DNA of 33,695 nucleotides from a virus. The translations under genes were made by a program, and so were the position numbers. How positions within the stretch are numbered: the first letter of the stretch is position 1; every line of letters begins with the position of its first letter. Below are positions 1-33,695 of the stretch, piece after piece. The DNA lies in the IMG/VR virus record IMGVR_UViG_3300039159_000311, positions 1 to 33,695 of that record. One strand, 5' to 3'. The notes below the pieces were generated by a model that saw only the letters and a program-made list of their open reading frames with translations, had not been told where the DNA came from and made no database searches.

Positions 1-170
1 GTGAAGTTTTGTCCTGGAACCCGAACCACCCCGGATATAGAGACGTCACAGTTGTTTGCGCTCGATGGCGCAGCTGACAAGGTGAAAGCTGTCTGCGAAC
101 CGTTCCCACTGAACAGATTCGTGACCTGATTTGCACCCTGTGAATTAGGATCAGTACCAAGGTAAGACAT
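1..170 (-). CDS. Tail-fibre/virion structural protein, N-terminal part (cut by window edge)
   Basis: The gene starts at an ATG at 168-170 and stays open for 56 codons to the left edge, so only the N-terminus is visible. It begins MSYLGTDPNSQG and continues with GNGSQTAFTLSAAP. This 'short lead, then NGSQTAFTL' opening is common at the start of phage tail-fibre and virion proteins that carry repeated beta modules; that is family knowledge, while the exact role here is inferred from the opening and from the run of tail genes. The start codon shares one base with the stop codon of the upstream gene (TAATG arrangement), so translation is probably coupled. It is the most promoter-distal visible gene of the baseplate operon. 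Confidence 0.7.
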   Translation of the reverse strand, partial: MSYLGTDPNSQGANQVTNLFSGNGSQTAFTLSAAPSSANNCDVSISGVVRVPGQNF

Positions 171-493
171 TAATCAATCTCCAGATAGCTGCAGACAACA
201 TCAAGCGATGCAGCGGTATCCGAGTTAACCTTCAACAGATCGGTATTTTCAAGGACAACCTTTTGGTCACCGCCGATAACCACGAGCGTTCCGCCGACAG
301 GAACTGGAACGCTCTTTACAACGAAAATTTGCGTCGAGCCGCCCTTCCAGACCTTGACGTCAACATTGACGCTTGCTCCGGAAACGTTGCAGACCGAAAG
401 ACCGATGATAGTCGTTTGCTTCGTAGACGTCTTTAATGTGACCGGAGTAATACCGATTGCCGCTGCAACGTCTGATTTGAATATTGATGCCAT
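170..493 (-). CDS. Small virion-associated protein (107 aa)
   Basis: A 107-residue protein with no membrane segment. It consists largely of short beta-rich stretches (IIGLSVCNVSG, VNVDVKVWKGG, GGTLVVIGGDQKVVL), as in a compact beta-sandwich. Such small proteins are found among fibre genes of T4-like phages, where they may decorate fibres or the virion; no enzymatic motif is seen. An AAAGGATAAAC sequence just before the ATG is a reasonable ribosome binding site. It sits 9 bp after the stop of the upstream 63-aa gene and overlaps the next gene by one base. The function is not known and the structural role is inferred from position and composition. Confidence 0.7.
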   Translation of the reverse strand: MASIFKSDVAAAIGITPVTLKTSTKQTTIIGLSVCNVSGASVNVDVKVWKGGSTQIFVVKSVPVPVGGTLVVIGGDQKVVLENTDLLKVNSDTAASLDVVCSYLEID

Positions 494-502
494 GTTTATC
501 CT

Positions 503-694
503 TTAGCCTAATGCAATTGCCATAGCAACTGCAGCTGCGGCTGCATTGTCGGCTGCTGTTGCGACGTAATTGGAGATTGACTTGAAGTTACCATCAATCT
601 CATCGTTTGTTAGAGCCGATCCCTTGGAAGAAACTGTAACAGGTACAGTTGGCGTGGTGGACGCCCTGAATAGAAGATTAGGAGGTGTTGCCAT
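503..694 (-). CDS. Short fibre-like protein (63 aa)
   Basis: I chose the ATG at 694, which gives MATPPNLLFRAST; an in-frame TTG at 703 would add three residues but has no better ribosome binding site. The segment KGSALTNDEIDGNFKSI matches the 'ALTxxEIDGNF' signature often seen at the N-terminus of phage tail-fibre proteins. The protein then ends with an Ala-rich helix (AADNAAAAAVAMAIALG). It looks like a free-standing version of a fibre N-terminal module, either a small structural subunit or a remnant of a longer fibre. Its first 17 bp overlap the end of the upstream 73-aa gene, which suggests translational coupling. Confidence 0.6.
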   Translation of the reverse strand: MATPPNLLFRASTTPTVPVTVSSKGSALTNDEIDGNFKSISNYVATAADNAAAAAVAMAIALG

Positions 695-899
695 TTTTAT
701 CAATCAGTTGTTGAAACATTTGTCTTAGGTCGGATACCTCTTTATTTAGGGCATCCACTTGGTTTTGGATCCTAACAACCCTATCACGTTCAGCCACCTT
801 TAGCTGAAGAGCTTTGTCGTTTTTAACAACCAACCCACCATCGGGGCTCCTGAAAAGACCGATGATAGGGTGGTTAGAAGTATCAAGGACCTGCTTCAT
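678..899 (-). CDS. Small coiled-coil protein (73 aa)
   Basis: A 73-residue protein with an N-terminal segment (LDTSNHPIIGLFRSPDGGLV) followed by a heptad-like helix over about residues 38-68 (VVRIQNQVDALNKEVSDLRQ). It probably forms a short coiled-coil oligomer. No known family is recognised. The ATG overlaps the TGA of the upstream 821-aa gene (ATGA, 4 bp) and the 3' end overlaps the next gene by 17 bp, so it is embedded in the fibre operon and is most likely a virion or assembly component. A chaperone or trimerisation aid for a neighbouring fibre is possible but unproven. Confidence 0.65.
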   Translation of the reverse strand: MKQVLDTSNHPIIGLFRSPDGGLVVKNDKALQLKVAERDRVVRIQNQVDALNKEVSDLRQMFQQLIDKNGNTS

Positions 900-3361
900 G
901 TTGCAATGATAATGGTACGATAATTGCTAATCCTAGGGATGATAGCCGCGTTGGTGGAACGCATGACAATCTTTAGATCATAGACGTCGAACTCAGGGAT
1001 ACCGTCCAGGTTGAACGTGTAATCTAGGAACTGTGCAGAATTCTTAGATAGATTGGTTTCGGTATCACATTCAAGTTTCGACCATCCGAGTGTCTTATGG
1101 GCAATTCCAGACGATGCCAGGGATGTGCGGATATACACATCGAATGCAGTCTCGAATGTTGAGCTTGCAGTCACGAACAGTCGAACACCCTTGCTGACAG
1201 TTTGTAGGGTGATAGGCTTGGTTAGATACTTAGAATAAGCAGTCCCACCAGTTGGGAGCAGTTCTGTATTGAAAGGATTCATCACAGCCTGCGCTGCTGC
1301 TGGGGTTGTGTTGGCACCAACGATCGTCACAGAAGGTCGAGAGATATATCCAGATCCAGGAACTGTTACAGTAATGGAGGCGACAGCGCCCGCGCCCATT
1401 ACAGCAGTTGCAGTCGCTTGTGTGCCCCAGCTAAAATCTGGTGGTCCGATGACAACCGTAGGAGCACCATACCCAGAGCCACCAGCGGTGACAGTGATTG
1501 TAGCAACGCCAGAACTACCATAAACAGCTGTTAGGTCCTCTGCAGATGTTTGGTTATTGATGACATATGCAGTAGTCTGCAACCTTCCTGGCTCATTGAC
1601 AGAAACGATAGGGCTGGTGTTATCATTCGTAGAAGATAGAGAAACTACAACCTGAGATGACTTAAGACCCGGAAGATATGTCAGCTCATTGAAGCTGTTT
1701 ACCACCAGGCTGCTCTTCTTAGCAATGTGTGATTTATCCAGTACGATTGGAATCGGCTGACCCACACCATACTGATTGTCGGTGATGCGAATAGTCGTAC
1801 TGATTTTAGTATCTGGTAATGTGGCATTGGTGACATTAGGACGGTACACGTGAGCTGAATTGTTCATTGCAATTGCTAACATGGCTTCTGCGATAACAGC
1901 GAATACTACACCAGTTCCAGTTGCATCGGTGATCGTCAATGAAGGAGCTGATAGGTATCCCGTTCCCTTATTGGTCATTGTGATACCGACGATAGAACCG
2001 TTCAGTAAAGTCGCAGTAGCAGCCGCGCCTGTACCCGAACCAGTGAATGTCAGAACAGGCGCTGCATAGTTACTCCCACCATTATCTACAACAACCTCAT
2101 TGACCAGACCGGCTGTAGCCAAGGTTCCAGTAGAAGTAGCATTTGATCCAGCGATGAACGTGATTTTGTAGTCTGATAGCTTTGTGACGACAAAGTTACC
2201 TGTCAGGTTCACTGCAGTGATTCCTCGATACACACCATTAGGCAATGCTGTCAGTGAAATGTAATCACCTGTCCGTAGACCATGCTGGTTTTCTGATTCG
2301 AATGTGACAACAGGGCTTCCTGAGGTCACAGACATTTGAGTACCGAATACCAGCACTGAATTTGTGTTCGCTGCGTATGTGATAGTAGCAGGGCTGCTAG
2401 TGACAAACTTTGCGCGCTTGATAGTGAACTTGATGTCCTCAAACTGTTCCGCTGTCCAGGTGATATTGTTCTCAGATTTGAACAATGATCCAATGAACGG
2501 TTGATCAAATATGATAGCGCCCGTCTCAACGCTTCTTTCGGATATCTTGGCTGTCCAGCAGTTGTAGCTGTTAGAGTTTGATAGAATAACGAAGCACCAG
2601 TCCTTATCTTCTGCTAGATATACAGGGCTTGGGAAGGTGAATGTTGTTGCTGCTAGAGCGTCATTTGATAGGTTGACAGCTGAAGGTGGTAGCGACTTTC
2701 TTGAGAATGGGGTCGCCAGGCGTGAACCCGGTGTACCATTGACCAACTCACGAATTTCTACGACAACAGGAATGTTAACATCTTTGGTTTGGAAGAATAG
2801 GTCAATGCTTGTTACAAACATACCACCCTTCATTCCATAGGTGAAGAACGATTGAGCTAATGGGTCACCCGGGCCATTGCCACCCCTATCCTGTTCGAAT
2901 AAGTTGCCGCTCCACGCCCATGGTGCAGGAGCAGGCGCTGCTATTTCTACGAACGTTGTACGAATTTCATCGGTGATAGTCGTGATAGTTTCGCGCAGCG
3001 TGTTCCGGATACCAGCAGTCGTGTATTCAGCTTCCGCGAACCCGTATGTGTTGCCAGTGATGCTGTTATTCTCAAATTCAGGGACTTCCTGGAGCCTGAA
3101 AGCACGACGTCCTGTGTTGAACGTCATAGGAGGCAGGTGGAATGTCCCCGATAGAGTACCGGAAGCACTGGTAACGAGTGCGCCACCAATCGAGCCTCCC
3201 GTTGGAGTAATGAAGTCGTCGATAGGACGTCCATCAAAGAACGGATACATTTTCGTGTTTGGCTTGGTATCTGTCACAGAAAATGCGATAGATACCGGGC
3301 GGATAAAGGATACTGCAGCGACGCCGACTAAGTCTGTCCTGCTGATTGTTCTGGTTGCCAT
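896..3361 (-). CDS. Large tail/baseplate structural protein with GxGY beta repeats (821 aa)
   Basis: An 821-residue non-enzymatic virion protein. Around residues 160-185 it has GDPLAQSFFTYGMKGGMFVT, and just after that SIDLFFQTKDVNIPVVVEI. This 'DPLAQ(S/T)F ... TSIDLFF' block is, to my knowledge, characteristic of the C-terminal half of DUF4815-type tail proteins of T4-like phages. The middle contains four degenerate repeats of the GGSNYAAPVLTFTGSGTGA / KGTGYLSAPSLTITD type, and the C-terminus (from about residue 720) is a further beta domain. The start has AGGA seven bases upstream. It lies 21 bp after the 1220-aa DUF4815 gene and probably works with it. The role is probably baseplate or fibre attachment; the precise T4 counterpart (gp10-like or fibre) is uncertain. 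Confidence 0.8.
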   Translation of the reverse strand: MATRTISRTDLVGVAAVSFIRPVSIAFSVTDTKPNTKMYPFFDGRPIDDFITPTGGSIGGALVTSASGTLSGTFHLPPMTFNTGRRAFRLQEVPEFENNSITGNTYGFAEAEYTTAGIRNTLRETITTITDEIRTTFVEIAAPAPAPWAWSGNLFEQDRGGNGPGDPLAQSFFTYGMKGGMFVTSIDLFFQTKDVNIPVVVEIRELVNGTPGSRLATPFSRKSLPPSAVNLSNDALAATTFTFPSPVYLAEDKDWCFVILSNSNSYNCWTAKISERSVETGAIIFDQPFIGSLFKSENNITWTAEQFEDIKFTIKRAKFVTSSPATITYAANTNSVLVFGTQMSVTSGSPVVTFESENQHGLRTGDYISLTALPNGVYRGITAVNLTGNFVVTKLSDYKITFIAGSNATSTGTLATAGLVNEVVVDNGGSNYAAPVLTFTGSGTGAAATATLLNGSIVGITMTNKGTGYLSAPSLTITDATGTGVVFAVIAEAMLAIAMNNSAHVYRPNVTNATLPDTKISTTIRITDNQYGVGQPIPIVLDKSHIAKKSSLVVNSFNELTYLPGLKSSQVVVSLSSTNDNTSPIVSVNEPGRLQTTAYVINNQTSAEDLTAVYGSSGVATITVTAGGSGYGAPTVVIGPPDFSWGTQATATAVMGAGAVASITVTVPGSGYISRPSVTIVGANTTPAAAQAVMNPFNTELLPTGGTAYSKYLTKPITLQTVSKGVRLFVTASSTFETAFDVYIRTSLASSGIAHKTLGWSKLECDTETNLSKNSAQFLDYTFNLDGIPEFDVYDLKIVMRSTNAAIIPRISNYRTIIIAT

Positions 3362-3382
3362 TGAATATTCCTATGAATTGAC

Positions 3383-6300
3383 TTACTTATGACCCTTCAA
3401 CCAACCAACTGCATAGCAGAGTGGCTCGAAGATTGAACGGTAAAAGCGACCGAGTGTATCCCTCTTAGAACCGCGGAGTTCTGCGCGAATGTCCTTGGTC
3501 CTATGACGCGTACCGTGCTCGAGGACAGAGCGGACCATTCGGTTAGCCATTCCATCGCCTTGCTTGTATGCGAACGAAACCATCGGTAAGAACAAGGTAT
3601 GATATCCAACTTCATGAGCCTTTGTCATGTGAGTTTCAGAATACTTCAACCAGATGCTCTGACGGAATCCGCCGAAACCATACAGTTCATTCATTGCAGT
3701 ACAGATGATCTTATCGCCGCCGCCGCCACCACCTGATGTAGTTCCAGCCTGATCAGCATTTGTAGGAGACCCGCCAAATGCATTGCTATCACCGTCATCA
3801 GAAGTAGAACCAAGTCCATTACCTGACTGGGCGTCTTGACCGAAACCGCCACCGCCTGGATCTGGTGAATCATTACCCCAACCACCCTGACCTGGCTCGG
3901 TTGTGATGATAGGACCTGCTAAAACTGGCGCTGTTGCACCTGTCCATGGGCGGATAATTTCCACTGTCTGGCTGATAACGTTTGTCTCCGAGAAGAAGAT
4001 AGGCGCCAAGTTTTCAGTTTCTGTCCAGTTATCAGATGAAGGAATTAGAGACATCGCACCAATCCATGAGAACACTGCAAACGGGTTGACGTTCGTGACA
4101 CGACTAGATAGACCTTGCTTAGCGAAAGTCACCTCGGTATATGGTAGAGTAACGAACCCACCAGTGACAGTCCCCGTGTTAGAAGTGATAGACATGGTGC
4201 AATCATGTGTCTCTATCTTAGGGATAATCATGTTGTTCGTATATGTCACAGAGAATTCTGGATTGAATACATCAGCAATGATATCCGGATTGTCAAACGT
4301 GTCAACCAAGTAACCTGACTTGTAGCGTGATAGACCCGTAGCAGCATCAATGATATCGCTTTCAACCAGTGAACGCTCCGATTGAGTCAACAACGCATAC
4401 TGTTCAAGATTGTAGATACGCTTCTCGATGCCGGAGATTTCCTTCATCGTATAGCCCTGGTTGTCTGAAGCGACTACCTTGATATCCCTGATCTTAGGTG
4501 TGTATGCTGGAATGTACAGGGTCGCAAGCAAAAGAGATTCTTCAGGGAGCGTCGGCACTTTAGCAATCACGTTAGGGATACCACCGACAACTTCGATTTG
4601 ACCAGACTTGTTCATTGTCACAATATCGTAACGTGGGACGAAATATTGGACCGATGTTGTGATACGACTATCTACCTGCACCAGGTCAATTAGCGATGCC
4701 GTTGGAGCCGTGTAAGTACCATTGTCTCCGATTCTTGTTCTGAAGTCTAGGCATGCTCCTAGGAAGTAACGCTTCCCATCAGATTGTGACACATACGTTG
4801 GAATTCTGTTCGCGTAATCTGGGATACCTGAAGACTCATACGAATCAATCGAGAAGTAGTCACCAGAACCACTATGAGAGAAGTAATTGTAAGTGATGGT
4901 CAGCGTCCCAGATGGAAGTGCGCCGGTTAGAGTCAATGATCCGCGTAGATATGCATAGTCGCGCTGACCGTTATCGAATGTGTAACGATTCGTTACGTCG
5001 CCATCGGTCGAGTCGATGATACTCACCAGGCTTTCAATGTCAGCCTTTTCCAAGGTGATAGAATTAGCAGGCGTGATACCAACTTCGCTGTAGCTGGCTA
5101 CATATGTCTTGGACTTGTTAGCCTGATTCGTCTTTGTAGCTGCTACGATAATGCTAAGAGTCGTAGAGGCTGGACCGCCATTGATTGTCAATGAAAGACC
5201 ATCAACACTGACAGTTGCAATGCTTATCGGGAACAGACCAGCTGGTCCAACGATAATCATGTTACCCTGTTCTTTAGGGTCAATTGTCATACCCGTGACT
5301 GTCGCGCTCCCGAAACCAGCCCCATCCAGGTTGATAGTCAGTTGCTTGTACACCTTGTATGACATATCCAGAGTGTTCGTAGCAGTACGAACACGATAAG
5401 TCGCTAGATCTGGTAGAGGTATAACAGATGAATTTGATAGGTTACCACCGAGGAATGTCACAGATGTAACTTCGCCAGTTGCAGTAGAAGTGGCACCAAC
5501 TATTTTGTCGGTCTGCTGTGGTCCGACTACTGTTGCATTATCACGGAAGATAAACAGTTCAGAAGTAGATCGAGCCCACTTAGCAACTTTAGCCAAACGA
5601 CCATTTGCACCGTTCACTATTTCATCAAGTTGGAAGTCGACACCACCATTCGGTACATTCATTAGGTGTAGAATACGTCCAGAACCAGACCCATGGACTC
5701 CACCGGTGAACTTATATCCACTGACGTCACTAATTAACACACCACTGTTGAGTTGCATTTCGGTGACGTACAGCTTGTGGATCGCATTGCTATCCGTCGT
5801 GTTTGGCTCATGGTAGTCTAGAGCGAGAACCTTGGCGGTTCCAATTTGTGTTGCAGCTCCGTTCGTAGGAACTGAATTCCAGAGAGTAATCGCATGGCGT
5901 TGGTTAAAATCTGGCAACCCGACCATGTTATTCACATAGAAGAACTGACCAAATTTAGGATTCAATGAAACGTTTGTCTTGTTGGCGATATGATCGACTG
6001 AACGACCCTTGTTCAGTGCAACTGTCCGCTTAGAAATAATCTCATTCTCAAATCCGCGGATATATGCTTTGCCTGGAGTCACATAAACGACAAACTTAGC
6101 AGCGTCGCCGTCGGGTACATCATATAGACCACCGTTCATCCCAGAGCGCAGGTGCTCACGTACAGATACGTCTAGACCGGAGACAATGTAGTCTCCAGAT
6201 TCATCGTAAGTCCTTCTAGCCAAAGATTTAGCCAGTTCAGCGTATTTCGGATATCGTGAATGCTCTTCAAGAGTACCTTCATTAAATCTCATCAGTTCGA

Positions 6301-7045
6301 CATAGTCATCGCCGATTACAGAATTCAATGGGAGAGAAACGAGGGTCAGTGCCAGTTTGAAACGATCTGCACCAGGCGCAGCGAAGTTGTACGATCCCTG
6401 AGCAGGATCGAGGAGAGTCGACTCTGCATCTGAATCGACGATAGATTCTGTGATCTGTAGTAGCACGTGACAGTTAGGAGCACTCCCATATTTGTCGATT
6501 ACGATTGACTGTGAGGAAACGCTCGCGAAGATACCATTGACATAATAGACACCTGCGTTCACGAATGCCAATGAACCGGTTCCAGTAGCATCAGCGAATT
6601 CAGTGGTAACCATCGTGAAAGTCGTGCTGCTGGTCAGGACTTCGTTGACACCGAATACAGATTCCCCATTCGTACCACCTGAATTGTAGGCGACATATAG
6701 CGTACCAGCATCAGCACCTGATGCTGGAATGACCTTACGAACATACGCGCGAACTCCGCTTGTACCAGTGATAGTCTGACCTTCCAGGATCATAACATCA
6801 AAACCAACAGCTTGAATACGAACATAAGTGGACGCGGTATCCGCTCTTGAGTTACCAGGGATAACCACAGAGCCGTGCTGGAATACATGGTTACCGAACT
6901 TCTTGATCTGGTTCTGTAGGATTGACTGCAGTTGCGTCAGTTCTCTAGCTTGTACAGCGAACCCTGGCTTGAACAGAATCTTGTAGAAGTTCTTGTTTTC
7001 GTCGAAGTCGTCGTAGTATGGCTGAATGTTTAGGTCTTGTGTCAT
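3383..7045 (-). CDS. DUF4815-type baseplate/tail protein (gp10-like position), 1220 aa
   Basis: The largest gene in the window. The N-terminus (PYYDDFDENKNFYKILFKPG, then VQARELTQLQSILQNQIKKF) is the hallmark opening of DUF4815 proteins, large baseplate-associated tail proteins of T4-like phages. About 900 residues of beta-rich sequence follow, with FDNGQRDYAYLRGSLTLTG and PTYVSQSDGKRYFLGACLDF as recognisable blocks. Residues about 1049-1112 are an extremely Gly/Asp/Ser-rich linker, and residues 1113-1220 form a separate basic domain (ICTAMNELYGFGG ... RHRTKDIRAELRGSKRDTLG). Expression is probably late, with neighbours gp8 upstream (13 bp gap) and the 821-aa protein downstream. The C-terminal domain was not recognised. 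Assignment to the DUF4815 family is firm; equivalence to T4 gp10 is inferred from its place after gp8. Confidence 0.8.
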   Translation of the reverse strand: MTQDLNIQPYYDDFDENKNFYKILFKPGFAVQARELTQLQSILQNQIKKFGNHVFQHGSVVIPGNSRADTASTYVRIQAVGFDVMILEGQTITGTSGVRAYVRKVIPASGADAGTLYVAYNSGGTNGESVFGVNEVLTSSTTFTMVTTEFADATGTGSLAFVNAGVYYVNGIFASVSSQSIVIDKYGSAPNCHVLLQITESIVDSDAESTLLDPAQGSYNFAAPGADRFKLALTLVSLPLNSVIGDDYVELMRFNEGTLEEHSRYPKYAELAKSLARRTYDESGDYIVSGLDVSVREHLRSGMNGGLYDVPDGDAAKFVVYVTPGKAYIRGFENEIISKRTVALNKGRSVDHIANKTNVSLNPKFGQFFYVNNMVGLPDFNQRHAITLWNSVPTNGAATQIGTAKVLALDYHEPNTTDSNAIHKLYVTEMQLNSGVLISDVSGYKFTGGVHGSGSGRILHLMNVPNGGVDFQLDEIVNGANGRLAKVAKWARSTSELFIFRDNATVVGPQQTDKIVGATSTATGEVTSVTFLGGNLSNSSVIPLPDLATYRVRTATNTLDMSYKVYKQLTINLDGAGFGSATVTGMTIDPKEQGNMIIVGPAGLFPISIATVSVDGLSLTINGGPASTTLSIIVAATKTNQANKSKTYVASYSEVGITPANSITLEKADIESLVSIIDSTDGDVTNRYTFDNGQRDYAYLRGSLTLTGALPSGTLTITYNYFSHSGSGDYFSIDSYESSGIPDYANRIPTYVSQSDGKRYFLGACLDFRTRIGDNGTYTAPTASLIDLVQVDSRITTSVQYFVPRYDIVTMNKSGQIEVVGGIPNVIAKVPTLPEESLLLATLYIPAYTPKIRDIKVVASDNQGYTMKEISGIEKRIYNLEQYALLTQSERSLVESDIIDAATGLSRYKSGYLVDTFDNPDIIADVFNPEFSVTYTNNMIIPKIETHDCTMSITSNTGTVTGGFVTLPYTEVTFAKQGLSSRVTNVNPFAVFSWIGAMSLIPSSDNWTETENLAPIFFSETNVISQTVEIIRPWTGATAPVLAGPIITTEPGQGGWGNDSPDPGGGGFGQDAQSGNGLGSTSDDGDSNAFGGSPTNADQAGTTSGGGGGGDKIICTAMNELYGFGGFRQSIWLKYSETHMTKAHEVGYHTLFLPMVSFAYKQGDGMANRMVRSVLEHGTRHRTKDIRAELRGSKRDTLGRFYRSIFEPLCYAVGWLKGHK
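3710..3901 (-). other. Gly-rich linker in the DUF4815 protein
   Basis: This stretch codes residues about 1049-1112 of the 1220-aa protein. It is almost entirely Gly, Asp, Ser, Asn and Gln, with runs such as GGGGFGQDAQSGNGLG and a terminal GGGGGG. It separates the beta-rich body from a basic C-terminal domain and is probably a flexible tether. Confidence 0.75.
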
Positions 7046-7058
7046 GTTTTTCTTCTGC

Positions 7059-8840
7059 TTAGAAGTTGATTACAGTTCTGAAGGTCACGACCTGTTCAGC
7101 ACTTTGGGTGAACGCCGATCTATTGTCAATGAAAATAATGTCACCAGAATTCTTATCGACGTTTGGTTGGTCTACAGAGTCGACGGTGATGGAAGCAACA
7201 GTGATAGTAGCCATAATCTTATTCAATACGTTTCCTGCTGCGACGATGCCACCGTTCATTGGTAGGAGCATGATCTTACCCAATGTGACATCCTTAGATA
7301 CCACGATGAATTCTTTGGTACCGATTGTAAGGATATCATCGTTAACGATTGATGGGTCGATAGTACCATATGCGATGAAACAAGGTGATGCGATACCAGT
7401 GTCGATTAGACTCCGCTTAACACTGGTATTTATTACGAACTGTTCACCCAATCCACCGACCTTTGTCATGGTTTCTGAAGTAATTACAGGCGTTCCAGTG
7501 GCAGAATAGAGGGTCATACCCTGAGTTGTTCCTGTTATAACTTCAGCCACCGTGAACTGAGTAGAGGTTCCGTTCTGAACAACCGTCCCTACAGGAAAAA
7601 CTGATGCATCAAATACTGCAGTCAATGCATAGTAAGCAGAAGAAGCTGGCGCAGTGATATTCGTACCATTAGCCAAATTCCTAGGTGAGCGAATGATACC
7701 CATTTGACGATAGTCGTTTGAGAGCACCATCCCACCATATTTCTCAGTAGAAAGGTCGCTATAGAACATGATTGAACTAGCATATAGTTCAGCCGGTGTA
7801 TCGTGACCATGACCCAACGGTGGGCTGATATTTGCATACGTCCCAGCGCCTGTACCGTCGCCGATGATCGTTACGTCTGCGAATGTATATCCTGAACCGA
7901 TTGTCAACATATTGACTTTCTCGATTCCACCTGATGCCACGGAAACAGAAGCTGTCGCCCCGACACCATCGCCAGTGATAGTAGCAGTTGCTGAGTTGTA
8001 TCCTGTACCCGCTGTACTGATGCCGATGCTATCAATAGAGCCTGGGACTGCTAGCATCTCGATAACAGCCTGAATATTATTTGCGTCGCCTATGGATAGG
8101 TCTACCACAACTACAGCACCCGTTCCGATACCCTGTACAGCAACGTTAGCATAGCTGTAACCAGAACCGGCAGAATTGATAGTGACGCCGGTTAGCTGAC
8201 CTGATGTGATGATAGGTGATAGGTCAGCACCTGTGCCGTCTCCTGTAACCACCAATGAAGATGACCCCTGAACATAACCTGAACCTGCATTTTCGATGAT
8301 AAGGTTCTCGATGGAACCGTTAGAAAAGAATCTAGCGTTCAGTGAATTGGCAACTGGCATATGACCGATAGTCAGGAACTTGGCGCGCAACCCTAGTGGC
8401 ACGTTATAAAGAAACTTCCACTTATAACCGTCGAGCGTAGTAAACGCATCTGATTCTCTACCAGAAGGCTGGACAGTAGAAGCAGCACCGTTATTGTTGT
8501 CTAGGCACTTGTATACATCGTAGGTTCCAATAACCATAGCATATGTATTTTGATTGCCATCATCTACCTTGACATCGTACTGATCATAGACTGTGTTAAA
8601 TGTCCAGTCGTTTCTAGGAATTACCAGGGAAATATCCGAAGGCTTGATAAGCTTCATCAGGAGAATATTCCTACGCGTCTTAGATTCATATTCTACCGAC
8701 GACAGGGGAGTTTCAGGCTCAGAGGCGAAACTGTCCGTCTTACCCAGGAAATAGTAATAGCGAGCCTGCTTGGTGACAATCTCATTGAAGACTGCCTTTA
8801 CAGCAGCCTGGCGAAGCCTATGCTTTGTTACTGAAGTCAT
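7059..8840 (-). CDS. 8: Baseplate wedge protein gp8-like, with inserted GxGY repeats (593 aa)
   Basis: A homologue of T4 gp8, a baseplate wedge subunit that forms a dimer between gp6/gp7 and gp10. Diagnostic blocks are ARYYYFLGKTDSF near residue 30, TYDVYKCLDNNNGAAST near residue 108, and DGYKWKFLYNVPLGLRAKF near residue 138. T4 gp8 is about 334 residues. The extra length comes from an internal block, about residues 180-345, of four tandem degenerate beta repeats (GSGYSYANVAVQGIGTGA, GTGYNSATATITGDGVGA, GSGYTFADVTIIGDGTGA and an earlier copy). After it the gp8-type sequence resumes (SDLSTEKYGGMVLSNDYRQM). The gene begins one base after the stop of the fibre gene upstream, which indicates coupled translation. 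Confidence 0.85.
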   Translation of the reverse strand: MTSVTKHRLRQAAVKAVFNEIVTKQARYYYFLGKTDSFASEPETPLSSVEYESKTRRNILLMKLIKPSDISLVIPRNDWTFNTVYDQYDVKVDDGNQNTYAMVIGTYDVYKCLDNNNGAASTVQPSGRESDAFTTLDGYKWKFLYNVPLGLRAKFLTIGHMPVANSLNARFFSNGSIENLIIENAGSGYVQGSSSLVVTGDGTGADLSPIITSGQLTGVTINSAGSGYSYANVAVQGIGTGAVVVVDLSIGDANNIQAVIEMLAVPGSIDSIGISTAGTGYNSATATITGDGVGATASVSVASGGIEKVNMLTIGSGYTFADVTIIGDGTGAGTYANISPPLGHGHDTPAELYASSIMFYSDLSTEKYGGMVLSNDYRQMGIIRSPRNLANGTNITAPASSAYYALTAVFDASVFPVGTVVQNGTSTQFTVAEVITGTTQGMTLYSATGTPVITSETMTKVGGLGEQFVINTSVKRSLIDTGIASPCFIAYGTIDPSIVNDDILTIGTKEFIVVSKDVTLGKIMLLPMNGGIVAAGNVLNKIMATITVASITVDSVDQPNVDKNSGDIIFIDNRSAFTQSAEQVVTFRTVINF

Positions 8841-8841
8841 T

Positions 8842-10524
8842 TTAGGTCACATTCGCAAAGATAGTAACTGCAACGTCTGCGAGTGTCGCATCTGAAGCTG
8901 CTGATGTTTCTAGGTAGATCATCTCACCGACTGCCAGAGATTGTGTTGTACCACCCGTTGTAGTGAAGGTTGCGATTGCTGCTCCGACGCCCCAGACAAC
9001 CGTCCCGATGGTAGAAAGTGTTGGTGGGTTTGCAGAGGTTGCCTTTCGAATGTTCCAAGTTACAGCAGCAGTCGAGTTAACTCTTGAAAGAGCCTTCGAA
9101 GTTGAACAGTTAATTGGGATGACACAAGCTTCAGTGACTGCGATTCCATCCATGACAACGCCAGACGCTGGAGCAACTCCTTTGTTAAACATCTGGAATT
9201 CTACTGTTCTCTGAGCCCATACTGGACTCACTGCGCCAGCCGCTCTTAGATAATAACCAGTCGTACCTGCAGCCAGCTTGGTGGTTGTATTAGCAGCTGC
9301 GCCGACGAAGAGTTCACCCACGGCAACCGTGGTCTGACCTGTGCCACCTTGGGTTGGCAAGACTGCCGAGTTTGTCGTTAGGATAGTTGCGTTGGCATCA
9401 GGGAACGTATATGTCCTAGCAACTGTAGGACCTGCTATCCCAAAGAAAGCTGAGTTAGTTCCGCCGTTCGCCACAGGAAGTATACCAGATACATGAGTTG
9501 TTAGACCGACTTTACCCCAACTTGAAGCTGTGCTCGCACCACCGGAGATAAGAACGTTGCCCGTAACAACAGCTGCTAATTTGCCCAATACGTTGGTCGA
9601 AGTAGCCTGTAGAAGTTCACCTGTCGTATATGTCGTCAGACCTGTACCACCCTGCCCAGGCGTGATGGAAGCATTTGTCGTGAGGATAGTCGTTGATACG
9701 TCTGGGAGAGCATAGGAACGCAGCGCGGTTGGACCGCTCACGCCGAAGAATGCCGTACCAGTCCCACCGTTGGCTGAAGGTAGAATACCTGATACATGTG
9801 TTGTTAGACCAACCTTACCCCATGAGGATACTGTGCCAGAACCACCGGATATGAGTGCATTACCAGTTACGGCGGAAGGTAAACGATTTAATGTAGTTGT
9901 TGTATTAGCTTGAACAAGATCACCAACTGCATAGACAGTTTGACCAGTTCCTCCATTTGTCGCACCGATTGCAGCGGCCGTAGAAAATAAAGTCCCAGAT
10001 GTTGGGAATGTAACGGTTGTGTTAGCGGTGAATCCGAGTGCTGCGGTAAATGCACCGGTTGTACTGAAAGCACCCGCTGTAGAAAACGCGCCAACTGTCG
10101 TAAGAGCAGCGCCGGTCGTAATATTTCCACCCAGTGTGATAGTCCTACCGGAGTTTACAACTCCCGTACCACCATTAGAGCCAGGAACTAACAAGCTCGC
10201 GTTCAGTTTTGCTGTGGTGATAGTTCCATCATTGGGTGTCGCGATACCGACTGGCATAACAGAACCGAGAACAACACCGGAGAACAATACACCGTTGCCA
10301 GGAGCGACCGCGAAGGTAATCTGGTTGACGTTAATTGTATAATCAGTGTCTGGGGTCTTAAGAGCACCGTTCAATGCAATGATGCAGTTCGTTGCTGTCC
10401 CAGCGTTGACTGCGATCGCACCAACTGTCAGGTTGAACGTTGTGGTGGAACCATTGAATGATGCGCCGATATCATCGAGCTTATCGTATGTTCCCGCTTT
10501 AGGTTGTATGCCGATGTATGCCAT
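8842..10524 (-). CDS. Repetitive tail-fibre protein (560 aa)
   Basis: A long fibre-type protein opening with MAYIGIQPKAGTYDKLDDIG and ASFNGSTTTFNLTVGA, a common phage-fibre N-terminal attachment module. The shaft is built of NGGTG / QGGTG turns (for example ATNGGTGQTVYAVGDL, PGQGGTGLTTYTTGELLQ). Two long modules of 101 residues repeat (SSWGKVGLTTHVSGILP occurs twice). The C-terminal 120 residues (VEFQMFNKGVAPASGVVMDG onward) form a separate beta domain and are a candidate receptor-binding or tip domain. It sits between the 149-aa virion protein and gp8. No chaperone gene of the gp38/gp57A kind is recognised beside it. The fibre assignment is strong from repeats and location; receptor binding is inferred. 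Confidence 0.85.
   Translation of the reverse strand: MAYIGIQPKAGTYDKLDDIGASFNGSTTTFNLTVGAIAVNAGTATNCIIALNGALKTPDTDYTINVNQITFAVAPGNGVLFSGVVLGSVMPVGIATPNDGTITTAKLNASLLVPGSNGGTGVVNSGRTITLGGNITTGAALTTVGAFSTAGAFSTTGAFTAALGFTANTTVTFPTSGTLFSTAAAIGATNGGTGQTVYAVGDLVQANTTTTLNRLPSAVTGNALISGGSGTVSSWGKVGLTTHVSGILPSANGGTGTAFFGVSGPTALRSYALPDVSTTILTTNASITPGQGGTGLTTYTTGELLQATSTNVLGKLAAVVTGNVLISGGASTASSWGKVGLTTHVSGILPVANGGTNSAFFGIAGPTVARTYTFPDANATILTTNSAVLPTQGGTGQTTVAVGELFVGAAANTTTKLAAGTTGYYLRAAGAVSPVWAQRTVEFQMFNKGVAPASGVVMDGIAVTEACVIPINCSTSKALSRVNSTAAVTWNIRKATSANPPTLSTIGTVVWGVGAAIATFTTTGGTTQSLAVGEMIYLETSAASDATLADVAVTIFANVT
9476..10080 (-). repeat. Two diverged 303-bp tandem modules in the fibre shaft
   Basis: The sequence starting near 9779 and the one starting near 9476 (for example GATACATG followed by GTTGTTAGACC in both) line up with a 303-bp period, which is exactly 101 codons. 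They encode copies of SSWGKVGLTTHVSGILP, then NGGT, an FFG segment and a PxxxTTILTTN segment. The outer limits of the repeated region are approximate. The copies differ at many positions, so the duplication is not recent. Confidence 0.6.
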
Positions 10525-10536
10525 TATTCTACCTTG

Positions 10537-10986
10537 TTAAGCTGCGGTGATCGCCCAAGAAATCACAACCGTATCACCCACTGCTTTAGTTAGGGTCCCG
10601 AAAGTTACCCGAGCGATCATAGTCCCTGCGCTGATAGCGTCGAATAGACCAGCTTCTGTGAGCGCACCAGTTGCAATTCCAGCAGCGATGGTCGTTGTGA
10701 ACGTAACCACTGCACCGGCTGCGATACCACCGTTGCTCGCAATACGAGCTCCGAGTGGAGTTTCCAGAGCGGTGTTACCGAGGGCTGCTGCAGTTGCGCC
10801 TGTACCAACTCCTAGGAATCCTGCTGCAGTTGCACCTGCTGATGAAATTCTACTAGCAACCCAAGCCCGACCACTCGTCACGACGAGGTTCTTGACCTTA
10901 CGGGTTTCCAGTAGACTGCCCATTTGATCGAAGTGCTGGATAGTAACTTCGCCGGTGATTTTGATTGAGTCGTTTAGTTGTGCCAT
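10537..10986 (-). CDS. Conserved small virion protein (149 aa)
   Basis: The ATG at 10984-10986 gives MAQLNDSIKITGEVTIQHFD. An upstream extension in the same frame would run 72 bases into the wedge gene and has no typical start. The block KVKNLVVTSGRAWVASRIS is shared by many phage structural proteins found next to fibre genes. It is followed by a Gly/Ala-rich beta segment (GVGTGATAAALGNTALETPL) and by TEAGLFDAISAGTMIARVTF, a pattern seen in tail-associated proteins that cap or attach fibres. No enzymatic motif is present. It starts four bases after the upstream stop codon. The structural class is well supported; the exact place in the virion is not known. Confidence 0.75.
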   Translation of the reverse strand: MAQLNDSIKITGEVTIQHFDQMGSLLETRKVKNLVVTSGRAWVASRISSAGATAAGFLGVGTGATAAALGNTALETPLGARIASNGGIAAGAVVTFTTTIAAGIATGALTEAGLFDAISAGTMIARVTFGTLTKAVGDTVVISWAITAA

Positions 10987-10990
10987 GATG

Positions 10991-12385
10991 TTACCAGGTT
11001 CGGGTTGTAGAAGGAGCGCCCTTCGCATAAGTTTCAGCAAAGTAGGTGCCGGAGGCATATGTCTGTGCGGTTTGCACTTCGATAGAACCTGAATCCGACA
11101 ATGTTACGGTTTCGGTTATAGGTCTTGTCAGGTTGAATGTCAGCTCATCGGTGATAGTCAACGTTTCTTCAAGACCCTTAGTTGTATTTATTGACAACAA
11201 TTCGTCGGTAATCGAGACTGTATCAAAGAGTGCTTGAATCAGTGGAGATATCGTTTCAGATATGGACATCGTAATGTTGAATTCATTACTGACGTCGAAC
11301 TGACCCCATAGTGCCATACCATCTGGATGCAGCAGTTTCTTTACGGCTGTCTTATAGGATGATAGTTGCTCATCTAGTTTAATGACATATGAGAAGGCTT
11401 GATAGTAATCGTTGTCCTGAAGATACATCGCATCACTCAGGAACCCATTTGAGCTACTGTAGAACCCAGGATACTTTAGAAGTGGTCCTGGATTAATCTG
11501 AACCACAGCTTGATTACCAGTTGCGGTCATTAGAGTCGTGCTAACTGCAAGAGCAGCCCGGCTGGATTGTTCTATCAACGCATACGTTACTGCACTGAAT
11601 CCATTACCAGGTGCAATAATTTCCGACTTGAGTATTGCACCTGTCTGATCAACTTTACTCGCGCGAAGCTTTAGGTTGGTGGAACCGGTGACCTCAAAGA
11701 AAGACCCAGCGATAAAGCCAGCCCCAGGCTCTACCACACTGACCGTAGAAGCACCCTCTGATACTACACCAGAAATTGTGACATTCAGTGAGGAATATGA
11801 TACACTGTTACCAATAGCAACTGTCCCGGAGAAGAACCTATCAATGAACAATTCATATAGATCGGTTGCAATCTCCTTGACCTTCAAGACCAAGATTGTC
11901 GTGGCACGTCCGAATTCATTCGTGATAGTTAGCTTGTTTCCGGCTAAACCACTAACATCGTATGCAGTACCGACCGACACGAAAATTCTAATGGAAAGGT
12001 CCTGTTCCCATCGACCGTCTGAAGCTCTAAGGATAACCGTTGATGGATAGAAAATATCGACTTCTTTGCCGAACATAGCCCGGAACAGGAAGCGATAGCT
12101 GTCTTCCGAACCACGGCTTGTGTAGAATTCCTTGGCGAACCTCAGGAAGCTTCTATCATCGAGCTTACCGAACTCTGGAATATTCTTAGCCAGATCATTC
12201 TTCAGGTATGTGATGAACAGATCTAGTGTATTATCCAGGTCCTTTATGCTACCGACCTTACCTGAATTCGTAGACTCCAGATATTCGTAGTATTTCTTTA
12301 CGAACTCGATGAACTGTGGGTACTCTTCCCGGTAGAATTCCGGGAATTGTTCCGTTATGAGGAGCTTGAGTTTAGTCGTATCCAT
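10991..12385 (-). CDS. Baseplate/tail structural protein (464 aa, conserved in T4-like phages)
   Basis: The first 130 residues carry a signature I recognise from structural proteins of cyanophage- and rhizobiophage-type T4 relatives: ITEQFPEFYREEYPQFIEFV, then KYYEYLEST, and FAKEFYTSRGSEDSYRFLFR with FGKEVDIFYPS. The middle holds two GxGF-type beta units (VEPGAGFIAGSFFEVTGS, IAPGNGFSA). Near the C-terminus there are four short repeats of the type ETLTITDEL / TVSITDEL / ITETVTLSD. It follows gp6 by 3 bp, the position of gp7 in T4, but I cannot show homology to gp7. It is probably a wedge component that leads into fibre attachment. Confidence 0.75.
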   Translation of the reverse strand: MDTTKLKLLITEQFPEFYREEYPQFIEFVKKYYEYLESTNSGKVGSIKDLDNTLDLFITYLKNDLAKNIPEFGKLDDRSFLRFAKEFYTSRGSEDSYRFLFRAMFGKEVDIFYPSTVILRASDGRWEQDLSIRIFVSVGTAYDVSGLAGNKLTITNEFGRATTILVLKVKEIATDLYELFIDRFFSGTVAIGNSVSYSSLNVTISGVVSEGASTVSVVEPGAGFIAGSFFEVTGSTNLKLRASKVDQTGAILKSEIIAPGNGFSAVTYALIEQSSRAALAVSTTLMTATGNQAVVQINPGPLLKYPGFYSSSNGFLSDAMYLQDNDYYQAFSYVIKLDEQLSSYKTAVKKLLHPDGMALWGQFDVSNEFNITMSISETISPLIQALFDTVSITDELLSINTTKGLEETLTITDELTFNLTRPITETVTLSDSGSIEVQTAQTYASGTYFAETYAKGAPSTTRTW

Positions 12386-12388
12386 GAA

Positions 12389-14200
12389 TTACCTAGATGA
12401 CGAAAATATGAAACCAGTTCCGCCACGCGCTTCACCGGATGCTATCTTATCAGATATAGTGTTCAGAGTCAGCAGGTCAGCACGGATTGTGACAATCATA
12501 TTCCGGTTGCTCACGACGTCGTTGCTCAGAGGGTAGAACACGAACTCCAGGAGTGAGTCATAGAGGCTATCAATGATAAGTGATGGAATATCCCACTTAC
12601 CCAATGTATAGTCAACCGTGCCAACGTTCCTGATGAATGTAGCGACACCACCGGCGTCTTCGCTGTATAGTTTCAGATTTCCTGACCCATCGTCCTTGAT
12701 ATAACAACGGTTGGTGATACCGAGAATGAAGAATCGTGTAGAGTAGAATGAACCACCACCCTGTACGATCGAGAACGGGTTGTTTGTGGTCTTGGTATAA
12801 CGGCTGTTCAGTGTGTACTGAGGAGTCATCGGTAAGCGAACGCGGAGTTTCATGGCATTGCTGGTGATACTTTCATCGGCGTCATCTATGATACCGGACA
12901 GTTTCGAGAAGCGGAAAACGCTGTCAAACTTGTTCAGTGTGGCGGCATAGCTCAAGATCGTATTGCGAACGTTCGTCTGAATCTGACCGCTGGTGAACCT
13001 GGCGATATTCGTATTGTAATAGACCGCTCCTGATAGCTCCACGTTCAGGTAGTCTGGGTCTTGGAACTCGGGGATAACTGAAACAACGCCACGGCGAAGA
13101 AGGAGTGTAGAAAGCATATCGGCTTTATCTGCTACACTAAAAATTTCACCATTGAAAGGTTTGGCTGAGATGAATACCTTACCATAGACCTTCGGTACAT
13201 TATCCTGCCCACCCCAAGCATGAATTGACTCGATATTCGGATACTTCGACTTGAGGATAACTTCGTAGTCTTCAGCGGTGACAGCCCGGTTTTGGCTTAT
13301 CCACGCGCGCGGAGCGTTGAATCGAACGCTCTCGATATCCTCTTCCGCCGAACCACCATAAGCCGATTGTGTCGCGGTGATAGTGAAACCAACATCAGAA
13401 CGCCAACCGCTCTGATAGGTGAAATAGCTGGCGCCATTAGGAGCCGACCCAGCAGAAGCCAGGTAATTGAGGTGGACAACGTTCCCCGAGACAACTTCCT
13501 TACCGATGAAGCCATTACCGAAGAACACTTCATAGAGCTGATCTTCACGTTGCTTCAAGAAGTAGATATCGTCGATGCCTGTGATATTCAAAAGATCGTC
13601 GATGTATCTGAAATTCACTGAGCTTGAACTAAGAGTGCTTTCGCGAACTGTGACTTTCAGTGTAGAAGTATCCACGACATTCGACGGGATCACGTAATTG
13701 TTGATACCATTCCCCGCTGTATAGGCTTTCGTGAGCGCAGTTCCTTCGATGACAACAACACCATCAAACTCATAGACGCCAGCAACGAGGTGGGCTGTAT
13801 AATCTGTCGCGGTGGTGAAGTAGAACGTTGGGTCACCGCCAGTTGCAAATACTGTACCAGAAGGGATAGTCAGTGTCGCTGGACTTTCTCCTGGCGGCAG
13901 AGTGACCTCAATTGATAGTGTCGCACGAGCAGAACGCACTGACTTCGCTGTATAACCGATAGCCTTTGCCAATGAAACGACACTTGAACGCTTACTTGCG
14001 CTATCAAGGAACGCCTCATTGACCGCAAGGTTCGTATAGAGCAGGTTGTAATGGGTATTGTATGCAAGGATGTCAAGAAGGATTGTCAGAGCACTTCCCT
14101 CGAAGTCGTATCCGTCAAATTCGGTCTGACCTCTCAGGAATATCTTGATATTGTTCTTGATAGAGTCGAAGTCTAGTTCATCTACAAGTATTTGCTTCAT
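12389..14200 (-). CDS. 6: Baseplate wedge protein gp6
   Basis: A homologue of T4 gp6, which forms the inner ring of the baseplate as a dodecamer and belongs to the baseplate J-like group. T4 gp6 is about 660 residues; this one has 603. Typical blocks are ILVDELDFDSIKNNIKIFLR at the N-terminus, GSALTILLDILAYNTHYN near residue 34, LRQREDQLYEVFFGNGFIG-like sequence near residue 220 (the text reads LKQREDQLYEVFFGNGFIGK), and AVTAEDYEVILKSKYPNIES in the J-like core near residue 305. It starts inside the end of gp25 (ATGA overlap, 4 bp), matching the conserved gp25-gp6 order. The assignment is firm. Confidence 0.9.
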   Translation of the reverse strand: MKQILVDELDFDSIKNNIKIFLRGQTEFDGYDFEGSALTILLDILAYNTHYNLLYTNLAVNEAFLDSASKRSSVVSLAKAIGYTAKSVRSARATLSIEVTLPPGESPATLTIPSGTVFATGGDPTFYFTTATDYTAHLVAGVYEFDGVVVIEGTALTKAYTAGNGINNYVIPSNVVDTSTLKVTVRESTLSSSSVNFRYIDDLLNITGIDDIYFLKQREDQLYEVFFGNGFIGKEVVSGNVVHLNYLASAGSAPNGASYFTYQSGWRSDVGFTITATQSAYGGSAEEDIESVRFNAPRAWISQNRAVTAEDYEVILKSKYPNIESIHAWGGQDNVPKVYGKVFISAKPFNGEIFSVADKADMLSTLLLRRGVVSVIPEFQDPDYLNVELSGAVYYNTNIARFTSGQIQTNVRNTILSYAATLNKFDSVFRFSKLSGIIDDADESITSNAMKLRVRLPMTPQYTLNSRYTKTTNNPFSIVQGGGSFYSTRFFILGITNRCYIKDDGSGNLKLYSEDAGGVATFIRNVGTVDYTLGKWDIPSLIIDSLYDSLLEFVFYPLSNDVVSNRNMIVTIRADLLTLNTISDKIASGEARGGTGFIFSSSR

Positions 14201-14589
14201 CTCGTTCTTTCCAGTGTTACGTTCACTTCTAGCGGCTTATTGGTGTTCTTAAGCGCGAAGGTTATGGTGATATCAATCGCGTTGTTATCGTACTTCGGGT
14301 CTACGAAAACGTCTAACAGGTCAACTCTCGGCTCATAGTTAGAAATGACGTTGGCGATAGACTCTTTCAAGAGGATAACCGTCACATCATCGAAGTTTTC
14401 GAACAGGAGATGTTTGACTGGAGTTCCAATTTCTGGGTGGAACGCTCTTTCGTAGTTGACTGTCAGAACGAGTGCCTTAACAGCGAACTTAACAGCGCGT
14501 TCATCTGTTCTAATGACTAAGTCACCAGAAATCGGATGCGCGCCAAAAGCAGCGTCTATGTCGGTGTAAATTCTTGTGTTGCGAGCCAT
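14197..14589 (-). CDS. 25: Baseplate wedge protein gp25 (GPW/gp25 family)
   Basis: A 130-residue protein, close to T4 gp25 (132). It is part of the wedge core with gp53 and gp6 and connects the baseplate to sheath contraction. The family signature is visible: VRTDERAVKFAVKALVLT-like text (actual VIRTDERAVKFAVKALVLTV), NYERAFHPEIGTPVKHLLFE near residues 44-63, then ISNYEPRVDLLDVFV. The gene starts 14 bp after the PAAR gene, and a CTAAATA element lies only 4 bp before its ATG. The end overlaps gp6 by 4 bp. The assignment is firm from motif and position. Confidence 0.92.
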   Translation of the reverse strand: MARNTRIYTDIDAAFGAHPISGDLVIRTDERAVKFAVKALVLTVNYERAFHPEIGTPVKHLLFENFDDVTVILLKESIANVISNYEPRVDLLDVFVDPKYDNNAIDITITFALKNTNKPLEVNVTLERTR

Positions 14590-14593
14590 ATGC

Positions 14594-14600
14594 TATTTAG
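14594..14600 (-). promoter_or_regulatory. CTAAATA late-promoter-like element directly before gp25
   Basis: On the minus strand CTAAATA lies in the 14-bp gap between the PAAR gene and gp25, four bases before the gp25 ATG. The same heptamer lies before gp48, gp4 and gp32. If used as a T4-type late promoter (TATAAATA family), transcription would start at or within the start codon and give a nearly leaderless mRNA. It may equally be a chance match; confidence is low. Confidence 0.35.
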
Positions 14601-14603
14601 TCG

Positions 14604-14879
14604 TCATCCAGAAAAAACGTTAGAACTACCCTGGGCAGACACAGACCCACATGATACTGGGTCACCGATCCTAGCCAGGGCCTTCCCGTTCACAAAGACT
14701 GTCGGTGAGCCATGCGCCAGAACGCCTCCATGATCATGCCCAGCCCAGTTATCACCCTCTCGGTGAGCACCAAGACCATTGATAAACACGTTCTCCGAGG
14801 CTTCAATATTCGGTCTTGGAGGATATCTACCATGACCCGTGCATAGGTCACCAAGGCGTGTTACAGCTCTTGATTTCAT
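14604..14879 (-). CDS. 5.4: PAAR-domain tail-tip protein (gp5.4-like)
   Basis: A 91-residue PAAR protein. Such proteins form a small cone that sharpens the tip of the gp5 needle and binds a metal through conserved His/Cys residues. Typical features are AVTRLGDLCTGHGRYPPRP at the N-terminus, NWAGHDHGGVLAHGSPTVFV in the middle, and GKALARIGDPVSCGS near the end. Candidate metal ligands are Cys13, His15 and the later His and Cys residues. The start overlaps the gp5 stop by 4 bp (ATGA), the order seen for gp5-gp5.4 in T4. The assignment is firm. Confidence 0.9.
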   Translation of the reverse strand: MKSRAVTRLGDLCTGHGRYPPRPNIEASENVFINGLGAHREGDNWAGHDHGGVLAHGSPTVFVNGKALARIGDPVSCGSVSAQGSSNVFSG

Positions 14880-17332
14880 ACTAGAATGAACCCGTTAGCC
14901 TTGATTGTCTTATTCCTTGCAGCGTCCATGGTGAAGGCTTGTGTCTTATTGCCACTGCTCTTATAGGAAACGTGAATCCAGGTGGATGAACCTTTGTACT
15001 CCAGGATGAGCTGATTGTACGCAGGGAGCATCTTCTGAATATCCTGAACGATTCTGTAATGATCTTCGCGGGTCATACCATCGAACACAATATCAGCTGC
15101 TTGACCGAATAGGTGATCTGAGGTCTTCGAGCCGCCTGCAGAATCATTGACAGACTGACTACGCCACGCGCTCGTAACCTTCATGTTAGGATAACGCTTG
15201 CGGATAGGGTCTAGAACGTTCTCCGTGAGTTGCTTGAGATTACAGATAATTTCAGGAGCCGTCATTCCATAGTTCACACCTGATGGGATGCCCGAACGAC
15301 CAGATCCTAGTGTATCACCCAATGTAGATATGTCGGTTAGCTTATATGCTCTGGTGAAATTGGTTTCTTTGAATATCAGATCACACCCTGGCTTGATAAC
15401 AGGAGCAGGTTGCTTCTTGACAGCTTCAACTTCTTCTTTAGTCGTTTCAGGTGTTGGCTTTGTAGGCACTGCATCGGCTTCATCGATCTTACCTTCAGCA
15501 ACTTGCTTCTCGATGAAGTCTGTATTCGCACCTTCCTCTGGAGTCTCATAGTTAGAATCTGATTCCGTGTTTCTATTAGGCACCTGGAGTTCCTCAAATT
15601 TCTTTTCCTCTGGGCGTTCTTCTTCGTTATGTTTGATGTAGAATCCGTCGCCGTTGTTGAAGTCGACGCGACCAGACTTAATAGGATTACCAGTGTCAAC
15701 TGAGAATCTAGCCCATTCCGGTTCTTCCATGTACCTATCATTACCGACCAGCACGCGGAACTTCCTACCAACTGCAATCTCAAGATCGCGACCAGCCCTG
15801 ATTTTCATATCCCCGACTGTTTCCACGATGCTATCTCGCTCTACGCGAATCTGAGCATCACCTTCGACTGTGATGTTGCACTTACCTCTAATGACCACAT
15901 TGCCATTGCGCTCGTATATGTCAAACGCATCGCCTACAATCCTACGGACCATGGTCCCGTTCTTATCAACTTCGGTGAATGTGCCGCTCTTGTGATACGT
16001 ATGGATACGTTCGTTTCCTTCAGTATCATCGAACTCCTGCAGGTGACCAGACTCACTGGAATAGACCTGATTGTATGGATACTTGGCGTTGTAAGGTATC
16101 TTAGGCTGATCCCAGGTTTCACCTTCCTTGGCAGTCTTGACCTTCTTCGCTCTGGCTGCTTCCTTCTTGTAAACAACCGTTCCGTCGATTTTATCATGGC
16201 GAGCCAACCGGTTCGTGTCCGGTTCATCCAGGAACTTCGGATACTTCTGAGCTGGGTCTTTGAATCCAACTTCGCCACCCGGTGGAACTTTATTAGGATC
16301 CTTAGATGGGATAATCTGAACAACCGGATTGTCAGACTTATCATCAACAACTGGCGCTTCCTTAGGCAATTCCTTGACGCTTCCATCATCCTGAGGGATC
16401 CCGTCTTTCATGAACAGGGTCTTTTCCTTCACGCGCCTATTGTAAACACCAGGTACAGAGACGAGTGTCAATGGGATGGTGGACGCGGCGACCTCATACT
16501 TGCCAGCGTTCAGGCGAGCGAGGAAATCAGAGTTCTTGAAGTTTGATGCGCCCATATTGTATATCATGGACGTACATGCGTCGAACATACTTTGGGTCAG
16601 TGGAACCTTGACTAGCCTGCGAGTAGACTTCTCGTAATCGTTAGTGACACGTTCTTTCAGGAGAGCATCAGCCTCAGCCTTGGTGAAGCTTGTGTCCGCA
16701 TCAACGCGACTTCCATCAGAGAGGATTGTGTTGCCCCACCCGATAGTCCAGACACCTGTTGAGTCCTGATAGCTGTATATCTTTGTGCTGGAAGGAGTAG
16801 ACTCAGAGCCTCTTTTGTTCTTACCCTTGGTCAGAGAAGATAATGCTTCGCTTTCTCGCAGTTCTTTGTAGCCATTCTCGGACATACTAAGAGCTGAAGG
16901 TTTCTTTGGTTCTGTAGCAGCCGTATCCTGCTTGACAGTAGAATCTTCCGCGTAGCCGGTGGAAATAGGTGAACCGGACGAATCTTTCCAGACCGTCCCA
17001 TCACCCGAGCGTACAACCGCGCCTTCCTTTGCAGGGGATTCTTCTTTTGTCGGTACGCCAGGGAGTGTTCCGATGATGACTGGGAACTGGTTAAATTCAT
17101 CGCGGAACACGATCATAACCCAGGTTCCCTCGACGATACCTGTAGGGGATTGACCGATGCCTGAATTGGCAGCCGAGGTTGTCGGTTGCATCACGATAGC
17201 CCATGGTAGACTATCGGTAGGAAGAAGTTGCTTATCCTCGGTGTGAATGCCAGAAATGCGAACCTTACACCGACCGATTTTCAGCGGGTCAGTTAGGCGG
17301 TCTTCGACGACTCCAAAATGTATTCCGTTCAT
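14876..17332 (-). CDS. 5: Baseplate hub needle gp5: OB fold, lysozyme, beta-helix and M15-type peptidase
   Basis: A T4 gp5 homologue, the membrane-puncturing needle, but 818 residues against about 575 in T4. Residues about 1-95 form the OB-fold hub domain (VVEDRLTDPLKIGRCKVRIS). Residues 152-315 are a GH24 lysozyme with Glu162, Asp190 and Thr196 in the places of the T4 lysozyme catalytic triad (RESEALSS; YQDSTGVWTIGWGN). A Lys/Glu/Pro-rich segment leads to a triple beta-helix (about residues 440-560; YERNGNVVIRGKCNITVEGD). An acidic linker follows (about 565-650). The C-terminus (about 655-818) resembles M15-type D,D-/L,D-peptidases: TSAWRSQSVN, SDHLFGQAADIVF and WIHVSY give His740, Asp747 and His787 as zinc ligands. 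The gene overlaps gp27 and PAAR by 4 bp each. The lysozyme carries a 19-residue insertion between Glu and Asp relative to T4. Confidence 0.92.
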   Translation of the reverse strand: MNGIHFGVVEDRLTDPLKIGRCKVRISGIHTEDKQLLPTDSLPWAIVMQPTTSAANSGIGQSPTGIVEGTWVMIVFRDEFNQFPVIIGTLPGVPTKEESPAKEGAVVRSGDGTVWKDSSGSPISTGYAEDSTVKQDTAATEPKKPSALSMSENGYKELRESEALSSLTKGKNKRGSESTPSSTKIYSYQDSTGVWTIGWGNTILSDGSRVDADTSFTKAEADALLKERVTNDYEKSTRRLVKVPLTQSMFDACTSMIYNMGASNFKNSDFLARLNAGKYEVAASTIPLTLVSVPGVYNRRVKEKTLFMKDGIPQDDGSVKELPKEAPVVDDKSDNPVVQIIPSKDPNKVPPGGEVGFKDPAQKYPKFLDEPDTNRLARHDKIDGTVVYKKEAARAKKVKTAKEGETWDQPKIPYNAKYPYNQVYSSESGHLQEFDDTEGNERIHTYHKSGTFTEVDKNGTMVRRIVGDAFDIYERNGNVVIRGKCNITVEGDAQIRVERDSIVETVGDMKIRAGRDLEIAVGRKFRVLVGNDRYMEEPEWARFSVDTGNPIKSGRVDFNNGDGFYIKHNEEERPEEKKFEELQVPNRNTESDSNYETPEEGANTDFIEKQVAEGKIDEADAVPTKPTPETTKEEVEAVKKQPAPVIKPGCDLIFKETNFTRAYKLTDISTLGDTLGSGRSGIPSGVNYGMTAPEIICNLKQLTENVLDPIRKRYPNMKVTSAWRSQSVNDSAGGSKTSDHLFGQAADIVFDGMTREDHYRIVQDIQKMLPAYNQLILEYKGSSTWIHVSYKSSGNKTQAFTMDAARNKTIKANGFILV

Positions 17333-18591
17333 GCTAGCATACTGCTTTCTTTACATAGCTCTAATGTGCACTCATGTTTTTCGCGGGTGATATGGTGAGC
17401 CACCGCAGTCACAATGAAGTTGCCGCTGTTCAGGCGGTCAAGAATGCTGGCGTTGGATTCTTCCTTGACAATCTCTCTCATCTGATTGAAGCTAACAAAG
17501 ACTTTCCTGCCGACAGTATAGTCTGTCCTTCCGGACACATCAATCTCGATCTTAGAAGCTTGGAACAATCTGATAGAGCTGTTTCTTTTCTGGATTATAG
17601 AGTAGTTACTTGGCTCATTCATACCAAAAGTACCATATCCTCTATTCATGCTCATGATGACCGGATTCAGTGTTTGGATAGAATCGTCTGTGTAGAGCCT
17701 AGACTTATTCATCGTGGATACCTTATCCTTGACGATGTCGAAGTTGACCCAACGGATTTTCTTGGTGATAGGATCTGCGCTGTACAAGCGACTAGTCAAT
17801 GTCCCATCGAGATAGTCCTTGAAGAAGTCAAATGATGTGTCTACTCTAACAGCCAGGACCTTGGTGTAACTTTTCAATACATCTCGAGTGATATCACCAG
17901 CGGAATATACACCACCAGATTTGACATCGGCGACGTAGTCGGACTGGTAGAATTTTTGCATGAAATTCTGATCATCCACGAACGATGTGACCTCACGGAA
18001 ATTGAAGCCATCCCGGTTTTCATAGAATAAACATGATGGAGTCTTATCTTTACCAACAGTATGCTCAGCCACATATACAATGTTCTTCGATGGGGTCCAG
18101 AAGTTTGAGACATATTCAATGTTATTTGAGGACCCGGATGGTGTGAACTTCTTATCGGTCTTTAGATCGGACTTCAATAACCCTCCGATTATGTCGTCTC
18201 CGGTCCCCTGCATCTTCCTGGAAATATGTGTGTTGATATCCGAGAATAGCTCAGATGATGCAAAGAAGAAGTTGTAGACCTGTGTCCTGTCCTTGACCTG
18301 CTCACGCTCAGCCATCTTATAGATTACGAATGTCCCCTTAAGATGCTGGGATTTATCAATCGTTGGTGTCCATATATCAATTGTCAGTGTATCCCTACCT
18401 GAACGACCCATCATATTTGGTAGATCTAGAGTATCGCGGACAGTCAGCCGACCAGTGATGAACGGTGAAAACATATCCTCGTAGATCGTAATAGAATCTA
18501 CATGGTGGATAATATCCAGCGCGTCTCCACTAGGCTTTGATATGATACATTGCCTGAATTCAACCTGACCTGCATGGGTGAGTTTTTCCAT
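17329..18591 (-). CDS. 27: Baseplate central hub protein gp27
   Basis: A 420-residue homologue of T4 gp27 (391), the trimeric hub ring between the tail tube and gp5. Supporting segments are the N-terminal VEFRQCIISKPSG, then SITIYEDMFSPFITGRLTVR near residues 33-52, a tube-fold beta hairpin typical of hub proteins, and LDLPNMMGRSGRDTLTIDIW. Its stop overlaps the gp5 start by 4 bp, matching the physical partnership of the two proteins. Its ATG shares one base with the end of gp53. No enzymatic motif is expected or seen. The assignment rests on sequence pattern and on its position immediately before gp5. Confidence 0.85.
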   Translation of the reverse strand: MEKLTHAGQVEFRQCIISKPSGDALDIIHHVDSITIYEDMFSPFITGRLTVRDTLDLPNMMGRSGRDTLTIDIWTPTIDKSQHLKGTFVIYKMAEREQVKDRTQVYNFFFASSELFSDINTHISRKMQGTGDDIIGGLLKSDLKTDKKFTPSGSSNNIEYVSNFWTPSKNIVYVAEHTVGKDKTPSCLFYENRDGFNFREVTSFVDDQNFMQKFYQSDYVADVKSGGVYSAGDITRDVLKSYTKVLAVRVDTSFDFFKDYLDGTLTSRLYSADPITKKIRWVNFDIVKDKVSTMNKSRLYTDDSIQTLNPVIMSMNRGYGTFGMNEPSNYSIIQKRNSSIRLFQASKIEIDVSGRTDYTVGRKVFVSFNQMREIVKEESNASILDRLNSGNFIVTAVAHHITREKHECTLELCKESSMLA

Positions 18592-19121
18592 TAAGTCGAA
18601 CTCACAAATAGTGCTTCCAGCTCATCTGCGATCTGGTCGATATATCGCGCGCTGACTAATTTGATCCTTCTTTTTGATTCATTCAGGTGAAGCTCGTAGT
18701 CATAATTGCTCACTGGCTGAGCTAATTCATTGTCGCTATCTACGATCTGACCATCTGGTGTTTCATAATGCAGCGACCCGAAGTATGTGTGTTGTTCATA
18801 TCGAGTGGCAGGGTTATCACCATACTTCTGGGTGATATATGATTCAAAGTCCTGCTCGCTTAGAGGGAAATCTTCGATCATGTTGTATCGTTCATTAATC
18901 AACATGATAACCCAGTGATAATTTGGATTGCCATAGAATTTGTTGGCGATCTTTTCTGGCGTTTCACCTTCCTGGATATCGTATTCATCGTAGATTGTAA
19001 TCGAACCGAGTAGGTCCTTACGAGCGCGCACATTGGCAACGATGTCCCGGACAATTCTGAGCTGTGCCGTATTACCTATCTTGAATGCATAGGTGATCTT
19101 TGGGAAATTGGAGAAATACAT
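18591..19121 (-). CDS. 53: Baseplate wedge protein gp53
   Basis: A 176-residue homologue of T4 gp53 (196), the wedge protein that clamps gp25-gp6 and locks wedges around the hub. The opening MYFSNFPKITYAF and the LysM-like block EGETPEKIANKFYGNPNYHW (about residues 52-71) followed by VIMLINERYNMIEDFPLSEQ are diagnostic of the family. The C-terminus has a basic strand (LNESKRRIKLVSARYIDQI). It overlaps both neighbours, gp48 upstream and gp27 downstream, by one base. The assignment is firm. Confidence 0.92.
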   Translation of the reverse strand: MYFSNFPKITYAFKIGNTAQLRIVRDIVANVRARKDLLGSITIYDEYDIQEGETPEKIANKFYGNPNYHWVIMLINERYNMIEDFPLSEQDFESYITQKYGDNPATRYEQHTYFGSLHYETPDGQIVDSDNELAQPVSNYDYELHLNESKRRIKLVSARYIDQIADELEALFVSST

Positions 19122-20056
19122 TATGTCCCCTGAGCATTATATGGAGCAGACTCCTTGGTAGGCAGTCCAAGCTCCTTGAATGATAGTGTCATCTGAATCT
19201 GTTGAGGCATACCGTCTTCAAACGCTGAGAATTGGTCGTTCGGCGTGTAGTTTATTCTAACGGAGGTTAGGACAGAAGTCAGCTGCCGTTCGATGAACTT
19301 ATTCTCATCACTGCCCTTGTAGTATCTCACCGTGAATTCGGAAGGGAATATGTATAGGAATTTAGCCGAGTCCTTGAACTCTGGTAGCATATGATGTTTG
19401 AACATACGGATAATGTTCATAACATTTCGAGCTTCAGCGGAACTCTTAGGGGCGAACATATAACTGAATTCGAATGTTCTAAAGTCCACGTTCTTGAACA
19501 GGAGTTCTGCTGAGCTATTGCCTGGGGTTATCCTAGCAGCCTGCTGCACACGATTTGATCCACGCAACATCTGAGCTGCAAGACCGGTCCCGAATGCTCT
19601 AGCCGCTCCACCAGCGTCGCCTTCGGCGGCTTTACCGAAGGATGCTAGATATTTCGACGCATCATCTGTCGTGTAATCTTCCTCTCCCCAGCCAACGCTT
19701 GTACCCTGCATGATAGAATTCGGCATGTATAGAGCTATCGCGGCTGAAAGACGTTTGGTTGTTGCTGATGTAAGATTCAGACCTGGTGTTAGTTTCTCGA
19801 ACTGTTTTAGAGCTGCATTACCAGATTTAGAATTCACATCGCTCTGGACGAGGTCGTACATGGCGAACTCGGCGGGACCTGCACTCCCAGCCTGTTGACC
19901 TGAGTACTGACCATTGGAGCTCACATTTATGAAGAATAGGACTTTATTCCCATTGAATTCTTCTCCAGCAACCAAATGTTCCGGGTAAGTGAACCGGCTG
20001 ATCGTATACGACTTCCCGGGCTCTTTGTCAAACGTCGAATCGAATGTTGTTGGCAT
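19121..20056 (-). CDS. 48: Baseplate tail-tube cap protein gp48
   Basis: I start the gene at the ATG at 20054-20056 (MPTTFDSTFDKEPGKSYTIS), giving 311 residues; T4 gp48 has 364. A longer in-frame opening to 20287 would run through gp4 on the other strand and has no support. Gp48 sits between the hub and gp54 and starts the tail tube. Supporting blocks are ISRFTYPEHLVAGEEFNGNK, FKNVDFRTFEFSYMFAPKS (typical of tube-fold proteins) and MNIIRMFKHHMLPEF. It is first in the leftward baseplate operon, after a very short leader. No Shine-Dalgarno sequence is visible before the ATG. The identification is inferred from fold-type motifs plus the 48-53 order. Confidence 0.8.
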   Translation of the reverse strand: MPTTFDSTFDKEPGKSYTISRFTYPEHLVAGEEFNGNKVLFFINVSSNGQYSGQQAGSAGPAEFAMYDLVQSDVNSKSGNAALKQFEKLTPGLNLTSATTKRLSAAIALYMPNSIMQGTSVGWGEEDYTTDDASKYLASFGKAAEGDAGGAARAFGTGLAAQMLRGSNRVQQAARITPGNSSAELLFKNVDFRTFEFSYMFAPKSSAEARNVMNIIRMFKHHMLPEFKDSAKFLYIFPSEFTVRYYKGSDENKFIERQLTSVLTSVRINYTPNDQFSAFEDGMPQQIQMTLSFKELGLPTKESAPYNAQGT

Positions 20057-20060
20057 ATGG

Positions 20061-20067
20061 CTAAATA
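20061..20067 (+). promoter_or_regulatory. Late-promoter-like CTAAATA upstream of gp4 (rightward)
   Basis: CTAAATA on the plus strand, in the 33-bp divergent gap between gp48 and gp4. It resembles the T4 late promoter box TATAAATA, read by the phage sigma gp55 with gp33. A start about 6 bp downstream (near 20073) would leave a leader of only about 17 nt before the gp4 ATG at 20090. Confidence 0.6.
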
Positions 20068-20079
20068 GGTTATTCACAT

Positions 20080-20086
20080 TATTTAG
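20080..20086 (-). promoter_or_regulatory. Late-promoter-like CTAAATA upstream of gp48 (leftward)
   Basis: CTAAATA on the minus strand, 12 bp from the plus-strand copy, so that the two boxes face each other. A start near 20074 would give a leader of about 18 nt for gp48 and the baseplate operon. Both predicted transcripts would begin within the same few base pairs. Confidence 0.6.
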
Positions 20087-20089
20087 CTC

Positions 20090-20557
20090 ATGGCATACAA
20101 CTACAGGCAGGGGTTTTGGAAACCGAAGAATCCGGAAAAGTACATAGGCGACGTAAATCAGATTTTCTACAGATCTGGCTGGGAATTGAAGTTTTTGAAT
20201 TTCGCGGATATGAATCCTCAGGTCTTGAAGTATGGTTCGGAAGAGCTGGCGATACCATACTTCAGCGAGGTTGATAAGAAGATGCATCGCTACTTCCCAG
20301 ACTTCCTAATGATTGTTCAGAATAACTCCGGTCAAGTAAAGAAGTACATGGTCGAGATAAAGCCGCACAAAGAGCGATTTATCCCGAAGCGCCCAAGTAA
20401 GATAACGAAACGATATATAACAGAAATGAAAACCTATTCAGTAAATCAATCGAAATGGCGGGCGGCAGAAGCATTTTGTGCGAAGCAAAACATAGAATTT
20501 ATCGTAATGGATGAATATTCATTGGGTATTGCAAGGAAAAAGAAGGTCGCGTCATGA
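20090..20557 (+). CDS. 4: Head completion protein gp4 (TnsA-like nuclease fold)
   Basis: A 155-residue homologue of T4 gp4 (about 150), needed to finish packaged heads before tails join. It begins MAYNYRQGFWKPKNPEKYIG and RSGWELKFLNFAD. It carries the restriction-nuclease-like motif: Asp in YFPDFLM and Glu-x-Lys in KYMVEIKPHKE, which would form a PD-ExK site. The family is related to TnsA-like nucleases. It is the first gene of the rightward late operon, after a short leader with a CTAAATA box and no obvious Shine-Dalgarno. Its stop overlaps the ATG of the next gene by 4 bp. The assignment is firm; nuclease activity is inferred from the motif. Confidence 0.9.
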   Translation: MAYNYRQGFWKPKNPEKYIGDVNQIFYRSGWELKFLNFADMNPQVLKYGSEELAIPYFSEVDKKMHRYFPDFLMIVQNNSGQVKKYMVEIKPHKERFIPKRPSKITKRYITEMKTYSVNQSKWRAAEAFCAKQNIEFIVMDEYSLGIARKKKVAS

Positions 20558-21255
20558 TCTGTAAATTGTGTCAGATCGAACTCCCAACGATCAATGGGAG
20601 CATGCTCAGGCATATTAAAGTTGTACATCAAGTCCAATCTATAAAAGATTATTTCTACGTCGACGGTTGTGACGACAAATGTCCGATTTGTATGTTGAAT
20701 AATGTAAATGTTACAACATGGAATATGACCCGTTCCGAAACTTGCGAATCTTCAAAATGCATAGAGATCAATAGATCAATGAAGATACGGGAAGCTCAAT
20801 TGAAAATGTCTAAAAATGGGAAGAATAATTTCCAAAAACAAACGACTAAAGATGCTTGTAGGTTGAAAAGTAAACAGATACATGAAGCTGGCTTAGCTCA
20901 TTATCAAACAGATGAATTTAAGTTGAACGCTTCTAAGGCAATGACAGAAAGAAATATCAAGAATAATCCAATGAAATGTCCAATCAGTGTTCAGAAGATG
21001 AAGGTATCGTCCACTGGTAAAATACTATCAAAGGTGCACAAACAAGCCATCTCATCTGGGCTATCTAGATTCATACAATCATTATCAGATGAAGATTTTA
21101 AGAAGAGGCTCAGTAATTCGTTTGGAAAATATAGTGAGTTTGAAGAATGGGTATCTTATGACACCTACATATCTTCTATATGCGATGATTGGGATAGTAT
21201 CCGTAAAGAAACAATAGCATTACTCATCATGACAGAAAAACACCTCAAGGTCTAA
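20554..21255 (+). CDS. Zinc-finger protein, possibly homing-endonuclease derived (233 aa)
   Basis: Starts with a C2H2-type finger (Cys3, Cys6, His20, His25: MICKLCQIELP ... LRHIKVVH). A second Cys cluster follows (CDDKCPIC and later CESSKC). Lys- and Ser-rich helices then include KMKVSSTGKILSKVHKQAIS, which resembles NUMOD3-type DNA-binding repeats of phage homing endonucleases. I see no clear HNH or GIY-YIG catalytic core. The gene is visibly more AT-rich than its neighbours and uses more ATA/AAT/TTA codons, which suggests separate acquisition. It overlaps gp4 by 4 bp and ends just before the 193-aa gene. It could be a degenerate homing enzyme, a DNA-binding regulator or an intact nuclease of a divergent type. 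Confidence 0.7.
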   Translation: MICKLCQIELPTINGSMLRHIKVVHQVQSIKDYFYVDGCDDKCPICMLNNVNVTTWNMTRSETCESSKCIEINRSMKIREAQLKMSKNGKNNFQKQTTKDACRLKSKQIHEAGLAHYQTDEFKLNASKAMTERNIKNNPMKCPISVQKMKVSSTGKILSKVHKQAISSGLSRFIQSLSDEDFKKRLSNSFGKYSEFEEWVSYDTYISSICDDWDSIRKETIALLIMTEKHLKV

Positions 21256-21256
21256 A

Positions 21257-21838
21257 ATGGAAAGCGCACTACAACTCTATCATATAGATATCAAGGAGGT
21301 CAAACGCTCCAAGGCCTGGTTCGACCAGCAAATCCGTGATATGCAGAAAACTTTGGTCAGCCCAGCTGCTATGCTGAGGCAACAGGGCAACACAAAGCTC
21401 GTATCAAACCTAGTGCCGACCGGGTTGTATTCCTACTATTACATGCCAAAGGGTAAGAAGACGCTCCCATACTACGACATGTTCCCATTGGTATTCCCTA
21501 TCAACAAGGGACCGGACTCATTCGTTGGTCTGAACATGCACTATCTGGACTATCCATTGCGCTTCGCATTGTTCCGGGAACTTATCAAGGTCGGTAAAGC
21601 CACCAAGCTCAACGACAATACGAAAATGCAGCTCCACTGGTCTGTCATACAGGGTGTATCAAAGCTCGCGCCAGCGCAGGCGTGTATCAAGCAATATCTG
21701 TTCGATCATGTGAAATCTCCATTCCTGAAGATCCACCCGAACGACTGGGCAACTGCTATGATGTTGCCGACTCACAAATTTGCCAAAGCAAGCGCTCAAA
21801 CCGTATGGCAAGAATCCGCTAAGAAAAGGAATTGGTAA
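21257..21838 (+). CDS. Conserved T4-like phage protein, unassigned (193 aa)
   Basis: The block YSYYYMPKGKKTLPYYDMFP, then LVFPINKGPDSFVGLNMHYL, is a conserved pattern in proteins of T4-like and other large phages. I recall it from families variously annotated as structural or as DNA end protectors, but I cannot assign it firmly. There is no signal peptide or membrane span. The N-terminal helix (VKRSKAWFDQQIRDMQKTLV) and C-terminal region are basic, compatible with nucleic-acid contact. It starts one base after the zinc-finger gene and its TAA abuts the ATG of the gp54-like gene. The late-operon location next to gp4 suits a role in head completion or tail assembly; this is an inference. Confidence 0.8.
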   Translation: MESALQLYHIDIKEVKRSKAWFDQQIRDMQKTLVSPAAMLRQQGNTKLVSNLVPTGLYSYYYMPKGKKTLPYYDMFPLVFPINKGPDSFVGLNMHYLDYPLRFALFRELIKVGKATKLNDNTKMQLHWSVIQGVSKLAPAQACIKQYLFDHVKSPFLKIHPNDWATAMMLPTHKFAKASAQTVWQESAKKRNW

Positions 21839-23173
21839 ATGGCTGAAACAAAACTTCAGGACTTCCTGACTCATGTAAGAACGGTTGGGCTTACAACTAG
21901 CTCACACTTCTACGTAATCATACCGGACGGGTCTGGTGATGCTCGGAGTGTAGGGCTTCTCTGCGATTCCGCTGTCATACCTGGTGTGAATATCATGACA
22001 TCAGAACTAAGGACAATGGGTGAAGTCACTGATATTCCTTACGGTATCACATACCAACCAATCAACCTATCCTTCTATCTGGATAACAAGTTTTCAGCCA
22101 GGACGCTGTTTGAAAACTGGACAGATGCCGTCTACGACCGTATATCGCGCTCTGTCGGCTATTACAAGAACTATGTCAAGGACATTACGATAGTCGTTCT
22201 TGACAGAGCAGATGATAAGGTCTATGAGGTCACCCTCTACGAAGCATATCCTAAGACTATAAGCGATGTCGCCCTTTCTTATAGCAGCCATGATGTACTG
22301 AAACTCGACGTCCAATTGGTATTCAAATATTGGAGATCGAAACTTCTCGGTGCTGAGTCGATCGGTCGCGATGAAGTTATTATGACAGCTAGGAGTGAAA
22401 TTTCCAAGAGAATGGATGCCGCGAAGATGAAGGTTATACTTCCAGAATCTCGCACTGAACAGATCGGCAACAGATTGGGTGGTGGTGCACCTACAGGAGA
22501 CTTCGGGTTTGGTACCGATATCGGCTCTGAACTGGCAACATGGGGTCCTACGATGGGAGTCGATTGCCGTAGAGCAGGTCTTAGTGTTGCATCTCTGACA
22601 AGTGCATCTAATATCACCTCATACTATCCAACAGCTGAAGGTGGTTATACTACGTTCGGTCAGGATTTCGGTGCGAGCAACCAACTTCTGGGTGACCGCA
22701 TGGGGGCGTTCGGTAATAACATCGGAGCATTGGGTAGGTCTCTTTCTAGTTCTGTCGCTGCTCCTGCTAACGCATTGGCTCAAACTACAGGTGCTGTCGC
22801 GGGCAGCGTTGGCTCTATTGGCAATCTACTGAACCGTATGGGAATCAAGAACGGTCTCGGTAAAATCAGCGCGGACCTTGCACAGAATGCAGGTCGCCTG
22901 CAAGTCGTATCCCAACTGAACGGTATTCCGGGTGCACTGGGATCGGTTGGTGCCAACCTAGCAGCTACAGGAGCAGAATTTGCCAGAGCATCGGAGCAAT
23001 TCAATAAGCTAGGAACGCATCCAGGTTCACCGACAGTTCCAGTCAATATGATGCCTGGTACAACCAACGCCATGCGGGGAGCGTTAAGTACTCTAGGGAA
23101 CGTGTTCAACAGACGGGGTAATGAACTATCGTCTGCTTCCAGTTCCGTACAACATATGGTAGGTCCGCAATGA
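21839..23173 (+). CDS. 54: Baseplate tail-tube initiator gp54-like (444 aa)
   Basis: The first 170 residues have the tail-tube fold pattern (SSHFYVIIPDGSGDARSVGL; EVTDIPYGITYQPINLSFYL; TLFENWTDAVYDR; VYEVTLYEAYPKTISDVALS), shared by T4 gp19 (tube) and gp54 (tube initiator). At 444 residues it is far longer than gp19 (about 163) and longer than gp54 (about 320). The additional C-terminus is rich in Gly, Ala and Ser with many short helices (FGASNQLLGDRMGAFGNNIG). That favours gp54, which docks on the gp48 cap and starts tube polymerisation. A gp19 paralogue with an extension is an alternative. The start abuts the preceding stop; the 3' end overlaps the small terminase by 4 bp. Confidence 0.7.
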   Translation: MAETKLQDFLTHVRTVGLTTSSHFYVIIPDGSGDARSVGLLCDSAVIPGVNIMTSELRTMGEVTDIPYGITYQPINLSFYLDNKFSARTLFENWTDAVYDRISRSVGYYKNYVKDITIVVLDRADDKVYEVTLYEAYPKTISDVALSYSSHDVLKLDVQLVFKYWRSKLLGAESIGRDEVIMTARSEISKRMDAAKMKVILPESRTEQIGNRLGGGAPTGDFGFGTDIGSELATWGPTMGVDCRRAGLSVASLTSASNITSYYPTAEGGYTTFGQDFGASNQLLGDRMGAFGNNIGALGRSLSSSVAAPANALAQTTGAVAGSVGSIGNLLNRMGIKNGLGKISADLAQNAGRLQVVSQLNGIPGALGSVGANLAATGAEFARASEQFNKLGTHPGSPTVPVNMMPGTTNAMRGALSTLGNVFNRRGNELSSASSSVQHMVGPQ

Positions 23174-23565
23174 GCAAATCAATTTCAGATATATTCGACA
23201 TAACACCGGTTCCACCGGCTAAACTCCCAGTCATACTTGCCGAACATAAGGATGTGGACAGGGATGCCGATGAAGCTAGAGCTAACCTGAAGTCTTTGAT
23301 TCAGCAAGCCACCAATGTACTGGAGAATGCTATCCACGTTGCTATTGAGTCTGAGTCTCCAAAGTCCTATGAGGTTGTTGCCAACCTTCTTTCGACTGCA
23401 GCTGACCTAAACTCTAAACTCATGGAAACACATAATCAGCAACAGAAAGTCCGGGCTCAAATGAAGCCAGCTGAGGTTAACGCAACGCAGAACAACACAA
23501 CCCATAACAACGTGATGTTCACGGGAACTCCTGATGAGTTATCCAATTTCTTGAAAGGTAAATGA
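23170..23565 (+). CDS. 16: Terminase small subunit (gp16-like)
   Basis: A 131-residue protein with the pattern of the central domain of T4-like small terminases: ANLKSLIQQATNVLENAIHV, then ESESPKSYEVVANLLSTAAD, then NSKLMETHNQQQKVRAQM, a helical hairpin that oligomerises into a ring and stimulates the gp17 packaging ATPase. T4 gp16 is about 164 residues. The C-terminus ends GTPDELSNFLKGK, also usual for the family. The large subunit gp17 does not follow; instead gp26 does, so the gene sits inside a tail-hub operon. Both neighbours overlap it by 4 bp (ATGA). The identification is from motif pattern; position is unusual relative to T4. Confidence 0.8.
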   Translation: MSKSISDIFDITPVPPAKLPVILAEHKDVDRDADEARANLKSLIQQATNVLENAIHVAIESESPKSYEVVANLLSTAADLNSKLMETHNQQQKVRAQMKPAEVNATQNNTTHNNVMFTGTPDELSNFLKGK

Positions 23566-24257
23566 TGAATCTAACAGCACTGAACCCAACTGTAGTCTAT
23601 GAATGTACTCTACCATCCACTGGTAAGAAAATCAAGTTCCGCCCATTCTTTGTCAAGGAAGAACGCGCTCTATTGACAGCCCAGGAATCTGAGGATACAA
23701 CGACTATGCTTCATACGCTGGTCAGTATCATCAAGAACTGTACATTCGATTCGGGTGTTCGATTCACACCATACGACATTGAGCATATGTTCATTCATAT
23801 TCGTGCTAAGTCTGTCGGTGAGGATTCTACATTAGAATTCACATGTAATGAATGTTCTATGCCTTCGGCGATTTCATTTGACATTCGCAAGATTGAAATG
23901 ACAGAGGGTTTGCCTTCGATGATAAAGGTCCATGATAAATTGACTATTCAGATGAAGCACCCGTCTATCGACGACGTATTAGAAATCCTCGATGATAAAG
24001 ACCCAAACATGCTTCGTCAGCGTACCATAGCTGCTTGTATCGACACAATATTCTCAGACGCCGAGGCGCATAGCACCAAGGACGATTCCATAGAAGACAT
24101 CCTAGGATTCCTGAATACCCTGACCAGTAAGCAGTATAAACTCCTGGAAAAGTATATCGAGCAAATTCCAACTATCACCATGATGGTCGGTTGGAAGTGT
24201 AAGCATTGCAAGGCTGATAATGAAACTGAACTCAAGGGTCTATACGATTTTTTTTGA
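23562..24257 (+). CDS. 26: Baseplate hub assembly protein gp26 (T4_baseplate family)
   Basis: A 231-residue homologue of T4 gp26 (208), needed for hub assembly. Features are NPTVVYECTLPSTGKKIKFR at the start, RPFFVKEERALLTAQESED, and YDIEHMFIHIRAKSVGEDS. Two Cys pairs (Cys95/Cys98 and Cys213/Cys216) are expected for the zinc-ribbon-like core. In tail genomics this gene and the short one after it sit just ahead of the tape measure, the place of tail assembly chaperones. The last codons are GAT TTT TTT TGA inside a run of eight T, and the following frame is at -1, so a frameshifted longer product is likely. The start overlaps the small terminase by 4 bp. Confidence 0.85.
   Translation: MMNLTALNPTVVYECTLPSTGKKIKFRPFFVKEERALLTAQESEDTTTMLHTLVSIIKNCTFDSGVRFTPYDIEHMFIHIRAKSVGEDSTLEFTCNECSMPSAISFDIRKIEMTEGLPSMIKVHDKLTIQMKHPSIDDVLEILDDKDPNMLRQRTIAACIDTIFSDAEAHSTKDDSIEDILGFLNTLTSKQYKLLEKYIEQIPTITMMVGWKCKHCKADNETELKGLYDFF
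24248..24255 (+). promoter_or_regulatory. Candidate -1 ribosomal frameshift site (T8 followed by TGA)
   Basis: The sequence GATTTTTTTTGA places two TTT codons of gp26 immediately before its TGA. A slip by one base on T TTT TTT continues in the frame of the 60-codon gp51-like region and would produce a 291-residue fusion. The stop codon directly after the slippery codons would favour slippage. Confidence 0.55.
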
Positions 24258-24436
24258 TTTGTCTGGCACATGATACATTGCAAAATCATTTCCAGACAAA
24301 CTTTTCACTGATGCAACACCACAAATACCAGATGCAAGATCTAGACCATATGCTACCTTATGAGAGAGAAATCTACGTGACATTGCTCCTACAACATCTA
24401 GAAGAAGAACGACAGCGTCTACAGAATAGAGGATAA
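24254..24436 (+). CDS. 51: gp51-like hub assembly factor / frameshift extension of gp26 (60 aa)
   Basis: This frame has no ATG at its beginning; the first possible start is TTG at 24254-24256, inside the T-run, with only a distant AAGGG about 15 bases upstream. The text (DTLQNHFQTNFSLMQHHKYQ, then LDHMLPYEREIYVTLLLQHL) has the pattern of gp51-like hub assembly proteins of T4-like phages and of the C-terminal arms of tail assembly chaperones. It is helical and acidic-basic, with no catalytic motif. Order 26-51-29 agrees with T4, although T4 has gp27 and gp28 in between. It may be translated alone, as a gp26 fusion, or both. It ends one base before the tape-measure start. Confidence 0.7.
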   Translation: MICLAHDTLQNHFQTNFSLMQHHKYQMQDLDHMLPYEREIYVTLLLQHLEEERQRLQNRG

Positions 24437-24437
24437 C

Positions 24438-26090
24438 ATGGTAGCAAAGAAAACAACCGAAACTATTATCGGAGGGGAACTTGGCGAAAAGAGTAAGAAG
24501 CTCTTAGACGTTGAGCACAAGCAAACTGAGGTGTTGATCGACGCTATCAAAAAGCTAGCGGATAGGTTCGACATGACAAAGAACCGTCCTCAGGGAGAAA
24601 CGAAGTCCCCGGGTGGTTTCGGCACCCTCAAAGATATGGTGAAGGGTAAAGTAGATTCTGTAAAGCAAGCCCTCACACCAGAAGGTCTTCTGGATATTTT
24701 GGCAGCTAAGAGTGGCGGCGGAATATTGGGGACAGTCCTAGGTGGTGCGTCTGAATCCATCAAGGAAAAGAAAGCAATTTCTGCAAAGAGGGTTGAATCA
24801 AAAGCAAAGTTCGCCCATGGTCTTTTAGCTGGAACTGAAGGTGGTAGGAATGTTGTAGCCGAGGAAGGTGATGAAGGAGCTATTAAGAAGGCGTCTGACC
24901 TCTACGACAAGAATGAAAAGCTTCAAGCTAAGATAGATATCCTAGAAGCAAAGCAACGTGAACTTAAAGACTCTGGTATAACTGGCGCAGACTTGGACAG
25001 GTACGACGCCAAAGAATTGAGCGACCTGAAGAAAGAAAAGGAAAGTGGTGTTTCTAAATTTGGGATGAAGGAGAAGTCCCCTAAGAAATCCCGCGAAGCT
25101 GACCCAAATCCTAGTGCACCGGCAAAAACATCCCGCGAAGCTGACCCAAATCCTAGTGCACCGGCAAAAACATCCCTCGGTCAGATATTATATGATACAA
25201 CAGTCCCATTGGTTGATGCCCATGGTGATGATATGAAGAACCCCGAATTTGCCCAAGGAGTACGAGACGGCATTGAGGAAGAACTTCTAACCATTAACAA
25301 GGAGCAGCTAGAAGCTCTGAATAAAATCTTCAATGCCACGCAGGTAACTGAAGAAGACAAATTCGAAGCTGATAATAAGGATAAGAAGCAGGATAAGAAG
25401 GTTGAACACAAGGAAAAGATCAAAGAGCAGAAGCCGGAAGGCAACGGAATCATGGATTTGCTCAAGGGTGGCTTGAAGGACAAACTACTCAAGAAGATTC
25501 CTGGTCTCGGTAGACTAGGCGGTCTAGCAGCTGGAATGGGTGGTATGGGTGGTATGGCTATGGGCGCACTTGGTGTTGGCTCAGCAGGTGCAGCTGGTGT
25601 CGGCGCTGGTATGTTGATGAACAAGTTTATCCTGAACCCAGCAGCTGGCGCTATCACTGGCGATAAGACAGACACTGTCGGTACAGCCCTCCATAAAGCA
25701 TTCGGTGGCGATATGGATAAGAAGATGAAGGACGCCGATTCGAAGGCTGAAGTAGAACTAGCCAAGTCAAAGATAGCCAAGGGTGAAATGGTATCTCGCG
25801 CTCTAGCGTCTAAGGTTGCCGGTCAAGGTGTTATCGTACCACCTGAGTTGATCATACAACCGAAATCACAGACCGCACCATACAGTCATGAAATGCGTAA
25901 AGAGCTGAATCGTACGACCACTGAGATTGAAAACTTGAAGTCTGATGTGGCGAAGCCAGCGGATACTAAGGTCATGGCTCCAGCTGTTATTACCAACAAC
26001 AATTCAAGAAACATGACTATTATTCGCCCAGACATCCGTACGCGCGAACCGACTTACAACCGTATCCTAGCAGGAAACGTTTCGTACTAA
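24438..26090 (+). CDS. 29: Tape-measure / hub protein gp29-like (550 aa)
   Basis: Likely counterpart of T4 gp29 (590), which sets tail length and sits in the tube lumen. Residues 1-60 are helical; residues 130-215 are a Lys/Glu/Asp-rich coiled-coil-like region (KNEKLQAKIDILEAKQRELK). A Lys/Glu-rich stretch occupies about residues 310-335. A hydrophobic Gly/Ala/Met segment near residues 353-400 (LGRLGGLAAGMGGMGGMAMG) could be membrane-active on ejection. The C-terminus (NNNSRNMTIIRPDIRTREPT) is conserved-looking. AGAGGA precedes the ATG. A perfect 42-bp duplication adds 14 residues in the middle. It is last in the rightward operon before a terminator. The role is inferred from composition, length and order after gp26/51. 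Confidence 0.8.
   Translation: MVAKKTTETIIGGELGEKSKKLLDVEHKQTEVLIDAIKKLADRFDMTKNRPQGETKSPGGFGTLKDMVKGKVDSVKQALTPEGLLDILAAKSGGGILGTVLGGASESIKEKKAISAKRVESKAKFAHGLLAGTEGGRNVVAEEGDEGAIKKASDLYDKNEKLQAKIDILEAKQRELKDSGITGADLDRYDAKELSDLKKEKESGVSKFGMKEKSPKKSREADPNPSAPAKTSREADPNPSAPAKTSLGQILYDTTVPLVDAHGDDMKNPEFAQGVRDGIEEELLTINKEQLEALNKIFNATQVTEEDKFEADNKDKKQDKKVEHKEKIKEQKPEGNGIMDLLKGGLKDKLLKKIPGLGRLGGLAAGMGGMGGMAMGALGVGSAGAAGVGAGMLMNKFILNPAAGAITGDKTDTVGTALHKAFGGDMDKKMKDADSKAEVELAKSKIAKGEMVSRALASKVAGQGVIVPPELIIQPKSQTAPYSHEMRKELNRTTTEIENLKSDVAKPADTKVMAPAVITNNNSRNMTIIRPDIRTREPTYNRILAGNVSY
25089..25172 (+). repeat. Perfect 42-bp tandem duplication in the tape-measure gene
   Basis: Two identical copies, 25089-25130 and 25131-25172, encode SREADPNPSAPAKT twice in frame. 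No base differs between the copies, so the duplication is recent or homogenised. It lies in a proline-rich linker between coiled-coil parts. Confidence 0.95.
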
Positions 26091-26097
26091 CCAATGG

Positions 26098-26123
26098 AAA
26101 AGGAACCAGAAGGTTCCTTTTTT
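26098..26123. terminator. Strong intrinsic terminator between converging operons
   Basis: AAAAGGAACC, loop AGAA, then GGTTCCTTTT with more T forms a perfect 10-bp stem and a T-run on the plus strand. It begins 8 bp after the tape-measure stop. On the minus strand the stem is followed by TTTTCC, so it can also stop leftward transcription leaving the 54-aa gene. It separates the two converging operons. Confidence 0.9.
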
Positions 26124-26126
26124 CGT

Positions 26127-26291
26127 TTAGCCGTTCAGCTGAGTTCTTCCATCGTCCGAGACCTTCGCCTCGGGGATAGCTTGCAGCGCGGTTATCTTAT
26201 CTAGACAGGAGCTCGCTCCTTCTAGATTATTCTGCGCCAACATCTTGTGATACAGCGCAGTATAGTCTTCGATAAGCTGCTGCTTATTCAT
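26127..26291 (-). CDS. Small protein downstream of gp32 (54 aa)
   Basis: I start at the ATG at 26289-26291 (MNKQQLIEDYTALYHKMLAQ), which overlaps the end of gp32 by 8 bp (ATGAATAA). The longer in-frame opening is only gp32 read out of frame. The product is mostly helical (NNLEGASSCLDKITALQAIP) and ends about 4 bp before the terminator. No family is recognised. Tight coupling to gp32 suggests it is made with it and could serve in replication or recombination, but nothing in its sequence shows this. Confidence 0.75.
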   Translation of the reverse strand: MNKQQLIEDYTALYHKMLAQNNLEGASSCLDKITALQAIPEAKVSDDGRTQLNG

Positions 26292-27192
26292 CGTTAGCCA
26301 GCTTCGAGAAGTAATCCTCGAGGTCGTCATCACTACCCCCAGGAGCCGGAGCTTCCTCGGTCTTAGCAGCCTTAGCCTTTGGGGCCTTTGGGGCTGGCGC
26401 AGGCGCGACTGGCTCTTGTTGCATCTTAGCCAGGGTTTCCTGAGCATTGCCGGTCATCTGACCGTTCATGACCATCTGAAGCTTCTTCTCCAGTTCGTCG
26501 TAGCTCTTGAACTTCGATGGGTCCACGAACTGCTTCAGCGGTTCCTGAGAATTCACTGCAGCCAGAATTGCCTCGTCTTCACCCAGCGGTTTTGGATCGC
26601 TGAACGTTGAAGTGCTGTAGTTAGGGAAACCATCAACCTGACGCATACGCAGCTTGAATTCCGCGCCTTCCCAGAGGTCGAAAACGTTCAGTGGCTTTTC
26701 ATCCTCGAATGTCGGCTGGCACTTGTCCATGATCATCTCGAAGATTTTCTTACCGAACTTGTAACGGAACACCTTACCGTCGTTCTCAGGATGCTTAGGG
26801 TCATTCACAACAAGGATGTTGCAGATGTAGCTCATCTTACGCTTACGCTCCTTAGCAGCCTTCTTGTCATCCTCGTCACCACCGTTCCAGGCGGCACGAT
26901 TCAACACGTTGACAGGATCTTCTTCACCGATAGTCGAACGGCAGTTATCGATGTACCACTTTCCACCCGGACCTTTGAAGCCGTGTGTATAGAGGACTAC
27001 CCAAGGCAGTTCGTCGTCAGGGTGTTTTGGCAAGAAGCGAATGGTAGCAGAAGCGTTACCAGCTTTGTCACGTTCGGGTTTCCAGAAACCCTCATCATCT
27101 TTTGCGTACTCCGATTTCTTATTGAGTGCAGTAGTAATTGCACCGAAATCCGTCGAGCGTTGTTTACGCAGATCAGCAATAGTCATTCCCAT
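26284..27192 (-). CDS. 32: Single-stranded DNA-binding protein gp32
   Basis: A 302-residue homologue of T4 gp32 (301), the cooperative ssDNA-binding protein of replication, recombination and repair. The ATG at 27192 has AAGGA seven bases upstream, a better fit than the internal ATG at 27186. The N-terminal LAST-like motif is LRKQRST (residues 8-14). The OB core includes GKWYIDNCRSTIG, MSYICNILVVNDPKHPENDG and KVFRYKFGKKIFEMIMDKC. The acidic C-terminal tail (GSDDDLEDYFSKLANDE) should recruit partners. Of the T4 zinc ligands (His64, Cys77, Cys87, Cys90) only His70 and Cys84 remain; the CxxC position reads PVNV. The leader contains a late-type promoter box and two palindromes. Confidence 0.97.
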   Translation of the reverse strand: MGMTIADLRKQRSTDFGAITTALNKKSEYAKDDEGFWKPERDKAGNASATIRFLPKHPDDELPWVVLYTHGFKGPGGKWYIDNCRSTIGEEDPVNVLNRAAWNGGDEDDKKAAKERKRKMSYICNILVVNDPKHPENDGKVFRYKFGKKIFEMIMDKCQPTFEDEKPLNVFDLWEGAEFKLRMRQVDGFPNYSTSTFSDPKPLGEDEAILAAVNSQEPLKQFVDPSKFKSYDELEKKLQMVMNGQMTGNAQETLAKMQQEPVAPAPAPKAPKAKAAKTEEAPAPGGSDDDLEDYFSKLANDE

Positions 27193-27254
27193 GATATCTT
27201 CCTTTTTACGGTCTAGCCGCATAGTTTGTAAAGCGCACAAGGCACTGGTTTTAT

Positions 27255-27288
27255 TACTCTATTAGAGTATCTTGTTCACTAATGAACA
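27255..27288 (-). promoter_or_regulatory. Tandem palindromes in the gp32 leader
   Basis: Two palindromes lie 3 bp apart: TACTCTATTAGAGTA (27255-27269, seven-base arms around one T) and TGTTCACTAATGAACA (27273-27288, six-base arms around CTAA). They are in the 138-bp gap between the 66-aa gene and gp32, just downstream of a CTAAATA box. They could be operators or leader hairpins; T4 gp32 controls its own translation through leader RNA structure. Confidence 0.6.
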
Positions 27289-27291
27289 GAT

Positions 27292-27298
27292 TATTTAG
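27292..27298 (-). promoter_or_regulatory. Late-promoter-like CTAAATA upstream of gp32
   Basis: The minus strand reads TATACTAAATAATC. The heptamer matches those at the gp48/gp4 divergence. Start of transcription would fall near 27286, so the leader of about 94 nt would include the distal palindrome in full and part of the proximal one. T4 gp32 also has a late promoter. Confidence 0.5.
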
Positions 27299-27329
27299 TA
27301 TAGTTCATTTCCTAGAAATAGCAAATAAA

Positions 27330-27530
27330 CTACACGTCGCGTTCTTCCCAGAGACCAAGTATCTGGAAGCGCGACTTCAAATCTTCCACTGACTTCGGCT
27401 CTACACAACCGTTCAGGTCGCGGTTGCTATGGGTGAACTGATGTTTATCAAAGAGGGAAAACTCCACCCATGTACCACTTTCTGAATAGGGGCAGAATGG
27501 GCAAAGATATTCCTTATCAACTTCTTCCAT
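27330..27530 (-). CDS. Small Cys/His protein, possible zinc finger (66 aa)
   Basis: A 66-residue protein opening MEEVDKEYLCPFCPYSESG. It has a CxxC pair (Cys10, Cys13), His residues at FDKHQFTHSN and a later Cys in LNGCVEPK, so a small zinc-binding fold is plausible. The C-terminus (SVEDLKSRFQILGLWEERDV) is helical. No family is recognised. Its ATG shares one base with the stop of the upstream 79-aa gene. It is the last gene before the gp32 leader. A DNA- or protein-binding accessory of replication is a guess from position only. Confidence 0.7.
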   Translation of the reverse strand: MEEVDKEYLCPFCPYSESGTWVEFSLFDKHQFTHSNRDLNGCVEPKSVEDLKSRFQILGLWEERDV

Positions 27531-27769
27531 CAGCCTTCTGCGCTAACCAGCGCGATATCCGGACCGTTGATCCGCCAGATACGCTTCGGCAGCGTAGCCG
27601 TCTTGTACGCAGCGGTTGCCTCGCTCATCTTGTCCGTCCACTCCACGGTCAGCCCGGCTGATACCACGTTGTAGAACGGCGCGATCTGTTCCCGGACCAA
27701 ACTGGTGAACACCTGACGCTCATTCTTCGAGCTCTTTTCCTTCTTCTTCTCCACTTTCACATCAGTCAT
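27530..27769 (-). CDS. Hypothetical small protein (79 aa)
   Basis: The N-terminal 20 residues are strongly basic (MTDVKVEKKKEKSSKNERQV). A folded-looking part follows (FTSLVREQIAPFYNVVSAGL, then WTDKMSEATAAYKTATLPKR and IWRINGPDIALVS). AAGGAAA lies upstream of the ATG. It overlaps the previous 59-aa gene by 4 bp (ATGA) and the next by one base. No motif of known function is seen. The basic tail could touch nucleic acid, which fits the gp59-gp32 neighbourhood, but this is unproven. Confidence 0.7.
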   Translation of the reverse strand: MTDVKVEKKKEKSSKNERQVFTSLVREQIAPFYNVVSAGLTVEWTDKMSEATAAYKTATLPKRIWRINGPDIALVSAEG

Positions 27770-27945
27770 AATTTTCCTTTGTTACCTTTGAGATATTGAG
27801 CCAGGATTTCCAGCTCCGCTTCTTCTTCATCATCAATCACATGATATTTTCGATCACGGATTTCTTTCCTATGCTGAAGGATAGATCTTTCTGCCAATTT
27901 TTCCTGGCGCTTTTCAGGATTCTTTTCGCGCTTCTGCAGTTTCAT
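27766..27945 (-). CDS. Hypothetical charged helical protein (59 aa)
   Basis: The frame runs from the ATG at 27943-27945 to TGA at 27766-27768. It reads MKLQKREKNPEKRQEKLAER, then SILQHRKEIRDRKYHVID, then DDEEEAELEILAQYLKG. It is basic in the first half and acidic in the second, and almost wholly helical. There is no clear Shine-Dalgarno, but it starts 6 bp after the gp59 stop and ends in an ATGA overlap with the next gene, so coupled translation is plausible. It fills exactly the gap between two real genes. No family is recognised. Confidence 0.65.
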   Translation of the reverse strand: MKLQKREKNPEKRQEKLAERSILQHRKEIRDRKYHVIDDEEEAELEILAQYLKGNKGKL

Positions 27946-27951
27946 TTCGGG

Positions 27952-28506
27952 TTAGATGAGTTGATTGATGATATCCGGATTGTACTTTACAAAACGGTCC
28001 AGCTTCTTTATTATAACGCTATATCGTTGCAAACCAAAATAATCTTTCTCCAGCCAGGAGTCGATAAACTGGTGCTTTTTATTTATTGCTACAGCGGTTT
28101 GTGGGAGTATGTTACCGGTCACATAGCCAATCAGAAGCCTCGGCGGTTTACCGTCGATTCCTTCTAGGTCGGCTGGCAGGCTCAACTTCGAGATATCATC
28201 GCTGATAAATCTAGTCAGGCTTTCTTTGTCACGGGTCCACTTTTGATAGTTATCCCATGAGATTGACTGATCGTACACATCATCCTTCTGGCTGTACACA
28301 ATGTTCGCTATGAAAAACTGGACGGCATCATTCGGCTTGGAGAATTCCTTGGCTACACCCTCGAAGGCGAATTTGGCATTGAATTTCTCCCATGATAATC
28401 TCGAGGTGTTGCGAGTTCTACCACGGTGCTCAAAGAGATCGTAGTTCAAAGTCGTTAGGTGTAGACTGACCGCTCGATGGAGCTTCCAGGCTGCGTAGGC
28501 TTCCAT
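27952..28506 (-). CDS. 59: Helicase-loader gp59-like protein (184 aa)
   Basis: Probable counterpart of T4 gp59 (217), which loads the gp41 replicative helicase onto gp32-coated forks. The layout agrees with the family: an N-terminal Tyr/Trp-rich helix (EAYAAWKLHRAVSLH), NYDLFEHRGRT near residue 21, a helical stretch with KPNDAVQFFIANIVYSQKD near residue 57, and SWDNYQKWTRDKESLTRFIS, ending in aromatic/basic helices. Direct identity to T4 is low. Position is the strongest argument, since gp33-gp59-gp32 is the T4 order and gp33 is directly upstream (adjacent stop and start) with gp32 a little downstream. Confidence 0.7.
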   Translation of the reverse strand: MEAYAAWKLHRAVSLHLTTLNYDLFEHRGRTRNTSRLSWEKFNAKFAFEGVAKEFSKPNDAVQFFIANIVYSQKDDVYDQSISWDNYQKWTRDKESLTRFISDDISKLSLPADLEGIDGKPPRLLIGYVTGNILPQTAVAINKKHQFIDSWLEKDYFGLQRYSVIIKKLDRFVKYNPDIINQLI

Positions 28507-28797
28507 TCAATCCTCTAGTTGCGTGTGTGATGGGAGCAGACCGGCATCGATCATTTCAGCTTGAATCTTACCACGCAAAGACGGGCTGACCAGCTTTGAA
28601 ATATCTTCAGGGTCAATATCCTTGAAATCGCAATACTCTATGATTACTTGTGTGCAGGTTTTACCCTCATTGACTGCATGCATTTCCACGAAATGGCTGA
28701 AGCTTGTTGCGTCGCTGAACAACAGGTTATCGCTCATATCATATGAGGAATTGATGATGTTGTCCTGCGTGGCAACGGAGAAAGGTTTATGAGACAT
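28507..28797 (-). CDS. 33: Late-transcription co-activator gp33
   Basis: I start at the ATG at 28795-28797 (MSHKPFSVATQDNIINSSYD), giving 96 residues (T4 gp33: 112). Gp33 bridges RNA polymerase (beta flap) and the sliding clamp to activate late promoters. The central and C-terminal pattern FSHFVEMHAVNEGKTCTQVI, DPEDISKLVSPSLRGKIQAE and MIDAGLLP parallels the T4 layout 'FIIEKMVEEFGMSYLEA ... KFIPSGIIEKIQSEAIDENLL'. The gene overlaps the 88-aa gene by 11 bp and its TGA is followed at once by the gp59 ATG. Similarity plus synteny supports the call. It predicts that the CTAAATA boxes in the window are real late promoters. Confidence 0.78.
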   Translation of the reverse strand: MSHKPFSVATQDNIINSSYDMSDNLLFSDATSFSHFVEMHAVNEGKTCTQVIIEYCDFKDIDPEDISKLVSPSLRGKIQAEMIDAGLLPSHTQLED

Positions 28798-29053
28798 TGT
28801 ATGCGTGGAGTACACGTTCCAGTCGAGTGATCTTGGCGTATTCGTCATTCTTTGAAGTAACGAATTGGTGATACACATCGTTGCGAGGTACATCCAACCT
28901 TGGACCGAATTGGTCAAGGAATCTGGACATGATGTAATCAAGAACACGTTTGTGCTCGAAGAGCATGCCCTTGATATTTTCTATCTGAGACCGGTCAGCG
29001 GCTTTACCGGCTCTCATAATTTGAAGTTCTGTTTCGCGGAAATTTGTAATCAT
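28787..29053 (-). CDS. Hypothetical helical protein upstream of gp33 (88 aa)
   Basis: An 88-residue, mostly helical protein (MITNFRETELQIMRAGKAAD, then KGMLFEHKRVLDYIMSRFLD, then TSKNDEYAKITRLERVLHAY). A coiled-coil-like N-terminal half is likely. AAGGAG lies four to five bases before the ATG, the clearest ribosome binding site of this cluster. A nine-codon reading frame ends on its start codon. Its 3' end overlaps gp33 by 11 bp, so the two are co-translated. No known family; a role in late transcription or replication can only be inferred from the neighbours. Confidence 0.75.
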   Translation of the reverse strand: MITNFRETELQIMRAGKAADRSQIENIKGMLFEHKRVLDYIMSRFLDQFGPRLDVPRNDVYHQFVTSKNDEYAKITRLERVLHAYNVS

Positions 29054-29079
29054 GTAACTCCTTTAAGTTGATAGGTCAT
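29050..29079 (-). CDS. Possible nine-residue leader peptide
   Basis: ATG at 29077-29079 with GGGAG five bases upstream reads MTYQLKGVT and stops at a TGA that overlaps the next gene's ATG by two bases. Its codons contain the AAGGAG of the 88-aa gene, so translating it would open or block that site. It is too short to judge by composition. Confidence 0.3.
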   Translation of the reverse strand: MTYQLKGVT

Positions 29080-29146
29080 TTTAACTCCCATTCCTTTTAA
29101 TGTAAAGCAGTATATTTCCTACCATTTTATAAATAATTCCCAAGAT

Positions 29147-29278
29147 CTAGCTCCCCGTGCGTCGAACATACAACGGAATTACACTGAAAAGAAACCAGCC
29201 TTGCCACTTGTAGGGTTGTTTATCACCCCACCCGTTTCCAGCTGGTTTCTGTGTGATCCATTCTCGATAATAGATCAT
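29147..29278 (-). CDS. Small Trp/Tyr-rich protein (43 aa)
   Basis: The frame starts at an ATG overlapping the RNA-ligase stop (ATGA, 4 bp) and ends with TAG at 29147. It reads MIYYREWITQKPAGNGWGDK, then QPYKWQGWFLFSVIPLYV. Four Trp and the phrase QPYKWQGWF look protein-like rather than random. The hydrophobic C-terminal half (about residues 25-37) might dip into a membrane but is too short to be a sure span. A 10-bp inverted repeat lies within the gene. No family is recognised. Confidence 0.55.
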   Translation of the reverse strand: MIYYREWITQKPAGNGWGDKQPYKWQGWFLFSVIPLYVRRTGS

Positions 29279-30276
29279 TTTTCATTCAACAAGTAATCAT
29301 TGCTGATAGCTTTCCATGAGGTACGGTCTGTGGAATTTTCCTTGAAGACAAGTCCCTCGCGCAACACATACGGGTTGACCCGTGATATACCATCTGCCCT
29401 CAGAAGAACCTCGTCAATCGTGACACCCTCATTGAAAATCAATGATTCCTCCAACAGGGGCACAGTTCGCAGGTGCAGGAATTCAGCGATAGTGCGAGTT
29501 ATCCTCGGAGTGCAATATTGATGACCATCATTGAACGTTTGCACATCGTATACGTAGAACTCGTGTTGATCCAACTTGTAGATGTTGCCCTGAATTCCCG
29601 GTCCGATTAGTTCGCCTTGGATAGCGATGTTGTTGAACCCGAGGGCGCGCATTTCAACTTCGATATTATCTCGCCGAACAGTGCGCCAGAAGTGGCTTGA
29701 CTCATCTTCCAACAGGTCGATATTCCTTGAGCAGATGCCGAACTCACCATCGATGATGTAGACGGTCATTGAAGAACCTTCCAGCTTCTCGGTGACTTGC
29801 CAGTCCTTACCAACATATTTCCCGTAGAATTCTTCTCCAAGGTTCTGGATACGTTCCTGATCAGACTTGAAAATCTGTGGAGGGAAGTTGCCGCGTGACA
29901 ATCCACCACCCGTATCAGCTCGTTCCCACTTCTGCAGGTTCAGGTATTCAGATAGGGTCTGACCTTCGCCGATGGCAGAGGTGTTTGGGTATGGTAGGAT
30001 CAGACCCTGAGAGACCTTCCCGCGAAGCTTGATTGTACGCAGCCGTTCGCCAGGAACGCCATTGTATTCGCGCCCACCCTTGCCCTTTGACAAGAACGGT
30101 GCCAACTCTGTGGGCACCCATGCGTCAACTTCGATGAACAAGACAGCATCGCCGACCTTGTACTCACCCTTCTTCACGACCACGTCCCAGTTCTTGACGC
30201 GTGCGGTTTCGATTGCATCAGCCTTTTCAATGGGGGTGATGCTCACGATAATTTCAATAGATGCTAGTTCTCTCAT
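29275..30276 (-). CDS. RNA ligase with N-terminal OB domain (DraRnl/Rnl5-like)
   Basis: A 333-residue ATP-dependent ligase of the nucleotidyltransferase superfamily. Residues about 1-115 form an OB-type N-terminal domain (YKVGDAVLFIEVDAWVPTEL). The adenylation domain has motif I VTEKLEGSSM with Lys164 as the AMP-accepting lysine, motif Ia-like ICSRN, motif III around IQGELIGPGIQGN, motif IIIa FYVYDV, motif IV EGLVFK and motif V WKAIS. The N-terminal OB placement and short C-terminus are typical for the Deinococcus DraRnl type rather than T4 Rnl1 or Rnl2. It probably seals RNA nicks, for example in host tRNA cut by defence nucleases. It overlaps both neighbours by 4 bp. Confidence 0.88.
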   Translation of the reverse strand: MRELASIEIIVSITPIEKADAIETARVKNWDVVVKKGEYKVGDAVLFIEVDAWVPTELAPFLSKGKGGREYNGVPGERLRTIKLRGKVSQGLILPYPNTSAIGEGQTLSEYLNLQKWERADTGGGLSRGNFPPQIFKSDQERIQNLGEEFYGKYVGKDWQVTEKLEGSSMTVYIIDGEFGICSRNIDLLEDESSHFWRTVRRDNIEVEMRALGFNNIAIQGELIGPGIQGNIYKLDQHEFYVYDVQTFNDGHQYCTPRITRTIAEFLHLRTVPLLEESLIFNEGVTIDEVLLRADGISRVNPYVLREGLVFKENSTDRTSWKAISNDYLLNEK

Positions 30277-30425
30277 TTATCTTCTTTCAGTTTATCCCGT
30301 TCCAGGATATTGTTTTCCAGATCAGTAATCCATTCAGGGATTACCCAGCCATGTTCAGTCAATTTAGCGAATATCATCTTGATATTCTGACAGTCGTCGA
30401 ACGAGATGGATTGATACCAGTTCAT
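30273..30425 (-). CDS. Hypothetical small protein (50 aa)
   Basis: Runs from an ATG that overlaps the stop of the 130-aa gene (ATGA) to a TGA that overlaps the RNA-ligase ATG. It reads MNWYQSISFDDCQNIKMIFA, then KLTEHGWVIPEWITDLENNI, and ends in a charged helix (LERDKLKEDK). It fills the space between two real genes exactly and has overlaps at both ends, so it is very likely translated. No family is recognised and no motif is visible. Confidence 0.7.
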   Translation of the reverse strand: MNWYQSISFDDCQNIKMIFAKLTEHGWVIPEWITDLENNILERDKLKEDK

Positions 30426-30814
30426 GATAGGCGAGGCTGACCGTCGAATTTCCAGGAGAACTTTTCTCCGTCTTCACCAGCCCATTCCATCCCACCTTCG
30501 ATCAGGTGTGCAACGGAACTGAAGAAGAATTCTTCCTGACCAGATTTGTTGTCATATCCTTGGACCAGGATAGAGCCGTCGGCGATAACCTCGAATTGAA
30601 ATCCGAGCATGTATAATACATCATCGCAGCTCTGGACTGTCAGATCATAGTCCTCATCCATCCAGGAATACCATTTGCTATTTCCACCGTCGCCACCAAG
30701 CTTCTTATGATTGAACCGTGGGTGGTTCAGGTCTTTCCAGATCTTCAGGACTTCATCTTTAACAGCCAGAGGAATCACAGTCGTGCTGTGAGTGACCCGT
30801 ACAAAGTATCCCAT
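30422..30814 (-). CDS. Conserved hypothetical phage protein (130 aa)
   Basis: The opening MGYFVRVTHSTTVIPLAVKD, followed by a helix (EVLKIWKDLNH) and GGNSKWYSWMDEDYDL, resembles a family of small, acidic proteins of unknown function common in large phages. The central GFQFEVIADGSILVQGYDNK and the terminal WAGEDGEKFSWKFDG are beta-rich. The protein is soluble, with no signal or membrane segment. Its ATG overlaps the upstream stop by one base. The function is unknown; a host-takeover role is typical of the region but not shown here. Confidence 0.75.
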   Translation of the reverse strand: MGYFVRVTHSTTVIPLAVKDEVLKIWKDLNHPRFNHKKLGGDGGNSKWYSWMDEDYDLTVQSCDDVLYMLGFQFEVIADGSILVQGYDNKSGQEEFFFSSVAHLIEGGMEWAGEDGEKFSWKFDGQPRLS

Positions 30815-30987
30815 TAGATGACCTCAAGTTCTTTGATTTTCAGGTCGCGGATTTCTCCGCGCTCAACAAGCTCGGACAGAACTTCTCGGTGGATCTCGAC
30901 AGCATCGTCGGTTGTAGGAAATTCAATGGTAACCCAATTCTTGGTGAACGAAGAGACACGTTCATAGGAAACTGTATACGTGTACAT
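30814..30987 (-). CDS. Hypothetical small protein (57 aa)
   Basis: The frame begins at the ATG at 30985-30987, sharing one base with the stop of the upstream 79-aa gene, and ends with TAA sharing one base with the next ATG. It reads MYTYTVSYERVSSFTKNWVT, then IEFPTTDDAVEIHREVLSEL, then VERGEIRDLKIKELEVI. The strand-helix-strand order could be a small alpha/beta fold. GAGGTTCTCT lies just before the start, giving an acceptable binding site. No family is recognised. Confidence 0.75.
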   Translation of the reverse strand: MYTYTVSYERVSSFTKNWVTIEFPTTDDAVEIHREVLSELVERGEIRDLKIKELEVI

Positions 30988-31226
30988 TAGAGAACCTCCA
31001 CACGAGTGAACTTTTCGTCGGCGAACATCAGACCCTGACGAACGGTGCGCATTTCTTTGCGCTTGCCGAACTGAACCTTTTCTTCTACACCATCTCGGCA
31101 GATTACTTCACCGGTGAAGTAAATGAAGTCATCGCGAACGGCTGTCACGGTGCCCTGAACGAAATGGTCCAGGAAACCAGCGAAGTCATAAGAACGAATG
31201 ACACAACCTTCAACTACCATTTTCAT
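30987..31226 (-). CDS. Hypothetical small beta protein (79 aa)
   Basis: I start at the ATG at 31224-31226 (MKMVVEGCVIRSYDFAGFLD) because AAAGGA lies six bases before it and the early promoter at 31263-31291 is directly upstream. The longer in-frame opening would begin before the promoter. The rest alternates strands (VQGTVTAVRDDFIYFTGEVI, then VEEKVQFGKRKEMRTVRQGL), suggesting a small beta barrel. It is the first gene under that promoter and shares one base with the next gene. The function is unknown. Confidence 0.75.
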   Translation of the reverse strand: MKMVVEGCVIRSYDFAGFLDHFVQGTVTAVRDDFIYFTGEVICRDGVEEKVQFGKRKEMRTVRQGLMFADEKFTRVEVL

Positions 31227-31262
31227 TTGATTCCTTTTACTTACCGTTTTGAACATAGATTT

Positions 31263-31291
31263 ATTATAACCTATGCGGGGATAAAAGTAAA
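31263..31291 (-). promoter_or_regulatory. Early promoter P1 (T4-type sigma-70)
   Basis: Minus strand: GTTTACT, 17-bp spacer, GTTATAAT. The -35 is TTTACT (31286-31291) and the -10 is TATAAT (31263-31268). It matches the T4 early-promoter form (GTTTACTT ... TATAAT). Transcription would start near 31256 and enter the 79-aa gene after a leader of about 30 nt. Confidence 0.88.
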
Positions 31292-31296
31292 CGGGA

Positions 31297-31434
31297 TCAG
31301 GTTCCGTAGAAGAATAGCATCCAGCATGCAAATGCAATTGAACTGGCACCTAGAACAACGGAGCAGAAAAAGACATTGTCTTGAATTCGCTTCTCACGCA
31401 TGTGCGCCTTCTTGTAGTCTGAGTAGTATTTCAT
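31297..31434 (-). CDS. Small single-pass membrane protein (45 aa)
   Basis: From the ATG at 31432-31434 the product reads MKYYSDYKKAHMREKRIQDN, then VFFCSVVLGASSIAFACWML, then FFYGT. An in-frame ATG at 31447-31449 would add five residues. The N-terminus is basic and cytoplasmic-looking, followed by one hydrophobic span of about 22 residues ending near the C-terminus. It lies between two early promoters, one 52 bp upstream and one directly after its stop. No Shine-Dalgarno stands out. It may act on the host envelope early in infection, an inference from its topology and location. Confidence 0.6.
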   Translation of the reverse strand: MKYYSDYKKAHMREKRIQDNVFFCSVVLGASSIAFACWMLFFYGT

Positions 31435-31485
31435 TTTAACGCATTTCATTTTTCAGTATCATCCAATACTTCTTGTCATGAGTTA

Positions 31486-31514
31486 ATTATAACTCATCGA
31501 AAGATAAAAGTAAA
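31486..31514 (-). promoter_or_regulatory. Early promoter P2 (T4-type sigma-70)
   Basis: Minus strand: CGTTTACTTTTATC then a spacer and GTTATAAT. The -35 TTTACT is at 31509-31514, the -10 TATAAT at 31486-31491, with 17 bp between. It shares fourteen identical bases at the -35 side with P1 and begins 5 bp after the stop of the 152-aa gene. It should drive the 45-aa membrane protein and genes beyond. Confidence 0.88.
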
Positions 31515-31518
31515 CGAA

Positions 31519-31977
31519 TCACACCCAGTCGATAACAGTCTTGGCTTTTGGTGAGACGAACTTCCATTCGTCATAGTTGTTCCACTCAGTCCCGTTGTAT
31601 GAATCGTAGTACCCGTAGACAGCGAAGTACGACAGAGGAACTGGATTGATGTTCAGGTCTGCATCCACGGCAAAGATACCAAACATCTTCTCAGCATGGT
31701 CACCGCCGCCCTCGAAACCACCTTCTTCATGTACATTGATAATCAAGCAACCATCGACGACCAACCCAGCGATCGTAGCCGGGCGATATTTCCCGGTGAT
31801 ATATTTCAGTTCGGATGGTGGGTCCAGAGGATCGAATCCGGTGCATGCGCTAGAGTCAACATACCAGTCTTCTTCACTCATGAGGTCGTCTGGTGTATAT
31901 TCTTGTGGGAGTGCTGCGCAGAAGGCTTCAATGAAAGCGCTCAGATCAGTGTGAGCGAGTGTTTGTAGGTTGGTCAT
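31519..31977 (-). CDS. Hypothetical acidic protein (152 aa)
   Basis: I start at the ATG at 31975-31977 with GGAG eight bases upstream; a TTG at 31983 is too close to that site. The protein opens MTNLQTLAHTDLSAFIEAFC, is strongly acidic, and contains EEGGFEGGGDHAEKMFGIFA and YFAVYGYYDSYNGTEWNNYD. It appears globular and soluble, with no membrane or catalytic motif. It follows the nucleotidyltransferase gene by 2 bp, and the next early promoter begins right after its stop. No family is recognised. Confidence 0.8.
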   Translation of the reverse strand: MTNLQTLAHTDLSAFIEAFCAALPQEYTPDDLMSEEDWYVDSSACTGFDPLDPPSELKYITGKYRPATIAGLVVDGCLIINVHEEGGFEGGGDHAEKMFGIFAVDADLNINPVPLSYFAVYGYYDSYNGTEWNNYDEWKFVSPKAKTVIDWV

Positions 31978-31979
31978 AT

Positions 31980-32756
31980 TCAATTCTCCAGTTTCAAAAG
32001 GGATTCGTTAAGGTGGTCAATAAAGTGATTTTTGCGGAACAGCTCATAGTGAGAGTCTAGTAGGAAATCACAAAACCAACCAGACGTCATCGTGGTAACC
32101 AGCTTCTTGTAGGCCTCGGCGACTGCAATTAGCTTCTGCACTTTCGTGGACTTTGTAGTCAGCTGATTTCGTTCTATGGCTACAACAAGAAGTTCTTCCA
32201 TAGCCAATTTTAGCTTGGTTTCATGATCAAGTAAAATAAACTTGGAGTGATCAAGCATAACTTCCGAGCCGGCGATCTTGATCGTTTCATGAAGAGGAAC
32301 CACACCGAACGCTACGATCGTGTGCAAGTAGTCGTGGTCATACTTCCGAGACACATGCCGGTTGAAGAATTCTTCCTTTGGCATGTTCAGGTTAACCTTC
32401 TTCTTACCATGAACGGTATTCCAGTGATCAACGAGTGCATGATAGATTCGCTCGTTCTTCTTCAAGCCGGTACTCTGCAGGAAGCTCATGTCATTGCGAT
32501 GTTTCGACCACTTGATGTCCCATTGCATATGGCTCATCTTTAGTGTCATGAGCATATGCGGGTCAATGAAAACCGGGTCCTCATTGATTTCCACGATTTC
32601 ACTGAACACATCGTTCCAGCTTGTTTCAACCAGCAGGGTCGCTGGCGAAAAGCAATGTATCTTCGCAGGAGACATGATATCCAAATCCTTTGGATTTCTC
32701 GTACCACCATACCAGTGATACAACGCTGTGCTGCCGATGATTAGAAATTTTCTCAT
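31980..32756 (-). CDS. Nucleotidyltransferase-like protein (258 aa)
   Basis: The N-terminus has a polymerase-beta-type nucleotidyltransferase signature: IIGSTALYHWY gives Gly8-Ser9, and RNPKDLDIM gives Asp24 and Asp26 as candidate metal ligands. A third acidic residue may be in INEDPVFIDP. The remaining 180 residues are helical (VSRKYDHDYLHTIVAFGVVP, EELLVVAIERNQL). The layout resembles phage and toxin-like MNT/AbiEii-type proteins rather than tRNA CCA enzymes. It could nucleotidylate an RNA or a host protein; the substrate is not visible. It overlaps the upstream 190-aa gene by 4 bp and lies in the early region. Confidence 0.72.
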   Translation of the reverse strand: MRKFLIIGSTALYHWYGGTRNPKDLDIMSPAKIHCFSPATLLVETSWNDVFSEIVEINEDPVFIDPHMLMTLKMSHMQWDIKWSKHRNDMSFLQSTGLKKNERIYHALVDHWNTVHGKKKVNLNMPKEEFFNRHVSRKYDHDYLHTIVAFGVVPLHETIKIAGSEVMLDHSKFILLDHETKLKLAMEELLVVAIERNQLTTKSTKVQKLIAVAEAYKKLVTTMTSGWFCDFLLDSHYELFRKNHFIDHLNESLLKLEN

Positions 32757-33325
32757 GCCAAGATCAAGTTCTTATTTGTCTTCCAGATACATGGACCTTG
32801 AATAACACCCTTTGAAATGGTGCCTTCTGTCATGATCTGGAAGATGCTCGCTGTCGTTACTTCAAATTCAATCCCACGTGGGTCCATGATGCGATACAAC
32901 TTGTTCCCACGGTATCGCGATACGGTGTCGATAACTTCAAACCCTTCCAATGGTTCATTGACCCAAACTTTCGGAGCCAATCGATCTTCGATCTTCTCCC
33001 TCTTATGGGTCATTACAAATTCACTGCGAACACCCGGCTTCTCAGAATGCGGCCAGGTGCGTTCATCATAGTCGATAAAGAAACCTTCATCTGTTTCTTC
33101 ATATCGAACGTTGTACATGGAATAGTCGATATAAGCCCAATCGTGTTGAGTTTTCTTCAGATTCTGGTCTGCATTCAACTTCGGATCATGCCGGTGAAGA
33201 AATCCCAGTTGATGATCGGTCTTCACATAATGATAGCCATCGGCGGAATCATCCTCGATGTACTCATTTTCTGGTCGATCCTGAGAAACGACATAGATCA
33301 GTTTTGGTATTTTGATTTTAGACAT
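32753..33325 (-). CDS. Hypothetical protein (190 aa)
   Basis: A soluble protein opening MSKIKIPKLIYVVSQDRPEN. It is rich in charged and aromatic residues (YHYVKTDHQLGFLHRHDPKL; TQHDWAYIDYSMYNVRYEET). The C-terminal 60 residues (LEGFEVIDTVSRYRGNKLYR; DPRGIEFEVTTASIFQIMTE) form a beta-rich unit that may be a separate small domain. No catalytic motif is recognised. It overlaps the upstream gene by 8 bp and the nucleotidyltransferase gene by 4 bp. The function is unknown. Confidence 0.78.
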   Translation of the reverse strand: MSKIKIPKLIYVVSQDRPENEYIEDDSADGYHYVKTDHQLGFLHRHDPKLNADQNLKKTQHDWAYIDYSMYNVRYEETDEGFFIDYDERTWPHSEKPGVRSEFVMTHKREKIEDRLAPKVWVNEPLEGFEVIDTVSRYRGNKLYRIMDPRGIEFEVTTASIFQIMTEGTISKGVIQGPCIWKTNKNLILA

Positions 33326-33626
33326 ACAACACTTTCACTTCTTCTTCGGTCAGGAGACGAGCCTTATCACCGAGGCTCGCCAAGATACTCATCGCGTAGG
33401 ATGACATACCATAATCGGATTCGTGGCAATAGTATGTAGACCCACTACTTCCAGTGAATGAATAGACTGGACCGCGATGCTCATGTGACTGAATACCAGT
33501 CCCAAGTTTCCATGAATCAGATCCAGCATAACCACCATACCAGCTGGCTAGGATTCGGTTTTCTACTTCACCATTTTCATAGAAGACCTCCAACACAACC
33601 CATTTATCCGGATTATAATCACTCAT
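33318..33626 (-). CDS. Hypothetical protein (102 aa)
   Basis: A 102-residue soluble protein (MSDYNPDKWVVLEVFYENGE; RILASWYGGYAGSDSWKLGT) with a strand-rich, Gly/Ser/Tyr-rich centre (GPVYSFTGSSGSTYYCHESD) and a short C-terminal helix (AMSILASLGDKARLLTEEEV). This general type is common among small early proteins of large phages, without known function. It starts 2 bp after the stop of the partial gene upstream and overlaps the next gene by 8 bp. Confidence 0.78.
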   Translation of the reverse strand: MSDYNPDKWVVLEVFYENGEVENRILASWYGGYAGSDSWKLGTGIQSHEHRGPVYSFTGSSGSTYYCHESDYGMSSYAMSILASLGDKARLLTEEEVKVLYV

Positions 33627-33628
33627 AA

Positions 33629-33695
33629 TTAGCCTTTCGCGTTCTCACGCACTTCAGCAAACGTAATTTCGTTCAGCTGGGTACCATCACAATAC
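33629..33695 (-). CDS. C-terminal end of an early-region gene (cut by window edge)
   Basis: The frame is open from the right edge to TAA at 33629-33631 and reads YCDGTQLNEITFAEVRENAKG. It ends 2 bp before the next ATG, in keeping with the tight packing of the region. The CDGTQLNEITFAEV phrase looks like coding sequence. Nothing can be said about its function. Confidence 0.55.
   Translation of the reverse strand, partial: YCDGTQLNEITFAEVRENAKG

Follow-up and report, generated by a model that had tools for sequence, protein, structure and literature searches.

Predicted −1 ribosomal frameshifting from a gp26-like gene into a gp51-like arm in an uncultivated T4-type phage

In a 33,695-base viral record (IMG/VR IMGVR_UViG_3300039159_000311; hereafter the window, meaning the whole stretch that was analysed), a gp26-like gene stops within a run of T just where a second open frame begins one base back, raising the question of whether the two frames are separate genes or two parts of one protein joined during translation. 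With high confidence, we read the locus as one gene for a tail assembly chaperone whose long form would be made by programmed −1 ribosomal frameshifting. The surrounding genes form a T4-type baseplate and replication set, and no close relative of the window phage was found.

Anatomy of the locus

The features of the locus are as follows.

23562–24257, plus strand: gp26-like gene, putative short chaperone form (TAC-N), 231 aa
24248–24254, plus strand: T_TTT_TTT, a slippery heptamer of the X_XXY_YYZ type read in frame with gp26, within the T8 run at 24248–24255
24255–24257, plus strand: 0-frame stop codon TGA, read in the sequence immediately 3' of the heptamer
24254–24436, plus strand: −1 frame arm, gp51-like (TAC-C), 60 aa, ending in TAA at 24434–24436
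24438–26090, plus strand: following gene, 550 aa, a probable tape measure protein that agrees in location and length with the tape measure genes named in HTVC008M, phiM12 and Cr30

The gp26-like protein matches the Pfam family PF12322 (T4_baseplate) at 5e-49 with 167 bits against a cut-off of 24.5, covering profile positions 4–218 of 219, and the phrog_150 profile at 1.1e-48; it is the only gp26 match in the record. Its AlphaFold2 model has a mean pLDDT of 93, and Foldseek searches of viral models recovered gp26 relatives. In the PDB, the match of highest Foldseek probability was the HK97 tail assembly chaperone 2OB9, a weak and partial hit (probability 0.60, E 0.53) that makes the likeness of the predicted fold to this chaperone suggestive only; a sequence search of the PDB found no relative. 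The open reading frame at 24438–26090 has weak sequence similarity to tape measure genes, which together with synteny makes it a probable tape measure gene.

The gp26-like gene ends TAC GAT TTT TTT TGA, with the last Phe codons and the first base of the stop inside the T8 run, as the initial annotation had read it. This is the only run of at least seven T on either strand of the window. About 1.25 runs of T8 are expected by chance across the whole window, so the run is unremarkable by itself, and we discarded the idea that it is a rare event as such; what is remarkable is its exact placement and phase.

Re-reading one base at the heptamer gives TTG ATT TGT from position 24254, and the frame then stays open to the TAA. 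The 60-codon frame is thus exactly at −1 and begins in the T-run, as had been described, and translation through the shift would yield the anticipated 291-aa fusion (231+60) with a DFFLI junction (...YDFFLICLAHD...). The accompanying claim that the short frame has no ATG at its start holds, since no ATG occurs in this frame before codon 20, but codon 1 is TTG, which could serve as a start codon although its placement is poor. Initiation at codon 20 would cost a third of the conserved arm.

The assignment of the arm as gp51-like was also upheld: it hits the phrog_634 profile, annotated 'baseplate hub assembly catalyst', at 2.8e-24 over positions 58–114 of 121, and in T4 gp51 the arm is carried in frame. 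The arm also matches the C-terminal end of phrog_150 (9e-6), in the region that follows immediately on the one covered by gp26. Homologues of the arm were found by tblastn in 507 phage records at E 0.01, and among the matches listed similarity begins at the second arm residue, adjoining gp26. The arm is predicted to be helical, its structure being read from the model of a natural in-frame fusion (contig L039, described below) rather than from the frameshifted fusion of the window.

Conservation among relatives and alternative readings

A search of IMG/VR with the single gp26 sequence gave no matches, and an alignment of fusions was needed to find loci. The IMG/VR loci came from two scans whose patterns were protein motifs away from the slip site, so the slip site itself was not selected for. 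The non-redundant set comprised 156 loci (the window, 11 named phages and 144 IMG/VR contigs), whose counts are not independent because the loci share phylogeny, so that statistics drawn from them overstate independence.

In all 168 of the loci with two separate frames, the arm lies at −1 and an in-frame T_TTT_TT[C/T/A] stands at the 3' end of gp26; none of them replaces the T-run with an ATG and ribosome binding site for the short frame. The non-redundant loci carry T_TTT_TTC (98), T_TTT_TTT (54) or T_TTT_TTA (4). The codon before the slip-site Phe codons (AGT, GAT, TCT, AAT, GCT or GGT, encoding Ser, Asp, Asn, Ala or Gly) varies, and it ends in T in every case. The middle codon of the site is always TTT, compared to 72% of Phe codons elsewhere in these genes, and in most loci the 0-frame stop follows within two codons. 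The 11 named phages, which infect varied hosts, all have a gp26 3' end with T_TTT_TTC or T_TTT_TTT and a −1 frame continuing into the arm. The same arrangement was seen in four further phages chosen for their distant gp26, two of which have T_TTT_TTG.

The arm evolves as a protein throughout. Among 264 pairs of 78–97% identity, differences at codon positions 1, 2 and 3 numbered 923, 538 and 1775 in arm codons 1–19, and 1080, 354 and 2836 in the codons after 19. Because differences in the first stretch concentrate at third positions, protein-level constraint extends to the part of the arm that precedes the usual first ATG. Slip site and phase are thus kept while third positions in the arm vary, the pattern that the initial annotation had set as its check, and the conserved phase and heptamer support its proposal that a −1 frameshift probably fuses gp26 to the gp51-like arm. 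Anatomy, phase, homology and conservation are here direct observations.

The long form could instead arise through slippage of RNA polymerase, rather than of the ribosome, on T8. Polymerase slippage becomes plausible at run lengths near T8, which is the run length in 41 of the 156 loci, the window included. In 102 of the 156, however, the run is only T6, usually followed by C, and every locus preserves the register of the heptamer relative to the frame of gp26; in addition, the frame-dependent conservation of third bases fits tRNA re-pairing. We consider polymerase slippage very unlikely as the source of the long form.

The arm could also be a separate small gp51 whose translation is coupled to termination of gp26 and begins at the TTG at 24254 or at an ATG further in. 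The TTG at codon 1 of the window arm would permit this, and public records annotate the arm in this way (for example, 30 aa in P-HM2). Yet no ATG, GTG or TTG occurs in the first 12 arm codons of 60 of the 156 loci, no ATG occurs there in 93, and conservation of the arm extends all the way to the slip site; constraint ahead of the first ATG, combined with the 60 loci that lack any of these start codons, argues against a separately initiated gp51. An invariant slippery heptamer and the in-frame fusion of the arm to the gp26-like domain of T4 gp51 argue in the same direction, leaving separate initiation highly improbable.

That the stop is a homopolymer error of sequencing or assembly in what is truly one in-frame gene, as the fused frame of a single IMG/VR contig might suggest, can be dismissed as a general explanation, since phage isolates from a wide range of hosts show the same −1 layout in their complete genomes, and it also occurs at T6C sites, which are not homopolymers.

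Frameshifting at the heptamer thus stands as the preferred reading of the locus. The contig just mentioned (L039:2459–3349; IMGVR_UViG_3300020042_009157) is the sole case in which gp26 and arm form one open frame, through T10 (AAT TTT TTT TTT AGT). It may reflect a miscounted homopolymer, or an inverted arrangement in which slippage would yield the short form.

Candidate stimulatory elements

Upstream of the heptamer, complementarity to the anti-Shine–Dalgarno sequence of 16S rRNA across 154 loci is strongest for 8-mers whose 3' end lies about 7 nt from the site. The mean for this Shine–Dalgarno-like element is −6.1 kcal/mol, compared to −4.8 kcal/mol in synonymous recodings (z about −9.8), with p 1.6e-8 in a paired test using each phage's own codon usage. 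Downstream, the stability of a 69-nt stretch of RNA relative to synonymous recodings has a mean z of −1.5, compared to −0.4 for the body of gp26. One stem forms all of its 10 bp in 16 cyanophage-type loci, starting 5 nt after the heptamer, with one T-A/G-C exchange within the stem; nearly all other loci form 2–6 of these pairs.

Two candidates lie beside the heptamer in the window.

24234–24238, plus strand: AAGGG, a weak Shine–Dalgarno-like stretch 9 nt before the heptamer, −3.8 kcal/mol
24258–24300, plus strand: candidate stimulatory RNA hairpin with a 9-bp stem, TTTGTCTGG (24258–24266) pairing with CCAGACAAA (24292–24300), 3 nt after the heptamer

The hairpin has an energy of about −13.5 kcal/mol, an average value for this genome in absolute terms. 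Compared with synonymous recodings that follow the codon usage of the phage itself, its z is −3.7. The AAGGG stretch was no better than synonymous controls, and we rejected it as a Shine–Dalgarno stimulator in the window. We also rejected a single downstream hairpin common to all relatives: the cyanophage stem fits 16–17 loci, and no locus other than the window fits the window stem.

Relation to T4 and lambda, and a proposed mechanism

T4 encodes gp26 (208 aa) and gp51 (249 aa), which share the gp26-type domain with the window protein, the arm lying at the C-terminus of gp51. A profile HMM built from 12 arms matched the T4 gp51 C-terminus at 5.7e-9, and the gp26 HMM matched T4 gp26 at 1.6e-22. 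The alignment of T4 gp26 reaches the two Phe residues at the shift point, and the protein stops four residues beyond them (GAG TTC TTT GAG). As gp26 aligns to the shift point and gp51 carries the arm, gp26 is the T4 counterpart of the short form and gp51 that of the long form. The earlier statement that T4 makes them as separate proteins is correct: genes 26 and 51 are two divergently transcribed genes. T4 differs in this from the window, which has a single gene and a predicted frameshift, and the slip site is absent from gene 26 of T4, 44RR2.8t, Thanatos-2 and an Acinetobacter phage. Straboviridae hold both states, with the frameshift in AS-yj and QD01 and two genes in T4. The T4 proteins are listed as hub assembly chaperones, and gp51 is required yet absent from the particle (PMC3004832).

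The arrangement in the window, upstream of the probable tape measure gene, resembles that of lambda gpG/gpGT and of −1 frameshifted tail chaperones in long-tailed phages generally, in which a short and a −1 extended form are encoded just before the tape measure gene (Xu et al. 2004; Atkins et al. 2016); the likeness is one of arrangement, and roles carried over to the window are by analogy rather than by sequence similarity. A review describes T4 as the exception to G-T frameshifting in long-tailed phages (Atkins et al. 2016; PMC5009743).

We infer that slippage occurs, how efficient it is, and what the two forms do as chaperones. Translation would mostly terminate at the TGA at 24255–24257, releasing the 231-aa gp26-like short chaperone. 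A minority of ribosomes, probably aided by the hairpin just downstream, would move back by one base on T_TTT_TTT and read 60 more codons to make the 291-aa gp26–gp51 fusion. By analogy with lambda gpG/gpGT (PMC5009743), the short form may coat the tape measure protein and the arm of the long form may recruit tail-tube subunits, with a short-to-long ratio that would be fixed, as in lambda, by slip efficiency.

On this scheme the T4-type 26/51 pair joins the short and long chaperones of lambda-type phages. We lean towards the view that frameshifting is ancestral in the T4 superfamily, tuned by the upstream Shine–Dalgarno-like element and by hairpins that have been repeatedly replaced in separate lineages, and that the T4 branch lost it through duplication into genes 26 and 51. 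The abstract of Vladimirov, Gautam and Davidson reportedly names T4 genes 26 and 51.

That paper (Virology 2022;566:9–15) identified the tail chaperone genes of T4-like phages, and later papers credit it with separate short and fused long genes in some of these phages (PMC10885494) and with poly-T −1 signals in TAC-N genes (PMC12846349). The T4-like TAC-N/TAC-NC arrangement, as given in these later papers, has a gp26-type short form, a 3' poly-T in TAC-N and a downstream arm frame, all as in the window, where the T_TTT_TTT site runs straight into the stop; the window phage is an uncultivated new member of this group. Because the 2022 work already described both the poly-T signal and the use of separate genes, according to the same accounts, the window locus belongs to a known kind. 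What may be new is the breadth of the survey, along with the statistics on stimulators. In the literature examined, which covered the 2022 Virology paper through works citing it, neither the stimulators nor the polarity of frameshift loss were found.

The survey provides candidate stimulators, together with naturally occurring slip sites on which to measure what sets the short-to-long ratio in contractile-tailed phages. In hundreds of public genomes the annotation splits or truncates the long form. The arm is annotated as a truncated gp51 in P-HM2 (the 30-aa product above) and is unannotated in AS-yj, and the long form is missing from both records.

Several neighbouring genes of the window have features of their own. 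The probable tape measure gene contains an exact tandem duplication of 42 bases at 25089–25172 (SREADPNPSAPAKT twice) that looks recent. On the minus strand, 14876–17332 encodes a gp5-like hub lysozyme in which an M15 peptidase domain has been added at the C-terminus to the OB and lysozyme domains. A 444-aa tube-like protein is encoded at 21839–23173, with the gp19-like domain confined to its first 170 residues and a long C-terminal part that has no family match. Finally, 20554–21255 encodes a 233-aa protein with no family match, located at the junction of two oppositely transcribed gene blocks.
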